Below are positions 1 through 64,000 of a stretch of DNA of 64,000 nucleotides, piece by piece (position 1 is the first letter of the stretch; each line of letters opens with the position of its first letter). Source of the stretch: Myxococcus fulvus (GTDB lineage: Bacteria; Myxococcota; Myxococcia; Myxococcales; Myxococcaceae). Made by a program: the position numbers and the translations under genes. A model generated the notes under the pieces. It was not told the DNA's origin, ran no database searches, and saw nothing but the letters and a program-made list of their open reading frames with translations. The DNA lies in contig NZ_FOIB01000002.1 in NCBI RefSeq assembly GCF_900111765.1, positions 744,001-808,000 of the forward strand. Direction: 5' to 3'.

Positions 1-708
1 GAGCGTGACCGGGATGGAGCCCAGGCCACCGAGCGACGGGGTGAAGTCCCTCACCAGCGGGTCTCTCGTGGGGGCCTGTCGTTCGGACCGGACCTCCAGC
101 CACGTGCGCACGCGGGGTTTGTTGAGGTCGAGCCCGTCACGAGCAAACTCCAGGTCGCGAGTGCGATGCAGATGGCCTGTCGTGACACCCTGCGCCTGGC
201 CCAAGGGCAGCTTGAAGCGCTCGACGTCGAGTCGGTCCTCGCAGCGCCGGGCCAGGTAGGCGAGGCCGGGCTCCGGCGCGACGCCCGCGGTGAAGACGTC
301 GCGAGGGGATTGCCGTCGAAGCACGCAGGGGAAGATCTGGTGCGCGGTGCCCTCGGCGAGGTGGAGGACGAGACCGCTCTCGCGCTCCTCGAGCAGGAGG
401 AGTTGTAGCCCTCCCGCGATGGTCGATGCGGAGAGCTGGAGGAAGTGCGCCCCCGGGCCGCAAGGGAACTCCACCCAGTAGAGCTCCCCGCCTCGCCATC
501 TCGACACCGTCAGTCGCGCGGTCCCGTCCGCCCTGGACAGCGTGGCGTGAAGGATGCGTCGCCCATCGACCGCGAAGGCCTGTCGTTCGGAGACAGGCGC
601 CCGCTGAGGACGAGGCAGGGCGTAGACACGCTCGCGCCCCGTCCAGCCCGGGACGAAGTACAGCCCGGAGCCAGGCGATGAAGTGGACTCGAAGAAGATG
701 TTCTCCAT
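1..708 (-). CDS. Hypothetical protein, C-terminus cut off by the window edge
   Basis: An uninterrupted frame of 236 codons starts at ATG 708 and runs off the left edge without a stop, so the C-terminus is missing. The start is supported by GGAGAA about 8 nt upstream. The protein opens MENIFFESTSSPGSGLYF, has no signal peptide or membrane segment, and looks rich in short beta-type segments with many Arg and Glu residues. It follows the upstream alpha/beta hydrolase by 20 nt on the same strand, so the two are probably co-transcribed. I do not recognise the family; a beta-propeller-like fold is possible but only a guess. The continuous frame and RBS make it a convincing gene. Confidence 0.7.
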   Translation of the reverse strand, partial: MENIFFESTSSPGSGLYFVPGWTGRERVYALPRPQRAPVSERQAFAVDGRRILHATLSRADGTARLTVSRWRGGELYWVEFPCGPGAHFLQLSASTIAGGLQLLLLEERESGLVLHLAEGTAHQIFPCVLRRQSPRDVFTAGVAPEPGLAYLARRCEDRLDVERFKLPLGQAQGVTTGHLHRTRDLEFARDGLDLNKPRVRTWLEVRSERQAPTRDPLVRDFTPSLGGLGSIPVTL

Positions 709-728
709 GGCGTTCTCCCGCTCAACGG

Positions 729-1574
729 TCAAGGACGTGGCGTCATCCGTGGTACCAGCTCACGCATCGCGGCAGCCACGGCTTGCGGACGTTCAATCCA
801 GGGGAAGTGCGCAGCGCCCTTCACCCTCCTGTGGAGGATGTGCGGCCCCTGGAAGGCGGGCTGCGTCCACCGCGTCTGCTGGACGATGCGGTCTTCGGAC
901 CCGCTGATGATGAGCGTGGGCACGGCGCGCGGCCACCACGTGTGGACATACGTTTCATCGAAGTTCCGATCCGACCAGTCGACCGCCGCGCGGTTGTAGG
1001 GCATCCGGCGCAGCAACTCGCGCCCCTCCGTCACGCCCTCCGGCGCGAAGTTCCACTCCGCCGACGCCACCGCGATATCCCGCAGTCGTTCATCCGTGCG
1101 CTCAGCTTCGTAACGCCGCGTCGCCGCGTCGACCTCGGGTAACGGATGCCGCTGGGTCATCTCGAAGAACGGTGCGCGCCAGCTCGCGTCCGGCGCCGTG
1201 CTCACGAGCACGAGTCCCACCAGGAGCGACTCCAGCTCCGGCACGGACAACAGATACATGCCTCCCGTGGAGTGTCCCAGATAGACACAATTCGGAAGCG
1301 CCTGGGCAGCCTCGATGAGCACCCTGGGCCACACGTCATGGGGACTCGCTGGAGCCCCCGGAGGCGAGACATTGGACCCGTCCCCCGGCAGGTCCACCAT
1401 CCAGCACGTCCCCGGGACATCCAGCGCGTCCGCCAGTCCGAACAGGCTCTCCGCGCCAATCCCTGGCCCGCCCGGGAGGAACAGCCAGTTGAAGGCCCCG
1501 GGACGAGCACCTCGTCGCCGGAGCCGAACGCCAGATGCCGTGAAGAACTCTTCCGCCGTGCCGACAGGAGACAT
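729..1574 (-). CDS. Alpha/beta hydrolase
   Basis: 281-residue serine hydrolase of the alpha/beta fold, probably cytoplasmic. Visible motifs are LPGGPG (oxyanion-hole region, like the HGGPG of proline iminopeptidase-type enzymes), the nucleophile elbow GHSTGGM with the catalytic Ser, an acid in SGSEDRI near residue 225 and a His in GAAHFPW near residue 255. I chose ATG 1574 because GAGGG lies about 10 nt upstream; a TTG five codons earlier (1589) is the alternative. The next gene downstream starts 20 nt after the stop. Substrate is unknown; esterase, lactonase or peptidase activity would all fit. The fold is secure, the specific function is not. Confidence 0.85.
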   Translation of the reverse strand: MSPVGTAEEFFTASGVRLRRRGARPGAFNWLFLPGGPGIGAESLFGLADALDVPGTCWMVDLPGDGSNVSPPGAPASPHDVWPRVLIEAAQALPNCVYLGHSTGGMYLLSVPELESLLVGLVLVSTAPDASWRAPFFEMTQRHPLPEVDAATRRYEAERTDERLRDIAVASAEWNFAPEGVTEGRELLRRMPYNRAAVDWSDRNFDETYVHTWWPRAVPTLIISGSEDRIVQQTRWTQPAFQGPHILHRRVKGAAHFPWIERPQAVAAAMRELVPRMTPRP

Positions 1575-1746
1575 TGCCCGAACCCTCAATCACCGCGTCA
1601 TCGATGCAAGAACCGTCGGACACTCGCCTCCGCGCCTCCAAAGCCCGCACCCACGGCAACGCCCTCCGACGAGTGAACCTGAGTACAATATCTCGCCGAT
1701 GCGACTGCGACGATTCTCCCTTCCACTCGCGCAGGGAGGAGTCACC

Positions 1747-2037
1747 ATGTCGAATCGCATGTCGTGGTTGGTTGGAGTGGGCGCATTGCTGCTCGCGGTG
1801 GGCTGCGGTCCCATCGAGGATGAACGCACCGAGGTGCCCGTCCTGGACGACGCCCCCACTGAGGACGGAACCGTCCACGCGACCGGGTTGGTGAACTGCA
1901 CCAATGAATGTCGAGAAGAGTCCATCCAGTGCATCGCGGACTGTAAGCTCACGCTGACCGACCCACTCCCACTCATGATCTGTTTCAACGCCTGCGCGGG
2001 CGAACTCGCGGACTGCAACCTGGACTGCGTGAACTGA
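1747..2037 (+). CDS. Small cysteine-rich lipoprotein
   Basis: 96-residue protein with a lipoprotein signal peptide: short basic start, hydrophobic core, and lipobox AVGC with the acylated Cys near residue 21. An acidic linker follows, then a compact domain with eight Cys arranged as C-x3-C and C-x7-C type pairs (CTNEC, CIADC, CFNAC, CNLDC). The regular spacing suggests a disulfide-bonded helical hairpin in the periplasm or at the outer membrane. ATG 1747 is preceded by a strong AGGGAGGAG. It is divergent from the hydrolase and converges on the LysR gene. No family is recognised; short Cys-paired lipoproteins of this kind are common in myxobacteria. Confidence 0.8.
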   Translation: MSNRMSWLVGVGALLLAVGCGPIEDERTEVPVLDDAPTEDGTVHATGLVNCTNECREESIQCIADCKLTLTDPLPLMICFNACAGELADCNLDCVN

Positions 2038-2054
2038 AGAGGCCTTCACTTCCA

Positions 2055-2996
2055 TCACGCGCCGCGCCGCGGCCCCATCAACACCTTTGCCAGGGATTGA
2101 AGCTCCGAGCGCAACCACTGACTCCGAGGCTCGCTGTCCTCGGAGCGGTGCCAGTACAGGTGCAGTTCCAGTCGCGGCAGCGCGAGCGGCATGGGCAACA
2201 GGTGCAGGTCTTCGTCGAGCACCCCGTTGATCTCCTCCGCTCTCCGCCGGGGCATCGTCAGCAACAGGTCCGAGCCCGACACGATGCGGCACGCCGTCTC
2301 GTAGTGCCGACAACGCACCGTGACCTCCCGCTGATACCCCAGCCGGCTGAGCACCAGGTCCTCCACCGCCAGCCCCGTGCGCCGCGAGGACACCGTGACG
2401 TGCTTCGCCGCCATGTACGCCGCCACGTCCAGCCGCCTGCGCTTGCGGCTCACCACGCAGAACGCGTCCCGCGTGAAGGCCGTGTGCCGCAGCTCCGCGC
2501 TCGTCGGTTGCTCCACGTCGATGGCCAGGTCCAACCGCCCTGAAGCCAGGTCCCGCTCCAGCCGCGTCCGCTCCAACCGCACGCTGCTGATGCGCGCCTC
2601 CGGACTGCGCTCCTGAAGCCGCGCCACCAGCCGGGGAACAATCGACGGCTCCAGCATGTCGCTCATCGCCAGGGTGAAGGTCCCCACGTCCCGCGCCGGC
2701 TCGAAGCCTCGCGTGTGGTGCACCGCCTGCTGGAGCAGCGCCAGCGCCTCCCGAATCTCCGGCGCCACCCGCTCCGCCAACGGCGTCGGCGCCACGCCCC
2801 TCCCCTGCCGGACGAACAGGGGCGCCCCCAGTTGCTCGCGCAGCCTCGCCAGCGCGTGGCTCACCGCCGACTGACTGAGGAACAGCACCTCCGCTGCACG
2901 CGTCAGATTCCGCTCCCGATAGACCACGTCGAACACCCGGAAGAGGTTGAGGTCCGGGGGCCCGGGGCGCCGGGGGGAATCCTGAACTGGGCTCAT
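2055..2996 (-). CDS. LysR-family transcriptional regulator
   Basis: 313-residue regulator of usual LysR length. The N-terminal winged helix-turn-helix covers about residues 15-75 (NLTRAAEVLFLSQSAVSHAL is the classic recognition region), followed by a co-inducer-binding domain of two alpha/beta lobes. Start at ATG 2996 is chosen because it places the HTH in the usual position; an upstream in-frame start would add 37 unconserved residues and run over the divergent promoter. It is transcribed away from the acyl-CoA dehydrogenase operon starting 82 nt away, the standard arrangement for a LysR protein controlling its neighbour. An acyl-CoA or hydroxy-acid effector is inference from context. Confidence 0.9.
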   Translation of the reverse strand: MSPVQDSPRRPGPPDLNLFRVFDVVYRERNLTRAAEVLFLSQSAVSHALARLREQLGAPLFVRQGRGVAPTPLAERVAPEIREALALLQQAVHHTRGFEPARDVGTFTLAMSDMLEPSIVPRLVARLQERSPEARISSVRLERTRLERDLASGRLDLAIDVEQPTSAELRHTAFTRDAFCVVSRKRRRLDVAAYMAAKHVTVSSRRTGLAVEDLVLSRLGYQREVTVRCRHYETACRIVSGSDLLLTMPRRRAEEINGVLDEDLHLLPMPLALPRLELHLYWHRSEDSEPRSQWLRSELQSLAKVLMGPRRGA

Positions 2997-3078
2997 GACG
3001 ACACATGACCAACATTCAGTGGATTCAACAAGGGCCGGGTGCCAAGGATGAGCGCCTCTCGTGAGAGGAGGCAGCACC

Positions 3079-4314
3079 GTGGACTTCGAGCCGAGCGCCA
3101 GAGGCAAGGACTACCTGGAGCGCGTGAAGCAGTTCATGCGCGAGCACATCGAGCCCAACGAGGCCCGCTACTACCAGGAGGTCATGGAGGCCTCGCGCGG
3201 CGGTGACTGGAAGACCTGGCCCGTCTCCTCCGTCATGGAGGACCTCAAGGCCAAGGCCCGCGCCGCGGGACTGTGGAACCTCTTCCTCCCCGACGAGAAG
3301 CTCGCCCCGGGCCTGTCCACGCTCGAGTACGCCCCCATCGCCGAGGAGACCGGGCGCAGCCTCATGGCCCCCGAGGTCTTCAACTGCAACGCCCCCGACA
3401 CCGGCAACATGGAGGTGCTCTGGAAGTACGGCACCCCCGCCCAGCAGAAGCAGTGGCTCACCCCGCTGCTCGCCGGAGAAATCCGCTCCGTCTTCTGCAT
3501 GACCGAGCCCGGCGTCGCCTCCTCCGACGCCACCAACATGGAGGCCACCGCCGTCGTCGAGAAGGACGAGGTCATCCTCAATGGCTCCAAGTGGTGGACC
3601 ACCGGCCTGGGCCACCCCAAGGCGAAGATCGCCATCTTCATGGCGCGCACGCCCGACACCGGCGGCGACCGCCACCACCAGCACTCCATGGTGCTCGTGC
3701 CCCTGGACTCGCCGGGCGTGTCCATCCAGCGCATGCTCCCCGTCTTCGGCGAGTACGACGCGCCCCACGGCCACGGCGAGGTGCACTTCACCAACGTCCG
3801 CGTCCCCGTCTCCAACATCATCGGCGGCCCCGGCATGGGCTTCGAGATTGCCCAGGGCCGCCTGGGCCCCGGCCGCATCCACCACTGCATGCGCTGCATC
3901 GGCGCCTCCGAGCGGGCGCTGGAGCTGATGATTGACCGCGGCATGAACCGCACCGCCTTCGGCAAGCCCCTGCTCAACCTGGGCGGCAACCGCGAGCGCG
4001 TGGCCGAGGCCCGCATCGCCATCGACCAGGCCCGCCTGCTCACGCTCTACGCCGCGTGGAAGATGGACCAGGTGGGCGCCCTCGGCGCGATGACGGAGAT
4101 CTCCGCCATCAAGGTCGTGGCCCCCAGCGTGCTCCAGCGCATCGTCGACGACGCCATCCAGATTCACGGCGGCGCGGGCGTGTCCAACGACACGGTGCTC
4201 GCGGGCTTCTTCGGCCAGGCGCGCACGCTGCGGCTCGCGGACGGCCCGGACGAGGTGCACAAGGGCGTCATCGCCCGCATCGAGCTGGCCAAGCGCGGCT
4301 TCTCCAAGAGGTGA
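3079..4314 (+). CDS. Acyl-CoA dehydrogenase, ACAD10/11 and LvaC-like
   Basis: 411-residue flavoprotein of the acyl-CoA dehydrogenase family. The first signature TEPGVASSDATNM is at residues 142-154; the second lies in IHGGAGVSNDTVLAGFFGQA near residues 363-382. Where medium-chain enzymes have the catalytic Glu of YEGT, this protein has Asp388 in ADGPDEVH, the form typical of the ACAD10/ACAD11 branch. GTG 3079 is taken as start because AGAGGAGG precedes it by 8 nt; the GTG at 3061 has no such site. It heads a tight operon with a phosphotransferase 6 nt downstream. In ACAD11 and Pseudomonas LvaC, the partner kinase phosphorylates a 4-hydroxyacyl-CoA and the dehydrogenase eliminates phosphate; that role is inferred here from homology and pairing. 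Confidence 0.9.
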   Translation: MDFEPSARGKDYLERVKQFMREHIEPNEARYYQEVMEASRGGDWKTWPVSSVMEDLKAKARAAGLWNLFLPDEKLAPGLSTLEYAPIAEETGRSLMAPEVFNCNAPDTGNMEVLWKYGTPAQQKQWLTPLLAGEIRSVFCMTEPGVASSDATNMEATAVVEKDEVILNGSKWWTTGLGHPKAKIAIFMARTPDTGGDRHHQHSMVLVPLDSPGVSIQRMLPVFGEYDAPHGHGEVHFTNVRVPVSNIIGGPGMGFEIAQGRLGPGRIHHCMRCIGASERALELMIDRGMNRTAFGKPLLNLGGNRERVAEARIAIDQARLLTLYAAWKMDQVGALGAMTEISAIKVVAPSVLQRIVDDAIQIHGGAGVSNDTVLAGFFGQARTLRLADGPDEVHKGVIARIELAKRGFSKR

Positions 4315-4320
4315 GGCACC

Positions 4321-5406
4321 ATGGCCACCCACGCCGCCCCGAAATCCACCCTGGATTCACCCAGCTCCGTTCGCGCCGGTGAAGAGCTGAACGTCCCCGC
4401 CGTCGACGCCTGGCTCAAGAAGCAGGTGCCGACGCTCGAGGGCCTGCCCACCGTGACGCAGTTCTCCGGCGGCGCGTCCAACTGGACCTACCGGCTCAAG
4501 TACCCCAAGCGCGACCTCATCCTCCGCCGCCCTCCCGCGGGCACCAAGGCGAAGTCCGCGCACGACATGTCGCGCGAGTACCGCGTGCAGAAGGCGCTCC
4601 GGCCCGCCTACCCGTTCGTGCCCGACATGGTCGCCCTGTGCCAGGACGCGTCCGTCATCGGCGCGGACTTCTACGTCATGGAGCGCATCGAGGGCATCAT
4701 CCCCCGCGCCAACATGCCGCGCGGGATGAACCTCAGCGCCGGCGAGACGCGCAAGCTGTGCGTCAACGTCATCGACAAGCTGCTGGAGCTGCACGCGGTG
4801 GATGCCCAGGCCGTGGGCCTGTCATCGCTCGGCAAGGGCGCGGGCTATCCCCGCCGTCAGGTGGAGGGCTGGTCGGACCGCTACGAGAAGGCGCGGACCT
4901 GGAACGTGCCGAGCTTCAAGTACGTGCGCGACTGGCTCAAGGACCACATCCCCGACGACATCGCCACCTGCGTCATCCACAACGACTGGCGCTTCGACAA
5001 CGTGGTGCTGGACCCGGGCGAGCCCACGCAGGTCATCGGCGTGCTCGACTGGGAGATGGCCACGCTGGGCGACCCGCTGATGGACCTGGGCAGCGCGCTC
5101 GCGTACTGGGTCGAGTCGGATGACGACTTCTTCATGCGCGCCACGCGGCGTCAGCCCACGCACATGCCCGGCATGATGAGCCGCCGGGAGGTCGTCGACT
5201 ACTACCTCCAGCGCTCCGGCCTGAAGCCCGCCAGCTGGACCTTCTACGAGGTCTTCGGAATCTTCCGGCTCGCCGGCATCATCCAGCAGATCTACTACCG
5301 CTATCACCACAAGCAGACGCGCAACCCCGCGTTCAAGAACTTCTGGACGCTGGTGACGTACTACGACTGGCGCTGCAAGCGGCTCATCAAGAAGGGAGGC
5401 CGCTGA
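4321..5406 (+). CDS. Phosphotransferase (APH fold), LvaA/ACAD11-kinase-like
   Basis: 361-residue kinase of the aminoglycoside phosphotransferase/choline kinase fold. The catalytic loop is HNDWRFDNVV, residues 220-229, with Asp222 as likely base and Asn227 as metal ligand; the DFG-equivalent is DWEMATLGDP, with Asp243. This DWE motif and its position next to an ACAD are characteristic of the kinases fused to or paired with ACAD10/11-type dehydrogenases, not of antibiotic resistance enzymes. By analogy with LvaA it would phosphorylate the hydroxyl of a 4-hydroxyacyl-CoA. ATG 4321 lies 6 nt after the dehydrogenase stop. Its stop overlaps the next start by 1 nt, so translation is likely coupled. 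Confidence 0.9.
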   Translation: MATHAAPKSTLDSPSSVRAGEELNVPAVDAWLKKQVPTLEGLPTVTQFSGGASNWTYRLKYPKRDLILRRPPAGTKAKSAHDMSREYRVQKALRPAYPFVPDMVALCQDASVIGADFYVMERIEGIIPRANMPRGMNLSAGETRKLCVNVIDKLLELHAVDAQAVGLSSLGKGAGYPRRQVEGWSDRYEKARTWNVPSFKYVRDWLKDHIPDDIATCVIHNDWRFDNVVLDPGEPTQVIGVLDWEMATLGDPLMDLGSALAYWVESDDDFFMRATRRQPTHMPGMMSRREVVDYYLQRSGLKPASWTFYEVFGIFRLAGIIQQIYYRYHHKQTRNPAFKNFWTLVTYYDWRCKRLIKKGGR

Positions 5407-6098
5407 TGGGCGTGGTCTATCTCATCCGCCATGGACAGGCGTCCTTCGGCGCGGAGGACTACGACCAGCTCTCCGAGACGGGCTTCGTGCAGGCGCGCGT
5501 GCTCGGCGAGGCGCTCAAGACGCGGCTGCCCCGGCTCGACGCGGTGGTGGCCGGCACGCTCACCCGCCACCGGCAGACGGCGGAGACGTGCCTCTCCGCC
5601 ATGGGCGTGGACCTGCTGCCCACGCGCAGCCCGGGCTTCAACGAGTTCGACCACGACGAGCTCGTCGTCCGCCACACGCCCCGCTACGCCAACCACGCCG
5701 CGCTGGCCGAGGACCTCGCCTCGGCGCCGGAGCCGCGCCGCGCGTTCCAGGCGCTCTTCACCGAGGCCGTGGCCCGCTGGGTCGCCGGCAAGCATGACGC
5801 CGAGTACACCGAGCCCTGGCCCGTGTTCCGCGAGCGCTGCCTGCGCGCGCTCGATTCACTCATCCACGGGCTGGGGCCGTCCAAGACGGCGCTGGTGTTC
5901 ACCTCGGGCGGCCCCGTCACCGCCATCTGTCAGCAGCTGCTCCAGATTCCCGACGAGCACGCCTTCCGGCTCAACTGGACGCTGGCCAACTGCGGCGTGA
6001 CGAAGGTCATCTACAGTGAGCGCGGGCGCTACCTGTCCTCGCTCAACGAGCACACGCACTTCGAGGGGGCGAACCAGGCCCTCATCACCTACCGCTGA
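5406..6098 (+). CDS. Histidine phosphatase family protein
   Basis: 230-residue member of the phosphoglycerate-mutase-like superfamily. The phosphate-accepting His is in RHGQ (residues 8-11), and TRHRQT near residues 53-58 supplies the usual second Arg/His region. The C-terminal motif that normally reads SHGG is TSGG at residues 166-169 here, so the second catalytic His appears to be replaced by Ser. ATG 5406 overlaps the kinase stop by one base. Possible roles are dephosphorylating off-pathway products of the upstream kinase, or a non-canonical or weak phosphatase. Substrate is unknown; family membership is clear. Confidence 0.85.
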   Translation: MGVVYLIRHGQASFGAEDYDQLSETGFVQARVLGEALKTRLPRLDAVVAGTLTRHRQTAETCLSAMGVDLLPTRSPGFNEFDHDELVVRHTPRYANHAALAEDLASAPEPRRAFQALFTEAVARWVAGKHDAEYTEPWPVFRERCLRALDSLIHGLGPSKTALVFTSGGPVTAICQQLLQIPDEHAFRLNWTLANCGVTKVIYSERGRYLSSLNEHTHFEGANQALITYR

Positions 6099-6112
6099 GG
6101 GAGTTTCGGGCC

Positions 6113-6859
6113 ATGCGAAGGAACATCCTGATTACGGGCGCCAGCTCGGGCCTGGGTGAGGGCATGGCCCGCGAGTTCGCGGCGCGGGGACGCAATCTCG
6201 CGCTGTGCGCTCGTCGGACGGACCGGCTGGAGGCGCTGCGCGCGGAGCTGCTCTCCAAGCACCCCGGCATCCAGGTCTCCGTGCGCGCGCTGGATGTGAA
6301 CGAGCACGAGCGGGTGTTCGAGGTCTTCGAGGCGTTCGCCCAGGACCTCGGCGGGCTGGACCGCGTCATCATCAACGCGGGCATCGGCGTGGGAAAGCGC
6401 ATCGGCACCGGCCACTTCGCCACCAACGCGAAGACGGCCCAGACGAACTTCGTGGCCGCCGTGGCCCAGTGCGAGGCGGCCGTGGGAATCCTCCGCAAGC
6501 AGGGCCACGGGCACCTGGTCACCATCTCCTCGATGAGCGCCATGCGCGGGCTGCCCCGTCACCTCACCGTGTACGCGGCGACGAAGGCGGGGCTGGCCAC
6601 GCTGACGGAGGGCATCCGCGCGGAGCTGCTCGGCACGGGCATCAAGGTCTCGACGATTTATCCCGGCTACATCCACACGGAGCTGAACGCGGGGGCGAAG
6701 AACCTGCCCTTCGCGGTGGACTCGGAGCGGGGCTCGCGCGCCCTGGTGAAGGCCATCGAGAAGGAGCCGGTGAGCGCCTATGTCCCCGGCTGGCCGTGGA
6801 GCGTCGTCGGCTTCTTCCTGCGCAACCTGCCGCTCAAGTTCGTCGCGAAGATGTCCTGA
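6113..6859 (+). CDS. SDR-family oxidoreductase
   Basis: 248-residue classical short-chain dehydrogenase. The nucleotide-binding motif TGASSGLG is at residues 8-15, NAG follows near residue 88, and the catalytic Ser and Tyr-x3-Lys are in SSMSA and YAATK. The C-terminal hydrophobic stretch (WPWSVVGFFLRNLPL) suggests membrane association. It is the last gene of the 3079-6859 operon, 14 nt after the phosphatase-like gene, with a good RBS (GAGGGAG). In the levulinate pathway an SDR (LvaD) reduces the 4-keto group before phosphorylation, so a keto/hydroxy-acyl reductase role would fit; this is inference. Its stop codon forms one arm of a small hairpin shared with the convergent gene. Confidence 0.88.
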   Translation: MRRNILITGASSGLGEGMAREFAARGRNLALCARRTDRLEALRAELLSKHPGIQVSVRALDVNEHERVFEVFEAFAQDLGGLDRVIINAGIGVGKRIGTGHFATNAKTAQTNFVAAVAQCEAAVGILRKQGHGHLVTISSMSAMRGLPRHLTVYAATKAGLATLTEGIRAELLGTGIKVSTIYPGYIHTELNAGAKNLPFAVDSERGSRALVKAIEKEPVSAYVPGWPWSVVGFFLRNLPLKFVAKMS

Positions 6860-6873
6860 GCCCCGCGGGCTCA
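6857..6873. terminator. Hairpin embracing both convergent stop codons
   Basis: TGAGCCC-CGC-GGGCTCA is a perfect 7-bp inverted repeat with a 3-nt loop. Its first three bases are the TGA of the SDR gene and its last three, read on the other strand, are the TGA of the dienelactone hydrolase. It is short and lacks a U-tract, so terminator function is plausible but unproven. Confidence 0.4.
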
Positions 6874-7617
6874 CCGGGGCGCGAAGACCTCGTCGAGGAA
6901 CGCGCGCATCGCGGCCCAGGTCCGCCGGGCCGCGTCGGGATGGTACTGGAGCCCGGCCTCGGGGTTGTGGAGCCCTGGATAGGTGAAGGCGTGCATCGCG
7001 TGGCCGTGCGCGTGGAGCTGCCAGTCCGCGCCCGCGTCCGTCAGCTCGCGCGCCACCGCGAGCACGTCCTCCTTCGAGCTGGTCGGGTCCTCCCAGCCGT
7101 GCAGGATGAGGACCTTGGCCGTGATGGCGGGTTGAGGCCCGAGCCTCGGCGGCACGAGGACTCCGTGGAAGCTCACCGCGGCCTTCAGGCCCGGCACGGC
7201 GCTGCGCGCGAGGTCCAGCGCGCAGAGGCCACCGAAGCAATAGCCGATGACGACGACGCGTGAGGGGTCGACGAGCGGATGGCGCAGCGCGGCCTCGAAG
7301 CCGGCGACCATCCGGCGACGCAGCAGGGCGCGGTCCTCCATGAAGGGCCCCATCAGGCGCGAGTTGTCGTCCGCGACGCCGCCTCGCACGCCCTTGCCGT
7401 ACACATCCACCGCGAAGCACACGTACCCCAGCGCGGCGAACTCCTCCGCCTTCGCGCGGATGGGCGCGTTGAGTCCGTCCCAGGCATGCGCCAGCAGCAC
7501 GCAGGGACGACGGCCGTCACTCCGGCGGTCCCACGTGACGTACCCCTCACAGAGGGTTTCCCCCTCGCGATACTCCACGAGCTCACTGTGGATGACTGCC
7601 TGTTGCTGTCCCGACAT
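6871..7617 (-). CDS. Dienelactone hydrolase family protein
   Basis: 248-residue alpha/beta hydrolase of the dienelactone hydrolase family, usual length. The nucleophile is Cys127 in GYCFGG, the hallmark of this family; the acid is in LHGWEDPT and the His in the HAMHAFTYP segment. Such enzymes open enol-lactones or hydrolyse other small esters in the cytoplasm. ATG 7617 is preferred over an upstream ATG at 7692 because AGGAGAC lies about 7 nt before it. It converges on the SDR gene with only 11 nt between the stop codons. No pathway partner is adjacent, so the substrate cannot be inferred. Confidence 0.9.
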   Translation of the reverse strand: MSGQQQAVIHSELVEYREGETLCEGYVTWDRRSDGRRPCVLLAHAWDGLNAPIRAKAEEFAALGYVCFAVDVYGKGVRGGVADDNSRLMGPFMEDRALLRRRMVAGFEAALRHPLVDPSRVVVIGYCFGGLCALDLARSAVPGLKAAVSFHGVLVPPRLGPQPAITAKVLILHGWEDPTSSKEDVLAVARELTDAGADWQLHAHGHAMHAFTYPGLHNPEAGLQYHPDAARRTWAAMRAFLDEVFAPR

Positions 7618-7863
7618 CACCGTGTCTCCTCGCTGCATGTGAGGCGACAATCTGGAGCCAGGCGCGGCGCGGGGATTGAACGAATGCGACATGTCCTGGG
7701 CGCCCTACCGCGGGGAGACGCTCCGCCCCGGACTGGAAGGTCCGCGTCCGTACGCCTCACGCATCGGACGCCATGACAGCCTCGGTGAGCGGAGGTCGCG
7801 GCACCGGAAGACGGCGTGCGCGGTCCCACACGTCCGGCCTCGGGCGCGAGCCCACGGTGTCCT

Positions 7864-8679
7864 TCAGAAGAAGTGCGCGAGCCCATCGGGCGCGGCGTCG
7901 CGCGCCTGGGCGAAGTACTCGGCGAGGATGGACCAGTTCCCACGCTCGTACCGTCCGGGTGTCACGCCGAGGTAACGGCGCCACTGGCGAATCTGGTGGG
8001 ACTGGTCGCTGAACCCCTGCAGCGGGTCGCCCTGCCCCGTCTGCGTCGCATGGAGGCTGGCCTGGATGCGGTCGAGCCCGAGCAGTTGCTTGGGCGTACA
8101 GCCGACGTGCGCCCGGAACCAGCGCTCGAGCTGTCGCGTCGACACGCCCATTCCGCGCGCCGTCGTGCTCACCCGAGCGGTCCTCGCCAGCGTCGCCCAG
8201 GCCTGCTCGAGCCGCTCCACCTCCCCTCCCGCTCGCATCCGTTGGAGCAGCCACGCATCCAGCCGGTCCGCGACCCTCCTGGGCGTCCCCGCCGCGGCGA
8301 GGTCGTCACAGAGCCGTCGCACAGGCCCGTCCCCCAGCAGCCCTCCAAGCTCGATGAGCTCATCGCGGCTCTCCAGCCCCGTCGCGGGAAACAGCCGCGC
8401 CAGCCCCGGCGGTCGCAGCATCACCATCACGAAGGAGCACCCCTCCCCCGAGATCCAGCTCCTGGGTCGACTCTGCACGCCCAGCAGGGAGGCGCGTGGC
8501 GCGCCGGCCGAGAACTCACTCCCACACGGTCTGCCGAAGTTGAGCGTCAGCACCGCCGCCGCGGTGGGCGTGGTCCGGATGGGCTTGCCCTCGTACGAAC
8601 CCTCCAGGTCCTCGATGAACCAATAACCGAGGACCCGCGGCGCGAGCGCGGTGTGTGGAGCAAGGGCGAGGAAGGCCAT
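7864..8679 (-). CDS. AraC-family transcriptional regulator
   Basis: 271-residue regulator. The C-terminal part, about residues 160-255, is an AraC-type double helix-turn-helix (VSTTARGMGVSTRQLERWF is the first HTH; the second ends at LGVTPGRY). The N-terminal 150 residues form the ligand-sensing type domain seen in many AraC proteins of actinobacteria and myxobacteria, opening with LGYWFIEDLEG. ATG 8679 gives the full sensor. It is divergent from the unrecognised cassette beginning at 8858, with 178 nt between, and could control it, itself, or the dienelactone hydrolase downstream on the same strand. Confidence 0.88.
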   Translation of the reverse strand: MAFLALAPHTALAPRVLGYWFIEDLEGSYEGKPIRTTPTAAAVLTLNFGRPCGSEFSAGAPRASLLGVQSRPRSWISGEGCSFVMVMLRPPGLARLFPATGLESRDELIELGGLLGDGPVRRLCDDLAAAGTPRRVADRLDAWLLQRMRAGGEVERLEQAWATLARTARVSTTARGMGVSTRQLERWFRAHVGCTPKQLLGLDRIQASLHATQTGQGDPLQGFSDQSHQIRQWRRYLGVTPGRYERGNWSILAEYFAQARDAAPDGLAHFF

Positions 8680-8857
8680 GTGACGAATCCCGGGACGACC
8701 CTACACAATGGCAGACGCACCCCGAAGGTCGACGACGACCCGTGTGTGCCCCGCGTGACGCACCGCCGGCATTGACGCCGACATTCAGGCCCACGCTAGA
8801 CTCCCCGGCTTCCGGGCTTCGCGTGAATACGCGAGCCTTTTCGAGGGGGCGCACCAC

Positions 8858-9232
8858 ATGGGACTCAAGCAAGCCATCGAGAAGCTCAACACGGCCGTCG
8901 ATGACCTCGTCACGTTGGAGGTCATCACCTACACCGGCGACGTGAAGCACATCATCAACACCACCGGCGGCAAGCCCACCATCGACTGGGACAACCTGAC
9001 GACGAGCTCCGTGGGCAGCGCGACGACCCAGGCCACCATCAAGCTCGTCGCCGCGACGCAGGTGAAGTTCGACGGCGACATGAAGCTCTTCCAAACCGAC
9101 CAGCAGGACATCCCCCGGCTCCAGGAGCTGCTGGACCTGCACCGCAAGTCGGTGGAGACGAGCATCGCCGCGCGCAAGTCCGTCGTGGACTTCTTCGGCG
9201 ACCTGCTCAAGGACATCGTCAAGAAGGGCTGA
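8858..9232 (+). CDS. Hypothetical protein, first gene of unrecognised cassette
   Basis: 124-residue soluble protein with no signal peptide. The first 20 residues (MGLKQAIEKLNTAVDDLVTL) are an amphipathic helix. Then comes a Thr-rich beta segment (about residues 25-75), and a charged C-terminal helical half ending in DFFGDLLKDIVKKG. A strong GAGGGGG lies 8 nt upstream of ATG 8858. The stop is 6 nt before the next gene, so the two are co-translated. I recognise no family. A small structural or adaptor subunit for the two following proteins is the simplest reading, but it is inference only. Confidence 0.75.
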   Translation: MGLKQAIEKLNTAVDDLVTLEVITYTGDVKHIINTTGGKPTIDWDNLTTSSVGSATTQATIKLVAATQVKFDGDMKLFQTDQQDIPRLQELLDLHRKSVETSIAARKSVVDFFGDLLKDIVKKG

Positions 9233-9238
9233 GCGTCG

Positions 9239-10819
9239 ATGCCGCCCACTCCCGAGTCGGCCCGCATCGCGGCGCTGTTCGACGCGCCGACACGGCTGCC
9301 CGCGGCGCGAGGCGTGCCGCTGAAGGGCCGTGGGCTCGACCCGCTGGAGACCGCCATGAACCTGGAGGAGAACCTCCAGGTCCTGGAGGAGCACGCGGGG
9401 CTGGTGCCCCTCTCGGAGCTGACGCCCTCGTCGCAGGGCGCCAACTACGAGCGCTACAAGCTGGTGGTGCGCGCCGTCCGCCTGCGCCTCAGCCACCTGG
9501 GCTACGAGGTGGGCGACCCCACCAGCGACAAGATGGACGCGGCGCTGCTCAAGGGCCTCAACCCGTTCCGCGTGGACATCGGGCTGGCGCCCAGCGGCGG
9601 CACCATCGAGCAGGCCACGTGGGACGCCCTCCAGGAGTTCGTCACGCTGGAGGACCCGCTCGACATCGACCGGTGGTACCCCGTCAACGGCACGGCGAAG
9701 CCCGTGCTCGTGCGCGCCGTGCAGCTGCGGCTGACGACGCTGGGCCTCAGGGACAACGTCAAGGTCGACCCGAGCGACACGAACAACCTGCGCATCCAGC
9801 TCGCGCGCTTCCGGGCCGTGATGTCCGAGCTGGGCCTGGTTCCGTCCTCGAGCATCACCGAGCGGGAGACCATGAGGTGGGTGCTCTCCCACGACGAGCT
9901 GGTGGAGAAGGTGGCCCAGGGCACTCCCGAGCTGCGCAGCTTCCTCCCGGAGCGCGAGCTGGAGGAGAAGAAGCTGCCCACCGCGTCGCGGCGCTTCCTC
10001 CTGCGGCTCGCGCGCAACGAGCTGTGGCTGAACGGCTACCCGCTGGGTGACATCCGCGAGCCCGTCATCGCGTCGAAGCTGCGCAAGGCGCTGGACCAGT
10101 ACTGGAGGAACAGCCCCGCACGGCCCACGTTCGAGGCGCTGGTGCTGCTGCACACCACGCAGGTGACGCCCTCGCTCTTCGAGGACTTCGCGCGCCAGCA
10201 GCGCGAGGAGGACGTGTCCCGCGACGACCTCGTGAAGTTCGTCGAGAACAACCAGGCCGAGCTCCAGGACTACTGGACGAGCGAGGTCGACAACTCGGAC
10301 TTCTTCCTGTGGGACGGGCTCAAGCGCACCTTCAAGTGGCTCAAGCGTCAGGTGGCGCGGCTCGGGGAGAGCGTGGTGAGCATCTTCCGGTCCGTCGGGG
10401 AGTTCTTCAAGACGCTGGCGCGCAACGTCTTCCGCTCGCTCTTCCAGGTCGCCAACGACGTGCTGGGGGCGATTGGCCGCGCGACCACCGCGTTCGCGGA
10501 TGGCGTGGGCATCTTCCTGAGCGGACAGCTCCTGCCCCCCGCGCCCCGTTTGGACATGGGCTGCCGGATCAACATGGACTGCGACACGGTGCTCTTCATC
10601 GACGGGCAAGCGTCGGTGGCGGACGCGCGGCAACTGCTCGGACGCATGGAGCGGGTGTCGGCGGCCATCGGGCTCGCGGGCTCCGTCTTGTCGCTCGTCA
10701 TCCGGCTCGTCAGCAGGGCCGTCTCGGGGGTCATCGGCTGGCTGCTGCTGATTGCCACCCTGGTACAGGCCGCACCCGAAATCATCGCCAAGGTGTCGGC
10801 GCTCGCCGCCCTGGGCTGA
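9239..10819 (+). CDS. Large unknown protein with peptidoglycan-binding-like repeats and hydrophobic tail
   Basis: 526 residues, no signal peptide. Two segments, about residues 75-125 and 155-215, begin with similar helices (VVRAVRLRLSHLGY and LVRAVQLRLTTLGL). They follow the helical pattern of the PG_binding_1 fold; a third weaker copy may start near residue 240. A basic amphipathic region follows at about 355-420 (LKRTFKWLKRQVARLG and FFKTLARNVF). The last 85 residues contain a two-Cys segment (DMGCRINMDCDT) and two strongly hydrophobic helices that could insert in membrane. The mix of possible cell-wall binding and hydrophobic tail is reminiscent of exported effectors, but no family is recognised. 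Confidence 0.75.
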   Translation: MPPTPESARIAALFDAPTRLPAARGVPLKGRGLDPLETAMNLEENLQVLEEHAGLVPLSELTPSSQGANYERYKLVVRAVRLRLSHLGYEVGDPTSDKMDAALLKGLNPFRVDIGLAPSGGTIEQATWDALQEFVTLEDPLDIDRWYPVNGTAKPVLVRAVQLRLTTLGLRDNVKVDPSDTNNLRIQLARFRAVMSELGLVPSSSITERETMRWVLSHDELVEKVAQGTPELRSFLPERELEEKKLPTASRRFLLRLARNELWLNGYPLGDIREPVIASKLRKALDQYWRNSPARPTFEALVLLHTTQVTPSLFEDFARQQREEDVSRDDLVKFVENNQAELQDYWTSEVDNSDFFLWDGLKRTFKWLKRQVARLGESVVSIFRSVGEFFKTLARNVFRSLFQVANDVLGAIGRATTAFADGVGIFLSGQLLPPAPRLDMGCRINMDCDTVLFIDGQASVADARQLLGRMERVSAAIGLAGSVLSLVIRLVSRAVSGVIGWLLLIATLVQAAPEIIAKVSALAALG

Positions 10820-10855
10820 TTCGCAGGGCACGAAACATCAAGGGGGTTCACGAAC

Positions 10856-11380
10856 ATGGTGCGATTCCAGGTCAAACGACCCATCAACATCGACGCGGCG
10901 CAGGGCACCAAGCTGAGCAAGGCGCTCGACATCCTCGAGCGCATCGTCAACTCCGAAGGCTTCCGACGTCGCGTCCTCGAGCACCCTGGCTACACCTGGA
11001 ACGAGGGGCTCACGAACGAGCAGATCCTCCACCGGCTCATCTGGGGACACGCCGAGCCGAGGCTGGGCGCCCTGGCCGTGCCGCGCATCGTCACGTTCGA
11101 CTACGAGCTGGTGCAGCGCCCCTGGTACAAGAAGCTCTCGAGCGTACGCGGATGGCGCGTGCCGGGGACCAACGACATCTACACCTACGTGGACGTGTTC
11201 GACGAGATGAGCGCCGAGGAGCTGGCCTCTCACCTGGGACATGAAGTCGTCGGACACCTCGCGGGTGAGTTCGACCACCCCGAGCGCGGAGGACCCGAGC
11301 GCGATGGCTCGGTGCCCTACGTCATCGACGGCTTCATCGAGGAGCTCGCCAAGAAGCCTTCGCTCGGAGAAGCGGCGTAG
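10856..11380 (+). CDS. Small protein with HExxGH putative metallopeptidase motif
   Basis: 174 residues. The striking feature is LGHEVVGHLAGEFDH, giving HEVVGH at residues 129-134, one residue longer than the HExxH of ordinary zincins and matching the HExxGH form known from dipeptidyl peptidase III (M49). His141 and several Glu (161-163) could complete a metal site. The N-terminal half is helical (LSKALDILERIV) and precedes a Trp/Tyr-rich middle (QRPWYKKLSSVRGWRVPG). It lies 36 nt downstream of the 526-residue gene with GGGGG before ATG 10856, as third member of the cassette. It is much smaller than M49 enzymes, so peptidase activity is a hypothesis. Confidence 0.75.
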   Translation: MVRFQVKRPINIDAAQGTKLSKALDILERIVNSEGFRRRVLEHPGYTWNEGLTNEQILHRLIWGHAEPRLGALAVPRIVTFDYELVQRPWYKKLSSVRGWRVPGTNDIYTYVDVFDEMSAEELASHLGHEVVGHLAGEFDHPERGGPERDGSVPYVIDGFIEELAKKPSLGEAA

Positions 11381-11389
11381 TCCCTGGGG

Positions 11390-12274
11390 TCACGCCAGTC
11401 CGGACTGGAGGGCCTCGCCGTCACCGTCCTCGTTGTCGGCCTCGCGGCGCAGCGTCTCCCACGCGAGCATCACCTGCTTGCGTGAGCTGCCCCAGCGGTA
11501 GTCGCCGATGACGCCCGTCTTGCGCAGCACGCGGTGACAGGGAATCAGCAGCGCCACCGAGTTGTCACCCACCGCGGAGCCCACCGCGCGCACCGCCTTG
11601 GGCCTGCCGATGGCCTTCGCCAGGTCCTCGTACGTCGCCACGTCACCCGGGGCCACGCGCAAGAGCGCCTGCCACACCTGCACCTGGAACGGCGTCCCCT
11701 TCACCAGCACCGACAGCGGCGTGCGCTCACGCGGCGGTGTCTGGGGGAAGATGCGTCCGGCCCACGGCGCCGTCAGCTTCGTGGACTCGATGAAGCTCGC
11801 CCTCGGCCACTGCTCGCGCAGGGACTCCAGCGCCTCGGCCTCGGACTCTCCCGTCAGGAAGTGCAGTCCGCAGATGCCGCGCTCGCAGACGGCGATGAGG
11901 CAGTCACCGAAGGGCGACGTATGCACGCCGTGGTGGACCGTCAGTCCTTCGCCCGCGAGCTTGAACTCCCCGGGCGTCATCGCCGTCAGCGTCACGAACA
12001 ACTCATGCAGCCGCCCGCCCCCGGACAGCCCCACGGCGAAGGATGTGTCGAGCACGCTGCGCCGCTCGGCCAGCAGCCGGCGCGCCGAGCTGAGCGTGTG
12101 CACCTGGAGGAAGCGCTTGGGACTGATTCCCGCCCAGCGGGTGAACAGGCGCTGGAAGTGGAAGGGACTCAAGCCCACATGCGCGGCGACGTCGTCCAGG
12201 GAGGGCTGCTCGCGAGCGTGCGCATCGAGATAGAGAATCGCCTGCTCGATTCGGGCGTAGTCGCTGCTGGCCAT
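11390..12274 (-). CDS. Ada-like AraC / O6-methylguanine-DNA methyltransferase fusion
   Basis: 294-residue two-domain protein. Residues about 8-105 form an AraC-type helix-turn-helix (HVGLSPFHFQRLFTRWAGIS). Residues about 115-280 are a methylated-DNA-protein cysteine methyltransferase with the methyl-accepting Cys in IPCHRVLR near residue 255. It would remove O6-alkyl groups from guanine by suicide transfer. It is shorter than E. coli Ada because the N-terminal zinc domain with the methylphosphotriester-accepting Cys is absent, so the classic Ada switch cannot operate as in E. coli. ATG 12274 starts right at the AraC domain. It converges on the HExxGH gene with 9 nt between stops. Confidence 0.92.
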   Translation of the reverse strand: MASSDYARIEQAILYLDAHAREQPSLDDVAAHVGLSPFHFQRLFTRWAGISPKRFLQVHTLSSARRLLAERRSVLDTSFAVGLSGGGRLHELFVTLTAMTPGEFKLAGEGLTVHHGVHTSPFGDCLIAVCERGICGLHFLTGESEAEALESLREQWPRASFIESTKLTAPWAGRIFPQTPPRERTPLSVLVKGTPFQVQVWQALLRVAPGDVATYEDLAKAIGRPKAVRAVGSAVGDNSVALLIPCHRVLRKTGVIGDYRWGSSRKQVMLAWETLRREADNEDGDGEALQSGLA

Positions 12275-12414
12275 GTCCCGGCTCCCGGAAGGTGTTTATC
12301 CCTGGGTATGGCCTTCGAGCCCCCGCCCTTCAACCCGGTTCTTGCGGCCATCCCCTTCGACTCGCAGCAAGGACCGGGTCGTCCGCCCGCCGCCTCAGCG
12401 CCTACAGTGCCCCC

Positions 12415-13050
12415 ATGCGCCTCTACGACTGCGCGGCCTCCGCCAATGGCTACAAGCTGCGCCACGTGTTGTCCTGGCTCGGCCGGCCCTATGAGCTCAT
12501 CCCCGTGGACATCTTCGCGGGCGAGAGCCACACGCCCGACTTCCTGCGCCACAAGAACCCCGCCGGACGCATCCCCGTGCTGGAGCCCGAGCCCGGACGC
12601 TTCCTCGCCGAGTCCAACGCCATCCTCCTGTTCCTCACCGCGGACACGTCCCTGCTGCCTCGCGACGCCTTCGAGCGCGCCCAGGTCCACCAGTGGCTCT
12701 TCTTCGAACAGAACTGCGTCGAGCCCAACATCGGCACCGCGCGCTTCTGGGTGCTCACCGGGCGCGCGCGCCTGCACCATCCCGACGTCCTCCGCGTGCG
12801 CGTCGAGGCCGGTCGCGCCGCGCTCACCACGCTGGAGCGGCATCTCCAACATGAGGACTTCCTCGTCGGCGGGCGCCCCACCGTCGCCGACATCGGGCTG
12901 TATGCCTATGCGCATCTCGCGCCCGACGTGGGCCTGGCCCTGGAGGACTTCCCGGCGGTGTCCCGTTGGCTCGCGCGGGTGAAGGCCCAGCCCGGGCACA
13001 TCGGCGCACTCGCTCCGTATCCGGCGAACGCGATGGTCTCCGCGACGTGA
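12415..13050 (+). CDS. Glutathione S-transferase family protein
   Basis: 211-residue GST. The N-terminal thioredoxin-fold domain covers about residues 1-80, with the cis-Pro segment GRIPVLEPEPG and the glutathione gamma-glutamyl contact ESNAIL. The all-helical C-terminal domain has the folding motif VGGRPTVADIGLYAY. ATG 12415 matches the beginning of the domain (MRLYDCAASANGYKL). Likely role is conjugation of glutathione or a related thiol to electrophiles in the cytoplasm, or thiol reduction. It is divergent from the Ada-like gene, so the pair may serve alkylation and electrophile defence, though no shared control site was recognised. Confidence 0.9.
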   Translation: MRLYDCAASANGYKLRHVLSWLGRPYELIPVDIFAGESHTPDFLRHKNPAGRIPVLEPEPGRFLAESNAILLFLTADTSLLPRDAFERAQVHQWLFFEQNCVEPNIGTARFWVLTGRARLHHPDVLRVRVEAGRAALTTLERHLQHEDFLVGGRPTVADIGLYAYAHLAPDVGLALEDFPAVSRWLARVKAQPGHIGALAPYPANAMVSAT

Positions 13051-13066
13051 CGTGCGAGCCCGCACG
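13051..13066 (+). terminator. Short hairpin after GST stop codon
   Basis: CGTGCG-AGCC-CGCACG, a perfect 6-bp stem with 4-nt loop, starts on the base after the GST stop codon. There is no T-run after it. A weak terminator or mRNA 3' end stabiliser is possible. Confidence 0.35.
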
Positions 13067-13268
13067 GAGAATCACGCGTCGTCGAGGAATCCCGTGTCGG
13101 AGGTGTGCCACATGCGGCACTCGTCCGTGGGTCGACTTGACTCGCGAGGGGTGAGCGTTTATCCGTGGGGGCCATGACGTCCTTCTTCGCCATGCGTCGA
13201 ATGTCGATGACCGGTGGGCTCGCGCCCGCCTGTGTCGGCTGACGTCGCGTCCGACCCTGGCGAGCCAC
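13067..13268. other. Non-coding stretch upstream of metX
   Basis: The 404-nt gap between GST and metX (13051-13454) holds no convincing gene in either direction. It contains the two hairpins listed separately and, at about 13338-13360, a GC-rich segment with CAGGAGCGCAGCGA. The length and the conserved-looking hairpin suggest a 5' untranslated leader for metX. I could not match it to a known riboswitch class. Confidence 0.4.
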
Positions 13269-13300
13269 CGAGCCCACCCACCCGCGAGGGTCGGTGGGCT
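13269..13300 (+). promoter_or_regulatory. Stable GNRA-capped hairpin in the metX leader
   Basis: Arms 13269-13277 and 13292-13300 pair over 9 bp (one G-U). After a single C-C mismatch, ACCC pairs with GGGT (13279-13282 and 13287-13290), closed by a GCGA tetraloop of the GNRA class. It ends 154 nt before the metX start and has no U-tract. It may be a structured leader element, an attenuator, or a second terminator for the GST gene. Confidence 0.45.
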
Positions 13301-13454
13301 TCGTCGTTCCTGGCCCTCCCGTAGCGCCCTCGCATCACCCGCAGGAGCGCAGCGAAGCCAGCCCCGCCGTCCGTTCACTTCACACCCCACTTCCACTTCC
13401 CTCCCGGGCGCACGCTCGCGCCCGCGCAGCCACCCGTCTGTCCGGAGACATCCC

Positions 13455-14771
13455 TTGGCTCCCCTCATTCGCGCGACCTCGCCGCGCCTCTTCGAAGTCA
13501 CCGCGCCAGAGCTGACGTTGGAAGCCGGTGCCCGCATCACTCCGCACCTCGTGCGCGGTTGGTGGTGGGGCCCGGAGGACGACCTGCCCTGGCTCCAGTC
13601 CCGCGCGCATCTCCTCTCGGCGGAAGACTCCCAGGCCACCACACCACGCCTCGTGCGCCGCACGCGCGAGGAGCTGCTCCACGCCACCGAGCGAGCCCGT
13701 CGTCACGGCGGCACACGGCCCTCGACGCGCGTCCCCACCGTGCTGTTGGTGCACGCGCTCACCGGCGACATGCGCGCGGGTGGCGAGGGCGGCTGGTGGG
13801 AGCCGCTCATCGGCGCGGGCCGCGTGCTGGACCCGACGCGCATGCGGCTGCTGTGCTTCAACAACCTCGGCTCCTGCTACGGCACCGTCGGCCCCGCGGA
13901 CGAGGGCTTCCCCCGACGCACCGACGACTCGCGCTTCGGCCCCGCGCCCGTGTTGGCCAAGGGTGACTTGCGCCAGGAGGAGCAACACCTGCCCGCCACG
14001 CTCACGCCGTGGGACCAGGCGCGAAGCATCCTCCTCGCGCTCGACGCGTTGGGCATCCAAGAAGTGGAGCTCGTCACGGGTGGCTCGCTGGGTGGGATGA
14101 TTGTGCTCTGCCTCGCCGCGCTCGCGCCCGAGCGCTTCGCTCGCATGGCGCCCATCGCCGCCGCGGAGTCGGCCTCCGCGTGGGTGGTGGGGCTCAACCA
14201 CGTGGCCCGTCAGGCGTTGCTGCTGGACCCGGGGTTCCCCGAGTCGTCACACCGGGGCCTGGAGCTGGCGCGACAGCTCGCCATGCTCACGTACCGCGCA
14301 GAGCCTGGATTGGACGCGAACCAGCCGCGTCCCGCGACGTGGTCCTCGCGCGCGCTGCACCCGGTGCAGAGCTACCTGGAGCACCAGGGCCGCAAGCTGG
14401 AGGCGCGCTTCGATGGGCGCGCGTACCTGGCGCAGCTGGGGGCGATGGACCATCACGACCTTTCGCGCGCGCCGCACGGAGGACTGGAGCGCATCCGCGC
14501 GAGCGCTCTGTGCGTGGGCATCGACAAGGACCTGCTCTTCTTCCCCCAGCACATGGAGACGCTGGCGCAGCGGCTGCGTGCCCAGGGCGTCCACGCCGAG
14601 CACGCGGAGCTGTCCAGCCCGCACGGCCACGATGGCTTCCTCATCGAGTGGGCGCCGCTGGCGGCGCTGCTCGCGAGGGCGCTCGCCCTGCCCTCGGGCC
14701 TGACGCTCGCGCGCTCCGCGCTCATGGCCCGCGTCGCGGATGAGGACACTCGATGTACTCGCGCGTCATGA
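13455..14771 (+). CDS. metX: Homoserine O-acetyltransferase family protein (MetX-like)
   Basis: 438-residue alpha/beta-hydrolase-fold acyltransferase. Family signatures are clear: VHALTGDMRAGG, GGWWEPLIGAGRVLDP, NNLGSCYGTVGP and the nucleophile GGSLGGM (Ser about residue 214). The catalytic acid is in GIDKDLLF and the His in SPHGHDGF. MetX enzymes acylate homoserine for methionine synthesis in the cytoplasm; relatives use succinyl-CoA or serine, and the sequence alone does not decide the donor. Translation probably starts at TTG 13455, preceded by GGAGA; no better ATG precedes the conserved part. It is about 60 residues longer than typical MetX, mainly at the N-terminus and C-terminus. It stands alone after a long, possibly regulatory leader. 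Confidence 0.85.
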   Translation: MAPLIRATSPRLFEVTAPELTLEAGARITPHLVRGWWWGPEDDLPWLQSRAHLLSAEDSQATTPRLVRRTREELLHATERARRHGGTRPSTRVPTVLLVHALTGDMRAGGEGGWWEPLIGAGRVLDPTRMRLLCFNNLGSCYGTVGPADEGFPRRTDDSRFGPAPVLAKGDLRQEEQHLPATLTPWDQARSILLALDALGIQEVELVTGGSLGGMIVLCLAALAPERFARMAPIAAAESASAWVVGLNHVARQALLLDPGFPESSHRGLELARQLAMLTYRAEPGLDANQPRPATWSSRALHPVQSYLEHQGRKLEARFDGRAYLAQLGAMDHHDLSRAPHGGLERIRASALCVGIDKDLLFFPQHMETLAQRLRAQGVHAEHAELSSPHGHDGFLIEWAPLAALLARALALPSGLTLARSALMARVADEDTRCTRAS

Positions 14772-14866
14772 CCTGATTCGCGGGTCGCACGAAACGTTTC
14801 CCCGAACGCTCCCGATACTCTCTTGGACTCTCGGAAGAAATCCGAGCGCCTTGAGGGGGGTGCGTC

Positions 14867-16411
14867 ATGAGTTGGGATTCCAGAATCAACAAGAGCCTCC
14901 GGCGTCCACCGCCGCCACCGGGGCCCGAGCGTGACTCGACAGCGCGGCCCGCGGCGAAGCCCGCCACCCACCGGGGCTCCTCCGCTCCCATCGATGGCTT
15001 CGCGTCCGCGCAGACAAAGAGCGGCCCGAATCTCCTCGGGACCTCCGTGCCCATCGGCTTCGGGTGGGAGCTTCCGCAGAGCGCGAGCACGAGCACCAGC
15101 GGCTCGGTGGACGTGGGCTCCGACGGTGTCACCGCGAGCACGAACAGCTCCGTCGAGCTCAAGGGCCTGAAGATCTCCTTCGGCACGGAGGTCAGCCAGA
15201 CGTCGAGCGTGGAGAGCGAGGACGGCGTCACGACGCTCACCGCCGAGGGGAGCATGTCGGTCAACCTCGGGGGCGAGGTGGACCTGGGCACCGTCGGCTT
15301 CAGCGCCGAGCACACCGAGGGCGTCAAGACAAAGTTCCAGGTGCGGATGTCGGACGCGGACTACGCCCAGGTCCAGTCGGGCCAGGCGCCCATGCCGGAC
15401 CCTTACAACCCGGACACGATGCCGGAGGGCAGCTCGGTGCTGCTCAACAGCACCGACTTCCAGGGCACCGGCTTCGAGGCGAGCTACCGCAACCTCGCGG
15501 TCTCGACGAACGTCACCGAGGAGCAGGGCGTCTCCGTGCTCGTGGAGAAGACTGGCGAGAACACGGTGCGCGTGACGGCCGGCCCCACCGAGGCCGTGGA
15601 GAACAGCTTCCAGCTCGGGCTGAGCCTGGGCCCCGCCAGCGCCCATGTCGGCAACACGACGCGGCTGGACCAGTTCACGCTCAAGACGGCGGAGTTCGAC
15701 CTCTCCACCGACGCGGGCCGCGCCGCCTACAACACCTTCCTCGCCACCGGAGAGCTCCCCACGGAGAACGGGACCGGGGTCTCCGACGTCGCCACGGTGG
15801 AGAAGCTCCAGTACGACTCGACGAGCAGCGCCGGATTCGACCTGGGGCCCCTGAGTGGCTCGGTCGACCTCGGCAGCAGCACCGGTGGCGTCGTGAGGAC
15901 CACCTACCCGGATGGCTCCGTCGACCAGGTCACCAACGCGAAGCTCCACGTGGGCACGCCTGTCCAGCTCGTGCAGCACTTCAACCCGGATGGCACCGAG
16001 GACCTGTCGCAGCAGGAGATCTCCATGTTCATGGTCGGCGCGGACGGCGGCGCCGAGTCGCTGTTCGCCTCCGCCTATGACGTCGACCAGAGCGACTTCG
16101 ACGGAGACAACGACATCCACCTGTCCTTCAACGCGGAGCAGGCCATGGACCTGTCCCAGCGAGCCCGCGACTACATCGCAGCGTGGGAGAAGGAGACCGG
16201 ACAGAAGTGGGAGGACGCCTCCCACCTCCAGGATGAGGAGTTGATCGCCGACCTCGCCAACGCGCAGAACCCGGCGGACGTGGCCAAGGCCCTCACCAAC
16301 GCCTACGGCGGCCCGGCCTGGATGGGCCAGGCGTTCGCGAGCCTGTCCATCGTCGATGGCGAGTTCGTGCCGCTGCCGGGAACCATCTCAGCGCGCGACC
16401 GCGACGATTGA
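14867..16411 (+). CDS. Large unknown beta-rich protein
   Basis: 514 residues, no signal peptide. The N-terminus is basic and Pro-rich (residues 8-40), followed by a Ser/Thr/Gly/Val-rich region to about residue 400 with alternating beta-type segments such as SGSVDVGSDGVTASTNSSVE and a second related block near 325-345 (FDLGPLSGSVDLGSSTGG). The last 110 residues are helical and acidic (LSQRARDYIAAWEKETGQKW). GAGGGGGG precedes ATG 14867. Composition resembles surface or secreted structural proteins, but without a Sec signal it would need a leaderless export route. No family recognised. It is flanked by metX and the convergent potassium-channel-like gene. Confidence 0.8.
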   Translation: MSWDSRINKSLRRPPPPPGPERDSTARPAAKPATHRGSSAPIDGFASAQTKSGPNLLGTSVPIGFGWELPQSASTSTSGSVDVGSDGVTASTNSSVELKGLKISFGTEVSQTSSVESEDGVTTLTAEGSMSVNLGGEVDLGTVGFSAEHTEGVKTKFQVRMSDADYAQVQSGQAPMPDPYNPDTMPEGSSVLLNSTDFQGTGFEASYRNLAVSTNVTEEQGVSVLVEKTGENTVRVTAGPTEAVENSFQLGLSLGPASAHVGNTTRLDQFTLKTAEFDLSTDAGRAAYNTFLATGELPTENGTGVSDVATVEKLQYDSTSSAGFDLGPLSGSVDLGSSTGGVVRTTYPDGSVDQVTNAKLHVGTPVQLVQHFNPDGTEDLSQQEISMFMVGADGGAESLFASAYDVDQSDFDGDNDIHLSFNAEQAMDLSQRARDYIAAWEKETGQKWEDASHLQDEELIADLANAQNPADVAKALTNAYGGPAWMGQAFASLSIVDGEFVPLPGTISARDRDD

Positions 16412-16428
16412 CGCGGGCCTTCGCGGAC

Positions 16429-17520
16429 TCAGCCCGCCTTGCGCGGCCACACCGGGCCTATCTGGTCCTGGTGCGCGAAGATGGGCGGGTCCGCCTCGTT
16501 GGTGAAGGCGCGCAGGCGGCAGTACTCCGGATACGACGCCTGCACCGTCAGCACATCCCCCGCGCGCATGACCTCGTCTCCCACCGGGTGGAGCTGCTCG
16601 TGGCCGTCGCGCATCAGCGACAACGCCAGCCCGCCGAAGCGGTCTCGAATGGCGGAGATGTTCAGCCCCGGCAGGCCCTCGCGCGCCTCGAAGAGCGACA
16701 CCACCATCAGGTGCTTGCCCAGGTGGAACGAGTGGATGATGCGCGGGTCCATCGCCGCCAGCGCCATCGCGGGCGCAGCCAGCGACGAGCTGGACAGGGC
16801 CTCCGCCTTGAACGTGTCACGCACCTTGCCGCTCAAGTCCTCGTCGAACAGGCGGATGACGACGCGGATGTTCGGGTTCAACTTCCGCGCATCCAGCGCG
16901 ATGTTGAGGTTCGCCAGGTCGTCGTCCGTGGCGCACACAATCGCGGAGGCGTGCTTCACGTTCGTGCGCGGCAGGCACAGCGGGCTGCGCGTGTCGTCGA
17001 TGAGCAACGGCACGTTCTCGTCCCGCAGCGCGGAGACGAAGGCCGCGTCCTCGCGCTTCTCCACCACCACCACGTCCTTGTCCATCTCCCGAAGCTGCGT
17101 CACCACGCGGTAGCCCACCCGCCCCGCTCCGCACACCACGACGTGGCCCTTCATCGTCTCGGTGACCACTTCGATCCACTCCTTGTCGTTCTTGTGTCGG
17201 GCGAAGTAGAGGTAGGCGAAGCGCACCACGCCGTCCGCCACCAGGGCGATGCCCGCCGGCGGAATCACCACGTTGAGCGCCTCGATGGCCCAGTCGTGCA
17301 CGTACGGCAGCGACGGCTGCCCGTAGAGCAGGAAGTAGACGTGGTGCAGCGCCTCTCCGAAGGAGATGGGCACCCCGTCCGGGCCGATGTAGCGCCAGTG
17401 GAACAAGAGCGGCCCCAGCACGAACAGCCCCGCCGCCAGCACCAGCGTGGTGCGGAAGCGGCGCAGCAACGCGCGCAGGTAGCGCAGGTTGGCTCTCAGG
17501 TGTCTTCGGGAGCCGAACAT
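16429..17520 (-). CDS. RCK/TrkA-N domain ion-channel-like membrane protein
   Basis: 363 residues. Two transmembrane helices (about 25-42 and 85-105) are followed by a cytoplasmic RCK domain with the Rossmann motif GAGRVGYRVV near residue 130 and acidic loops CATDDDLANL, then a TrkA-C domain in the last 100 residues. This is the layout of MthK-type potassium channels. The loop between the helices, where channels carry TVGYGD, instead reads HHVYFLLYGQPSLPY, so the selectivity filter is not recognisable. It is the last gene after tatB and tatC, 16 nt downstream of tatC. It could be a divergent cation channel or an RCK sensor that no longer conducts. Confidence 0.85.
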   Translation of the reverse strand: MFGSRRHLRANLRYLRALLRRFRTTLVLAAGLFVLGPLLFHWRYIGPDGVPISFGEALHHVYFLLYGQPSLPYVHDWAIEALNVVIPPAGIALVADGVVRFAYLYFARHKNDKEWIEVVTETMKGHVVVCGAGRVGYRVVTQLREMDKDVVVVEKREDAAFVSALRDENVPLLIDDTRSPLCLPRTNVKHASAIVCATDDDLANLNIALDARKLNPNIRVVIRLFDEDLSGKVRDTFKAEALSSSSLAAPAMALAAMDPRIIHSFHLGKHLMVVSLFEAREGLPGLNISAIRDRFGGLALSLMRDGHEQLHPVGDEVMRAGDVLTVQASYPEYCRLRAFTNEADPPIFAHQDQIGPVWPRKAG

Positions 17521-17536
17521 GGCCTGCCGCCCCTCC

Positions 17537-18742
17537 TCAGGACACCGGGGTGATGCCGGTCTCCGCCGCGTTGCGCGCCCGGCGCCGCTCCACCAGCCAC
17601 ACCAGGAAGACGCCCAGCTCGTAGCACATCAGCATGGGGCCAGCCATCAGCGACAGGTTCACCACGTCACCCGTGGGCGTGATGATGGCCGCGGCGATGA
17701 GGCAGAAGACGAACGCGTGCCGCTGGTACTTGAACAGCCAGCGCGACTGCACCACGCCCACGATGCCCAACAGCGCCATCACCAGCGGCAGCTCGAAGAT
17801 GATGCCGAAGGCCAGGATGAGCAGCAGCACCAGCGACAGCTGCTCGTGCATCGTCAGCATGGGCCGCGTCCACCGCTCCGCCTCGTGCCGCGCCTCGCCC
17901 GCCGACAGCTCCTTCTCCAGCTTCCACAGCCCCGACAGCTCCTCGCTGCGCGTGGGGGCCACGCCCGCCAGCAGGCTCGCCGCCTCGTCCATGGCCACCG
18001 ACGCCGCCAGGTAGTCCTGCTTGCCGTAGGCCGTCACCGCCGCGACCTTCTTCTCCACCGCCTGCCGCAGCACCGCGCGCGACTGGACGCCGTAGCCGTC
18101 CGCCGCCGCGTCCAACAGCTTGCCCAGGCCATCCAGCCGCGACTTCAGCTCCACCGCCTGCGACGGCGAGCGCGCGGGCTCGGTCAGCTGCCCTTCACCC
18201 TCCGCGCGCAGCGACGCGCTGGTCTCCTTCGCGAGCACCCCCGCCCGCTCCGCGTCACCCACGCGCAGGAAGCGCAGGGCGTCATCGGCGCGCAGCCTCG
18301 CCGTGTCCAGCCGCTGCTCCAGCGCGAGCGTCTCCTCCTCGTTGAGGAGGAACTTGAACATGGAGGGCAGCACCGCGAAGTAGCAGAAGCACGCGCCCAG
18401 GATGAACGCGAGCGAGCCGAACAGGACGAACGGCGCCGCGTACTTGCGCTCCTCCGGGAAGAGCCCCGGCGAGACGAAGCCCCAGATCTGCCAGAGGATG
18501 ACGGGCGTGGTGAGGAACACGCCGCAGTACACGCCCACCTTCATGAGGACGTTCAGCTCCTCGATGCCGGAGGTGTAGATGAGGGCGCGGTTGCCTTCCG
18601 GCAGCGCATCCAGCACGGGCCGCATCAGCACGCCGAAGATGGGCTTGGCGAACAGCAGCGACACCAGGCCCAGCCCGAGAACGGCCAGGGTGCACTTGAG
18701 CAGACGCGAGCGGAGCTCCGACAGGTGCTCCATCAAGCTCAT
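17537..18742 (-). CDS. tatC: Twin-arginine translocase subunit TatC with large internal insertion
   Basis: 401 residues against about 250 for ordinary TatC. The N-terminal signal-peptide-binding elements are intact: LSELRSRLL at residues 7-15 and FVSPGLFPEERK at 89-100. Helices continue normally to FAVLPSMFKFLLN (about 122-134). Residues about 136-297 then form a hydrophilic, helix-forming block before the family sequence resumes at LSLVLLLILAFGIIFELP. From TatC topology the block lies in the periplasmic loop between helices 3 and 4. The protein is the membrane receptor for folded twin-arginine proteins, working with TatB. It lies 39 nt downstream of tatB in the same operon. The insert is rich in Ala, Leu, Glu and Arg and may be coiled coil. 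Confidence 0.93.
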   Translation of the reverse strand: MSLMEHLSELRSRLLKCTLAVLGLGLVSLLFAKPIFGVLMRPVLDALPEGNRALIYTSGIEELNVLMKVGVYCGVFLTTPVILWQIWGFVSPGLFPEERKYAAPFVLFGSLAFILGACFCYFAVLPSMFKFLLNEEETLALEQRLDTARLRADDALRFLRVGDAERAGVLAKETSASLRAEGEGQLTEPARSPSQAVELKSRLDGLGKLLDAAADGYGVQSRAVLRQAVEKKVAAVTAYGKQDYLAASVAMDEAASLLAGVAPTRSEELSGLWKLEKELSAGEARHEAERWTRPMLTMHEQLSLVLLLILAFGIIFELPLVMALLGIVGVVQSRWLFKYQRHAFVFCLIAAAIITPTGDVVNLSLMAGPMLMCYELGVFLVWLVERRRARNAAETGITPVS

Positions 18743-18781
18743 CCGCAGCTCGGAGTCGGCGAGAGGCTGGGGACTCAGGGG

Positions 18782-19336
18782 TCAGCTCCGTTTCGGCGCG
18801 TTGCGCGCCACCGTTCCAGGCAGCGGCGCGAGTCGAGGCAGGCCATCCGCGCCCACGCTCTCGGTGGCGGCGGAGGGGGATGGAGAAGAGGTCGGCTCGG
18901 CGGGCTGCGGCTCGGGCGGCTGCAGGTCCGGCTGCGTCTGGGCGACAGGCTCGGGGAGCGCGGGGTGCTCGTCGCCGTCCAGGCCCAGCGGGGCGCGGGA
19001 GCGAGGCGTCTCCACGGCGGGCTCGGCACCCGGCTCGGCGCCCGGCTCCAGGGGCGGGGCGGCCTGCTGCAGGCCCTCGGGCGGCAGCGCCTGGGGCGCG
19101 GGCGAGGGCGGGAAGGCAGGCGTGGGACGCACCGGAGGCGGAGGCTCGCGGTTCAAGTCCTGGTCCATCGTATAGAACTCGCGCTCCACCACGTTGCGGA
19201 CCTCGTCCGTCTGGCGACGGAACTCCCGCATGAACTTGCCGATGGCACGCGCCAATTCGGGCAGCCGCTGCGGCCCGAGGATGAGCAGCGCGGCCACCGC
19301 GATGAGCACCATTTCGCCTGCGCCGATGTTGAACAT
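18782..19336 (-). CDS. tatB: Twin-arginine translocase subunit TatB-like
   Basis: 184 residues. The family part is residues 1-60: MFNIGAGEMVLIAVAALLIL, with the membrane-buried polar Glu8 typical of TatB, the GP hinge (LGPQRLPEL), and an amphipathic helix (ARAIGKFMREFRRQTDEVRN). The remaining 120 residues are a Pro/Ala/Glu-rich tail without clear structure, longer than in most TatB proteins. With TatC it forms the twin-arginine signal receptor. The annotation as TatB rather than TatA rests on Glu8, the MFxIG start and the linkage to tatC. No second tatA-type gene is present in this window, so either it is elsewhere or this protein serves both roles. Confidence 0.85.
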   Translation of the reverse strand: MFNIGAGEMVLIAVAALLILGPQRLPELARAIGKFMREFRRQTDEVRNVVEREFYTMDQDLNREPPPPVRPTPAFPPSPAPQALPPEGLQQAAPPLEPGAEPGAEPAVETPRSRAPLGLDGDEHPALPEPVAQTQPDLQPPEPQPAEPTSSPSPSAATESVGADGLPRLAPLPGTVARNAPKRS

Positions 19337-19372
19337 GTCCTGACGGCTCTCCCCGAAGCAGCCCGGTTTATC

Positions 19373-19393
19373 GCGCCCCAGGCCCCCTGGCGC
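19373..19393 (-). terminator. Possible terminator after MFS gene
   Basis: CCAGG and CCTGG form a 5-bp stem with a CCC loop, extended by GCG/CGC beyond a 2-nt bulge. It sits in the 132-nt gap between the MFS stop and the tatB start, read on the minus strand. No U-tract follows, so support is modest. Confidence 0.3.
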
Positions 19394-19468
19394 AACCGCT
19401 CGACGCTTCCGGACGTCCGCCCGACACCGTGGCCGGGGGACGGCCGGGCCCTTTCCAAGGGCCTGAGA

Positions 19469-20752
19469 CTACTGGTGTGGGTGCGCCTGGGGAGACAGGG
19501 GGACGGCCAGCCCCTGAGAAGCAGGCACCGCCAGGGCGCGCGCCTGCTCCCGGGAGCGCACCTGCCGCTCCACCACCCACAACGTCGGCGGCAGCACCAC
19601 CGTCAGGCCCATGCACACCCAGGCCACGCGCGTCATCCCGCCCAGGGTGCCGTCCGGCAGGTCCGTCAGCAGCTGCGCGCTGAGGAAGGCCCCCACCGCG
19701 GAGGCCATGTGCTGGATGGCGGACTGCAGCGACATGAAGCGCGCGCGCACCGGGTTGTCCGGCACGCGCGAGGTCAGCGTGTTGTAGGACACGTTGCGCA
19801 CGCCCATGGCGGTCATGAAGAGCACGAAGAGCAGCGGAATCGGCAGCCAGCGCGGGTAGTCCACGAAGCCCACGTAGGTCGCCACCAGCAGCAGCGCCGA
19901 GCCCGCCGTCCCCAGCTTGAAGGCGCCGTAGCGGTCCACCAGCGGCCCCGCCAGCCGCAGCGTGACGAAGCTGACGATGCCGCCCACGAAGTACGGGAAC
20001 CAGAGCAAGTCCCTGGGGTAGCCCAGGTTCTGCTGGAGGTAGGCGGAGATGTTGGGGATGAGCACGAAGCCCGCCATCATCACCACCGCCGTCATGACGT
20101 AGGACAGCTGCACCTCGCGGCGGCCGAGCAGCTCCAGCACGCCCACGCTCTGGACCGGCCCGGCGGCGCCCGTCAGGTGTCCGCGCATCGGCGGCAGGAA
20201 GAAGATGGCGCCCACCACCACGAGCAGGCCCAGGACCGCGACGACGAAGAACGGCAGGCGCCAGCCGCCATGCTCCGCCAGCTTCAGCGCCATGGGCACG
20301 CCCGCGACGGAGGCCACGGAGAACGCGCCCATCACCGCGCCCAGCGCGCGTCCGCGCCGCTCCACCGGAATCAGGTCCGCGATGATGGACAAGGACAGCG
20401 ATGTGGCGGGCCCGCCGAAGATGCCCGCGGCCACCCGGGCGAGCATCAGCGTGGACAGCCCCGTGGCGAATCCTCCCGCCGCCGTGGCCACCACCAGCCC
20501 CAGCATGGACACCGCCAGCGCCTTGCGCCGGTCGTACCGGTCCAGGAAGTAGCCGCCCAACAGCCCCGCGACGCTGGCCGCCGCCGTGTACGCGCCGCCG
20601 ATGGTGCCGATGTGCGAGGAGGCGATGCCCAGGCCCTTGGCGAAGTCGGGCCCCAGCGGCATCACCATCACGAAGTCCAGGATGTTGACGAACTGGACCG
20701 CGCCAATCAGGAAGACCACCCAGCGCTCGGACACCTGTCGCTCTGTCGGCAT
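19469..20752 (-). CDS. MFS transporter
   Basis: 427-residue inner-membrane transporter with about 12 predicted helices. The loop 2-3 motif is DRYDRRKAL near residue 72, and the proton-antiporter-like stretch RGRALGAVMGAFSVASVAG begins near 138, typical of drug/arabinose efflux MFS members. The C-terminal 30 residues are cytoplasmic and unconserved. ATG 20752 begins directly before helix 1. It lies 40 nt downstream of the chemoreceptor gene on the same strand and could be cotranscribed. Likely a small-molecule efflux proton antiporter; substrate cannot be read from sequence. Confidence 0.88.
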   Translation of the reverse strand: MPTERQVSERWVVFLIGAVQFVNILDFVMVMPLGPDFAKGLGIASSHIGTIGGAYTAAASVAGLLGGYFLDRYDRRKALAVSMLGLVVATAAGGFATGLSTLMLARVAAGIFGGPATSLSLSIIADLIPVERRGRALGAVMGAFSVASVAGVPMALKLAEHGGWRLPFFVVAVLGLLVVVGAIFFLPPMRGHLTGAAGPVQSVGVLELLGRREVQLSYVMTAVVMMAGFVLIPNISAYLQQNLGYPRDLLWFPYFVGGIVSFVTLRLAGPLVDRYGAFKLGTAGSALLLVATYVGFVDYPRWLPIPLLFVLFMTAMGVRNVSYNTLTSRVPDNPVRARFMSLQSAIQHMASAVGAFLSAQLLTDLPDGTLGGMTRVAWVCMGLTVVLPPTLWVVERQVRSREQARALAVPASQGLAVPLSPQAHPHQ

Positions 20753-20792
20753 GTCCTCCAGTCCTTAAGCCATTCACGGGCCGCGCGCACGG

Positions 20793-22937
20793 CTAGACAC
20801 GGAAGCGGCGCACCTCACCCCGGAGGATCTCGGCCTGCCGCTGGAGGTTGTCGATGGCCTCCTCCAGCTGCTTGACGGAGCGTGTCTGGTGCTCGGAGAC
20901 GCCCTTGATGGTCTCCACCGCCTTGAGCACCTGCTCGCTGCCCTTGGTCTGCTCCTTCTGGGCGCGGTTCAGGTGCGTCACCATCTCGTTGATGCTCTCG
21001 ATGGAGCGGGTGATCTGCTTGCTGCCGTGCGCCTGCTCCTGGCTGCTGCGCTGCACGTGGGCGGTGAGCGCCTTCATCTTCTCCGCGCTCTTCATGATCT
21101 GCTCGCCGCCCTTGGCCTGCTCGTTGGAGGCCTTCGAAATCTGCTGCACCGTCTCGCTGATGCGGTGGATGGAGGCCGTCACCTGCTTGCTGCCGCGGGC
21201 CTGCTCCACGGTGGCGCGCGCGATGGCCTTCACCATCTGCGTGGACTTCTGGGTGCTGTCGTTGATTTTGCGCAGCGCCCCTTCCGCCTCGCGGCCCAGC
21301 TGCACGCCCTCCTCCACGTTGCGCGCGCCCTGGTTCATCACCACCACGGCGTTGCGGCTCTCCTCCTGGATGCTGCGGATGAGCTCGGCGATCTCCTTCG
21401 TGGACGCGCCGGTGCGCTCGGCCAGGTCCTTGATCTCCTCCGCCACCACGGCGAAGCCCTTGCCGTGGTCGCCGGCCTGCGCGGCGATGATGGCCGCGTT
21501 GAGGGCGAGCAGGTTGGTCTGCTCGGCCACGTCGTCGATGACGTTGAGGATGTTGCCAATCTCGGAGATGCGCCGGCCCAGGCTGTCGATGACGTCCGCG
21601 GCGGCGCGGCTGGAGCCCTTGATGCGGTCGATGCCGGTGAGCGTCTTGCGCAGCGCCTCCACGCCCGTCTGCGCGTCGTCGAAGACCTGCTCGGACAGGC
21701 GCGCGGTCTCCTTGGCGTTGGCCTCCACCTGGCCGATGGCGGCGTCCATCTGGCTGATGGCCGAGGACGTCTCCTCCGTGGAGGCGGACAGCTCCTGGAT
21801 GTTCTTGGCGACCTCCTTGATGGAGAAGGTCATCTCTTCAATCGCGCTGGTGGTCTCCTCCACGCTGGCGGCCATGGCGGTGACGTTCTCGGCCACCTCG
21901 TCGTTGGTGGCGGCCATCTCCATGATGGAGGAGCTGCTCTCCTCGGCGCTCTGGTAGAGGACCTCCACGTTCTCCGCGATGCCGCGCAGCGAGGCCATCA
22001 TCTCCACCATGGAGGAGGACGTCTCCTCCACGCGGGCCTGGACGGTGCTGGCGCCCGAGGACACGGTGGTGCCGGTGCGGTGGATCTGCTCGATGACGCC
22101 CGCCACCACGTCCGACACGCCGCGCACCCTGCCCAGCGTGTCGCGCCAGCTCTGGGCGATGCGATTGAGCGCCTCGGCGAGCAGGCCCAGCTCGTCGCGC
22201 GAGCCCACGTCCACGCGGCCCGTCAGGTCCGCCTCCGCCAGCCGGCGCGCCATGGTCATCATCGCGTCCAGCGGCACCAGGATGAACGCGCGCGAGATGA
22301 AGAAGGCCACCACGAGGAAGAGCGCCAGGCCGATGCCGAACGCCAGCAGCACCACGTGCCGCAGCGAGGTGACGACCTCCTCCAGCGAGCTGAAGTTCAC
22401 CGCCACCAGCACGTGGGCTGGGCCCTCGTGCAGCGCCACCGGGCGGACGCTGGCCTTGTTGCCGTTCTCGAAGACGGCGCCGTCCAGCGCGGCGGGGTCC
22501 TTCGACGGCTGCTCGCGCAGGTTGTTGAGCAGCCACCCCTCCGCGCTCGGCGGGTGCACGGCCTGCACGCGGCCATCCGGGGTGATGAGGGCGATGAGCG
22601 CGAAGTCGTCGTCGCCGCCGTGGAGCGACTCCAACAGGGGCGGCAGGATGGTGAGGGAGAGGTTGGTCAGGTCACGCGATGCCTGGAGCGCCTTGTCGTC
22701 GCCGTGCTTCGTCAGGCGCGTCTCCAGGAAGTCCTCCACCCGGGACGGGACGACGAAGTAGAGCGTCCCGAGGATGAGGGCGAGCACCACGGCGAAGGAG
22801 CCGAGCAGGATGCTGCGCAGGCCGGGTTTCTTGAAGCGCGGAGCCAAGGCGGGCCACTGTAGGAATGGAAACACCGGCAGGGCAAGAACCGGAGCCAGGC
22901 TCCTCGGCCGCCCCTCCGCCCGGCGGGAGCCTGACAT
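20793..22937 (-). CDS. Methyl-accepting chemotaxis protein
   Basis: 714-residue chemoreceptor. TM1 is about residues 42-63, a periplasmic sensor about 64-190, TM2 about 194-214, HAMP about 215-270, then a long helical signalling domain. The kinase-control tip reads [20 protein letters not shown] where well-studied receptors have AAxEAARAGE, so the Glu and Arg used for trimer contacts in Tsr are replaced by Ile and Gln. The C-terminal 180 residues contain a repeated pattern ([32 protein letters not shown]) about every 28-35 residues. The N-terminal 40 residues are an unusual hydrophilic or Pro-rich extension. No che genes are adjacent, so the partner kinase is not in this window. Confidence 0.93.
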
Positions 22938-22969
22938 CCCCGCGCCTGGATGCGTAAGGTCCTACCCTG

Positions 22970-23998
22970 ATGAAGCCCACCCTGCTCCTGACCGCCCCCC
23001 TCTTCCTCAAGCATAACCCGGGAGAGGGCCACCCGGAGTCCCCCGCGCGCCTGCAGCGCATCCTCGGGGTGCTCGCGAGCACCCCCGTGCGGGGCACGGT
23101 GATGGGCGCGCCGCGCTCGGCGACGGACGCGGAGCTCTTGGCGGTGCACACCCCCGCCCTGCTCGAGCGCCTGCGCCAGCTCAACGGCCACACGGCGCGC
23201 ATCGACGCGGACACCGTCGTGTCCCCGGACAGCGTGGACGCGGCGAGGCTCGCGGCGGGCGCGGCGGTGCAGTCGGTGGAGGCGGTGATGGCGGGACAGG
23301 CGCGCAACGCCTTCGCGCTGGTGCGTCCGCCGGGACACCACGCGGAGCCGGACCGCGCCATGGGCTTCTGCCTCTTCAACAACGCGGCCATCGCCGCGGA
23401 GGCCGGACGTCGGCTGGGCGCCGAGCGGGTGCTCGTGCTCGACTGGGACGTGCACCACGGCAACGGCACCCAGGCGGCCTTCTGGGGCCGGCGTGACGTG
23501 ATGTACCAGTCGGTGCACCAGTTCCCCTACTACCCGGGCACCGGCGCCTCTCGTGAAGTGGGCCAGGGCGCGGGCGAGGGATACACCGTCAACGCGGGCC
23601 TGCCGGGCGGCAACTCGGACGCGGACTACGGGATGCTCTTCGAGGAGCTGCTGCTCCCCGTGGCCGAGGCCTTCCGCCCCCAGCTGGTGGTGGTGTCCGC
23701 GGGGTTCGATCCGCATCAGCACGACCCGATTGGCGGCATGGACGTCACCGAGCGCGGCTTCGCGGCCATGTGCTCCTCGCTGCGCTCGCTCGCCGAGCGG
23801 GTCTGCGACGGCAAGCTCGTGCTGCTGCTCGAGGGTGGCTACTCGCTGGAGGGCCTGTCGCAGTCCGTGCACGCCTGCGTCGAGGTGCTCGCGGGCCGCT
23901 CCGACAGCTTCCCCACCGGCGACACGCACACCGACGCGCGGGATGCGCTGCGCGAGAGCCGACAGGCGCTCAAGCCGTACTGGAGCGCGCTGTCCTAG
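22970..23998 (+). CDS. Histone deacetylase family protein (class II-like)
   Basis: 342-residue zinc deacetylase of the arginase/deacetylase fold. Motifs are RPPGHHAEPD with the catalytic His pair, GFCLFNNAAIA, the zinc-binding DWDVHHGNGTQ, SVHQFPYYPGTG and SAGFDPHQHDPIGGM. Length and motif set match bacterial acetylpolyamine amidohydrolase/HDAC-like enzymes. It would remove acetyl groups from polyamines, lysines or small molecules in the cytoplasm; substrate is open. It is divergent from the chemoreceptor with 32 nt between starts. Its stop codon shares the bases CTAG with the stop of the convergent exporter gene. Confidence 0.92.
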   Translation: MKPTLLLTAPLFLKHNPGEGHPESPARLQRILGVLASTPVRGTVMGAPRSATDAELLAVHTPALLERLRQLNGHTARIDADTVVSPDSVDAARLAAGAAVQSVEAVMAGQARNAFALVRPPGHHAEPDRAMGFCLFNNAAIAAEAGRRLGAERVLVLDWDVHHGNGTQAAFWGRRDVMYQSVHQFPYYPGTGASREVGQGAGEGYTVNAGLPGGNSDADYGMLFEELLLPVAEAFRPQLVVVSAGFDPHQHDPIGGMDVTERGFAAMCSSLRSLAERVCDGKLVLLLEGGYSLEGLSQSVHACVEVLAGRSDSFPTGDTHTDARDALRESRQALKPYWSALS

Positions 23999-25332
23999 CT
24001 CGCCTCGGCGGGCCTCCTGAGTCCGCCGCCCCGGGGGCCCGAGGGCTCCGGCGGCCTCGTCCGCGCCGGACGCTCACCGCGCTCCTCGGATGAGGCGCGC
24101 GCGTCGTGTGACAGGCCAAGCATGAAGGCGAACAGCAGGCCCATCACCAGCTGCAGCGCGACCAGGAGGATGTCGAACACGCGCGCGTCGTCACCCTGCC
24201 CCGGCACGCCCAGCAGCGCGAGGATGGCCCGCGTCCCGATGAACCCGGGCGCGAGCTGTAGCAGCCCGGGCATGATGAGCGTGGACGAGAGGCGTTCGGG
24301 CCGGCGTCCGTAGAGCTGCCCCGCGACGCCCAGGACGAACGCGGAGACGAGCGGGCTGCCCCTGTCGCCGAGCACCCCCTTGGTGAGCTCCTGGATGCCC
24401 CACGCGAGCAGCACCGCGCCGACAATCCACGGCGTGTCCCGGCGCCGCGCGGACATGCACACCGTGAGGGCCAGGCCGCCCACCGCGATGATGGGCAGCA
24501 CCATCCCGTGCGGCAGCGCCTGCGCGCGGAGCTGGAGTGGCAGCGGCCCGAAGAAGCGCCACAGCGTGGCCGCGGCGATGATTCCCACCGCCAGCATCAG
24601 GAAGCGCAACAGGCCATAGGTGAGCCGCGACAGGCCCGCCTCCACGGACTCCCCCACCAGCTCCGCCGAGCCCAGCGTCACCACCATCGCGGGCACCAGC
24701 AGGGTGATTCCCCCGAAGAGCGCCCGCGCCGCGTCGAACGTCGGCAACACGAAGGTCAGCCCGAACGCGAGCAGCGTGCCGAGGAACGCGCCCAGGAAGC
24801 TCTTCTGCAGGTCCACGCGCATGGAGCGCAGCGTGCCGAAGTGGATGGCCCCCGCGAGCACCCCCACGATGAGCCCCGCCACCAGCTCCCAGAGGCCTCC
24901 TCCGACGCGCACGGCCACGGCGCCGCCGTACACACCATAGGCCAGCAGCACGAGCCACTCGGGGTGCGCTGGCCGCGACGTCATGATGCGGTCCAGCTCG
25001 GCGCGCGCGCCCGGCACGTCGAGCTTCCCACGTGCAATCGACTCCGACAGCAGCAGCAGGCCGGCGGCCCGGCGCAGGTTCCAGTGGGGATTGAAGGGCA
25101 GCCGCTGGATGTCCACACGGCGGGCCGCGCCCGAGCGCACCTCCGTCACCGCGAGCGTCTGCAGCGTGAAGACCTCCACCTCCAGCCCCCACGCCCGCGC
25201 CGCGCGACGCACGCGCTGCTCCACGCCGAAGGCAGGCACGTACGACAGGTGCAGCGCCCGCGCGAGGTCCAGGAGCACCGCCACCGTGGCGTCCTCGCCC
25301 GAGGGTGGGGCATCGGTTCGAGCGTCAGTCAT
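23995..25332 (-). CDS. Threonine/serine exporter family protein (ThrE-like)
   Basis: 445-residue membrane protein with a cytoplasmic N-terminal domain (about 1-130) and roughly ten transmembrane helices. The first half carries the ThrE signature region (NPHWNLRRAAGLLLLSESIA); the second half is a ThrE_2-like module (GSAELVGESVEAGLSRL and LIMPGLLQLAPGFIG). Both halves are fused in one chain, as in Corynebacterium ThrE. Export of threonine/serine or related small amino acids is the family role. ATG 25332 is supported by GAGGAGG about 10 nt upstream; longer in-frame starts lack one. The C-terminal 45 residues are charged and Pro-rich. It overlaps the convergent deacetylase gene by 4 nt. Confidence 0.85.
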   Translation of the reverse strand: MTDARTDAPPSGEDATVAVLLDLARALHLSYVPAFGVEQRVRRAARAWGLEVEVFTLQTLAVTEVRSGAARRVDIQRLPFNPHWNLRRAAGLLLLSESIARGKLDVPGARAELDRIMTSRPAHPEWLVLLAYGVYGGAVAVRVGGGLWELVAGLIVGVLAGAIHFGTLRSMRVDLQKSFLGAFLGTLLAFGLTFVLPTFDAARALFGGITLLVPAMVVTLGSAELVGESVEAGLSRLTYGLLRFLMLAVGIIAAATLWRFFGPLPLQLRAQALPHGMVLPIIAVGGLALTVCMSARRRDTPWIVGAVLLAWGIQELTKGVLGDRGSPLVSAFVLGVAGQLYGRRPERLSSTLIMPGLLQLAPGFIGTRAILALLGVPGQGDDARVFDILLVALQLVMGLLFAFMLGLSHDARASSEERGERPARTRPPEPSGPRGGGLRRPAEAS

Positions 25333-25584
25333 GCGGGCGCGGCCTCCTCGTGGCATCGAACCGTCCGGCACAGCGGGCTCGCACAAGGAACCCGACATTC
25401 GAGATGCGCGCCCACGCGCTGGACGGGGACCCCGCCCTCCAGGGCGATTCGACGGCTCGCCCGCCACGACGCTCCACGCCGCGCACGGACGACGTCACCA
25501 CGGGCCCGCCTCGTCGCCCGTCCGTGCTTGCCCCCAGGGACGTCCCAGCACACCCCTACTGCACATTCATCTGGAGGACTGCGG

Positions 25585-27084
25585 ATGGCGACCAAGAAGA
25601 AGGCCCCGGCGAGCAAACCCAACATCCTCGTCATCTTCGGCGACGACATCGGGTACTGGAACGCGAGCTGTTACAACCTGGGCGCGATGGGCTACCGCAC
25701 GCCCAACATCGACCGGCTCGCGAAGGAAGGCGCGCTGCTCACCGACTACTACGCGCAGCAGAGCTGCACCGCGGGGCGCGCGGCCTTCATCACCGGCCAG
25801 TGTCCCTTCCGCACCGGCCTCACCAAGGTCGGCATGCCGGGCGCGCACGTCGGCCTCCAGGCCGAGGACCCCACCATCGCGGACCTGCTCAAGGCCCAGG
25901 GCTACACCACGGCCCAGTTCGGCAAGAACCACCTGGGAGACCGCGACGAGTTCCTGCCCACCGTGCACGGCTTCGACGAGTTCTTCGGCAACCTCTACCA
26001 CCTCAACGCGGAGGAGGAGCCAGAGCACCCGGACTACCCCAAGGACCCGGCCTTCAAGAAGCGCTTCGGCCCACGCGGCGTGCTGCGCTGCAAGTCGGAC
26101 GGCAAGGGCGGGCAGAGCGTCGAGGACACGGGCCCGCTGACGAAGAAGCGGATGGAGACGGTGGACGAGGAGTTCCTCGACGCCGCCGTCGACTACCTGG
26201 AGCGCGCCCAGAAGTCGGGCCAGCCGTTCTTCATGTGGTTCAACACCACGCGCATGCACGTGCACACGCACCTGAAGCCGGACTCCCAGGGCAAGACGGG
26301 CCTGGGGCTCTACCCGGACGGCATGGTGGAGCACGACGCCCTCGTCGGGCAGCTGCTCGACAAGCTCGACGAGCTGGGGCTGTCGGAGGACACCCTGGTC
26401 GTCTACACAACCGACAACGGCGCGATGACGTGCATGTGGCCGGATGGCGGCATGACGCCCTTCCGCGGGGAGAAGGACACCAACTGGGAGGGCGCCTTCC
26501 GCGCGCCCTGCGTGGTGCGCTGGCCCGGCGTCATCCCTCCCGGCACGCAGCTCAACGAGCTGTTCTCGTCCGAGGACTGGCTGCCCACGTTCCTGTCGGC
26601 CGCCGGGGACGGGGACATCGTGAGCAAGCTCAAGCAGGGCCACGAGGCCAACGGCCGGACGTTCAAGGTCCACCTGGACGGGTATGACCAGACGAAGCTC
26701 TTGGCCGGGAAGGGCCCGTCCGAGCGCGTGGAGTTCTTCTACTTCGGTGACGACGGCGAGCTGGTCGCGGTGCGCCACGGCCGCATGAAGCTCGTCTTCG
26801 CCGAGCAGAACGCCAAGGGCATCGAGGCGTGGGGCGAGCCGTTCACCATCCGCCGCGCGCCCCTCATGTTCGACCTGCGCGCCGACCCGCTGGAGCGCTC
26901 GCAGGACGCCGTCGGCTACCAGTCCTGGCTGCTCGACCACTCGTTCTACCTGGTGCCCGCGCAGCAGGCCGTGGCGCGCTTCCTCTCCACCTTCCGCGAG
27001 TTCCCACCCCGCCAGCGTCCCGCGAGCTTCTCCGTGGACCAGGTGGTGGAGAAGCTGGAGCAGGCGCCGACCGGTGTGCACTGA
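25585..27084 (+). CDS. Arylsulfatase-type sulfatase
   Basis: 499-residue sulfatase of the alkaline-phosphatase superfamily. Metal ligands are in FGDDIGY (Asp20, Asp21). The formylglycine site is Cys61 in CTAGRAAFITG, a CxAxR variant of the usual CxPxR, so it needs a Cys-type maturase. GKNHLGD and TDNGAMTCMWPDGG supply the remaining active-site Lys/His and Asp-Asn. The enzyme would hydrolyse sulfate esters. No signal peptide is present (MATKKKAPASKPN), so it may act in the cytoplasm, as for some Pseudomonas-type arylsulfatases. CTGGAGGACTGCGG precedes ATG 25585. It is divergent from the ThrE-like gene and ends in a strong bidirectional terminator. Confidence 0.92.
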   Translation: MATKKKAPASKPNILVIFGDDIGYWNASCYNLGAMGYRTPNIDRLAKEGALLTDYYAQQSCTAGRAAFITGQCPFRTGLTKVGMPGAHVGLQAEDPTIADLLKAQGYTTAQFGKNHLGDRDEFLPTVHGFDEFFGNLYHLNAEEEPEHPDYPKDPAFKKRFGPRGVLRCKSDGKGGQSVEDTGPLTKKRMETVDEEFLDAAVDYLERAQKSGQPFFMWFNTTRMHVHTHLKPDSQGKTGLGLYPDGMVEHDALVGQLLDKLDELGLSEDTLVVYTTDNGAMTCMWPDGGMTPFRGEKDTNWEGAFRAPCVVRWPGVIPPGTQLNELFSSEDWLPTFLSAAGDGDIVSKLKQGHEANGRTFKVHLDGYDQTKLLAGKGPSERVEFFYFGDDGELVAVRHGRMKLVFAEQNAKGIEAWGEPFTIRRAPLMFDLRADPLERSQDAVGYQSWLLDHSFYLVPAQQAVARFLSTFREFPPRQRPASFSVDQVVEKLEQAPTGVH

Positions 27085-27089
27085 GGCCG

Positions 27090-27120
27090 GGGCCCGCGCT
27101 CACATCCTGGGCGCGGGCCC
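27090..27120. terminator. Bidirectional terminator, sulfatase / receiver protein
   Basis: Perfect 10-bp inverted repeat GGGCCCGCGC / GCGCGGGCCC (27090-27099, 27111-27120) with an 11-nt loop. It lies between two convergent stop codons (27084 and 27127), so it can serve both genes. Confidence 0.75.
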
Positions 27121-27126
27121 GCTTCG

Positions 27127-27516
27127 TCAGGCGTGGGGGACATCCTCCTCGCGGGCGGACGCGAAGCGGGACACGGCCCCCAGCAGGCGCTCCACGTCCA
27201 CGGGCTTCTTCAGGTAGTCGTCCACGCCGAGCGCGATGACCTCGCGCGCGCTCACGCCCTGGCCGGAGATGACCACCACGGGGATGGAGGCGAGCGAGGC
27301 GTCGGCGAGCTGCCGGTCCCGAAACTCCCAGCCGTTGCCGTCCGGCATCATCAGGTCCAACAGAATCACGTCCGGTCGCTCGCCCTGGCCGAGCAGCTCC
27401 AGCGCCTCCCGGCCTCCTCGGGCCAGGAGCACGCGGTGCCCCTCCAGCTCGAGCACGTCCTTGAAGGCCATCAGGATGTCCAGGTCGTCATCGACCGCCA
27501 GCACGCAGTTGAGCAT
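27127..27516 (-). CDS. Single-domain response regulator receiver protein
   Basis: 129-residue CheY-like receiver with no output domain. The acidic pocket is in VLAVDDDLD (Asp9-Asp11), the phospho-acceptor is Asp54 in ILLDLMMPDG, Ser/Thr switch in VVISGQG, and the conserved Lys in YLKKPVD. ATG 27516 with GGAGG about 11 nt upstream is preferred; longer frames add sequence lacking the fold. Such receivers relay phosphate or regulate a partner by binding. No histidine kinase is adjacent, so it is an orphan. It is divergent from the SDR gene at 27771. Confidence 0.9.
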   Translation of the reverse strand: MLNCVLAVDDDLDILMAFKDVLELEGHRVLLARGGREALELLGQGERPDVILLDLMMPDGNGWEFRDRQLADASLASIPVVVISGQGVSAREVIALGVDDYLKKPVDVERLLGAVSRFASAREEDVPHA

Positions 27517-27770
27517 GGGCGAGCCCTCCTCCGATTCAAGGTGAGGACGCTCGGCGCACACGTCATCACCCCCACGCCCGGGCCTCCCCCGAAGGCCGTC
27601 GCGCGTCGGCGCGCGGACACCGCGCATCGGACATTCCCACCAGCCGGGCGAGGCGCCGCTCCAGCGTCCGTGGACTTCTGGCGGTTCCACCGGGCGACAT
27701 GGATTTGTGTCCCCCCTTCCTCTTCAACCATGCGAGAAGCACCCTCGCGACCCCCTCGCGAGGAGACACC

Positions 27771-28532
27771 ATGGCGGAGATGAGCTACCGGACGGCGCTG
27801 GTGACGGGCGCCTCGAGCGGACTGGGACGCGGACTGGCGCTGTGGCTCGCCCGGCGAGGCCTGCGGGTCTTCGCGGCGGGTCGGCGCGTTCCCCAGCTGC
27901 AGGCCCTGGCCGCCGAGGCCCAGGCCGCGGGCGCCACCGTGGAGCCCGTGGAGCTGGATGTCTCGCGCGCGGAGCCGCTCATGGAGAAGCTGCGCGAGCT
28001 CGACTCGGAGTGCGGCGGGCTGGACCTGGTCATCGCCAACGCGGGCGTCGGCGGCGTCACGCACGGCAAGCGCCTGGAGTGGGACAAGGTCCGCTCCATC
28101 ATCGACACCAACGTCACGGGCGCGGTCGCCACGCTGACGGCCGTGTTGCCGAGCATGGTGGAGCGTCGGCGCGGTCACGTGGTGGGCATCTCCAGCCTCG
28201 CGGCGCACCGGGGGCTGGCGGGCCACGCGGCCTACTCGGCGTCGAAGGCGTTCCTCGCCACGTTCATGGAGAGCCTGCGCGTGGACCTGGCGGGCACCGG
28301 CGTGTGCGTCACCTGCATCTTCCCCGGCTTCGTGAAGAGCGAGATGACCGCCGCCAACCACTTCCCCATGCCCTTCCTGATGGAGACGGACGCGGCCGTG
28401 GAATTGATGGGCTCGGCCATCCTCCGCGGTGAGACGGAGCTCTCCTTCCCCTGGCAGCTGGCCATCCCGTCCCGGCTGGCGAAGGTGCTGCCCAACCCCC
28501 TCTTCGACGCGGCCGCCCGCCGGCTGCGCTGA
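27771..28532 (+). CDS. SDR-family oxidoreductase
   Basis: 253-residue classical SDR. TGASSGLGRG lies at residues 12-21, NAGVGG near 88, and the catalytic Ser (GISSLA) and Tyr-x3-Lys (YSASKAF) are all present. It is similar in style to the SDR at 6113 but clearly a different gene. ATG 27771 follows AGGAGACACC; an upstream in-frame ATG would add a non-conserved 24-residue leader. It ends 6 nt before pyrF and is probably cotranscribed with it, though SDRs are not part of pyrimidine synthesis. Substrate unknown. Confidence 0.88.
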   Translation: MAEMSYRTALVTGASSGLGRGLALWLARRGLRVFAAGRRVPQLQALAAEAQAAGATVEPVELDVSRAEPLMEKLRELDSECGGLDLVIANAGVGGVTHGKRLEWDKVRSIIDTNVTGAVATLTAVLPSMVERRRGHVVGISSLAAHRGLAGHAAYSASKAFLATFMESLRVDLAGTGVCVTCIFPGFVKSEMTAANHFPMPFLMETDAAVELMGSAILRGETELSFPWQLAIPSRLAKVLPNPLFDAAARRLR

Positions 28533-28538
28533 GGTCCC

Positions 28539-29399
28539 ATGTCCTCGACGACTCCCCCGTCCTTCGCCCAGCGCTTCGCCCGGCTCGCCGACGAGCGCTC
28601 GCCGTTCTGCCTCGGGGTCGACCCGTCGCGGGACCTGCTCACGCGCTGGGGGCTGCCCGACACCGCGCAGGGACTGTCCGACTTCTGCGAGCGCATCGCG
28701 GAGGCCGCCGGTGACAGCGTCGCGGTGGTGAAGCCGCAGAGCGCCTTCTTCGAGCGCCACGGCCCCGCGGGCCTCCAGGTGCTCCAGCAGCTGATGAAGC
28801 GCTTCCAGGCCGCGGGCTCGCTCGCGCTGCTGGACGTGAAGCGCGGCGACATCGGCTCCACCATGGACGCGTATGCCGAGTCGGTGTTCGGCCCGGACAG
28901 CGCCTACCAGGCGGACGCGGCGACCTTCACCGCGTACCTGGGGCTGGGCGCGCTGGTGAAGACGATTGAGCGGGCGCGTGCGTCCGGCGCCTGCGCGTTC
29001 CTCGTCGTGCGCTCGTCGAACCCGGAGGGCACCTCGCTCCAGAAGTCGAAGGGCGAGGATGGGCGCACGGTGGCCGAGGCGCTGGCCGACGGCCTGCGCG
29101 AGCTGAACGAGAAGGCGGGTCCGGGCGTGCTGCCCGCGGGCGCGGTGATGGGCGCCACCCTGCCCGACTCGGACCGGGGCGTCATCGAGCGGCTGGGCGG
29201 CGCGCTCCTTTTGACGCCGGGCATCGGCGCGCAGGGCGCGGGCTTCGACGACCTGAAGCGGCTGTTCGCGGGTCGCGAGGCGCAGGTCATCCCCACCGCC
29301 ACGCGCTCGGTGCTCGAGGCGGGGCCGGATGTCGCGTCGCTGCGCGCGGCGATTCTCCGCCACGTGGAGCCCGCGCGGCGCTTCCGTCAGGGCGCCTGA
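28539..29399 (+). CDS. pyrF: Orotidine 5'-phosphate decarboxylase (type 2)
   Basis: 286-residue enzyme of the longer, type 2 OMP decarboxylase group. The substrate and catalytic motif LLDVKRGDIGST lies near residue 97, with the essential Lys and Asp pair; CLGVDPSRD at the N-terminus and LTPGIGAQGAG at the C-terminus complete the phosphate site. It converts OMP to UMP, the last step of de novo pyrimidine synthesis, in the cytoplasm. GAGG sits 5 nt before ATG 28539. It is followed by a strong hairpin shared with the convergent PBP1A gene. Confidence 0.95.
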   Translation: MSSTTPPSFAQRFARLADERSPFCLGVDPSRDLLTRWGLPDTAQGLSDFCERIAEAAGDSVAVVKPQSAFFERHGPAGLQVLQQLMKRFQAAGSLALLDVKRGDIGSTMDAYAESVFGPDSAYQADAATFTAYLGLGALVKTIERARASGACAFLVVRSSNPEGTSLQKSKGEDGRTVAEALADGLRELNEKAGPGVLPAGAVMGATLPDSDRGVIERLGGALLLTPGIGAQGAGFDDLKRLFAGREAQVIPTATRSVLEAGPDVASLRAAILRHVEPARRFRQGA

Positions 29400-29406
29400 A
29401 ACGACT

Positions 29407-29445
29407 CGGGCCCCGCGTCCTCCCGGAGGAGGCGCACGGGGCCCG
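29407..29445. terminator. Bidirectional terminator, pyrF / PBP1A
   Basis: Perfect 9-bp inverted repeat CGGGCCCCG / CGGGGCCCG (29407-29415, 29437-29445) surrounding a second GA/TC-rich self-complementary core. It sits between the pyrF stop (29399) and the convergent gene's stop (29469). Confidence 0.7.
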
Positions 29446-29468
29446 GAGGTCCACGACGGTGACGGGCG

Positions 29469-32039
29469 CTACTGCGCGCCCATCATGAACTGGTCCACGT
29501 CGACGGTGTTCTTGTCGGGCACGGCGTCCTTCGGCTCGGTGCCCTTCTTGAAGAACATCAGCTCGGAGTTCTTCGAGCCCGCCGGAGCAATCTTCCCCGT
29601 CTTCTTGTCGATGTGCAGCCGGACCAGGTCCATGGACTGCCACGGGTAGAACTCCGACTGCGGCCGGCCCTCCAGCGCGCGCTTCATGTAGTTGAGCCAG
29701 ATGGGCAGCGCCGCGCGGCCACCCGTCTCGTAGCGGCCCAGCGGGTGCGGGTTCAAGTCGTAGCCCACCCATGCCACCGTCACGAGATCTCTCGTGTACG
29801 CCGCGAACCACGCGTCGAACGAGTCGTTCGTCGTGCCCGTCTTGCCGGCCGCGGGCTTGCCCAGCCGCGTCGCCGGACCACCGGTGCCCTGCAGCACCAC
29901 GCCGCGCAACAGGTGCGTGAGGATGAAGCCGACCTCCGGGCTCATCACCTGCTCACCGGGCTCGAACAGGCGCGCGTAGCCGGCGGCCACGCGGTCCTGC
30001 AGGGGCGCCCACGCGTCGTCGAACGCGGTGTGGTCCTCCAGCGTGCGGCCCCAGCGGTCCTCCACCTTGCGCACGAAGTACGTGGGCTTCTTGCGGCCGT
30101 AGCGGTTGAACGTCGCGTAGGCGTTGGCCAGGTCCACCGGGTACACGCACGAGGAGCCGAGCGCCGCGGAGAAGTCCATGTTCATGGGCGTGGTGATGCC
30201 GAGCTTCGTGCTCCACGCCGCCATGTTCTTCACGCCCACCGCGCCGAAGGTCTTCACCGCGGGGATGTTCATCGAGTTCACCAGCGCCGTGCGCAAGGTC
30301 ACGTCGCCCACGAACTCCTCGCTGTAGTTGGCCGGCTTCCAGGACAACTTGGTGTCCGGGTCGTGCTCCACAATCGGCGAGTCGACGATGACGGTGGCCT
30401 CCGACCAGTTGAGCTGCTCGAGCGCCGCCGAGTACACGAACGGCTTGAACGAGGAGCCCGGCTGACGGCACGCCTGGAAGGCGCGGTTGAACTCGTTGTC
30501 GTCGAAGTCGTAGCCGCCCACCATCGCCGTGAGGTACTGGCGGTGGGGGTCCACGGACACGAGCGCGCTCTGGGCCTCGGGCGTCTGCTCCAGCCGGAAG
30601 AGCTTCACGCCCTCGGCGGGGATGTCCTCGGCCAGCTTCTTGTCCCACTGCTCCTTGTCGTCCGTGAGGTCCTTCTTCGTCACGTGGCGCACGACGACGA
30701 GGTCGCCCACCGCGATGGCCTTCTTCACCGACGAAATCATCATCGCCGGGTAGTAGCCCTCCGGGTTCACCTTGCGCGCCCAGCGCATGCCCAAGAGCGG
30801 CAGCCGCGCCGCGTGCGGGCCCACCTGGATGTCCGCGCCCTTGCCGTCGTCATCCAGCTTCGTGACGGCCGCCACGTACAGCCGCCCCTCCACGAGCTCG
30901 TCCTGGCCCATGGCCTTGCGCGACTTGTCGAGGAAGACCTTCAGCTCCTCGGCCGTCAGCTGCTTCACCGGCCCGCGCCAGCCCTGGCGCTTGTCCACGG
31001 ACAGCAGCCCCTCCATCACCGCGTCCTGGGCGGCGCGCTGACGCTCGCTGTCCATGGTGGTGAAGATCTTCAGGCCCTCCTTGAGGAGCACCGGGTTGCC
31101 GTAGCGGTCCACCACGTCCTTGCGGACCTGCTCGACGAAGTACGGGGCGAACTCGTGGAAGACGTCCTCCACGGGGAACACCTTCACCGCCTCCGCGTTG
31201 GCCGTGTCGTGCTCGGCCTGCGAAATCATGCCCTCGTTCAGCATGCGGCGCAGCACGTAGGCGCGGCGCTTGCGAGCCGCGTCCGGACGCAGGAACGGCG
31301 AGTAGCGGCTGGGCGCCTGGGGCAGGCCCGCGATGAGCGTCATCTCCCCGAGCGTCAAATCCCGCACGTCCTTGCGGTAGTAGTTCTCCGCCGCGCTCTG
31401 CACGCCGTAGCTGTGGTGCCCGAGGAAGACGTTGTTCAGGTAGAGATAGAGGATCTCCTCCTTGGTCAGCGACTGCTCCAGCCGCAGCGCGAGGATGGCC
31501 TCGCGAATCTTGCGGGTGAGCGTCTTGGCCGTGGCGGACTTGTAGCCCTCGGCGGAGATGAGCACCGCCTTCGCCGTCTGCTGCGTCAGGGTGGAGCCAC
31601 CCTGGATGCCGCCGGAGCGCAGGCCCAGCTTGGAGCCGATGGTCTTGAACGCCGCGCGAGAGGTGCCCAGCACGTCCACGCCGAAGTGGTCGAAGAAGCT
31701 GGAGTCCTCGCTGGCGATGAAGGCCTGGACCAGGCGCTTCGGAATCCGCTCGTAGGGCACCACCTTGCGCCGCTCGTTGTAGAACTCGCCGGCCAGCACC
31801 GCGTCGTCGGTGTAGACCTCGGTGACGATGGGCGGCCAGTACTCGTCCACCTTGGGGATGGCGGGCAGCCCGTCCGCGTACACGTAGTAGATGGCGACCA
31901 GGCCCACCGCGCCCGCCGTCGCGCCCGTCAGCGCCAGCCACCCACCCAGCTTCAGCAGCACCTTCCACCAGCGGCCCGGGGGAACCCCCTTCAGCACCAG
32001 CTTCGAGCGGCTGCGGTCAGTCGTCTTGGAGTCGGACAT
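29469..32039 (-). CDS. mrcA: Penicillin-binding protein 1A (transglycosylase/transpeptidase)
   Basis: 856-residue bifunctional murein synthase. A cytoplasmic tail and one membrane helix (about 35-55) lead to a GT51 domain with catalytic Glu111 in EDSSFFDHFGVD and the GGSTLTQQ motif. The transpeptidase domain follows with the active Ser in PGSSFKPF (near 540), the SMN motif VNSMNIP and KTGTT near 760. It polymerises and cross-links peptidoglycan on the outer face of the inner membrane. Length and architecture are standard for PBP1A, including the inserted OB-like domain between the two catalytic modules. It lies 33 nt downstream of the pseudouridine synthase gene. Confidence 0.95.
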   Translation of the reverse strand: MSDSKTTDRSRSKLVLKGVPPGRWWKVLLKLGGWLALTGATAGAVGLVAIYYVYADGLPAIPKVDEYWPPIVTEVYTDDAVLAGEFYNERRKVVPYERIPKRLVQAFIASEDSSFFDHFGVDVLGTSRAAFKTIGSKLGLRSGGIQGGSTLTQQTAKAVLISAEGYKSATAKTLTRKIREAILALRLEQSLTKEEILYLYLNNVFLGHHSYGVQSAAENYYRKDVRDLTLGEMTLIAGLPQAPSRYSPFLRPDAARKRRAYVLRRMLNEGMISQAEHDTANAEAVKVFPVEDVFHEFAPYFVEQVRKDVVDRYGNPVLLKEGLKIFTTMDSERQRAAQDAVMEGLLSVDKRQGWRGPVKQLTAEELKVFLDKSRKAMGQDELVEGRLYVAAVTKLDDDGKGADIQVGPHAARLPLLGMRWARKVNPEGYYPAMMISSVKKAIAVGDLVVVRHVTKKDLTDDKEQWDKKLAEDIPAEGVKLFRLEQTPEAQSALVSVDPHRQYLTAMVGGYDFDDNEFNRAFQACRQPGSSFKPFVYSAALEQLNWSEATVIVDSPIVEHDPDTKLSWKPANYSEEFVGDVTLRTALVNSMNIPAVKTFGAVGVKNMAAWSTKLGITTPMNMDFSAALGSSCVYPVDLANAYATFNRYGRKKPTYFVRKVEDRWGRTLEDHTAFDDAWAPLQDRVAAGYARLFEPGEQVMSPEVGFILTHLLRGVVLQGTGGPATRLGKPAAGKTGTTNDSFDAWFAAYTRDLVTVAWVGYDLNPHPLGRYETGGRAALPIWLNYMKRALEGRPQSEFYPWQSMDLVRLHIDKKTGKIAPAGSKNSELMFFKKGTEPKDAVPDKNTVDVDQFMMGAQ

Positions 32040-32072
32040 ACGTGTTTCGAAACCTCGCGGGCTTCCAATGCC

Positions 32073-33029
32073 TCAGGGCAGCAACGCGGCCCGCTTGAGC
32101 ACGTCTCGGAGCTCGGGTGGGAGGGGGGCCTCCACGGCCACCTTGCCACCGCCCTCCGGGTGGGGAAATTCGATGCGCTCGGCATGCAGGAACAACCGCT
32201 TGAGCCCCCAGCGCGCCTGCACGTCGCGGTTGAAGGCGAAGTCACCGTATTTCTTGTCGCCGACCACCGGGTGTCCGATGGCCGCCAGGTGCCTTCTTAT
32301 CTGATGGGTGCGCCCGGTCTCGATGGCGCAGGACAGGAGCGCCACCTCGCCAGACTGCTTGACGACCTTCCAGCGGGTGAGGGCCTCCTGCATGTTCACC
32401 CCGCGGCGGGCCTTGGACTCGGCCGTCTGCTGGTGCTCCGACAGGGGCAGGTCGATGACGCCGGACTCCTTGGGCATCTTCCCCTTCACCAGGGTGAGGT
32501 AGCGCTTCTTGGAGAGCCCGTGGGTGAAGACCTCCGTGAAGTGCACCATCGCCGGGCGTCGCTTGGCGACGAGGATGACGCCGGAGGTCTCCCGGTCCAG
32601 CCGGTGGGCGGGAGAGGCGGTGAAGTCGTTGCGGACGGCCTTGGGCCCCAGGTAGGCGCGCACGTAGTCCACCAGCGTGCCCCCGGTAATGCCGGAGCCG
32701 GTATGGACGGCCATCCCGCTGGGCTTGTCCACCGCCATCAGCCAATCGTCCTCTCTGAGAATCACCAGCCGGCTGGGGTCCACCGGCGGGGGTGGACGGT
32801 CCACTTTCGGACGGTCCTCCCCCTTGAGCGTCTGCTCGTCTCCCCGGATGGTGAGCACGTCTCCTTCGGCGAGCAACTGCTCGGGCTGGGCGCGCTTCCC
32901 GTTCACCCGCACCTTCTTGGTGCGAATCATCTTGAACAGGTGGCTGACGGGAACGGTGGGAAGGCGCTTGCGCAGGTGCTTGTCCAGGCGCATCCCGGCG
33001 GTGTCGGTCTCGATTCGGTACTCGATCAT
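32073..33029 (-). CDS. RluA-family 23S rRNA pseudouridine synthase
   Basis: 318-residue enzyme. An S4 RNA-binding domain (about 10-70, MRLDKHLRKRLP to VNGKRAQPEQLLAEGD) precedes the catalytic domain with Asp145 in HRLDRETSG. The motif GRTHQIRRHLAAIGHPVVGD marks the RluA family. The S4 domain points to the RluC/RluD subgroup, which modifies large-subunit rRNA uridines; which site cannot be decided here. A short Pro-rich linker (RPPPPVDP) separates the domains. ATG 33029 is 44 nt from the divergent pentapeptide gene. PBP1A follows on the same strand. Confidence 0.93.
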   Translation of the reverse strand: MIEYRIETDTAGMRLDKHLRKRLPTVPVSHLFKMIRTKKVRVNGKRAQPEQLLAEGDVLTIRGDEQTLKGEDRPKVDRPPPPVDPSRLVILREDDWLMAVDKPSGMAVHTGSGITGGTLVDYVRAYLGPKAVRNDFTASPAHRLDRETSGVILVAKRRPAMVHFTEVFTHGLSKKRYLTLVKGKMPKESGVIDLPLSEHQQTAESKARRGVNMQEALTRWKVVKQSGEVALLSCAIETGRTHQIRRHLAAIGHPVVGDKKYGDFAFNRDVQARWGLKRLFLHAERIEFPHPEGGGKVAVEAPLPPELRDVLKRAALLP

Positions 33030-33073
33030 TTGTGCTGGCGCGCGGACCAGACCATACGAATAATCCCCGGTCC

Positions 33074-34540
33074 ATGCCGAAAGCCCCCAGTATCGAGAAG
33101 CTCCTCCAGAACGGGTCGGCCGAGTGGAACCGACTGCGCAAGGGCGGTCAGGTCCCGACCGAGCACACTGGCGCCACCTTCACGCAACTTTTCTCCGCGA
33201 ACGCGGACCTGTCGGGCCTCGGGCTCGTGGGCTCCGAGTGGGAGCGGTGCGATCTGTCCAAAATCAACTTCCGGGACTCGGACCTGTCCAACGCCTATTT
33301 CCACGGCGGACGGCTGCAGGACTGTGACTTCCGGGGTGCGAACCTCGAGGGCGCGACCTTCGAGAAGCTGAAGCTGCTCCGCTGTGACTTCACGGGCGCC
33401 AAGGGTCTGGACGACCTGGAGATGGACGACGTGGACATGGACCGCGTCGTCGGTCTGGACGGAGAGGAGGCCCCGCCTCCGCCGCCTCCTCCGGCCCAGG
33501 GAATCACGGCGTTCACCCGCGAACAGCGGGAGAAGGCGCTCGGGGTGCAGGCCTCGGCGCTGCTGCAGGGTGAGCCCCTGCAGGAGGAGCTGCCTCCGTT
33601 CAAGCCGCAGGACCCGCCCGGCTCGTTGTTCTTCCGGGGCCTGAAGCGCCTGGCGATGCCGCCGTTGTGGGTGTTGGACGTGCCGGGCTTGAGGCCGCTG
33701 GTGCCGCAGCGGATGCCGCCGGGCAGCTCGCTGGAGACGCTCTACCGCGAGGCGGTGAAGACGCGGCTGGAGAACAAGAAGCCGCTGGCGGACAGCTCGG
33801 TGGTGGAGAAGGCGCAGGGCGCGCTGCACATGGGCGCCAAGGACGCGGCGGTGGCGGCCATGTACCTGCGCGAGGTGGGCGTGGTGCCGCTGTTCCGCTT
33901 CTCCGCGGCGCAGGTGCTCAAGAAGGCGCTGCGCGAGGAGGTGGAGGTGGATGACCTGACGGGCTCCATCGACCCGCGGACGACGGGCGCGCTGCTGGAG
34001 CTGCGGCTGACGCACGAGGTGGTGGAGCACCTGCCGGTGGCGCGGCAGCGGCTGGCGGCGACGCAGCTGTACACGGCGCTGTTGGAGGCGGGCTTCAACC
34101 CGGAGAACAACTGGGACGAGGCGCTGGAGTCGAGCCCCGCCTCGCAGCAGCTCGCCCAGGACGCGACGGGCGAGGACCGCAACGCGCTGTACGAGGGCTT
34201 CCAGGTCTTCGCGGCGCTGCCCGAGGAGGCGCGGCTGCGCCGGCTGGCGTACCTGGCCGAGTCGGTGACCAACCTGGAGCTGGTGAGCCGGCTGCCGGAG
34301 GGGATGGAGCCGTCGTGGCTGAACGGGCCCGAGGCGCGCGAGTGCGACAAGCGGGAGATGACGTACGTGCAGTCGCTGAAGGCGGAGGACATCCCGACCA
34401 AGGTGGCGGCGCTGGCGAAGGCGGAGCTCGGCGTCCCCGAGGGCGAGGTGCCCGAGGAGAGCGACGGAGACCTGTTCATCCACCTGCGCTGTGACGTGTG
34501 TGGCAAGGAGAAGCTCATCGTCCAATCGCCGGAGGAGTGA
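33074..34540 (+). CDS. Pentapeptide-repeat protein with helical C-terminal region
   Basis: 488 residues. Residues about 38-100 form pentapeptide repeats (ADLSG, CDLSK, INFRD, SDLSN, CDFRG, ANLEG, CDFTG), which fold as a right-handed quadrilateral beta helix. A run of seven prolines near 143 separates them from about 330 mostly helical residues with no recognised domain. The very C-terminus has CDVC, half of a possible zinc site. No signal peptide, so cytoplasmic. ATG 33074 is the first Met before the repeats. The isolated pentapeptide segment suggests protein or DNA-surface mimicry as in gyrase-binding proteins, but the helical part dominates and function is unknown. Confidence 0.85.
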   Translation: MPKAPSIEKLLQNGSAEWNRLRKGGQVPTEHTGATFTQLFSANADLSGLGLVGSEWERCDLSKINFRDSDLSNAYFHGGRLQDCDFRGANLEGATFEKLKLLRCDFTGAKGLDDLEMDDVDMDRVVGLDGEEAPPPPPPPAQGITAFTREQREKALGVQASALLQGEPLQEELPPFKPQDPPGSLFFRGLKRLAMPPLWVLDVPGLRPLVPQRMPPGSSLETLYREAVKTRLENKKPLADSSVVEKAQGALHMGAKDAAVAAMYLREVGVVPLFRFSAAQVLKKALREEVEVDDLTGSIDPRTTGALLELRLTHEVVEHLPVARQRLAATQLYTALLEAGFNPENNWDEALESSPASQQLAQDATGEDRNALYEGFQVFAALPEEARLRRLAYLAESVTNLELVSRLPEGMEPSWLNGPEARECDKREMTYVQSLKAEDIPTKVAALAKAELGVPEGEVPEESDGDLFIHLRCDVCGKEKLIVQSPEE

Positions 34541-34666
34541 CGTCCCGGCAGGACGTGTGAGGCCCTCGGGGCCGCTGGGGTTCCCTCTTCGGGACCTGGC
34601 GGCCCCGTGGTGTTCGTGGGGCACGGTGGATTGACGGTGTGCGCGGTGCTCGCGCACGCTCGGGGG

Positions 34667-35302
34667 ATGGTCGACGACGCTCGGGTGTCGGCGGTGCCGC
34701 GGGATGGATGGTCCAGGTGGGGACTGATGGCGCAGTTGCTGCTCGCCGTCGTCCTGTTCGCGGCCGTGCCCTACGCGATGTCGATGGTGCCTTTCGAGCG
34801 CATCTACACCGATGGCGCATACAACGCGCCGCACACGGAGGATCCTCTGTTCCCGGTTCGATGGCGGCTCATCGCCCTGGGGGCTTGGGTTCCAGTCCTC
34901 TCGATGCCGTTCGCTGTCCTCGCATGGAAGAGGAGGCATGCGCACCTGGAGCTCTGGCTGTTGCAGGTGAGCCTGCTGCTGTGCGTCTGCGTCATCGGGT
35001 GGAGGAACTTCCCGTACTACGTGCTGGGCATCTACCGGGCGTACCTCGGCGAGGCGCGCGTAGCGGACTTCGACCCGAAGGGGCTCCTCGAGCCATACCG
35101 TTCGACGGGTTACGTCCCTGATTGGGAGATGCTGCTCCTCTACCCTGTCGCGCTCGTGGCGGTGCCTCTCATCGGCTACCGCCTCTTCCAGGAGCGCAAG
35201 CGGATGTCACGCGCGTTCGTCCTGGGCATTGCCATGTGCCTCGCCACGACGGTGTTCGCATTCCTCAGCACCCCGGGATTCAGCGACTGGCTCGTGGACT
35301 GA
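34667..35302 (+). CDS. Hypothetical membrane protein, four helices
   Basis: 211 residues with about four hydrophobic helices (approximately residues 19-40, 65-83, 90-107 and 165-183) and a last one near the C-terminus. The loop between the first and second contains an acidic, His-bearing stretch (DGAYNAPHTEDPLFP). No family recognised. The start is uncertain: ATG 34667 is used, but the Shine-Dalgarno-like GGGGG is too close, and a GTG at 34607 would extend the protein by 20 residues. It lies 126 nt downstream of the pentapeptide gene and may be a separate unit. Confidence 0.65.
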   Translation: MVDDARVSAVPRDGWSRWGLMAQLLLAVVLFAAVPYAMSMVPFERIYTDGAYNAPHTEDPLFPVRWRLIALGAWVPVLSMPFAVLAWKRRHAHLELWLLQVSLLLCVCVIGWRNFPYYVLGIYRAYLGEARVADFDPKGLLEPYRSTGYVPDWEMLLLYPVALVAVPLIGYRLFQERKRMSRAFVLGIAMCLATTVFAFLSTPGFSDWLVD

Positions 35303-35425
35303 GCAAGCCGTCTCCCACGCCAGTCCGCAGGGCCCCCAGGCGACCAGACGGTGCTCTTCGCATGGTGCTCACGAGCGGGCGGAGTGATGCCCAGCTTGTC
35401 CGCGACATCCGGGGGAGGAGCCAGC

Positions 35426-36325
35426 ATGCCGGCGGTCCAGCACAAGACGGTGGACGTGGATGGCCTCGAGATTTTCTACCGCGAGGCAGGGCCCGAGGAC
35501 GCGCCCGTGGTGCTGCTTCCCCACGGCTATCCGTGCTCGTCCTTCCAGTTCCGCAATCTGCTGCCCGCGCTCTCGGACTCGTGGCGGCTGATTGCACCGG
35601 ACGCACCATGCTTCGGTTACAGCGCGACGCCGTCACCCCGCCGGTTCAGCTACACGTTCGATGGATACGCGCGCTTCCTCGAGCGCTTCGTGGAGACGCT
35701 GGGGCTCACGCGCTACGCGCTGTACCTGCATGACTACGGCTCACAGTTCGGCTTCCGCCTCGCGCTGCGTGCACCGGAGCGTGTCGCCGCGCTCATCATC
35801 CAGAACGGCGACATCTACGAGGACCAGTTCGGACCCAAGTACCGGATGCTGAAGGAGCAGTGGTCGAACCCGACGCCAGAGGGCCGCAGGAAGCTGGTCG
35901 CCGCGGTGAGCGAGGAGGGCTTCAAGGACGAGTTCATCGGCGAGATTCCCGAGCATCTCATCGACCGCATCAGCCCGGACCTGTGGACACTCCACTGGGC
36001 GCTGGTGCAGCGCTTCGACCGGCGCATGAATCTTGTCCACCTGCTAGAAGACCAACGCACGACACTCGCGTGGATGCCGCGCTATCAGGCGTACCTGCGT
36101 GAGCACCGTCCACCCACGCTGATTCTGTGGGGCCCCCACGACGGCTACATGCCCGAGGGCGCGGGACGCGCGTACCTGCGCGATGTGCCGGACGCGGAGC
36201 TGCACATGCTCGACGCGGGACACTGGGCGCTGGAGACGCACCTGAACGAAATCGCCTTCCACATGCGGCGCTTCCTCCAGCGCGTGCACCTGTCCCACGC
36301 GGCGAGCACGACCTGGGTCACCTGA
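35426..36325 (+). CDS. Alpha/beta hydrolase of the Asp-nucleophile (dehalogenase/epoxide hydrolase) type
   Basis: 299 residues. The nucleophile elbow is LHDYGSQFGF, so the nucleophile is Asp103 rather than Ser, as in haloalkane dehalogenases and epoxide hydrolases. The oxyanion segment is PHGYPCSSFQFRN, the acid is Asp239 in WGPHDGYMP and the base His266 in DAGHWALE. Compared with haloalkane dehalogenases, the halide-holding Asn of HGNP is Tyr and the Trp following HD is also Tyr, so halide chemistry is doubtful; epoxide or fluoroacetate-type substrates remain possible. ATG 35426 follows GGGGAGGAG. It stands alone. Confidence 0.88.
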   Translation: MPAVQHKTVDVDGLEIFYREAGPEDAPVVLLPHGYPCSSFQFRNLLPALSDSWRLIAPDAPCFGYSATPSPRRFSYTFDGYARFLERFVETLGLTRYALYLHDYGSQFGFRLALRAPERVAALIIQNGDIYEDQFGPKYRMLKEQWSNPTPEGRRKLVAAVSEEGFKDEFIGEIPEHLIDRISPDLWTLHWALVQRFDRRMNLVHLLEDQRTTLAWMPRYQAYLREHRPPTLILWGPHDGYMPEGAGRAYLRDVPDAELHMLDAGHWALETHLNEIAFHMRRFLQRVHLSHAASTTWVT

Positions 36326-36491
36326 ATCACAACCCGAGCGACATCACGTGAGCGCCACGAGTACGAGCGTTCGTTGCGCGCACGACCCGGTGCCGCGCAA
36401 CTCCGCCGACAATGGCGTGCGCAATCTCGAGGCCGTGAGGTTCTCTCCACGCGAAGCACGGCGATGAACCCAACCTCGAGAGGAATCAACC

Positions 36492-37088
36492 ATGCGTGGA
36501 GCAGGATGGATTGTGAGCGCGATGTTGCTCGGTGCCTGCGGAGCGGAGGACGTCACCGCGAGCCCCGAGGCCCCTCGGCCCGATGAGCCCCTCGGCCAGG
36601 AAGCCCAGTCCCTGGACATCCGGGACACCGTGACGGGCAGCTACGACACCACCGGCGTGATGTACTTCACCGAGGATGGCGTGACGGAGGAGATGGAGAC
36701 GTTCGACGTCGTCACCGTCGCGCCCCGAGGCGCGGCGCCCGGCTTGAACGTCTCCATCCTCTCGTTCGAGGGATGCGAGATCCCCTCCCTCCTCACGAGC
36801 CCGCGCTCCTTCCTCGTCTTCCCGAAGACGTGCACGGCCAGCCCCGCGCCGGGATGCACCCTCGTCATGGCCTTCAATGGAGGCTGGGGCTACGTCAACC
36901 GCGACGAGGTGCTGAGCGTCTCGCTCCACTCGGTCCTCACGGGAGACTGTGGCGCGGGACCGGTGGAGATCGACGTCGTCACGCAGCTCTCGGGCCCGCG
37001 CATCTCATCGCCCGCGCTCACGGGCACCCACACGGGTGAGACAGGAATGAGCGCCCTGCTGCGACACCTGTCGCGCAAGACGCGCTGA
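36492..37088 (+). CDS. Hypothetical lipoprotein
   Basis: 198 residues with a lipoprotein signal: basic start, hydrophobic core, lipobox LGAC with Cys16. The mature part opens with a Pro/Glu-rich linker and continues as a probable beta-sandwich with paired Cys (GCEIPS, KTCTASPAPGC, DCGAG) that may form disulfides in the periplasm. No family recognised. AGAGGAATCAACC precedes ATG 36492. It converges on the MOSC gene with a 3-nt gap between stops. An outer-membrane-anchored small domain protein is the most that can be said. Confidence 0.75.
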   Translation: MRGAGWIVSAMLLGACGAEDVTASPEAPRPDEPLGQEAQSLDIRDTVTGSYDTTGVMYFTEDGVTEEMETFDVVTVAPRGAAPGLNVSILSFEGCEIPSLLTSPRSFLVFPKTCTASPAPGCTLVMAFNGGWGYVNRDEVLSVSLHSVLTGDCGAGPVEIDVVTQLSGPRISSPALTGTHTGETGMSALLRHLSRKTR

Positions 37089-37091
37089 GCC

Positions 37092-37670
37092 TCACGGCAA
37101 CACGTACGTCACCGGCTTCGGCAACATCACGCGGACTTCATCCCCCGCGCGGATGACGCCGGGCCGGTCCACCCAGGCCACGAGCCCCCGCTTCTCCCAC
37201 GCGGCCTTCACGAAGCGGCTCGCGAGCTTCTCCTTGTCCGGATGGTGCTCGCCAATCACCTTGCCCGGCCCGATGCAGGGCTCGTTCTCCCCCTCCACCG
37301 CCAGCACCGCGTCCTCCGGGAAGAAGATGCGCGAGCCCGGTGGCAGGAACGTCAGCCGGGGGATGCCCACCAGCTCCAGATTGGCCCCCAGCCATGACGC
37401 CAGGACCTTGGGGATGCCGAGCGTCTCGGCCACCACCGCCAGCTCCTCCGTCGACACCAGCGACAGCTGCCGTGTGTTCCGGATGGGCGTCCCTTTCGGA
37501 TACCAGGGCGTGCGCACGTCCGCCGGGCGCGTGTGCCCCGCGTGCCTGTCCCCGTCGATGCCCTCGAACGTCACGCGCACCTCCTCCAGCTCGCGCGTGA
37601 CGAAGGTCTTCTGCTCGGTGCACACCAGGACTCGGACCGCGCGGCCGATGAGCTGCGGAGACGGAGGCAT
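37092..37670 (-). CDS. MOSC-domain protein
   Basis: 192-residue single MOSC domain, named for the molybdenum cofactor sulfurase C-terminal fold. The conserved Cys is in NEPCIGPGKVI near residue 132, next to the usual acidic/His positions. Stand-alone MOSC proteins such as YiiM bind molybdenum cofactor and carry out N-hydroxy reductions or sulfur transfer, generally with redox partners. Substrate here is unknown. ATG 37670 is the obvious start at the beginning of the domain. It lies 30 nt downstream of the MBL nuclease-like gene on the same strand. Confidence 0.88.
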   Translation of the reverse strand: MPPSPQLIGRAVRVLVCTEQKTFVTRELEEVRVTFEGIDGDRHAGHTRPADVRTPWYPKGTPIRNTRQLSLVSTEELAVVAETLGIPKVLASWLGANLELVGIPRLTFLPPGSRIFFPEDAVLAVEGENEPCIGPGKVIGEHHPDKEKLASRFVKAAWEKRGLVAWVDRPGVIRAGDEVRVMLPKPVTYVLP

Positions 37671-37700
37671 GCCCCTCTTCTTACTCCGCTCCCCGCCGCT

Positions 37701-38678
37701 TCACAGCAACGCGAGCTGCTGCGGCTTGCCCCCGAGCGGCCGGGCATCCACCCCGTCGTCCCTCAGCGCCTGCGCCAGCTCCTCCGCGAAGCCGAAGCAC
37801 GTAATCACCTCGCTCGCCCCCGTCGCCTTCACGTACGCCTTCAACGACGGGAAGTCCGCGTGGTCCGACACCGGAAACGCCACGTCCGCGCCGTAGCGCC
37901 GCGCCGCCCCAGGGTCCATCGCCCACCCCGTCAACACCGCCGTCCCTCGCGGCCACAGGTGCGCCAGCGCCCCACCTCGCGCCTGATGCGGCGGGAAGAA
38001 CAGCACCTCACCCGGCTCCACCGTCCCCGTGTAGCAACGCAGGTTCTCGATCGGCACCCCCAGCTCCCCGTAGAGCTGGGCGACCTCGAAAATCGACGGG
38101 TGCGCCACCAGCGAGAACCCTCGACCCGCGAGGAACTTCATCGACTCCTGGCTCTTGCCCAACGGATACCCGAGCACCACCGGCACCGCGCCCCGCTCGA
38201 GCTGCCGACGCACCCACGCCTCCACCTGCCCCATCACCTCGTCACGCGGCGGGAAGCGATAGCGCGGATGCCCGAAGGTCGACTCGATGACCAGCGTGTC
38301 GCACTCGGCCACCTCCGTCGCCTCGGCCGTCAACGACGGCACCACGTTCAAGTCTCCCGTGTACACCACACGCCGACCATCCGAGCGGATGACGCGCAGC
38401 TGAGCGCTGCCCAGGATGTGCCCCGCCGGCAGCAGCTCCAACACCAGCGGCCCCAGCTCGAACGGTCGACGGTACGGCGCAGCCAGGGGCGCGCTCACCG
38501 GCCCCAGCCGATGCTCCATGAAGCGCAGCGTCGCCACCGTGGCGATGGTGCGCTCATGCCGGGCGATGTGGTCCGAATGCCCATGGCTCACGAAGCACAA
38601 CGGCGACTTGCGCTTCGCGTCCAGCGACAGGAGGGTGCCCGTCAGGTGCATCCCGTTTCGACGCAGCTCCACGCTCAT
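37701..38678 (-). CDS. MBL-fold exonuclease-like metallohydrolase
   Basis: 325-residue metallo-beta-lactamase-fold protein. The metal motif SHGHSDHI is at residues 31-38, further ligands are in AGHILGSAQL, TGDLN, and the C-terminal VSDHADF. The central segment (GYPLGKSQESM) corresponds to the beta-CASP-like cap found in nucleic-acid-processing members. Length and layout match the so-called ligase-associated DNA exonuclease group, though no DNA ligase gene is adjacent in this window. RNA or DNA end processing is therefore the family expectation, not shown. ATG 38678 fits the domain start. Confidence 0.85.
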   Translation of the reverse strand: MSVELRRNGMHLTGTLLSLDAKRKSPLCFVSHGHSDHIARHERTIATVATLRFMEHRLGPVSAPLAAPYRRPFELGPLVLELLPAGHILGSAQLRVIRSDGRRVVYTGDLNVVPSLTAEATEVAECDTLVIESTFGHPRYRFPPRDEVMGQVEAWVRRQLERGAVPVVLGYPLGKSQESMKFLAGRGFSLVAHPSIFEVAQLYGELGVPIENLRCYTGTVEPGEVLFFPPHQARGGALAHLWPRGTAVLTGWAMDPGAARRYGADVAFPVSDHADFPSLKAYVKATGASEVITCFGFAEELAQALRDDGVDARPLGGKPQQLALL

Positions 38679-38758
38679 GGCAAGGCTCGCGGATATAGCG
38701 CGTCACGGGCCCGGCGCGCCGCTTCTCTTCGGCCCGCCGCACGCCCGCTCGGGGGGCG

Positions 38759-39715
38759 TCAGCCCTGTCCTCGGACTCGGCGTGACTTCCACCACGCCCA
38801 GGCCGGTGAGCCCAGCTCCGCCACCAGCACCCCCAGGAGGATGAGCCCGCCGCCCATCGCCTCCGGCGCGCCCAGTCGCTCGTAGCCCAGCACCACCGAG
38901 TAGATGGACGCGAACACCGGCTCCAGCGCGTAGATGACCGCCGCGCGCACCGCGGACGTGCGCGCCTGCGCCCACGTCTGCACGCTGATGGCGAAGGCGC
39001 TGGGCAAGAGCCCACACACCAGCACCGCCATCACCAGCGAGGGCTGCCACTCCACCCTGCGCGTGACGAAGGGCAGGCACGCCGCGGACATCAGCGCCAC
39101 GCCCCACAGCTGCACCGCCACCATCCCCAGCACGCCGTCCTTCGACGCGTACCGCTCCGTGAAGGTGATGTGCGCCGCGTACGCCACCGCGCAGCCGAGC
39201 GACAGCAGCTCCCCCAGGTTCAACCACCCACCGCCCTCGCCCGGCGCCGGCCGCGTGAGCAGGTAGAGCCCCGCCGCGGACATCGCCACGCCCACCAGCG
39301 CCGCGGGCTTCGGCGCGCGCCGGAACACCAGCAGCGACAGCAGCGGGACGAACAGCACGGCCATCCCGGTGATGAACGCCGAGCGCGACGGCGTGGTAAA
39401 CGTCAGCCCCCACGTCTGGAGCGCGAAGCCCAGGAACAGGAACGTCGCCAGCAGCGCGCCGTGGCGCAGGTTCGTCGGGTTCAACACCTGACGGCCCGCG
39501 AGCGCGCTCAGCGCCACCGCGCCCACCCCGAAGCGCAGCGACAGGAAGGTGAACGGGTCCGCGTAGCTCAGCGCGTCCTTCACCACCACGAAGGTGACAC
39601 CCCAGATGAGGGTGATGAAGACGAGCGCGCCGTCCGCCTGGAGCCCTCGAAGTCTCCCCAGGAAGGACGGCCCACGGCCCAAGCTGTCGGGAGTCGAGGT
39701 GTTCACGGCGGGCAC
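38759..39715 (-). CDS. EamA/DMT-family transporter
   Basis: 318-residue inner-membrane protein with about ten helices in two homologous EamA repeats (first from about 30-160, second from about 170-300). GTLIWGVTFV-type and TPSRSAFITGMAVLFVPL segments are typical of drug/metabolite transporters. GTG 39715 is the likely start. It lies 42 nt downstream of the GNAT fusion gene on the same strand. A second, unrelated EamA transporter occurs at 63005. Likely exports or imports a small metabolite; substrate not readable. Confidence 0.85.
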   Translation of the reverse strand: MPAVNTSTPDSLGRGPSFLGRLRGLQADGALVFITLIWGVTFVVVKDALSYADPFTFLSLRFGVGAVALSALAGRQVLNPTNLRHGALLATFLFLGFALQTWGLTFTTPSRSAFITGMAVLFVPLLSLLVFRRAPKPAALVGVAMSAAGLYLLTRPAPGEGGGWLNLGELLSLGCAVAYAAHITFTERYASKDGVLGMVAVQLWGVALMSAACLPFVTRRVEWQPSLVMAVLVCGLLPSAFAISVQTWAQARTSAVRAAVIYALEPVFASIYSVVLGYERLGAPEAMGGGLILLGVLVAELGSPAWAWWKSRRVRGQG

Positions 39716-39757
39716 GACGTTTCGCCTACCCCGGCGTGCCGCGCAACCCCCGTCGCT

Positions 39758-40741
39758 TCAGCGCGCGGAGGCCCGCTCCAGGACGACCAGGCGCTTGGAG
39801 CGACCCGCCGCGTCCCACGCCTCGTTCGTGCGCCGGGTCAGCGCCTCCGTGGCGAGCCGGAAGCCCAGCCCCTCGAAGGTCTTCAGCGACGCGGCGTTGT
39901 CCTCGTCCACGTCCGCCTGCACGCTGGGCTCGCCCTGTCGGTGGGACTCCTCCAGCAGGCACTCCAAGAGCTGCGTCGCCACGCCCATCCGCCGGGCCTG
40001 CGGCGCCACCACCAGCGAGCGCACCCAGACACCATCCAGGGGCAGCCCCTCCTGGCGATACGAGTCCACCCACGCGAAGCCGTGCAGCCGCCCCTTCGAG
40101 TCCAGCGCGCCCGCCGCCGCTCCCCGACGCTCGGTCGGCTCCAGGCCCCAGCGCTCCCGGAGCTGCCGGCGCAGGAAGCTGGCGGAGACGACCAGGCGCT
40201 CGCTCGCGAAGGTGACGAGCGCGTCCAAATCCCCAGCCCGCAGCAGGCGTATCTCCAGCGGCCCCACCAGGTGGCGCCGCAGGGGCCTGGACCAGTTGGA
40301 GAAGAAGAAGTCCCGCACGCCCCGATAGACTAGCCGGGTCCGGGGCTGTGCCCACGCGGACGCCAGCGTCCACTGCGTCACCCACAGCGCCGGCCCCAAG
40401 GGCCGGGGCAGCGGCAGCAGCCACCGCCCACGGCGCAGCGCGACGGCGCGACCCAGCAACTCCCCGTCCTCCCGCTGCTCGGCGCCCAGCAGCGGCGCCG
40501 TGCTCCAGGGCTGGGTGGCCACCACCACCTGGGCCGTCAGCATCCGCCCCTGGCGCACCAGCACCACGTCACCGCGCGCCGTCTCGTCCGGCCCGCAGCG
40601 CAGCACCCGCACCGAGTCACCGGCGCGCAGCAGCGGGAACAAGCCCCCGCCCACACCGCGCACCCAGAGCTTCTGCCCGGGTGGCAGCGCCCTCAGCACG
40701 TCCAGCAGCACCTCGGTGGAAGGCGTCTTGCGCGGCGGCAC
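39758..40741 (-). CDS. Fusion of S24/S26 peptidase-like domain and GNAT acetyltransferase
   Basis: 327 residues. Residues about 15-130 follow the S24/S26 signal-peptidase pattern: GGGLFPLLRAGDSVRVLRC corresponds to the GxSMxPTLRxGD stretch, and GDVVLVRQGRM follows, but the catalytic Ser is Leu or Phe here. Residues about 160-325 are a GNAT acyltransferase with the acetyl-CoA motif SLVVAPQARRMGVATQLL and VDEDNAASLKTFEGLGF. The first module may serve as a binding domain. GTG 40741 is the start used. I do not know a described function for this combination. Confidence 0.8.
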   Translation of the reverse strand: MPPRKTPSTEVLLDVLRALPPGQKLWVRGVGGGLFPLLRAGDSVRVLRCGPDETARGDVVLVRQGRMLTAQVVVATQPWSTAPLLGAEQREDGELLGRAVALRRGRWLLPLPRPLGPALWVTQWTLASAWAQPRTRLVYRGVRDFFFSNWSRPLRRHLVGPLEIRLLRAGDLDALVTFASERLVVSASFLRRQLRERWGLEPTERRGAAAGALDSKGRLHGFAWVDSYRQEGLPLDGVWVRSLVVAPQARRMGVATQLLECLLEESHRQGEPSVQADVDEDNAASLKTFEGLGFRLATEALTRRTNEAWDAAGRSKRLVVLERASAR

Positions 40742-40918
40742 TCGCCACCTCCGGGGAAGTCCGGCCCTGCTCGTGCCTTCCCCTCGTCGGCTGGAATGTA
40801 GCCCCTTCGCTCTCCCACACCAACCGACCCGGACCCGGGCCTATCAACCGCCCCGGTGTCCCGCTAAGAGGAGGGCGCCGCCCACCGGCCGGAGGGTGGC
40901 GCAAGGAGGAGTGAGGTC

Positions 40919-41485
40919 ATGGACGCGACGCCCGAGGGCTCGCTGGTGCCGCAGCGGGGTTGGTGGAGCCGGAACTGGAAGTGGGTGGTGCCCGTGGGCT
41001 GCCTGGGCATGCTGGCCTCGTGCGGCTGCCTGGGCTTCGCGATGGTGGGGCTCGGCGTGAAGTCGCTGAGCAACATGGGCGCGTACACGGACGCGGTGGC
41101 CATTGCCCAGTCCGACGCACAGGTGCGGCGCGCGCTCGGCGCTCCCATCCAGACGGGCCTGCCGAAGCAGTCGGCGGTCCAGTCCATCAACGGCCAGACG
41201 CACGCGAAGTTCACCATCCCCCTGGATGGCCCGCAGGCCGACGGCACGCTCTTCATCGACGCGACGAAGCAGGGCGAGGACGAGTGGCGCTACGACACGC
41301 TCGCCGTCGAGCTCGAGGACGGCAGCCGCATCGACCTGCGCGACGACGCGCCGGACGCCCCCGACGCGTTCCCCAGCGAGGAGACGCCGGAGGACGACGA
41401 GCCGCTGCCGCCTCCGCCGGAGCCTCCCGGCGCCGACGAGAACGTCCCGGCCCGCGGTGGCCGCGACAGCGACATCGAGCTGTAG
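40919..41485 (+). CDS. Coa1-family membrane-anchored protein
   Basis: 188 residues. One transmembrane helix (about 24-48, containing a cluster of Cys in MLASCGCLGF), then a domain of about 80 residues (AIAQSDAQVRRALGAPIQ through LDGPQADGTLFIDATKQGED) that matches the cytochrome oxidase assembly factor Coa1 pattern, and a disordered Glu/Asp/Pro tail. In mitochondria Coa1 assists Cox1 assembly; the bacterial role is less clear and no oxidase genes are near. AAGGAGGAG precedes ATG 40919. Convergent on etfA with a large terminator between. Confidence 0.75.
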   Translation: MDATPEGSLVPQRGWWSRNWKWVVPVGCLGMLASCGCLGFAMVGLGVKSLSNMGAYTDAVAIAQSDAQVRRALGAPIQTGLPKQSAVQSINGQTHAKFTIPLDGPQADGTLFIDATKQGEDEWRYDTLAVELEDGSRIDLRDDAPDAPDAFPSEETPEDDEPLPPPPEPPGADENVPARGGRDSDIEL

Positions 41486-41500
41486 CCGACCTCCGGAAAC

Positions 41501-41551
41501 GACGAAGGGGCGAGCGTGGGAACCCTCGGGTCCCCACTCCCGCCCCTCGTC
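41501..41551. terminator. Long bidirectional terminator, Coa1-like / etfA
   Basis: GACGA and GGGGCG (41501-41512, one bulged A) pair with CGCCCC and TCGTC (41541-41551); an inner GTGGG/CCCAC stem (41516-41520, 41533-41537) caps the hairpin. It occupies the gap between the convergent stops at 41485 and 41575. Confidence 0.75.
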
Positions 41552-41574
41552 AGCCCGAACGGGCCAGCGCGCCG

Positions 41575-42540
<966 letters not shown>

Positions 42541-42568
42541 TGGAGTGTCTCCGTATCTTCCGAGAGGG

Positions 42569-43366
42569 TTAGACGACCTTCGCCTCGTTGCGCAGCTTGT
42601 CCACCAGCGTGGCCACGTCCGGCACCTTGATGCCGGCCTTGCGCGCGGGCGGGGACGCCAGCTTCAGCACCTGGATCTTCGGAGCCACGTCCACGCCCAG
42701 ACCGGCAGGCGTCAGCTCCTCGATGGGCTTGCTCTTGGCCTTCATGATGCCCGGCAGGCTCGCGTAGCGCGGCTGGTTCAGGCGCAGGTCCGTGGTGACG
42801 ACGGCGGGCAGCTGGCACTCCAGCGTGGCCAGCCCGTTGTCGACCTCGCGCACCACCTGGACGGCCTTCTTGTCCGCGGTGAGCTTGACGGCCGGCTCCT
42901 TGTTCTTCTCCTCGGCGCTCTCCAGCGACTCCACCTTGGAGGCGAACGTGGCCTGGCCCCAGCCCAGGAACTCGGCCAGGTACTGGCCCACCTGGTTCTG
43001 GTCGTCGTCGATGGACTGCTTGCCCAGGATGACCAGGTCCGGCTTCTCCTTCTCGGTCACCTTCTGCAGCAGGCCGGCGATGCCCAGCTGGTCCAGCGGG
43101 CCCGTGTGGTTCACCCACACGGCGCGGTGCGCGCCCATGGCCAGCGCGTGGCGCAGCTGCTCCTGCACCTCCTTGCCGCCGATGGACACCACCACCACTT
43201 CACCCTGGTGCTTGGCGACGAGCCGGAGGCCTTCCTCCACGCCAATCTCGTCGAAGGGGTTGATCTTGTACTTGAGCCCCTCCTGGACGATGCCCGAGCC
43301 ATCGGGCTTCACCTTGATTTTCGACTCGGGGTCTTCCACGCGCTTGGCGGTGACGAGGATCTTCAC
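42569..43366 (-). CDS. etfB: Electron transfer flavoprotein subunit beta
   Basis: 265 residues, normal EtfB length. Opens MKILVTAKRVEDPESKIKV; NPFDEIGVEEGLRL and the AMP-binding-type loop LGKQSIDDDQNQVGQYLAE are diagnostic. GTG 43366 is chosen as start because AGGAGA lies 8 nt upstream and it aligns with the family; a longer in-frame start would add 19 unconserved residues. It binds AMP and the dehydrogenase partner, working as a heterodimer with EtfA. It is 28 nt from etfA and 150 nt after the acyl-CoA dehydrogenase gene. Confidence 0.96.
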   Translation of the reverse strand: MKILVTAKRVEDPESKIKVKPDGSGIVQEGLKYKINPFDEIGVEEGLRLVAKHQGEVVVVSIGGKEVQEQLRHALAMGAHRAVWVNHTGPLDQLGIAGLLQKVTEKEKPDLVILGKQSIDDDQNQVGQYLAEFLGWGQATFASKVESLESAEEKNKEPAVKLTADKKAVQVVREVDNGLATLECQLPAVVTTDLRLNQPRYASLPGIMKAKSKPIEELTPAGLGVDVAPKIQVLKLASPPARKAGIKVPDVATLVDKLRNEAKVV

Positions 43367-43516
43367 GGCGGCTTCTCCTTGCGGGAGGCGTTTTAGAAGG
43401 CTGGAAAACAGTCCGGCGCGCACAGGATTGACGCGACGCGCGAACGGCCTGGGTTAATAGGCATCGGGGCACGACGGCGGCAACGGGAAACGGCCGCCGG
43501 GCCCAGTTCTGCTTTT

Positions 43517-44653
43517 CTACTTGAACAGTTCTCGAGCGATGACGAGGCGCTGGACCTGGCTGGTCCCCTCGTACACCTGGATGAGCTTCGCGTCGCGCAT
43601 CAGCTTCTCCACGGGGTACTCCTTGATGTACCCGTAGCCGCCGTAGACCTGGACCGCGTCGGTGGCGACCTTCATGGCCATGTCGGCGGCGAAGGACTTG
43701 GCGTAGCTGGACTGGAGGGTGTTGCGCTTGCCCTGGTCGAGCAGCCACGCGCTCTCGTAGGTGAGCATGCGGGCCGCGTGGGTGTTCATGGCCATGTCGG
43801 CAATCATGAACTGGATGGCCTGGTGCTCGATGATGGGCTTGCCGAACGTCTTGCGCTGCGAGGCGTACTCCATGGAGTGCTCGAGCGCGGCGCGGGCGAT
43901 GCCCACGGAGAACATGGCGGTGAGCGGGCGGCTGTTGTCCAGCGTGGCCATGGCGATGGCGAAGCCCTGGCCCTCCTCGCCGATGCGGTTTGCCACCGGC
44001 ACGCGCACGTCCTCGAACGTGAGCGACACGGTGTCGCTGGCGCGCTGGCCCATCTTGTTCTCGTGCTTGCTGACGGACAGCCCCTTGGGGCGGCCCTGGA
44101 CGACGAAACACGTGATTCCCTTGTGCTTCTTCGCCTTGTCCACGGTGGCGAACACCGTGTACTGCTCGGCGTGACCGCCGTTGGTGATGAAGCACTTCGC
44201 GCCGTTGATGACGTACTCGTCACCCTCGCGGCGCGCCGTGGTCTGCATGTTGGCCACGTCACTGCCGGCCTCGGGCTCGGTGAGACAGAACGAGGAGAAC
44301 GTCAGCTTCTCGGCGAAGTGGCCCAAGAGGCGCTTCTTCTGCTCGTCGGTGGCCGCGAGGATGATGGGCAGGTTGGCCAGGTCGTTGGCGATGATGGACG
44401 TGGCCACCCCCGCGCAGCCCCAGCTGAGCTCCTCCGCGACAATCGTCTGGTCCAGGTGCGACAGACCCACCCCGCCGTACTCCGTGGGGATGGCCATGTT
44501 GAGCAGGCCCAGCTCGAACGCCGTCGCCAGCAGGTCCCGAGGGAAGGTCGCCGTCTCGTCGTAGTGCGCCGCCTTCGGGCGGACCACCTCGCGGGCGTAC
44601 TTGCGGGCGGTCTGCTGGAGGGCGCGCTGGTCCTCGGAGAGCTCGAATTCCAT
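43517..44653 (-). CDS. Acyl-CoA dehydrogenase (short/medium-chain type)
   Basis: 378 residues. Signature 1 is LTEPEAGSDVANM near residues 124-136, signature 2 QVYGGYGYIKEYPVEKLMRD; the catalytic Glu is in YEGTSQVQR near residue 364. These features fit the short or medium-chain, MCAD-like, straight-chain group of beta-oxidation enzymes, in contrast to the Asp-bearing enzyme at 3079. It delivers electrons to the ETF encoded downstream. A perfect palindrome lies 27 nt upstream of ATG 44653. Chain-length preference cannot be set from sequence alone. Confidence 0.95.
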   Translation of the reverse strand: MEFELSEDQRALQQTARKYAREVVRPKAAHYDETATFPRDLLATAFELGLLNMAIPTEYGGVGLSHLDQTIVAEELSWGCAGVATSIIANDLANLPIILAATDEQKKRLLGHFAEKLTFSSFCLTEPEAGSDVANMQTTARREGDEYVINGAKCFITNGGHAEQYTVFATVDKAKKHKGITCFVVQGRPKGLSVSKHENKMGQRASDTVSLTFEDVRVPVANRIGEEGQGFAIAMATLDNSRPLTAMFSVGIARAALEHSMEYASQRKTFGKPIIEHQAIQFMIADMAMNTHAARMLTYESAWLLDQGKRNTLQSSYAKSFAADMAMKVATDAVQVYGGYGYIKEYPVEKLMRDAKLIQVYEGTSQVQRLVIARELFK

Positions 44654-44679
44654 GAGATTCCTCGTGATGGGGTCGACGT

Positions 44680-44697
44680 GTTGACTCGGGAGTCAAC
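44680..44697 (-). promoter_or_regulatory. Palindromic operator candidate before acyl-CoA dehydrogenase
   Basis: GTTGACTCGGGAGTCAAC: two perfect 8-bp inverted arms separated by 2 bases, 27 nt before the dehydrogenase start. The size and dyad fit a TetR-family dimer site, as used by several fatty-acid degradation regulators. The TTGACT within it could also be part of a -35 element, so binding would block the promoter. No regulator gene is adjacent. Confidence 0.55.
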
Positions 44698-44812
44698 GAA
44701 TACATGCCGTCACGAGAAATCTCCAGCCCAACCCGCCTGGGAAAGTGGTGCGCGGGGGGTCGGCTGACGCCCCGGGGGCCAGTCCTGTGGCACCCGGGGG
44801 CGAGGCGAGTGA

Positions 44813-45466
44813 CTACTTCGCGGCCTTGGGGACCTTTTCCCAATCCGCGAGGAACTTCTTGATGCCCGCGTCGGTCAGCGGGTGGTTGGCCAGCTGGGTG
44901 ATGACGTTGTACGGCAGCGTGGCGACGTGGGCGCCCAGGCGAGCGGACTGGAGCACGTGCACGGGGTTGCGCACGCTGGCGACGAGCACCTGCGTGTCGA
45001 AGTCATAGTTCTGATAAATCTCCAGGATGTTGGCGATGAGCTCCATGCCGTCCTGGGAGATGTCGTCCAGCCGGCCGACGAAGGGCGACACGTAGGTGGC
45101 GCCGGCCTTGGCGCACAGCAGGGCCTGGTTGGCGGAGAAGATGAGGGTGACGTTGGTGCGGATGCCCTCGGCGGTGAGCGCCTTGACGGCCTTCACGCCC
45201 TCGACGCCCATGGGAATCTTCACCACGACGTTGTCGTGAATCTTCGCCAGGGTGCGGCCCTCGGCGATGAGCCCTTCGGCGTCCAGGGAGACGGCCTCGG
45301 CGCTGATGGGGCCGTCGACGATGGAGCAGATTTCGCGAATGGTCTCCTCGAGCCCACGGCCGACCTTGGCCAGGAGCGAGGGGTTCGTCGTCACGCCGTC
45401 CACGCAGCCCATCGCGTGGGCCTTGCGAATCTCCTCCACGTCCGCGCTGTCGATGAAGAACTTCAT
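44813..45466 (-). CDS. fsa: Transaldolase / fructose-6-phosphate aldolase family protein
   Basis: 217-residue TIM-barrel aldolase of the short TalC/FSA group. Opens [17 protein letters not shown], with [11 protein letters not shown], and the Schiff-base Lys in [22 protein letters not shown] and [10 protein letters not shown] follow. These short enzymes act either as transaldolase or as fructose-6-phosphate aldolase, and the sequence does not settle which, so the symbol is provisional. ATG 45466 is preceded by AGGAGAG; longer frames overlap the divergent kdsD leader. It lies 159 nt upstream of the acyl-CoA dehydrogenase. Confidence 0.85.
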
Positions 45467-45617
45467 CTGTTCACTCTCCTGGATGGGCCCGCGAATGAGG
45501 GCGAGGGATGGGGTCGGCTCCGAGGGGAGCCGGGCGAGCAGGCGCGTAACCGATGCCCCCCCACGCGTCAAGGGTGGCCCCAGGCGGGAGTGGGAGGTAG
45601 AAGGCGAAGCCGTCGCC

Positions 45618-46676
45618 ATGGCCCGCTCCCCACGCTCCGTTGCCAAGAAGCCCCGTCTGCGCGCCCTCCCGGGCCGCTCCACCCTGGCCCCCACGTCCGA
45701 GCTGGACGACGAGGCCCTGCTCGCGTGCGCGCGCGACGTGCTGGAGGCGGAGTCGCGCGCCATCCTCGGCGTGACGCAGAGGCTGGGCGCGCCGTTCGTG
45801 CGGGCGGTGCGGCTGGTGCGCGAGTGTCAGGGGCAGGTCATCGTGACGGGCATGGGGAAGGCGGGCCACATCGGCCAGAAGCTCTCCGCCACGCTCGCGT
45901 CCACGGGTGTCCGCTCGGTGTTCCTGCACCCCGCGGAGGCGGTGCACGGGGATTTGGGCCGCGTGGCGCGCGGGGACGTCATCCTCGCGTTGTCGAACAG
46001 CGGCTCCACGGAGGAGCTGGTGCGGCTGCTCCCGTCGTTCAAGCGCATGGCGACGCCGGTCATCGCGTTGACGGCGGACACGCAGAGCGCGCTGGCGCGC
46101 GGCTCGGACGTGGTGCTGGAGATTGGGCACATCGAGGAGGCGTGCCCGATGGGGCTGGTCCCCACGGCGTCCACGGCGGCGCTGCACGCGCTGGGGGATG
46201 CGCTCACCATGGCGGTGCTGCGCTCTCGGCCGTTCGGCACGGATGACTACGCGCTGCTGCATCCGGGTGGGAAGCTGGGCCGCTCGGTGCAGCGCGTGTT
46301 CGAGCTGATGCGCACGGGGCCCGCCAACCCGCTGGTGCGCGACACCGCCACGCTGTCGGAGGTGGTGGGGGTGATGACGAAGACGCCGGGCCGTCCGGGC
46401 GCGGCCTGCGTGGTGGACCGCACGGGGCGGCTGGTGGGCATCTTCACGGACGGCGACTTGCGCCGCCGCGTGGAGCAGGGCCTCACCGACTTCAAGATCC
46501 AGGTGCGCGACGTGATGGGCAAGCAGCCGCGCTGCGTGACGCCGGAGACGCTGGCGCTCTCGGCCACCGCGCAGATGCGCGAGCTGAAGGTGGACCAGTT
46601 GCCCGTGGTGGACGTCGAGGGCCGCGCCGTGGGCCTGCTCGACGTGCAGGACCTGCTCGCCGCGAAGTTCGTCTGA
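45618..46676 (+). CDS. kdsD: Arabinose-5-phosphate isomerase, KdsD/KpsF family
   Basis: 352 residues. N-terminal SIS domain (about 45-200) with [20 protein letters not shown] and the SNSGSTEE sugar-phosphate loop, then two CBS repeats (about 230-350). The architecture matches KdsD/KpsF, which isomerises ribulose-5-phosphate to arabinose-5-phosphate, the first step to Kdo for lipopolysaccharide. The N-terminal 30 residues are basic and not conserved. ATG 45618 is used. It is divergent from the aldolase and ends in a strong hairpin. Confidence 0.92.
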
Positions 46677-46679
46677 ACA

Positions 46680-46704
46680 GGCTCGCACCGCGAAGGTGCG
46701 AGCC
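46680..46704. terminator. Bidirectional terminator, kdsD / TPR gene
   Basis: Perfect 10-bp inverted repeat GGCTCGCACC / GGTGCGAGCC with a GCGAA loop, between the convergent stops at 46676 and 46713. Confidence 0.78.
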
Positions 46705-46712
46705 CGGGGTGC

Positions 46713-48071
46713 CTACCGCGACAGCTTCGCCTGGAGGCCGGTCTTGTTGTACTCGGGCGCGTCCGAGGACAGCTTCTCCCAGAGGGCCTTGGCGCCCTTC
46801 GCGTCACCCTTCTCGAGCAGCATGTCGCCGAGCCGCTCCACCGCCGCCGGGTCGGACTGCACCGCCACGCCCCACACGCGCGCGGCCATCGGACGGCCCA
46901 GGCCCACCAGCGCCCACGCCATGCCCGCCTTCGCGCGGCCGTTCTCCGGCTGGAAGGGCACCACGCGCGTGTAGTTGCCGAGCGCCTCCTGGTAGCGCCC
47001 CTTCGACAGGTGCTCCTCGCCCTCCTCCACCAGCTTCGTCAGGCCCTGCTCCAGCTCCGGCGTGCGCTCGGTGTTCTGCACCGCGTCCACCATCTCCTTC
47101 GTCAGCGGACGCAGCTCGTCCTTCTGCGGAGCAGCGGCCAGCGACTGCGACAACCGGATGCGCCGGTCCTCGGCGCGCGACGCGAGCAGCTTCGTGCGTC
47201 CGCCCGCCTTCACCGTCTCATCCACCAGCGTCGACATCCGCTTCGCCGTGGCCGCGCGCGGGGAGTTGGGGTTGATGGCCTGCACCGCCTCGAAGCCCTC
47301 GTGCGCCTGCTTCAACGCCGCCAGGTCCTCGCCCTTCGTCTCGAACAACACCGAGGCGCGCCCGTAGAGCGCCTCCTCGTGCCGGGGCTCCACCTCCAGC
47401 ACCGCGCCGTACGCCACCAGCGCCGCCGCCGAGTCCCCGCCCAGGTACAGCGCGTTGGCGCGCATGACGCCCGTCTCCAACACGGGCTCCAGCGCCGCGC
47501 GAGCACAGGCCGCCGCGCCCGCCGCGTCACCCTTCTTCGCGCGCTCGCTCGCCACCTGCCCCATCGCCTCCAGCGGCTGCCCGGGCGTGAAGCCACACTT
47601 CGCGGCCTCCGCCGTCGGCACCGGCGTCTTGCCCAGCTTCTTCTTCTGCGCGAGGAACAAGTCGCGCACCGGCTTCGCGCGCGCCTCGGCCTGCTGCAGG
47701 TACGTGTCCGCGTCCACGTTGCGGCCGTTCACGTAGTACAGCCGGCCCAGCGACGCGGCGATTTCGAACGTCTTCTCGCGCCCCTTCAGCCCCTCCGTGG
47801 AGTCGAGCTGCCGCAGCAGTTCGTCCGCGGACGGAGGCGCCTTGCCCGTTCCCGACAGCGGCGGGTGCCCCGAGGGCAGCGCGTCCGGGGACACCGGCGG
47901 CGTATCCCCCTCGAGCGGGGGATGCCCCTGTGGCAGCGCGCTGCCTCCGCCCATGGACGGCGCGGTGGGTGACGCCTCGGTCCCCGGAGGGACGGGCGGG
48001 TGACCAGGGGGCAGCGAAGAGGGCTCGGCGGCGAGCAGCGCCGCGGTGGCCAGGGCCAGGGAGAGGTTCAT
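46713..48071 (-). CDS. Secreted TPR protein with N-terminal GHPP repeats
   Basis: 452 residues. A signal peptide of about 15 residues precedes a disordered Pro-rich region with three copies of a GHPP motif (residues 19-28, 45-54, 64-73). The remainder is helical with tetratricopeptide-like pairs (for example EEHLSKGRYQEALGNYTRVV and KAGMAWALVGLGRPMAARVW near the C-terminus). It probably acts in the periplasm as a scaffold. Its ATG overlaps the folK stop by 4 nt, making it the last gene of the lysA-dap-folK operon. No enzymatic domain seen. Confidence 0.82.
   Translation of the reverse strand: MNLSLALATAALLAAEPSSLPPGHPPVPPGTEASPTAPSMGGGSALPQGHPPLEGDTPPVSPDALPSGHPPLSGTGKAPPSADELLRQLDSTEGLKGREKTFEIAASLGRLYYVNGRNVDADTYLQQAEARAKPVRDLFLAQKKKLGKTPVPTAEAAKCGFTPGQPLEAMGQVASERAKKGDAAGAAACARAALEPVLETGVMRANALYLGGDSAAALVAYGAVLEVEPRHEEALYGRASVLFETKGEDLAALKQAHEGFEAVQAINPNSPRAATAKRMSTLVDETVKAGGRTKLLASRAEDRRIRLSQSLAAAPQKDELRPLTKEMVDAVQNTERTPELEQGLTKLVEEGEEHLSKGRYQEALGNYTRVVPFQPENGRAKAGMAWALVGLGRPMAARVWGVAVQSDPAAVERLGDMLLEKGDAKGAKALWEKLSSDAPEYNKTGLQAKLSR
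47853..48017 (-). repeat. Three GHPP-motif repeats in the TPR protein
   Basis: Three Pro-rich units encode SLPPGHPPVP, ALPQGHPPLE and ALPSGHPPLS at spacing of 26 and 19 residues. They are imperfect and embedded in low-complexity Pro/Ser/Gly sequence. His in this context could bind metal. Confidence 0.7.
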
Positions 48072-48592
48072 GTCTCGTTGCTCGGCAGGCTCGCTTCGGG
48101 CCACCAGGTGGCTTCACTCCTGCGGACATCCTGCGGGGCGAGTTTCCCGAGGAGCTCCTTCACCGTCGTCCCCAACACGGGGTGCAGCAGGTCCGGCGCC
48201 AGCTCCGCCAACGGCTCCAGCGCGAAGCGACGCTTGTGCAATTCCAGGTGCGGCACCTGCAGATGCGGGTCCGCCACCACCTGTCCCTCCCAGAAGAGGA
48301 TGTCCAGGTCGATGGTGCGCGGGCCCCAGTGCTGCTCGCGGCGCCGGCCCAGGTCCTTTTCAATCTGCTGGAGGATGACCAACAGGCGCTGCGGGGACAG
48401 CGCGCAGTCCAGGGCCACCACCGCGTTGAGATAGCGCGGCTGCGGCGGCCCGACCGGGGCGCTGTCGAAAAGAGAGGAACAACGAAGCACCGCCACCGCA
48501 TCGATGCGGGACAGCGCGGTGAGGGCGGCGACCAGGTGGGACTCGCGGTCCCCCTCGTTCGAGCCCAACCCGACGTAGACGATGGTGCTCAC
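48068..48592 (-). CDS. folK: 6-hydroxymethyldihydropterin pyrophosphokinase (HPPK)
   Basis: 174 residues, standard FolK length. Motifs are GLGSNEGDRESHL near the start, PRYLNAVVAL, and the Mg2+-binding WGPRTIDLDILFW near residue 92. It transfers pyrophosphate from ATP to 6-hydroxymethyl-7,8-dihydropterin in folate synthesis. It starts at GTG 48592, overlapping the FAH gene stop by 4 nt, and its stop overlaps the TPR gene start by 4 nt. The rest of the folate pathway is not in this window. Confidence 0.94.
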   Translation of the reverse strand: MSTIVYVGLGSNEGDRESHLVAALTALSRIDAVAVLRCSSLFDSAPVGPPQPRYLNAVVALDCALSPQRLLVILQQIEKDLGRRREQHWGPRTIDLDILFWEGQVVADPHLQVPHLELHKRRFALEPLAELAPDLLHPVLGTTVKELLGKLAPQDVRRSEATWWPEASLPSNET

Positions 48593-49362
48593 GGCTCCAT
48601 CTCAACTGGATTGAGCAGCGTCCCGATTCCCTCGATTTCCACTTCAACCGAGTCGCCAGCCGCAAGCTTCCCCACTCCCGAGGGCGTGCCGGTGGAAATC
48701 ATGTCCCCTGGAAGCAGCGTCATGATGTGGGAGATGAACGACACCAGGCGAGCGGGGCTGAACACCATGTCGGAGGTGCGGCTGTCCTGGCGCACCTGCC
48801 CGTTCACCCGGCAGGAAATCTGGAGGTCGGCGGGCGACAGGCCCGTCACCGCCCACGGCCCCGCACACGCGAAGGTGTCGTAGCCCTTGGCGCGCGTGTG
48901 CTGCGTCTCGCGCTTCTGGATGTCCCGCGCGGTGACGTCGTTGAAGCACGTCAGGCCCCAGATGGCGCGCGCGGCCGTCATCTCATCCGCGTTCTTGAGC
49001 TTCTCGCCGATGACGAGCGCCAGCTCCGCCTCGAAGTGCACCTCCTGGCTCGCCTTGGGGATGCGGATGGGCGAGCGGGGGCCGTTGAGCGCGGTGGAGG
49101 GCTTGGTGAAGATGAGCGGCTCGACGGGGACGGGCTTGCCCATCTCCTCCGCGTGCTTGCGGTAGTTCTGGCCGATGCAGACGACCTTCGATGCGTCCGC
49201 CGGCACCAGCAGCGACACCGCGGACAGCGAGCGGCGGATGCCCGTGTCCTTGACGCCGGCCAGCCAGGGCGCCGAGGAGAGCACCACCACCTCGGTGCCC
49301 TCGACGCGGCCATGGTGCGCACGGCCCTCGTAGAGGAAGCGGCAGTAGCGGGCGGTCGTCAT
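48589..49362 (-). CDS. Fumarylacetoacetate hydrolase family protein
   Basis: 257 residues with the FAH fold. The metal ligands are in [12 protein letters not shown] and the Asp of [20 protein letters not shown] and [11 protein letters not shown] are typical of the FAHD1-like acylpyruvase/oxaloacetate decarboxylase branch. Reaction could be C-C bond hydrolysis or decarboxylation of a 2-keto acid; not determined. It overlaps dapB by 4 nt upstream and folK by 4 nt downstream, so it is firmly in the lysine/folate operon, although no direct step of those pathways needs it. Confidence 0.9.
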
Positions 49363-50174
49363 GAAGTCCTCTGGAAGCCGAGCACGTCGGCCATGTCATA
49401 CAGCCCCGGCGGGCGGCCCACCACCCAGCGCGCCGCGCGCAGCGCCCCCAGCCCGAACTGGTCGCGGCTGGTCGCCCGGTGCGTGAGCTCGATGCGCTCG
49501 CCCTCGCCGAAGAAGTACACGGTGTGCTCGCCCACCACATCACCCCCGCGCAGCGTCTGCACGCCAATCTCATTCGCGGGGCGCGCGCCAATCTGCCCGT
49601 GGCGGGCGAAGGTCAGGTCGTCCTGCGTGCGGCCCAGCGCGGAGGCGAGCACCTCCGCCAGCCGCAGCGCCGTGCCGCTGGGCGCGTCCTTCTTCATCCG
49701 GTGATGCGCCTCCAGCACCTCCACGTCGAAGCCCGGGCCCAGCACGCGCGCCAGCTCCGCGGCCACGCGGATGACCAGGTTGACGCCCACCGACATGTTC
49801 GGCGCGGCGACGATGGGCACCTGCTTCGCGCTCTCGGCCAGCGCCTGCGCGGCCTCCGGCGAGAAGCCCGTGGAGCCGCACACGAAGGCCACGCCGCGCT
49901 CGGCGCACGCCTTCGCGTGGGCCACGCTGACCTCCGCGCTGGTGAAGTCGATGACCACGTCCGCCTTCGCCGCATCCAGCGCGCGGCCCAGGTCGTCGGA
50001 CACCTGCACCTCGAGCGCGCCGATGCGCGCCGCCAGCCCCGCGTCCAGCCCCACCGAGGCGCTGCCGGGACGCTCCGTGGCCCCGACGACCCGCAGGTCC
50101 TCCGCGTCGCGCGACAGGCGCAGGAGCGTGCTGCCCATGCGGCCGGTGATGCCGGTGATGACGGTGCGAATCAT
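49359..50174 (-). CDS. dapB: 4-hydroxy-tetrahydrodipicolinate reductase
   Basis: 271 residues, normal DapB length. NAD(P)-binding [14 protein letters not shown] at the N-terminus; the catalytic His-His and Lys in [15 protein letters not shown] near 150-164. It reduces the DapA product in the diaminopimelate/lysine pathway. It is 52 nt downstream of dapA, and its stop overlaps the FAH gene start by 4 nt. C-terminal residues ([14 protein letters not shown]) are typical of the family. Confidence 0.96.
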
Positions 50175-50226
50175 GGTGGGCCGCGCTCCTGGCGTGTCGT
50201 GGCGTGTGGCGCTCGGCAGAGCGACT

Positions 50227-51114
50227 TCAGTGCTTCAACAGGCCCAGCTGACGCAGCTCCTCGGCCAGCTTCGCCGCGTTGGGCTCCGTCATGGGCACCA
50301 GCGGCAGCCGCACCTCCGGCCCGAAGAGACCGAGCAGGTGCAGGCCCCACTTCACGGGGATGGGGCTGGACTCCACGAAGAGCAGCCGGTGGAGGTTGTT
50401 GAGCTTCACCTGGAGCTCGCGCGCGCGGGCGAAGTCGCCGGCCCGAGCGGACGCCACCAGGTCCGCCATCATCCGGGGCGCCACGTTGGAGGACACGGAG
50501 ATGACGCCCTTGCCGCCGCAGGCGATGAAGGGCAGCACGGTGAAGTCGTCACCGGACAGGAGCGTCAGCCGCTCGCCGCACTTCTCCAGGATGTCCACCG
50601 CCCGGGCCATGTTGCCGGTGGCCTCCTTGATGGCCACCACCTCCGGGAAGTCGCACAGCCGCTGCACCGTCTCCGGCAGCAGGTCCACGCCGGTGCGGCC
50701 GGGGACGTTGTACGCGATGATGGGGAAGCCCGGGTGCGCCCTGGCCACCGCGCGGAAGTGCTCCACCAGGCCCGTCTGCGTGGGCTTGTTGTAGTACGGC
50801 GTGACGATGAGCGTGCCGTCCGCGCCCGCGTCCCGCACGCGCGCCACGCCCTCGATGACTTCAGCCGTGTTGTTGGAGCCCGCGCCGCCGACCACCAGGG
50901 CCCGGCCCTTCGACTCCTCCACCACCACGCGCACCGCGCGGGCGCGCTCGTCGGCGGACATGGTGACGGACTCACCCGTGGTGCCCATGGGGATGAGCAC
51001 GCTGGTGCCGCCCTCGATCTGCTGCCGCACCAGGGCCCGGTAGGCCGACTCGTCGAGCGCGCCGTTGCGGAACGGGGTGGCCAACGCCGTCATGGAGCCT
51101 TCGAAGGTCTTCAT
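50227..51114 (-). CDS. dapA: 4-hydroxy-tetrahydrodipicolinate synthase
   Basis: 295 residues, TIM-barrel Dap[14 protein letters not shown] binds pyruvate carboxylate; Tyr in [11 protein letters not shown] near 140 and the Schiff-base Lys in [10 protein letters not shown] near 168 form the active site. It condenses pyruvate with aspartate semialdehyde, the first committed step to diaminopimelate and lysine. It follows lysA by 16 nt and is followed by dapB after 52 nt. ATG 51114 starts [15 protein letters not shown]. Confidence 0.96.
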
Positions 51115-51130
51115 GCCGGCGCTTATATGT

Positions 51131-52372
51131 TCAGGCCCGCTCGCCGCGCCAGAGATCCTCGGTGCGCTCGCGCTCCCGCACCACCCGCCAGGCCTCCTCG
51201 GCCACCAGGACCTCCGCGGGACGGGGGCGGGAGTTGTAGTTGGAAGCCATGCTCATGCCGTAAGCCCCGGCGCTGAGGAAGGCATACAGCTCGCCAGGCT
51301 GGGGGAGGACCAGGGAGCGCGCCTTGGCCAGCACGTCGGTGGACTCACACACCGGCCCCACCACATCCACCTCCACTTCCTTGCCCCGCCGCTTCACCAG
51401 CGGGACGAAGCCATGGTGGGCCTCGTAGAGGGCGGGCCGCAGCAAATCATTCATGCCCGCGTCGACGATGGCGAAGCGCTTGGCCGGCGTCAGCTTGCGG
51501 TACAGCACGCGCGTGAGCAGCACGCCCGCGTTGCCCACCAGCGAGCGCCCGGGCTCCAGCACCAGCCGCGCGCCCGTGTCCTTCGTGGCCGCGAGCACCA
51601 CCCGCGCGTACTCCGCCACCGACGGAGGCGTCTCGTCCGTGTATGTGATTCCCAGCCCGCCGCCCACGTCCAGGTACTCCAGCGGGTGCTTGCGCGCCTT
51701 GAGCTCGCGGTACAGGCCGGCGACCTTGGTGAGCGCCGCGCGCACCGGCGAGCTCTGCGTGAGCTGCGAGCCGATGTGACAGTCCAGGCCCGCGGCCTTG
51801 AGGCCCCTCATCTTCTTGGAGCGCTCGTACAGTGCCACCGCCTCCTCGAAGGGCACGCCGAACTTGGACGTCTTCAGCCCGGTGGCGATGTAGCGGTGCG
51901 TGCGCGCGTCCACCTCCGGATTCACCCGCAGGGCGAACGGCGCCTTCTTCCCGAGCCGCCGCCCCACCGCGTCCAGCGCCTCCAGCTCCTCGGCGCTCTC
52001 CACGTTGAACAAGAGGAGGCCCGCGTCCAGCGCGGCCGCCATCTCCTCCGGCGTCTTGCCCACGCCTGCGAACACCGTCTTCGCGGCCTCGCCGCCCGCC
52101 TGCCGCACGCGGGCCAGCTCTCCACCGGAGACGATGTCGAAGCCCCCACCCAGCCCCGCGAACAGTCGGAGGATGGAGAGGTTGGAGTTGGCCTTCACCG
52201 AGTAGCAGATGAGCGGCCGGGCCTCGCCGAAGGCGTCGACGACGGCGCCGAAGTGCCCGGTGAGCGCCGCGGTGGAATAGACGTAGGCGGGCGTACCCAC
52301 CGCGTCCGCGATGGCGGGCAGCGGCACGCCTTCCGCGTGCAGCACGCCCTTTCGATAGGTGAAGAAGCTCAC
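51131..52372 (-). CDS. lysA: Diaminopimelate decarboxylase
   Basis: 413 residues. PLP-binding Lys in YSVKANSNLSIL near residue 56, GGGFDIVSGGE, the His-Gly substrate loop DCHIGSQL, GGGLGI and the second-domain Cys in GPVCESTDVLA. It makes lysine from meso-diaminopimelate. GTG 52372 is the start: GGAG lies upstream, and it overlaps the preceding lipoprotein stop by 4 nt (GTGA). An open frame extends further upstream but runs through the lipoprotein gene in another frame. The gene order lptM-lysA-dapA-dapB is highly coherent. Confidence 0.95.
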   Translation of the reverse strand: MSFFTYRKGVLHAEGVPLPAIADAVGTPAYVYSTAALTGHFGAVVDAFGEARPLICYSVKANSNLSILRLFAGLGGGFDIVSGGELARVRQAGGEAAKTVFAGVGKTPEEMAAALDAGLLLFNVESAEELEALDAVGRRLGKKAPFALRVNPEVDARTHRYIATGLKTSKFGVPFEEAVALYERSKKMRGLKAAGLDCHIGSQLTQSSPVRAALTKVAGLYRELKARKHPLEYLDVGGGLGITYTDETPPSVAEYARVVLAATKDTGARLVLEPGRSLVGNAGVLLTRVLYRKLTPAKRFAIVDAGMNDLLRPALYEAHHGFVPLVKRRGKEVEVDVVGPVCESTDVLAKARSLVLPQPGELYAFLSAGAYGMSMASNYNSRPRPAEVLVAEEAWRVVRERERTEDLWRGERA

Positions 52373-52614
52373 GGGACTCCGGCGTCCGCGTCGGTGGTGG
52401 TGGTCGGCGTCACCACGCCACCATCCGTCGTCGGCGACACGGAGGGTCCGGTGGGCGCCACCGTCGTCGGCGCGGTGTCCGACGGCGGAGGAGGCGTCTC
52501 CGTCGCCGGCGCGCTCGGCGCCAGCGGCGGCTTGGGCGCGCCCTTGATGCCACACGCCACCATCCCCAGCACGAGGAGGGCGGCGATGCTCAGCGAAGCC
52601 AGGGCGCGCCGCAT
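52369..52614 (-). CDS. lptM: LptM-like small lipoprotein
   Basis: 81-residue lipoprotein with lipobox MVAC (Cys21) followed by CGIKGAPKPP, which matches the C-G-x-K-G-P-x-x-x-P start of LptM (YifL). LptM assists the LPS translocon LptD in enterobacteria and is classically encoded next to lysA/dapF, as here. Beyond the motif the protein has a Pro/Thr/Asp-rich unstructured tail of about 50 residues. ATG 52614 begins 2 nt after the beta-barrel gene's stop; the stop overlaps lysA by 4 nt. Its position makes the assignment likely in spite of small size. Confidence 0.78.
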   Translation of the reverse strand: MRRALASLSIAALLVLGMVACGIKGAPKPPLAPSAPATETPPPPSDTAPTTVAPTGPSVSPTTDGGVVTPTTTTDADAGVP

Positions 52615-52616
52615 GG

Positions 52617-54452
52617 CTAGAACTTCACGCCCAGCCAGCCGCGCATGGTGTGCGGCGTCTCCAAGTCCCGACGCAGCACCTCCTGGTACTGCTGCAGGCC
52701 GCTCATCGGGAAGAGGATGCCGTAGGCCAGGCCCGCGATGAAGCCATCCTCGGTGGTGTAGTCCACGCCCGCGTTCAGCTCGATGCCCAGCGACTTGCTG
52801 GTGAACGACGGCGTCGACTCCGCGTAGAGCGCCTGCGAGTAGATGACCCGGCCGTACACGTCGATGCCCGGCGCCACCGCGTACTTCACGGACGGGCGGA
52901 CGTAGAACGCGTCGGTGATGCCGCCGATGAGCTGGCGCCACAGGATGAGGTCCACGCGGTAGTCGCGGTTGAAGCGGAAGTTGCGGATGGCGTCATCCGC
53001 GCAGCCGCCCGCGTCGCAGCGGTACTGGGGGCCTTCCACGTCGCCCGGCTGGGTGTAGTTGTTGGGGCCGTTCGGGTTGCCGGAGCCGGTGCGGCCCGGG
53101 TAGTTGCCGAAGCCCGGCGCCTTGTCGCCGGAGGCGAAGCCCAGCTCCAGGCCCACCGTCAGCTTGTTCTCCAGCGCCTTCACCTCACCCTGGAGCACGC
53201 CGCCGAACTGGGCCACGCGCAGGCTGGGGTCCGCCATCGCCTCGTTCAGGCTCAGGCCGCGGCTGTTGATGTTGCCGAGCACCGCCGCCAGCTCCATCTC
53301 GATGCGCCAGGAGCGCTCCTCGTAGCGCAGCCAGAAGTCCGGGACGTACAGCTTGGCGTCGCGGGGGATGAAGCTCACCTGCCCCGTCGTGTCGTTGGTG
53401 ACGTCCTGGTAGTTCTGCGTGCGGTAGGTGAAGTGCAGGCCGTACTGGAGCACGCCCTGGTTGTTGTCGAGCTTGGAGCGGATCTGCGCGTCCGTGTCCC
53501 GGCGGGCGATGGCAATCACCCAGCTGTGGGCGTCATCGGCCTGGGTCAGGTCCACCGGCTCGCCCTGGGCGCCCGTGCGGTACACCGAGCCCTCGGAGTT
53601 GAAGTCCAGCATCGGCGTGACGTACCAGCCGGCGAACGGCTCGGTGACGAACTGGATGCGGTCCACCGTGTCGCCGAAGTCGCAGTCGAAGCAGTTGCCG
53701 TCGTTGCGCAGCATGCCCAGGCCCCAGTGGCTGCCCATGCGGCCGAAGCGCAGGATGCCCACCGGCGTGTTCACCTCGCCGTAGGCGCGGCGCAGCTTGA
53801 TGGAGTCCGACAGCGTGTCACCCAAGGACTCCTGGTCCTCGGAGAAGATGGTGAAGACGTTGCGCGGGTCACCCGGGTACAGGGTGTCCGGCGTGGAGCC
53901 GAGCACCAGGTTGTCCAGGCCGTCCACCTGGAGCTTGATCTTCACCTGCTCGGACACGTTGAACGTGGGGTCCAGGCGCAGGCGCATGGTGGCGAACGAC
54001 TGGGTGTTCGCCGACGTGCGCGAGGAGCGCGGGAAGAGGTCCTGCCCCGCGATGGTGGCCGGGACGCGGCCCAGGTCGAACTTGTAGAAGAGCGTGGGGC
54101 GCAGGCGGAAGTAGCCGTCGAGTTGGAAGACCTCCAGCTTGCGCTTCTCCTCGGGGTACTCCTCGCTCCACTCCTCGCCGTTGAGGGACTGCTTGGCGGC
54201 CTCGGCGCGAATCTCTCCGCGCAATTCCTGCTTCGTGGCCTCCAGGTCGTCCTGGGTGACCGCCTCGGCCGCGGGCACGGGGGTGGCGGCGGGCTGGGCG
54301 GCGGCGGGCTGCTCGGGGGAGGTGGCCGGAGCCTCGGGGGCGGGGGCGGGCGCGGCCTCCGCGGGCGCGGGCGGAGGCGTGCCCCCGGCGGGCACCTGGG
54401 CGGTGGCCGTTGAGGAAGCGACGAGCAGCGCCGCCAGCAGGACGTGAGACAT
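52617..54452 (-). CDS. Outer-membrane beta-barrel protein of unknown function
   Basis: 611 residues. Sec signal peptide of about 19 residues (cleavage near ATAQ), an Ala/Pro-rich linker to about 70, a short charged helical segment, then a long beta-strand-rich domain with aromatic girdles ending in GWLGVKF. The terminal Phe is the usual BAM recognition signal. A short Cys-bearing loop (NDGNCFDCDFGD) lies in the middle. Porin- or large-barrel-like; substrate unknown. ATG 54452 gives a proper signal peptide. It lies 2 nt upstream of the LptM-like gene, which is consistent with outer-membrane biogenesis. Confidence 0.85.
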   Translation of the reverse strand: MSHVLLAALLVASSTATAQVPAGGTPPPAPAEAAPAPAPEAPATSPEQPAAAQPAATPVPAAEAVTQDDLEATKQELRGEIRAEAAKQSLNGEEWSEEYPEEKRKLEVFQLDGYFRLRPTLFYKFDLGRVPATIAGQDLFPRSSRTSANTQSFATMRLRLDPTFNVSEQVKIKLQVDGLDNLVLGSTPDTLYPGDPRNVFTIFSEDQESLGDTLSDSIKLRRAYGEVNTPVGILRFGRMGSHWGLGMLRNDGNCFDCDFGDTVDRIQFVTEPFAGWYVTPMLDFNSEGSVYRTGAQGEPVDLTQADDAHSWVIAIARRDTDAQIRSKLDNNQGVLQYGLHFTYRTQNYQDVTNDTTGQVSFIPRDAKLYVPDFWLRYEERSWRIEMELAAVLGNINSRGLSLNEAMADPSLRVAQFGGVLQGEVKALENKLTVGLELGFASGDKAPGFGNYPGRTGSGNPNGPNNYTQPGDVEGPQYRCDAGGCADDAIRNFRFNRDYRVDLILWRQLIGGITDAFYVRPSVKYAVAPGIDVYGRVIYSQALYAESTPSFTSKSLGIELNAGVDYTTEDGFIAGLAYGILFPMSGLQQYQEVLRRDLETPHTMRGWLGVKF

Positions 54453-54580
54453 GGGCAACGATCTCCAGGGCCGCTCGGGGCGGCCGGGTCGGAAAGGCGG
54501 GCGATTCAAGCCATGGGACAGGGGGGTGTCAACGCCAACCGGGACGTCGGTTCGCGCCGTTGACGACAGGACGCCCGGGG

Positions 54581-55402
54581 TCATTTCCCTGCCCTCCCCC
54601 GGGGTTGGCACTTCGGACAGGCGTAGGTGGTGCGCCCCGCCTGGGGGAAGGACTCCACCGGCGAGCCGCACCTGGAGCACGGGCCCTCACCTCGGCCGTA
54701 CACCAGGAACGGGTTCTCGGAGCCGCCCTCCTCCAGGTACACGGGCTCCTCGCCCTGCTGCTCCTCGAGGCCGAAGTCGATGCTCTCCCGGATGGCCTGG
54801 ACCAGGCGCTTCCAGTCCTCCGGGGCGAGGGTGGAGGGCTTGCGCGCGGGGTGCAGGCCCGCTCGGAACAGGGCCTCCGCGGCGTGGATGTTGCCCAGGC
54901 CGGCGATGCGCGCCTGGTCCATCAGCGCCACCTTCAGGTCCTGCTTCGAGGACGCCACGGCCTGCTCCAGCTGGCCGGCGGTGAGGCCGTCCGCCAGCGG
55001 ATCCCTCCCCAGGGCCTTCACCACGTCGAGCGAGCGCAGGCCCGCGGCGGGGGTCGGCTCCATGCGCCCGAACATGCGCGCGTCGGCGAAGTGCAGCACC
55101 TGGCCGTCGTCGAGATGGAAGCGGGCGCGGCTGTAGGGGACGACGTCGGTGGGCGCGCGGCGCACGAACTTGCCCGTCATGCCCAGGTGGCCCAACAGGC
55201 CACGGCCCTCCTCGAAGGAGAAGAGCAGGTACTTGCCCCGGCGCACGAGCGACTCCAGCCGCCCCTGCAGCTGCGCGAAACGCGCACGCTCGGCGCCGCG
55301 GAAGACGCGGGTGTCATCCGCCTCCGCGCGCACGAGTCGACGGCCCGTGAACCAGCGCACCAGATTGCGCCGGGCGATCTCCACTTCGGGTAACTCGGGC
55401 AT
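54581..55402 (-). CDS. mutM: Formamidopyrimidine-DNA glycosylase
   Basis: 273 residues, normal Fpg length. It starts MPELPEVEIARRNLV: after Met removal, Pro is the catalytic N-terminus and Glu3 is the acid. Lys in RRGKYLLFSF, the H2TH region GLGNIHAAEALFRAGLHP and the C-terminal zinc finger (CSRCGSPV, ACPKC) are all present. It excises oxidised purines such as 8-oxoguanine. ATG 55402 is required by the catalytic Pro. It lies 69 nt downstream of ku on the same strand, forming a small DNA repair group. Confidence 0.96.
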   Translation of the reverse strand: MPELPEVEIARRNLVRWFTGRRLVRAEADDTRVFRGAERARFAQLQGRLESLVRRGKYLLFSFEEGRGLLGHLGMTGKFVRRAPTDVVPYSRARFHLDDGQVLHFADARMFGRMEPTPAAGLRSLDVVKALGRDPLADGLTAGQLEQAVASSKQDLKVALMDQARIAGLGNIHAAEALFRAGLHPARKPSTLAPEDWKRLVQAIRESIDFGLEEQQGEEPVYLEEGGSENPFLVYGRGEGPCSRCGSPVESFPQAGRTTYACPKCQPRGRAGK

Positions 55403-55471
55403 CCGCTCGGGCACATAGCACCGGCCCCAAGCCCGGCCCACGCATTAATTGCGGAGGGCCCCCGGACGCGC

Positions 55472-56461
55472 TCAGCCGCGAGGCTTCTTCGGATCCGGCG
55501 CCCCCAGGCCGCCACTGCCCTCCGGTGTCGCATATGGAGTCACCGGCCCGGGCGTCGAGGCCCGCCGTGGATCATCCGGTGCCCCACCCTCCCCTGGCTC
55601 CACCCGGAATGGCTTGGAGCCGAGCCCTCCCGAGTCCTCCCGAACCTCCCGCGCCGCCAGCCGTGGACGCAGCCGCAACGCGCCTTCCACCGGCGTCGCC
55701 TCCGGACCTCGTACCTTGGCGCCTGCTGGAGCACCCACCTCCGGCGCCGTCCGGGGTACACGCTTCGACTTCGCCTGCGCGCGCGCCCGTCGCTCCAGGA
55801 AGGCCATCACCCGCTGGCGGTGCTCATCCGGATGGCGCCGGGGGTCGAACGTGGTGGAGCGGGACTCGATGAGCCTGAGCGCGGCGTCCAGCTCGGCCGG
55901 CGCCACGCTCGCGCCCGTCAGCTCCAGCTCGGAGAGCTGCTCCTGCGACACCACCTCGTCCACGGCGTGCAAGGTGGACAGCACGAGCCCGCGAGCATGG
56001 GGCCGCACCAGACACAGGTGGCCCTTCTGGTACAGCACCAGCCGTCCCACGCCCACGCGTCCCGACGCGCGCAGCGCCTCCGCCATCAACGCATACGCCG
56101 GCTCCGCGCCGCGCGCCGGCACCAGGTGGTACGACGTGTCCAGCAGCAAGGGGTCCACCTCCGCCGGGTCCACGAACTCCTCCAGCGCGATGACCCGGCT
56201 GGACACCGGGTCCAGCGCGTCCAGCTCGCCGCTCGTCACGGTGACCTGCCGGCCGTCCTCCAGCGTGTACCCCCGCACCACGTGCTCGAGCGGCACCTCC
56301 TCGCCCTCCGCGGAGCACACCCGCTTGTTCTGGATGCGGGCGCCGTCCGCGTCATGCAGCAGATGGAAGCGGGCCTGCCGGGAAGAGACGGCGCCGTGCA
56401 GCCTCACCGGGAGCGTCACCAGCCCGAAGCTCAGCGAGCCCACCCAGACCGGACGAGCCAT
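55472..56461 (-). CDS. ku: Ku-family DNA end-binding protein
   Basis: 329 residues. The bacterial Ku core is residues 1-255: MARPVWVGSLSFGLVTLPVR at the start, the DNA-ring segment VCSAEGEEVPLEHVVRGY and the GVGRLVLYQKGHLCLVRP strand. The remaining 75 residues are a Gly/Pro/Arg-rich tail. Ku homodimers bind double-strand ends and recruit the ligase LigD for non-homologous end joining. No ligD is adjacent, so it must be elsewhere if NHEJ operates. The tail replaces the Lys-rich tail seen in other bacteria. Confidence 0.94.
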   Translation of the reverse strand: MARPVWVGSLSFGLVTLPVRLHGAVSSRQARFHLLHDADGARIQNKRVCSAEGEEVPLEHVVRGYTLEDGRQVTVTSGELDALDPVSSRVIALEEFVDPAEVDPLLLDTSYHLVPARGAEPAYALMAEALRASGRVGVGRLVLYQKGHLCLVRPHARGLVLSTLHAVDEVVSQEQLSELELTGASVAPAELDAALRLIESRSTTFDPRRHPDEHRQRVMAFLERRARAQAKSKRVPRTAPEVGAPAGAKVRGPEATPVEGALRLRPRLAAREVREDSGGLGSKPFRVEPGEGGAPDDPRRASTPGPVTPYATPEGSGGLGAPDPKKPRG

Positions 56462-56706
56462 GACGACCTCCTCGCGGTGTCACCCCCGACCGACACCGCA
56501 CGCCTTGAACGTCGATGGCCCCCAAGCCCGCCGCAAGGCTCGCACGCACCACCGGAGGGCACACGAGCCGTGCGACGAGCAACGCGGGTCCGCTGCCGGT
56601 CGGAAGCGTCACGAGGGGCTTGCCGTGGAGGCGGACGCTGCCCAAGAGTCCGGGCAGTCAGTCGCTCTCTCAACGCATCAACCGGTCAAGAAAGGCGCAT
56701 TCGGTC

Positions 56707-57531
56707 ATGCAGCGGATTCTCTCGGCGGTATGGAGCCTCGCCCTCGTCCTGGGCGTGACGGCGGGCTGCACCACGCAGCGCGTCCAGGCGGAGAAGGCTC
56801 TCGCGAAGACCTTCATCTCGGATGAGCAGGAGGAGGAGATCGGTCAGCAGGTGAAGAAGGAGCTCGAGCAGAAGGAGAAGATCAAATACGTCGAGGACCC
56901 GACCATCGTCGAGTACGTGCGTGGCCTGTCCGCGCCCATCCTCAAGCAGGCCGCCAAGGACCGGCCTGGGGTGAAGTGGAAGATCAACGTCATCGACGAC
57001 CCGAAGATGGTCAACGCCTTCGCCACGCCCGGCGGCTATCTCTACGTCTACACGGGCCTCATCCTCGCCTCGGACACGGAGGCGGAGCTGGCGGGCGTCA
57101 TGGCCCACGAGGCCGGCCATGTCGTCGGCCGCCACTCGGCGCGCGCCATGGTCAACCAGATGGGCATCCAGACCGTCACCCAGCTCGCCCTGGGGCAGAA
57201 CCCCGGCGCCGCCGCGCAGGTGGCCGCGCAGCTGGTGGGCGGTGGCGCGCTGCTCGCGCACAGCCGCAGCGAGGAGCTGGAGGCGGACGAGTTCGGCGCG
57301 CGCTACTCCTCCGGCGCCGGCTTCGACCCCAAGGGCCTCATCACCTTCTTCCAGAAGCTCCAGGCGCAGGGCGGTGACACGCCGGGCGTCATGAAGTGGC
57401 TGAGCACCCACCCCACCAACCGGCAGCGCATCGGCGACCTGGAGAAGTACATCAAGGAGAAGAACCTGCGCGGCAGCAACAACAGCCCGGGCCAGCTGCC
57501 CGCCATCAAGCAGAAGCTGGGCGCGCGCTAA
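56707..57531 (+). CDS. M48-family metalloprotease, lipoprotein
   Basis: 274 residues. Lipobox TAGC (Cys21) anchors it to a membrane. The catalytic motif is HEAGHVVGRHSAR near residue 135; the third zinc ligand is the Glu in ELEADEFGARY near 192. The set matches BepA/LoiP-like periplasmic M48 proteases that survey outer-membrane protein assembly. The C-terminal TPR domain of BepA is absent. ATG 56707 begins a proper signal peptide. It is divergent from ku and converges on the YihY gene with 13 nt between stops. Confidence 0.92.
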   Translation: MQRILSAVWSLALVLGVTAGCTTQRVQAEKALAKTFISDEQEEEIGQQVKKELEQKEKIKYVEDPTIVEYVRGLSAPILKQAAKDRPGVKWKINVIDDPKMVNAFATPGGYLYVYTGLILASDTEAELAGVMAHEAGHVVGRHSARAMVNQMGIQTVTQLALGQNPGAAAQVAAQLVGGGALLAHSRSEELEADEFGARYSSGAGFDPKGLITFFQKLQAQGGDTPGVMKWLSTHPTNRQRIGDLEKYIKEKNLRGSNNSPGQLPAIKQKLGAR

Positions 57532-57544
57532 CCCAAGGGCGTCG

Positions 57545-58591
57545 TCAGTGCAGCGTGGAGGACGGAGGCTGCTGCTCCGCTCCGGAGGGCTCGGGGGACT
57601 TCCCCCGGGCCACGCGCCGACGCCAGCGCCAGAAGGCCATCTTCGAGCGCTTCGCGCTGGCCGCGCTCTTGGCGGCCCCCGGCGTCTTGAGGGGCGGCTC
57701 GGCGGGCGCGGGCTCGTCGAAGTCGCGCGCGCCCTTCTCCTTCCCCTCCGCGGAGGCGTGCTCGAGGATGGCGTTGATCTCCCCGCCCAGGATGAACACC
57801 AGCCCGGAGATGTAGAGCCAGAGCAGCAGCACCACCACGCCACCGATGGAGCCGTAGGTGACGTTGTACTTGCCGAAGTGCTCCACGTACTGCGTGAAGC
57901 CCCACGTGCTCCCCATCCACGCCAGCGTGCCCAGGACGGAGCCGGGGGTGATGTACTTGAAGCGCTGCTTCACGTCCGGCAGCAGGTAGTAGCAGAGCGA
58001 CAACACCAGCATCACCAGGCCCGCGGTGAAGGGCCAGCGCACCCAGGACCACACCAGGTAGAACGCCTCCTCCACCTGCAGCCGCGTCGCCAGCCACGCC
58101 CCCAGCCGCCCGCCCAGGAGGAACACGGCGAACGACAGGGGAATCAGCAGCGTGCCCACCAGCGTCACCACCACCGCCAGGCCCTGCGTCTTCCACACGG
58201 GCCGCGACTCGGTCACGTCGTAGGCCAGGTTGAGCGCCTTGCGCAGCGCGTCCGCGCCGCGTGACGCCGACCACAGCGCGAGCACCAGACCCACGGTGAG
58301 CAGCCTGGGCCGGGGCTGGTCCACCAGCGACGTCAGGTGCTGCGTCACCAGGCTGAGCGCGTCGCCGGGCACCAGCGGCTGGATGCGCTCCAGCATCGCG
58401 TCCACCGCGCCGGGCGCGAAGGGCAGGTACGCCACCAGCGTGACGAGGAAGAACAGGAAGGGGAACAGCGAGAACAGCAGGTAGTAGGAGAGCTGCGCCG
58501 CGATGTCCGTGACGGTGTCTTCCTGGAACTCCTTCACGAAGCGCCGCGCGAACTCGCGCCACGTGAGGTACTTGAGCCGTGGCAGCCGCAT
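57545..58591 (-). CDS. YihY/BrkB-family membrane protein
   Basis: 348 residues with six transmembrane helices: first YYLLFSLFPFLFFLVTLVAYLPF (about 29-52), last VVVLLLWLYISGLVFILGGEI near 260-283. DTVTDIAAQLSYY and VTYGSIGGVVVLLLWLY are typical of the family, formerly misnamed ribonuclease BN. The C-terminal 60 residues are basic and cytoplasmic. ATG 58591 has GGAGG 5 nt upstream and is preferred over an ATG seven codons earlier. Function in bacteria is not established; envelope homeostasis is usually suggested. Confidence 0.88.
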   Translation of the reverse strand: MRLPRLKYLTWREFARRFVKEFQEDTVTDIAAQLSYYLLFSLFPFLFFLVTLVAYLPFAPGAVDAMLERIQPLVPGDALSLVTQHLTSLVDQPRPRLLTVGLVLALWSASRGADALRKALNLAYDVTESRPVWKTQGLAVVVTLVGTLLIPLSFAVFLLGGRLGAWLATRLQVEEAFYLVWSWVRWPFTAGLVMLVLSLCYYLLPDVKQRFKYITPGSVLGTLAWMGSTWGFTQYVEHFGKYNVTYGSIGGVVVLLLWLYISGLVFILGGEINAILEHASAEGKEKGARDFDEPAPAEPPLKTPGAAKSAASAKRSKMAFWRWRRRVARGKSPEPSGAEQQPPSSTLH

Positions 58592-58681
58592 CCTTCCCTC
58601 CTCGCTCCCCACTCTCGGGTAACGGAAGGTGGGGTGCGTGACGCCGTTCGGCAGCAGGCGGCCGACCGAGCCCTCTCCTTG

Positions 58682-59569
58682 CTAGACGACGTTCGGCGGG
58701 AGGTATCTGCCCAGCAGTGGACGAAGCCGCGAGCGGACCTCGTCGGGGATGCGGGAGCGTTCGGTCCACAACGCCATGGCCAGCGCGGAGTCACACCGGC
58801 AGGTGACGGGCGTCTCGGCGATGCGCGCGAGCGCGCGGCGGATGAGGGTGGCGCCCTTGGAGGTGACGGCCTGCACGTTGTGCGACAGCCGCGCCAGGAG
58901 GGCCTCGTGCTCCTGGCCCTCCGGAGGGGCCTGCCAGGAGTCGTAGTCGGTGGGCAGCGCCACCAGGGCGTAGTGCAGCTCCGCCTCCCGGGCGAGCCGC
59001 GCCTCGGGCATGGCGGTCATGCCCACCAGGTCCCCGCCCCAGGTGCGGTACAGCAGGCTCTCCGCGCGTGTGCTGAGCGCGGGGCCCTCGATGCAGACAT
59101 ACGTGGCCTGGGTGGCCACCACGGCGTTGGAGGCGAGGGCGGCGTTGGACAGCGCCTTGCGCAGCGTCGCGCAGAAGGGCTGGCCCAGCTCCACGTGCAC
59201 GGCCACGTCGTCGTAGAAGGTGCAGGGGCGCCGGTAGGTCCGGTCGATGACCTGGTCCGGCACGACGAGCTGCATCGGCGGCAGGTGCTCCTGGAGGCTG
59301 CCCACGGTGCTGGTGGAGAGCACGTGCGTGACGCCCAGCTGCTTCAGCGCGAACAGGTTGGCGCGGTAGGGGGCGCGGGTGGCGTTGAAGAGGTGGCCCT
59401 GGCCGTGGCGTGGAACGTAGACGACGGAGACGCCGTCCAACTCCCCGGAGAACAGCGGCCCCGCATGGGGACCGAAGGGCGTTTCGAGGGTGTGGGTCTC
59501 CAGACGACCATTGAACCCCAGGAGGTGTTCCAGACCATGGCTCCCGATGATGCCCACCCTGACAGCCAT
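58682..59569 (-). CDS. mtnP: 5'-methylthioadenosine phosphorylase family protein
   Basis: 295-residue purine nucleoside phosphorylase of family 2. PRHGQGH near residue 53 supplies the phosphate-site His, NLFALKQLGV the trimer contact, STVGSL, CIEGPALSTRAES and GMTAMPEARLARE the base-specific loops. These match MTAP, which phosphorolyses methylthioadenosine from polyamine metabolism; inosine/guanosine-type enzymes differ little, so the symbol is likely but not certain. AGGAGGAAC precedes ATG 59569. It is divergent from the Pro-rich protein gene. Confidence 0.87.
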   Translation of the reverse strand: MAVRVGIIGSHGLEHLLGFNGRLETHTLETPFGPHAGPLFSGELDGVSVVYVPRHGQGHLFNATRAPYRANLFALKQLGVTHVLSTSTVGSLQEHLPPMQLVVPDQVIDRTYRRPCTFYDDVAVHVELGQPFCATLRKALSNAALASNAVVATQATYVCIEGPALSTRAESLLYRTWGGDLVGMTAMPEARLAREAELHYALVALPTDYDSWQAPPEGQEHEALLARLSHNVQAVTSKGATLIRRALARIAETPVTCRCDSALAMALWTERSRIPDEVRSRLRPLLGRYLPPNVV

Positions 59570-59662
59570 GTTCCTCCTTGGGCGCTCCGGCCGCGCTCCC
59601 CGGACCATACCGCGCCCCCCTGGCGCCGGGAGGCACGAAGACTGGTAGTTTTCGCAATTGCC

Positions 59663-60511
59663 ATGCGTTCCCTTCCCGTCCTGCTCCTGGTGCTCGCCGC
59701 CAGCCCCGTCAGCGCCCAGCGCGGCACCGCCCCCTCCGGCTGTCAGGAGGACTACGCCACCTGCAAGGAGGACTGCTCCATCGAGTACGGCGGCAGCGGC
59801 CGCACGCTCAAGAAGCTCACCCAGTGCCTCTCCATCTGCACGGAGAACCGCGAGGAGTGCAGCGACCGGCACTCGGCGATTCGAGGGCTGCCGTCGGGCG
59901 TGGTGGCGGACGAGCCGCGTCGCCCGTCGCGCCGTCCGGGCAAGCCGGTGAACCGCGAGGAGGACCCGTTCGGTGACGCCAACTCCTCTTCGGAGCCGAG
60001 GCGCACCACCAACCGCGAGGAGGACCCGTTCGGCGACGCGCGTCCGGAGCGTCCGCCCGGGCCGCGAGGCGCGTACCGCTCACCCGACGAGATTCCCGCC
60101 GAGGACACGAGCACGCCCAAGGAGCCGACGCCCGCGCCGCTCGACACGTCGCCGCCTCCGCCGCCGGTGTCGCGGCAGGGGGTCTATCGCGCGTCGGACT
60201 CCGAGCCGAAGCCCGCGCCGGCGCCCTCGGCGGACATCGCCGATGACCTGGAGCCGCTGGACGCGCCGCCCGCGCCCACGCCCACCGCCGCGACCAGGCC
60301 GTCACCGCGCTCGGAGCCCGCTCGGACCGAGGCCCCGGCCGCCCCGCGGACCGAGGAGAAGAAGGACCCGCTGCTCGACGACGAGCCCGCGCCGACGCCC
60401 GCGCCCACCGCGAAGAAGGCGCCGCCTCCCGCGCCCGCCGCGCCTCCGCGCCCCAAGCCGCCGCCGGACCCCAAGTACGACATCTCCGAGTGGGACCCGA
60501 ACGGGGACTGA
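59663..60511 (+). CDS. Secreted Cys-rich, Pro-rich protein with NREEDPFGDA repeats
   Basis: 282 residues. Signal peptide about 1-18. Residues 27-66 form a compact Cys domain (CQEDYATCKEDC, CLSICTENREEC) with paired C-x3-C style spacing similar in kind to the small lipoprotein at 1747. The rest is low-complexity, Pro/Ala/Glu/Lys-rich and contains two exact decapeptide repeats NREEDPFGDA. No known family. The long disordered tail could span the periplasm or bind cell wall. ATG 59663 opens the signal peptide. Isolated gene. Confidence 0.8.
   Translation: MRSLPVLLLVLAASPVSAQRGTAPSGCQEDYATCKEDCSIEYGGSGRTLKKLTQCLSICTENREECSDRHSAIRGLPSGVVADEPRRPSRRPGKPVNREEDPFGDANSSSEPRRTTNREEDPFGDARPERPPGPRGAYRSPDEIPAEDTSTPKEPTPAPLDTSPPPPPVSRQGVYRASDSEPKPAPAPSADIADDLEPLDAPPAPTPTAATRPSPRSEPARTEAPAAPRTEEKKDPLLDDEPAPTPAPTAKKAPPPAPAAPPRPKPPPDPKYDISEWDPNGD
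59951..60040 (+). repeat. Direct repeat encoding NREEDPFGDA twice
   Basis: Two 30-bp units (59951-59980, 60011-60040) differ at two bases, both silent, and encode the same decapeptide separated by ten residues. Confidence 0.85.
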
Positions 60512-60577
60512 TTCGGACCTCGGGGTTCGTGTCCGCGTCCAGGCTCGGACGAATGTTCCAGCGATGAAGGGGAGTCC

Positions 60578-60600
60578 GTGCGCATCGACGACGTGCGCAC
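60578..60600 (+). promoter_or_regulatory. Small inverted repeat before GH114 gene
   Basis: GTGCGCA and TGCGCAC, 7 bp each, with a 9-nt spacer, lie 76 nt upstream of the GH114 start codon. It could be an operator or chance in GC-rich sequence. Confidence 0.25.
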
Positions 60601-60675
60601 AGACTTCACGTTGCTCGCACACGTCGCGCGGCGTTAAGGCCGGCTCGCTACTCCACACCCCTGAGGAGCCGTTGC

Positions 60676-62178
60676 ATGCGAGTCGCGATGAAGTGGTTGT
60701 TGGCTTGGACCTGGCTGGCCCTGCTGGCCGCGTGTGGCGACAAGGCCACGCACGATGATTTCGACACCGGACAGGACGCCATCCTGCCCGACGCGCGGAC
60801 CCTGCCCTGCACCACGCTCCAGTTCGAGCGCGGCGCCCTGCCCTCGGGCCAGAGCGTCCAGGGGCTCAACACGCAGACGTTGTCCGGAACGCAGGACCGC
60901 TGGGCCGAGTACGTCGAGTTCGCGCCGAACAGCTCCGCCACGTGCACCCATCCGCTGCCCACCGGCGTGAGCGCGGACAGCGTCGTCGCGGCCGAGGTCG
61001 GCGTGAACTACCGAGGCCCCGCGAAGGCACAGATGCGCTGGGTCATCGAGGCGTGGGACTACTCGACGAACAGCTGGGCCCTGGTGGGTGACAACACCTT
61101 CGCGCAGTCGTGGCGCTGGACGGCCACGTCGCTGGCCCTGCCCACGCCCGCGCGCTTCCTGGCCGGCGGCCCGGTGAAGCTGCGCTACCGCACGGACTCC
61201 ACCGCCGATGCGTCACTGCTGGACCTGCTCGTCGTGCGCGTACAGGTGGCGGCGAGCGACGCGGGCACTCCCACCGACGCGGGGACTCCCACCGACGCGG
61301 GGACTCCCACCGACGCGGGGACTCCCATCGACGCGGGGACTCCGACGGACGCGGGCACGCAGGTGCCCTGGTCGAACGTGAAGAGCTTCACGTACCAGCT
61401 CACCAACTATCCGCAGGGGAAGCTCGACGCGATTGCCGCATCGAAGTTCGACCTCGCCATCGTGGAGCTCGTGCGCGACGGTTCCAGCGGCTACTTCACC
61501 GCCGCGGAGATTTCGGCGCTCAAGGCCCGGGGCAAGCAGGTGCTCGCCTACTTCGAGATTGGCGCCATCGAGGAGTACCGCCCCGAGTGGAGCCAGGTAC
61601 CCGCGGACCTGAAGCTCGGCCCCGTGTCCGGCTGGCCCGACGAGCAGTACGTGAAGTACTGGGACGAGCGCTGGTGGCCCATCGTCCAGGGCCGTATCGA
61701 CCGCGCGCTCGCCGCCGGCTTCAACGGCTGCTACCTCGACATGGTCGTCACGTACGAGGAGATTCCCGCCAACTCCGCCGGCACCAACCGCGCCGACCTC
61801 GCGCGGAAGATGGTGGCCCTCATCGCGCGCATCAACACCTACGCGAAGGCGCGCAACCCGGACTTCAAGGTGGTGCCGCAGAACTCACCGGAGCTGGTCG
61901 ATGACCCGGCCTACCTGCCCGCCATCGACGGGCTGGGCATGGAGGACATGTACTGGTCCGACGACGTGGCCTGCGACGAGGGCTGGTGCGAGGAGAACCG
62001 CACCAACGCCGCTCGCGTGCGCGCCGCGGGCAAGCTGGTGCTGTCCACCGACTACGCCACGCAGTCCGCCCACGTCGCGGATGCGTACACCCGCTCGCGC
62101 GCCGCGGGCTTCGTGCCCTACGTCACCGTGCGCGCGCTGGACCGAGTGACGGTGAACGCGGGATGGGACCCGCAGTAG
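60676..62178 (+). CDS. GH114 endo-alpha-1,4-polygalactosaminidase-like lipoprotein
   Basis: 500 residues. Lipobox LAAC (Cys20), then a beta-sandwich-like module (about 40-195), an Asp-Ala-Gly-Thr-Pro spacer (residues about 195-228) and a C-terminal TIM-barrel glycosidase (about 230-500). The barrel shows YFEIGAIEEYRPEW, GCYLDMVVTYEEI and VVPQNSPEL, with acidic residues at the expected strand ends of GH114. Family enzymes cleave alpha-1,4-galactosaminide in exopolysaccharides. An outer-surface location would suit matrix remodelling or attack on other microbes' biofilm. ATG 60676 follows GAGGAG. Confidence 0.88.
   Translation: MRVAMKWLLAWTWLALLAACGDKATHDDFDTGQDAILPDARTLPCTTLQFERGALPSGQSVQGLNTQTLSGTQDRWAEYVEFAPNSSATCTHPLPTGVSADSVVAAEVGVNYRGPAKAQMRWVIEAWDYSTNSWALVGDNTFAQSWRWTATSLALPTPARFLAGGPVKLRYRTDSTADASLLDLLVVRVQVAASDAGTPTDAGTPTDAGTPTDAGTPIDAGTPTDAGTQVPWSNVKSFTYQLTNYPQGKLDAIAASKFDLAIVELVRDGSSGYFTAAEISALKARGKQVLAYFEIGAIEEYRPEWSQVPADLKLGPVSGWPDEQYVKYWDERWWPIVQGRIDRALAAGFNGCYLDMVVTYEEIPANSAGTNRADLARKMVALIARINTYAKARNPDFKVVPQNSPELVDDPAYLPAIDGLGMEDMYWSDDVACDEGWCEENRTNAARVRAAGKLVLSTDYATQSAHVADAYTRSRAAGFVPYVTVRALDRVTVNAGWDPQ
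61258..61359 (+). repeat. Tandem 18-bp repeat encoding DAGTPT spacer
   Basis: Six 18-bp units, the fourth carrying Ile for Thr and the last ending DAGTQV, link the two domains of the GH114 protein. Near-identity of units suggests recent slippage expansion. Confidence 0.9.
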
Positions 62179-62194
62179 CCCAACCCCGTGGGAA

Positions 62195-62229
62195 CACCGC
62201 GCCTCGGACAGTCCACACGAGGCGCGGTG
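62195..62229. terminator. Bidirectional terminator, GH114 / XRE gene
   Basis: Perfect 12-bp inverted repeat CACCGCGCCTCG / CGAGGCGCGGTG with an 11-nt loop, between convergent stop codons 62178 and 62237. Confidence 0.8.
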
Positions 62230-62236
62230 CCCTGCT

Positions 62237-62449
62237 TCATCGCTCCCAGCGGAACACCGCCTCGAGCGGCTTGCCGAAGACCTCCGCGATGCGGAACGCC
62301 GTCTCCAGGCTGGGCGAGTACTTGCCCGCTTCAATCGCGGCGATGGTCTGACGCGTAAGACCGACCTTCTCGCCGAGCGCGGCCTGCGTCATCTCGCCCG
62401 CGAGGAAGCGCAGCGTGCGGATCTCGTTGGTCAGCCGAGGCTCAGGCAC
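62237..62449 (-). CDS. Small XRE-family helix-turn-helix regulator
   Basis: 70-residue Cro/C1-type DNA-binding domain. Helices 2 and 3 are in MTQAALGEKVGLTRQTIAAI, followed by YSPSLETAFRIAEVFG. It is entirely the HTH and has no sensor domain. The start is GTG 62449, overlapping the upstream membrane gene by 8 nt, so translation is coupled. Small HTH proteins paired with a membrane protein of this type usually act as repressors of their own operon; the palindromic promoter at 62910-62950 is a natural target. Confidence 0.88.
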   Translation of the reverse strand: MPEPRLTNEIRTLRFLAGEMTQAALGEKVGLTRQTIAAIEAGKYSPSLETAFRIAEVFGKPLEAVFRWER

Positions 62450-62882
62450 GCAAGCCCCGGCGGTAGCCCGACACCGTCAGGCCCGTGTGCACCAGCTCCG
62501 CGATGACGATGGCGAGAATCGCCGCGTTCGCCACCTTCCAGCCACTGGCGCCGAACGGCATGATGCAGCCGACGAGAATCATCCCGCCCATCAGCACGTA
62601 GTACGCGACGGACGCGGAGCGGTGCGCGATGGCCCGGTCGCGCTCGTCGGGCTCGGTCCGCTCGCCCGGCGCCCGACGCATCCGGCCGACGAGCGCCGAG
62701 ACACCGAGCACCACGCCCTGGAACACCGCCGACGCGGTCAGCATGATGAGCTGCGACCAGAACGTGAGCTCGCCCCGCGCGTCCAGCACCGCGACCGCGG
62801 TGAAGTACGTCCCGTAGCTGACGACGAGCAACACCAGGAACACCCACGCGAACCGCTCCCGGGACGACATCTGCGTCTCCAT
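62442..62882 (-). CDS. Membrane protein partner of XRE regulator
   Basis: 146 residues with four hydrophobic helices (about 10-30, 41-63, 90-108 and 115-137) and a charged loop between helices 2 and 3 (RMRRAPGERTEPDERDRAIA). The layout is of the type seen in proteins that accompany YozG-like XRE regulators, but the family cannot be named with certainty. ATG 62882 follows GGGAG. It lies first in the operon and overlaps the regulator gene by 8 nt. A role as membrane sensor or anti-repressor is plausible inference. Confidence 0.78.
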   Translation of the reverse strand: METQMSSRERFAWVFLVLLVVSYGTYFTAVAVLDARGELTFWSQLIMLTASAVFQGVVLGVSALVGRMRRAPGERTEPDERDRAIAHRSASVAYYVLMGGMILVGCIMPFGASGWKVANAAILAIVIAELVHTGLTVSGYRRGLRA

Positions 62883-62909
62883 AGAACCGCTCCCTTCACA
62901 TGCCGCACA

Positions 62910-62950
62910 ATGTTAAGCACACCCGACTCCATGTCAAGAATGCTTAACAT
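62910..62950 (-). promoter_or_regulatory. Sigma70-type promoter framed by a perfect inverted repeat
   Basis: ATGTTAAGCA (62910-62919) and TGCTTAACAT (62941-62950) are perfect 10-bp inverted arms 31 bp apart centre to centre, about three helical turns. Read on the minus strand, TTGACA (62932-62937) is a perfect -35, and TAACAT (62910-62915) after 16 bp is a -10. One arm covers the -10, the other lies just upstream of the -35. The AT-rich arms stand out in GC-rich DNA. A likely operator for the XRE protein. Confidence 0.75.
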
Positions 62951-63004
62951 CCCTCCAAAGGCCCCATCGGCACTCCGAAAGCGCTGTCCGAAAGAAAAAG
63001 ACCC

Positions 63005-63961
63005 TCAGGTCGCGGGACGGTCGGCCGCGGGCGCGAGGGGCGGCGGCCTCGTGACGGCCGTCTGGGTGAGGCGCACGCCCGCGAGCACCAGCACGCCGCC
63101 CACGGCGATCTCCCAGTGCAGGGCCTCATCCAGCAGCGCCCACGCGGCCAGCGCCGTGGCGGCGGGCTGGAGGTTGGAGAAGATGGCGACCTTCGACGCC
63201 GACACCTTCGACAGCGCGTAGTACCAGAGCACGTACGCGACCACCGACGTCAGCAGGCCCAGGTAGACGATGCAGCCCTTGGCCAGGGTGCTCGTGGCCA
63301 CGAGCGCCTCCGGGTTCGCGACGAACGGCGCGAACGGCAGCATCATCACCGTGGCCATCGTCATGCACCACGCGGTGGCCCGCAGCGGCCCGTGGATGGC
63401 GACGAAGGGCTTGCCCTCCGTCGTGTAGACCACCCACGCCATCACCGCGCAGAGGATGAGCAGGTCGCCCATGAGCGAGCCACGCGCCTCCGCCAGCCCC
63501 CGGCCGAGCAGCAGCACCACCACGCCCACGAAGGCCACGGCGATGCCCGCCAGCGTCCGCGACGAGGCACGCTCCTGTCCTCGCGCCAGGCTCAGCACGT
63601 ACACGCCCAGCGGCATGAGCGAATACAGGAGCGCCCCGTGCGCGGCGGTGGAGCGCGACAGCCCCGTGAAGAAGAACAGCTGGTTCACCGGGCCCGCCAT
63701 GAGCCCCAGGAACAGGATGCGGCCCCAGGCGTGTCGCGGAGGCAGCTTGGGTCCGGGCACGAGCGCCAGCAGCGCGACGAACACGAGCCCGCTGAGCATG
63801 AAGCGCCAGAACACCACCGTGAGCGGCGGCAGCTCCGCCATGGCGCGCTTCGCGGCGAGGTACGTCCCCGCGCTGATGAGCACCTGGATGAGGAGCGCGG
63901 CATAGACGCCGCGAAGCGAAGGCGTGGAGGAGTTCAGGGGACCAGCTGGCGCAGTGCCCAT
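63005..63961 (-). CDS. EamA/DMT-family transporter
   Basis: 318-residue inner-membrane protein with about ten helices in two EamA repeats. The first half has VFWRFMLSGLVFVALLAL, a typical second helix, and the second ends with LLDEALHWEIAVGGVLVLAGV. It is distinct from the EamA gene at 38759. ATG 63961 starts the protein 39 nt from the right edge of the window. It lies 54 nt upstream of the regulatory inverted repeat on the same strand, but the promoter there suggests separate transcription of the downstream pair. Substrate unknown. Confidence 0.86.
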   Translation of the reverse strand: MGTAPAGPLNSSTPSLRGVYAALLIQVLISAGTYLAAKRAMAELPPLTVVFWRFMLSGLVFVALLALVPGPKLPPRHAWGRILFLGLMAGPVNQLFFFTGLSRSTAAHGALLYSLMPLGVYVLSLARGQERASSRTLAGIAVAFVGVVVLLLGRGLAEARGSLMGDLLILCAVMAWVVYTTEGKPFVAIHGPLRATAWCMTMATVMMLPFAPFVANPEALVATSTLAKGCIVYLGLLTSVVAYVLWYYALSKVSASKVAIFSNLQPAATALAAWALLDEALHWEIAVGGVLVLAGVRLTQTAVTRPPPLAPAADRPAT

Positions 63962-64000
63962 TGCGCCGCGCTACGTACCAATTCGCTCGAATCGTCGCTG

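What the first reader, a model, noticed from the sequence alone, without database searches (positions are those of the whole stretch)
17537..18742. TatC with about 145 extra residues in a periplasmic loop
All core TatC motifs are intact, but between helices 3 and 4 the protein gains a hydrophilic, probably helical block (about 136-297). This loop lies near the site of TatA assembly, so it may add a regulatory or cargo-selecting domain suited to the many secreted proteins of myxobacteria.
Basis: partly seen in the sequence, partly recalled or inferred. Interest (0 to 1): 0.6.

Follow-up and report, generated by a model that had tools for sequence, protein, structure and literature searches.

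The report
Myxobacterial TatC with trimerising periplasmic insert
This is a normal protein-export membrane protein (TatC) carrying the extra periplasmic domain long known from Myxococcus; a 2026 paper solved that domain and showed that it helps three TatC copies hold together, so the finding is real but already described.

Summary
On the minus strand, 17537-18742 encodes a 401-residue TatC. Between TM3 and TM4 (loop P2) it has 158 residues (135-292) where relatives without an insert have 7, a net gain of about 151. It is not an artefact: the frame is open and under purifying selection across the whole clade.

It is already known. Kneuper et al. 2012 reported a 183-residue P2 loop in Myxococcus xanthus TatC. 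Deme et al. 2026 solved the M. xanthus TatBC complex (9E03) and this insert alone (9E0S): a homotrimer that augments TatC-TatC contacts and caps the complex. The window protein matches 9E03 end to end (E 3.5e-205), and the predicted insert matches 9E0S and 9E03 (Z 24-25).

New here is only the natural history. The insert occurs in four families of one order, probably from one gain (95/88 support). It is absent from the other families of the phylum searched, and evolves faster than the core.

Most likely it is a structural clamp. A separate Myxococcota family has an unrelated insert in another TatC loop.

The parts
17537..18742 (-). tatC, 401 aa, with stop codon
   Evidence: Pfam PF00902 E 1.3e-60; phmmer to M. 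xanthus TatC 9e03_A over residues 1-401, E 3.5e-205
17867..18340 (-). P2-loop insert, TatC residues 135-292, helical periplasmic domain
   Evidence: absent from TatC of families f2-f6; matches 9e0s_A E 2.8e-77; predicted model matches 9e03/9e0s at Z 25.2/24.1
18782..19336 (-). tatB (TatA/B family, 184 aa), directly upstream of tatC, 39 bp gap
   Evidence: PF02416 E 7.6e-14; partner of TatC in the solved M. xanthus TatBC complex

Best explanation
The gene is an ordinary tatC whose product carries the Myxococcus-type P2 domain. The domain lies in the periplasm, continues from the end of TM3, folds as a six-helix unit, and returns into TM4. Three copies pack together on the threefold axis of the (TatBC)3 core complex, so the domain acts as a clamp that strengthens TatC-TatC association and caps the periplasmic face. 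Shown in M. xanthus by others: fold, homotrimer, position, added TatC-TatC contacts. Shown here: the window protein is the same domain by sequence and predicted fold, and it was probably gained once in the ancestor of four related families. Inferred: that stabilisation is what selection maintains.
For: Full-length match to 9e03_A (E 3.5e-205) and insert match to 9e0s_A (E 2.8e-77); predicted insert fold matches both, Z 25.2 and 24.1, with nothing else above Z 6.7. Deme et al. [quoted passage not shown]). Every TatC found in the insert-bearing families has it, with one gain on the core tree. Purifying selection, dN/dS 0.15-0.44.
Against: No deletion of the insert has been tested in a published work that I found. 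The insert diverges far faster than the core (18-31% identity where the core is 54-69%), and in the small-genome genus g23 it is only 18-20% identical, which a strict interface might not allow. The added contacts were seen in detergent, from protein made in E. coli.
Confidence: 0.65

Rival explanations
1. The insert is a tolerated decoration: periplasmic TatC loops accept extra sequence at permissive points, and the domain is kept folded only so that it does no harm. It has no important role in export.
For: TatC periplasmic loops vary widely in length across bacteria (P1 14 to 248 aa, P2 19 to 183 aa; PMC3712464). Unrelated inserts arose in P1 in another Myxococcota family and in one further genome, and in N. 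salsuginis, where the insert is disordered. Relatives in the same order lack the insert and have a complete TatC. The insert evolves faster than the core.
Against: No loss of the insert alone was seen in any TatC-positive genome of the four families; dN/dS stays well below 1; a defined trimer with conserved positions (G162, A167, R202, L225, A235, W273) is more than filler.
Confidence: 0.22
2. The domain is a sensor: an anion or other periplasmic ligand on the threefold axis changes trimer stability and so tunes Tat activity.
For: The crystal structure has a sulphate on the threefold axis with coordinating side chains (PMC13323110 Extended Data Fig. 1 legend). Conserved basic positions exist in the insert (R144, R157, R202).
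Against: Sulphate is a common crystallisation additive; no ligand role was found in the passages read; which residues coordinate it could not be read here; R144 and R157 are not kept in all lineages.
Confidence: 0.08
3. One reading: the insert selects cargo or guides TatA assembly.
For: Only the position: it is periplasmic and close to the exit side of the complex.
Against: [quoted passage not shown] TatA and TatB occupy sites between TatC subunits, TatB at TM5/TM1 and not at P2 (PMC13323110). Those substrate-bound structures are of E. coli and N. salsuginis, so an effect special to myxobacteria is not excluded.
Confidence: 0.05

Closest known systems
Myxococcus xanthus TatC P2 periplasmic domain (PDB 9E0S; TatBC complex 9E03)
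   Same: Same gene, same insertion point, same length, same predicted fold; window protein aligns over its full length without a long gap. Same neighbours, MFS-tatB-tatC, as M. xanthus MXAN_5906-5904.
   Different: Only species-level sequence differences (model to 9E0S 71-72% identical in the Foldseek alignment).
Nitratifractor salsuginis TatC periplasmic insert (PDB 9E02)
   Same: A large insert in a TatC periplasmic loop.
   Different: A different loop (before query residue 65, that is in P1), unrelated to the M. xanthus insert and disordered.
Ordinary TatC without insert (E. coli 9DZZ, Aquifex aeolicus 4B4A/4HTS)
   Same: Six-helix core, both halves match.
   Different: P2 loop of about 19 residues in E. 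coli (PMC3712464), no added domain.

Membership tests
TatC (PF00902) | Both halves of the TatC profile in one open frame, in order | tested here: met
   205 bits, two stretches, profile 1-132 and 133-208
TatC (PF00902) | Conserved functional residues of the core (E. coli P48, F94, E103, E170, D211) | tested here: met
   P42, F89, E98, E317, D359 invariant in 55 relatives; the mapping to E. coli numbers is own knowledge
TatC (PF00902) | tatB partner next to it | tested here: met
   18782-19336 minus, PF02416 E 7.6e-14; two more TatA/B-family genes elsewhere in the genome
Myxococcus-type TatC P2 domain (9E0S) | Insert in the P2 loop between TM3 and TM4, homologous in sequence | tested here: met
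Myxococcus-type TatC P2 domain (9E0S) | Same fold | tested here: met
   Foldseek E 1.6e-14, Z 24-25 to 9e0s/9e03
Myxococcus-type TatC P2 domain (9E0S) | Homotrimer on the TatBC threefold axis | not testable with these tools
   Only single-chain models could be made; inferred from about 71% identity to the solved domain
PTS lactose/cellobiose IIA (PF02255), considered as an origin of the insert | Significant profile match across members | tested here: inconclusive
   2 of 13 inserts match, best E 4.2e-4, not the window protein; not among the listed fold matches

The most novel reading that the evidence does not exclude
The domain is a conditional lock rather than a passive clamp: periplasmic ligand or anion binding on the threefold axis tightens or loosens the TatC trimer and so gates Tat export in myxobacteria.
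Probability: 0.07. Interest if true: 0.6.

Novelty: already known. Interest (0 to 1): 0.15.

Why it matters
Little for novelty: the loop length was reported in 2012 and the structure in 2026. The distribution found here gives it context. It is a trait probably gained once by part of one order, kept by every member whose TatC was found, and contrasted with close relatives that do without it, so those relatives are natural controls for testing whether a TatC clamp changes export. [quoted passage not shown]

Tried and rejected
Frameshift or gene-calling artefact: rejected, open and conserved frame. Domain of known Pfam family: the window insert has no match at E 0.5; scattered weak hits in single members, best PTS_IIA 4.2e-4 in two. 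Other fold relatives in the PDB: none above Z 6.7, which for helical bundles means nothing; DUF4398 protein PA2901 (4fm3) matches 65 residues at Z 5.7 and was not pursued. Non-TatC proteins with the insert: two weak genome hits (G074, G060) lie in GC-rich DNA with several overlapping open frames; only one of the two reproduced with a rebuilt profile, over 66 residues, and both were set aside as probable spurious frames. The full-length single-chain model is only moderate (pLDDT 73.8, pTM 0.50) and was not used. Cargo selection: no support. Receiver-domain origin of the unrelated P1 insert in family f17: profile comparison gave 2.4% probability, not shown. One search was a mistaken two-sequence alignment and carries no information; the tree program failed and was rerun; the receiver extraction failed and was redone.

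Full report
WHAT IS THERE. Window 17537-18742 on the minus strand is an open frame of 401 codons from ATG to stop. Pfam calls it TatC with 205 bits, but in two stretches; the genome search shows the profile broken between positions 132 and 133. Between the two halves lie residues 135-292, window 17867-18340. TatCs of neighbouring families have 7 residues there. Hydrophobic segments place the extra block between TM3 and TM4, so in the periplasmic P2 loop by the standard N-in topology of TatC. It is hydrophilic and predicted as six helices at mean pLDDT 87.7.

A frameshift artefact is excluded. The same frame is open in every relative found, with no stop inside the insert, and the insert is under purifying selection (dN/dS 0.15-0.44; core 0.08-0.24).

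IT IS ALREADY KNOWN. Kneuper et al. 2012 (PMC3712464) state that the P2 loop ranges from 19 residues in E. coli to 183 in Myxococcus xanthus. Deme et al. 2026 (PMC13323110) chose M. xanthus TatBC because of this insert, solved the complex by cryo-EM (9E03) and the insert by X-ray crystallography (9E0S), and found a homotrimer with a sulphate on its threefold axis. They write that TatC interactions are augmented by contacts between the inserted domains, and that the domain would block exit through the centre. A 2026 review uses the same fact against a central pore (PMC13186574). The window protein matches 9e03_A over residues 1-401 at E 3.5e-205 and 9e0s_A at E 2.8e-77. The predicted insert matches both structures (Foldseek E 1.6e-14; Z 24.1 and 25.2).

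DISTRIBUTION, WHICH I DID NOT FIND PUBLISHED. In the window's order, 136 of 145 genomes have a TatC match. Families f1 (to which the window's genome belongs; its near relatives are named Myxococcus and Corallococcus records), f7, f8 and f9 match over the whole protein; families f2 to f6 match only in two pieces around the gap. A profile of 13 inserts finds the domain in 97 of 195 genomes of the phylum, all in those four families, although TatC itself is found in 173 of 189. Genomes of the four families without the insert have no detectable TatC at all, so none shows loss of the insert alone. On a tree of 223 core columns with the insert left out, the 25 insert-bearing sequences form one clade (95/88), nested among sequences without it: one gain explains the data.

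CONSERVATION. The insert changes faster than the core. Against the most distant members it is 18-31% identical where the core is 54-69%. Conserved insert positions include G162, A167, R202, L206, D211, L225, A235, W273 and L279.

MECHANISM. Best supported is a structural clamp: three inserts hold the TatC trimer at its periplasmic face. Shown in M. xanthus by others: fold, trimer, position, contacts. Shown here: homology and fold of the window protein. Inferred: that stabilisation is the selected function; no insert deletion was found in the papers searched. Substrates associate through signal peptides only, and TatB sits at TM5, the TM5-6 loop and TM1.

A SIDE FINDING. Family f17 of the same phylum has an unrelated insert of roughly 130 residues in the other large periplasmic loop, P1, in all five TatCs seen (four genomes). 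Its strand-helix sequence pattern looks like a receiver domain to my eye, and a histidine-kinase chain appears in the PDB search at a non-significant E of 0.047, but a profile comparison with receiver domains does not support this (probability 2.4%). The two insert families are not related. One f3 genome, G033, has a third, shorter P1 insert.

Noticed in passing
L131-L135 (genomes G161-G164, family f17 of the phylum): TatC with an unrelated insert of roughly 130 aa in loop P1, alternating strand and helix in pattern, found only in family f17. Fold and origin unknown; a receiver-domain origin is not shown.
   Followed up: partly
L132 and L133 (genome G162): Two different tatC genes in one genome assembly (6% contamination estimate), both with the P1 insert.
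   Followed up: no
L136 (genome G033, family f3): A third TatC insert, about 75 aa in P1, with an internally repetitive look, in one genome only.
   Followed up: no
L039, L040 (genus g23, genomes of 2.1-2.7 Mb): Small genomes of the window's own family keep the P2 insert, but it is only 18-20% identical to the window's and shorter.
   Followed up: no
own genome, C9:134686-134808 and C2:606040-606171: Two further TatA/B-family genes outside the tatBC locus; which is the working TatA is not settled.
   Followed up: no
window 19469-20752 minus: MFS transporter next to tatB, as MmrA (MXAN_5906) is next to tatBC (MXAN_5905-5904) in M. xanthus.
   Followed up: partly
window 17489-20875 plus: A 1128-codon open frame antisense to tatC, tatB and the MFS gene; most likely an effect of high GC.
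   Followed up: no

What the first reader, a model, noticed from the sequence alone, without database searches (positions are those of the whole stretch)
62910..62950. Perfect inverted repeat over a consensus promoter for the XRE pair
A perfect 10-bp inverted repeat, with arms three helical turns apart, brackets a TTGACA-N16-TAACAT promoter for a membrane protein and an HTH protein. The layout predicts autorepression by the encoded XRE protein, possibly lifted by its membrane partner.
Basis: partly seen in the sequence, partly recalled or inferred. Interest (0 to 1): 0.5.

Follow-up and report, generated by a model that had tools for sequence, protein, structure and literature searches.

The report
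Self-repressing switch with membrane partner
A small DNA-binding protein and a membrane protein are made from one promoter that carries two side-by-side docking sites for what is very probably that same DNA-binding protein, so the pair looks like a self-contained switch that may be released by a signal at the cell membrane; related pairs with the same kind of site occur in distant bacteria.

Summary
The perfect 10-bp inverted repeat (62910-62919 / 62941-62950) and the TTGACA-N16-TAACAT promoter are real. Such repeats are common in the window (7 centres), but in this intergenic region one is unexpected (3 of 5000 shuffles). The two arms are not one operator. Relatives show the unit is a 20-bp palindrome, ATGTnAAnnATnnTTnACAT. 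Here it lies at 62931-62950 (14 of 14 positions) and its right half holds the -35 box. A weaker copy follows after 1 bp (62910-62929), good only in the half over the -10. The palindrome precedes the membrane-XRE pair in 23 of 25 non-redundant loci (leave-one-out) and 7 of 9 held-out plasmid loci. It occurs once in the 10.8-Mb genome, with no copy at 1 or 2 mismatches. The pair is an 826-bp cassette missing from the same junction in 9 of 27 genus genomes. Best reading: a CylR2-like XRE autorepressor whose 4-helix membrane partner, with a conserved DERDxxI loop, probably relays the releasing signal. Autorepression is well supported by comparison; the membrane step is inferred; nothing was tested at the bench.

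The parts
62931..62950 (-). O1: 20-bp palindromic operator ATGTTAAGCATTCTTGACAT; right half contains the -35 box
   Evidence: 14 of 14 fixed positions of the family consensus; leave-one-out score 24.2 bits, 0 of 500 shuffles; only 0-mismatch site in the genome, none with 1 or 2 mismatches; 20 of 20 identical in the sister genome
62910..62929 (-). O2: second 20-mer GAGTCGGGTGTGCTTAACAT, 1 bp after O1; right half TTAACAT intact over the -10, left half degenerate
   Evidence: 6.1 bits, the only other position of at least 4 bits in the 64-kb window; offset +21 has the highest mean score across 25 loci, though a second site of >=4 bits sits there in only 6 of 21 loci
62941..62950 (.). distal arm of the reported inverted repeat (= left half of O1)
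62910..62919 (.). proximal arm of the reported inverted repeat (= right half of O2)
62932..62937 (-). -35 hexamer TTGACA
62910..62915 (-). -10 hexamer TAACAT, spacer 16
62442..62882 (-). 4-helix membrane protein, 146 aa from ATG 62882; relatives align from the ATG at 62870 (142 aa), which has GGAG 6 nt upstream
   Evidence: ORF; starts read; hydropathy peaks near residues 23, 55, 101 and 129; AlphaFold helices 7-36, 41-69, 80-107, 112-145, mean pLDDT 72.3; weak DUF2178, below cut-off
62237..62449 (-). XRE (HTH_3) protein, 70 aa, CylR2-like; its start overlaps the end of the membrane gene by 8 bp (GTGCCTGA)
   Evidence: HTH_3 E 3.3e-15; PDB CylR2 1utx E 1.1e-8; overlap
62195..62229 (.). 12-bp perfect stem (62195-62206 / 62218-62229) with an 11-nt loop between the convergent XRE and GH114 genes; possible terminator, without a T-run
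   Evidence: the terminator scan found none
62179..63004 (.). 826-bp cassette (promoter, operators, two genes) between the convergent GH114 and EamA genes
   Evidence: GH114 and EamA ends lie 9-70 bp apart (between aligned ends) without it in 9 of 27 genus genomes

Best explanation
This is the autoregulated promoter of a two-gene signalling cassette. XRE dimers bind the 20-bp palindrome O1, covering the -35, and, more weakly and perhaps helped by the first dimer, the adjacent O2, covering the -10. They shut RNA polymerase out and keep the operon at a basal level. The membrane protein sits in the inner membrane. In response to a membrane or extracellular signal it captures or alters the XRE through its cytoplasmic face (N-terminal MSxxEK, the D-E-R-D-x-x-I loop, C-terminal YRRG), which frees the promoter and raises both proteins. 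Shown: the sequence, the promoter match, the recurring operator, the single strong copy in the genome, and co-conservation of the pair. Inferred: dimer binding, repression, cooperativity, the cytoplasmic side of the loop, and the membrane-dependent release.
For: Operator upstream of the pair in 23 of 25 loci at <=5/500 shuffles, leave-one-out; a 24th (L042) has three such sites further upstream, ahead of an apparently longer reading frame. Held-out plasmid loci: 7 of 9 at <=4/1000. Specificity: 37 sites of >=10 bits in 3250 bp upstream of the pair against 4 in 92,270 bp elsewhere in the same 25 loci, 3 of those 4 being the L042 array and one overlapping the start codon in L031. Offset +21 has the highest mean score (z=4.8; left halves alone z=3.3). 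No copy at 1-2 mismatches elsewhere in the genome. Between sister genomes O1 has 0 of 20 changes and the proximal arm 0 of 10, against 4 of 11 between them. XRE directly downstream on the same strand in 28 of 29 loci. HTH residues RQT in 28 of 28 XREs; loop Asp in 36 of 36 membrane proteins (both sets include near-duplicates). Nearest solved relatives include the repressor CylR2.
Against: No binding, transcript or phenotype data. O2 here has only one good half-site, and a second site of >=4 bits at +21 is seen in only 6 of 21 loci; others have it at +41, +45 or +47 (7 of 21), at another offset, or not at all. The left-half profile has a near-equal peak at offset 13 (z=3.1). L048 keeps both genes yet scores only 3.0 bits (8/1000), L053 gives 31/1000, and L016 is weak (15/500), so the operator is not universal. 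The gene order is reversed in L045 and L053. The consensus was first seen by eye in these loci, and the training set was found by homology to this pair. No contact between the partners was tested.
Confidence: 0.75

Rival explanations
1. The two outer arms form a single operator bridged by one protein or by two half-bound dimers three turns apart.
For: The arms are a perfect 10-bp inverted repeat, unexpected in this intergenic region (3/5000), and identical in the sister genome.
Against: Relatives share the 20-bp unit. Half-sites 31 bp apart are too far for one 70-aa XRE dimer (inference); modelled XRE motifs have a spacer of about 12-14 bp (PMC12565409, Results part 1 of 2). The distal arm pairs 8 of 10 with the -35 region (read).
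Confidence: 0.08
2. Toxin-antitoxin-like pair: the membrane protein is harmful in excess and the XRE both represses the operon and protects the cell.
For: Two small overlapping genes, the membrane gene first; the XRE has a sub-threshold match to HipB-type antitoxins (TIGR03070, E 5.4e-10, 39.1 bits against cut-off 71.65); the cassette is sporadic and was gained or lost as a unit.
Against: The XRE is a bare 70-aa HTH with no extra neutralising segment. The membrane protein has no toxin-family match in Pfam, NCBIfam or PADLOC, which would miss an undescribed one.
Confidence: 0.12
3. The XRE acts as both activator and repressor, as restriction-modification controller (C) proteins do with adjacent operators (recalled).
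For: Two adjacent dimer-size sites of unequal strength; distant similarity to PADLOC 'Control_protein' (E 1.1e-5).
Against: The stronger site covers the whole -35, which is a perfect consensus needing no activator; its centre is near -37.5 of the start predicted from coordinates. The adjoining genes are EamA and GH114, not a restriction or methylase gene.
Confidence: 0.06
4. The promoter is repressed by another regulator and the XRE acts elsewhere.
For: No binding data exist.
Against: No other site within 2 mismatches exists in the genome. The operator recurs beside this XRE type in distant bacteria and is absent from the 9 empty-site loci L063-L071 (best scores -6.4 to 0.0 bits).
Confidence: 0.05

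Closest known systems
CylR1/CylR2 (Enterococcus faecalis cytolysin regulators)
   Same: Small XRE repressor related to this XRE (PDB 1utx, E 1.1e-8) encoded with a small multi-helix membrane protein thought to relay the inducing signal; no phosphorelay (PMC3709268 passages; PMC11343131 passages).
   Different: CylR2 represses a neighbouring lantibiotic operon from a promoter overlapping its own; here the only strong site in the genome is the pair's own promoter. CylR1 has 3 predicted TM helices; this partner has 4. Homology of the partner to CylR1 and identity of the operators were not tested.
SdpR/SdpI (Bacillus subtilis)
   Same: Autorepressor plus polytopic membrane protein in one operon; the membrane protein sequesters the repressor when it meets its ligand (PMC1626106 passages).
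   Different: SdpR belongs to the ArsR family (recalled, not tested), and its toxin operon lies next door. No ligand gene is recognised here.
DUF2178 (PF09946) membrane proteins next to XRE genes
   Same: Weak match of this protein (16.8 bits, cut-off 22.8); a Streptomyces relative (L045) passes the cut-off (25.6 bits) and has the operator (0/1000).
   Different: The window protein is below the cut-off. In L045 the XRE gene comes first. 'DUF2178' is found in no paper of the held library.
Catalogued XRE palindromes (PMC12565409)
   Same: Palindromes upstream of XRE genes, bound by the XRE in 9 of 10 of that paper's tests; spacer about 12-14 bp (abstract, Results part 1 of 2, legends and found passages seen).
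   Different: The motif table is in supplements that I could not open, so I cannot say whether this motif is among its 223 clusters.

Membership tests
CylR1/CylR2-type regulator pair | 66-70 aa XRE protein homologous to CylR2 | tested here: met
   phmmer E 1.1e-8 to 1utx over residues 10-69
CylR1/CylR2-type regulator pair | adjacent gene for a small multi-helix membrane protein | tested here: met
   4 predicted helices, 8-bp gene overlap
CylR1/CylR2-type regulator pair | membrane protein homologous to CylR1 | not tested
   CylR1 was not fetched; a 90-aa partner in Priestia (L053) shares the DER motif and a just-below-cut-off DUF2178 match
CylR1/CylR2-type regulator pair | palindromic operator over the regulator's promoter | tested here: inconclusive
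   a palindrome over the promoter is shown by comparison, but binding was not tested and CylR2's own operator was not available to me
CylR1/CylR2-type regulator pair | controls an adjacent lantibiotic operon | tested here: not met
   neighbours are EamA and GH114 genes; no second operator within 2 mismatches in the genome
DUF2178 | score above the Pfam gathering cut-off | tested here: not met
   16.8 against 22.8 bits
SdpR/SdpI-type sequestration | membrane protein binds and holds the autorepressor | not testable with these tools
   needs localisation or pull-down
Type II toxin-antitoxin (HipB-like) | score above the NCBIfam cut-off for the antitoxin | tested here: not met
   39.1 against 71.65 bits

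The most novel reading that the evidence does not exclude
A widespread, horizontally moving class of minimal transmembrane switches: a receptor-like membrane protein whose D-E-R-D-x-x-I loop docks its own co-transcribed CylR2-like autorepressor, written on DNA as one to three copies of ATGTnAA-N6-TTnACAT over a sigma-70 promoter, often 21 or 41-47 bp apart. It would be shared by members of at least five named phyla (Pseudomonadota, Actinomycetota, Bacillota, Cyanobacteriota, Acidobacteria), with the receptor's own operon as the only strong target in this genome.
Probability: 0.35. Interest if true: 0.65.

Novelty: new variant of a known kind. Interest (0 to 1): 0.42.

Why it matters
How CylR1 passes its signal to CylR2 is described as not understood (2013 review PMC3709268, passages), and a 2024 preprint says the prevalence of that system in other gene clusters has not been explored (PMC11343131, passages). 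A compact relative with a sharply defined operator and one invariant loop residue would let the same kind of question be asked in a harmless laboratory strain, and the motif gives a way to find such cassettes in genomes.

Tried and rejected
Outer-arm-only operator: rejected on conservation and geometry. Wider regulon in the genome: the operator pattern at <=3 mismatches gives 21 places, one perfect and 20 with 3 mismatches, none with 1 or 2; the reversed control gives 6. Of these 20, five came back as loci (L056-L060) and five more were taken out (L088-L092); I opened only one, L088, a palindrome at the start of an ArsR-like gene divergent from an SRPBCC-like gene (both names by eye, no family search). 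So weak secondary targets are not excluded. Defence or phage origin: no PADLOC (E<=0.1) or PHROGs (E<=0.001) match for the membrane protein, only HTH matches for the XRE. Fold search with the membrane model (mean pLDDT 72.3, pTM 0.61): of 74 matches at E<=10, 0 at E<=0.001, uninformative. Two XRE paralogues in the genome at 38-40% identity (L011, L012) were not examined.

Literature: 'DUF2178' in 0 papers; 'COG1476' with operon and membrane protein in 2 papers, off topic by title, not opened; YozG/YoaS/DUF2975, 1,750 papers, the 20 listed off topic by title; at least 3 of XRE family, membrane protein, autorepress, TTGACAT: 5 papers listed, none opened; other listings. The CylR2 structure and operator paper (PMC517608) is not held.

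Rows dropped before counts: from the 28 pair loci, L006 and L034 (near-duplicates) and L036 (doubtful start) were left out of the 25-locus model; L027 had no XRE. In one search four of the 25 had no TTGAC-bearing first site, or none at all, and fell out of the offset count (21 left). In one search all 25 were used, with L042's origin moved 300 bp upstream by hand. Of 230 plasmid records with a match, 30 were listed and 10 opened, chosen from the listing before their upstream DNA was seen; 9 were scored as held-out. L054 was left out because no membrane partner adjoins its XRE (best score in the locus -3.4 bits). L048 (8/1000 at 3.0 bits) and L053 (31/1000) count as misses. The class and phylum searches used E<=1e-10 and scored only part of the first-look candidates per genome, so pair counts there are lower bounds.

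Full report
OBSERVATION. The inverted repeat and promoter are as described. Perfect repeats of this length are common in 64 kb (7 centres), but in the 122-bp intergenic region 3 of 5000 dinucleotide shuffles give one, and only this one of the seven has AT-rich arms. The core word TGTTAAGCA is found nowhere else in the 10.8-Mb genome, and the full repeat occurs once.

ANATOMY. On the minus strand the promoter is followed by a 146-aa membrane protein (62882-62442) and, overlapping it by 8 bp, a 70-aa XRE protein (62449-62237). Relatives of the membrane protein mostly begin at the residue equivalent to Met5 (ATG 62870), so the true start may be there. The XRE matches HTH_3 (E 3.3e-15); the membrane protein matches DUF2178 only below its cut-off.

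WHAT THE OPERATOR IS. The membrane protein was searched in its family (96 genomes) and in genome contigs (4 loci). A profile of 8 sequences (A1) was then searched in its phylum (195 genomes), two classes (385 and 369) and another phylum (396). Together they give 29 distinct loci, the window included. In 28 of the 29 the XRE gene lies directly downstream on the same strand (the printed -82 bp for L014 comes from an over-extended frame start). Reading their upstream DNA showed a shared 20-bp palindrome, ATGTnAAnnATnnTTnACAT, usually with TTGAC inside its right half. A leave-one-out weight matrix on 25 non-redundant loci finds it at <=5/500 shuffles in 23 and at 0/500 in 22. The exceptions are L016 (15/500) and L042 (61/500); in L042 three sites, 21 and 47 bp apart, lie 326-394 bp upstream of the start I used, ahead of an apparently longer reading frame. 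In nine plasmid loci not used for the matrix it scores at <=4/1000 in seven (Streptomyces, Novosphingobium, Pseudoalteromonas, Niallia, Acaryochloris, Rhodococcus, Paenibacillus); Priestia gives 31/1000 and Embleya 8/1000 at only 3.0 bits. In the Streptomyces and Priestia loci the XRE gene comes first and the site was sought ahead of it. In the 25 loci 37 sites of >=10 bits fall in 3250 bp upstream of the pair and 4 in 92,270 bp elsewhere; three of the four are L042's own array and one overlaps the start codon in L031.

TWO TANDEM SITES. The window's best site is 62931-62950 (25.3 bits); the only other position of >=4 bits in 64 kb is 62910-62929 (6.1 bits), 21 bp further on. Averaged over 25 loci, +21 scores highest of the offsets 11-69 (z=4.8); the left half alone, which the -10 box cannot explain, also peaks there (z=3.3), although offset 13 comes close (z=3.1). 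The pattern is not general: of 21 loci with a TTGAC-bearing first site, 6 have a second site of >=4 bits at +21 (window, L007, L013, L014, L024, L037), 7 at +41, +45 or +47, a few elsewhere and some none. In the sister genome O1 is unchanged (0/20) and the proximal arm is unchanged (0/10), while the 11 bp between them carry 4 substitutions, so O2 in this lineage is in effect one good half-site.

SINGLE STRONG TARGET. The genome holds one perfect copy, none with 1 or 2 mismatches, and 20 with 3, against 6 for the reversed control. Of the 20, ten were available as loci and one was opened; it lies at an ArsR-like gene. Weak secondary targets are therefore not excluded.

ORIGIN. The pair is in 2 of 27 genomes of the genus. 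In 9 of 27 the EamA and GH114 genes lie side by side without it; in the remaining 16 of 27 GH114 was not found within the 1.5-kb flank. The cassette is 826 bp. Its membrane gene has the host's GC3 (95.2% against 94.4 and 93.2 for the neighbours), the XRE somewhat less (87.3%). Gain by insertion is the simpler reading; several losses are not excluded.

MECHANISM. XRE residues RQT in the predicted recognition region are invariant in 28 of 28, which fits a shared operator. In 36 membrane proteins the loop Asp is invariant (36/36), with Glu 31/36, Arg 33/36, Asp 28/36 and Ile 32/36 around it; the ends MSxxEK and YRRG are common (near-duplicates included). Hydropathy and a moderate-confidence model give four helices with this loop between helices 2 and 3. 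The cytoplasmic side is inferred from the charges. I infer that these faces contact the XRE. Evidence for repression is positional: O1 covers a perfect -35. Cooperativity and signal are unknown.

KNOWN RELATIVES. The nearest solved relatives of the XRE are a PbsX-family regulator (9k3w, E 7.1e-12) and CylR2 (1utx, E 1.1e-8). CylR1/CylR2 is a membrane protein and XRE repressor pair whose signal relay is described as not understood (PMC3709268, passages only); a preprint reports related pairs in bibacillin gene clusters (PMC11343131, passages only). SdpI/SdpR works by membrane sequestration of an autorepressor (PMC1626106, passages only). The pair works like these. It is not filed as a CylR1/CylR2 member, because no lantibiotic operon is controlled and partner homology was not tested.

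ORGANISM.

Noticed in passing
62179-63004: The whole two-gene unit is a cassette missing from the EamA-GH114 junction in 9 of 27 genus genomes, with its own promoter and a stem-loop at its end. Flanking repeats were not searched for.
   Followed up: partly
62868-62882: Two in-frame start codons (ATG 62882 and ATG 62870); relatives support the second, and the sister genome has a 1-bp indel just before the first.
   Followed up: partly
62895-62901: A lone half-site ATGTGAA on the minus strand, 49 bp after the start of O1 and conserved in the sister genome, near where some relatives have a further operator.
   Followed up: no
L088:1295-1314: AT-rich near-palindrome ATGTTATAATTCTATAACAT at the start of an ArsR-like gene divergent from an SRPBCC-like gene (names by eye); probably an unrelated operator in the same genome.
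   Followed up: partly
L048:617-766: Embleya keeps the membrane gene and XRE, but the 150 bp upstream score at best 3.0 bits for the operator.
   Followed up: no
L053:1415-1687: A 90-aa membrane partner follows the XRE in Priestia and carries the same DER motif; its DUF2178 match is just below cut-off (22.3 against 22.8 bits).
   Followed up: partly
61258-61359: GH114-family gene with tandem DAGTPT-type repeats in the linker between its two domains (residues 195-228).
   Followed up: no
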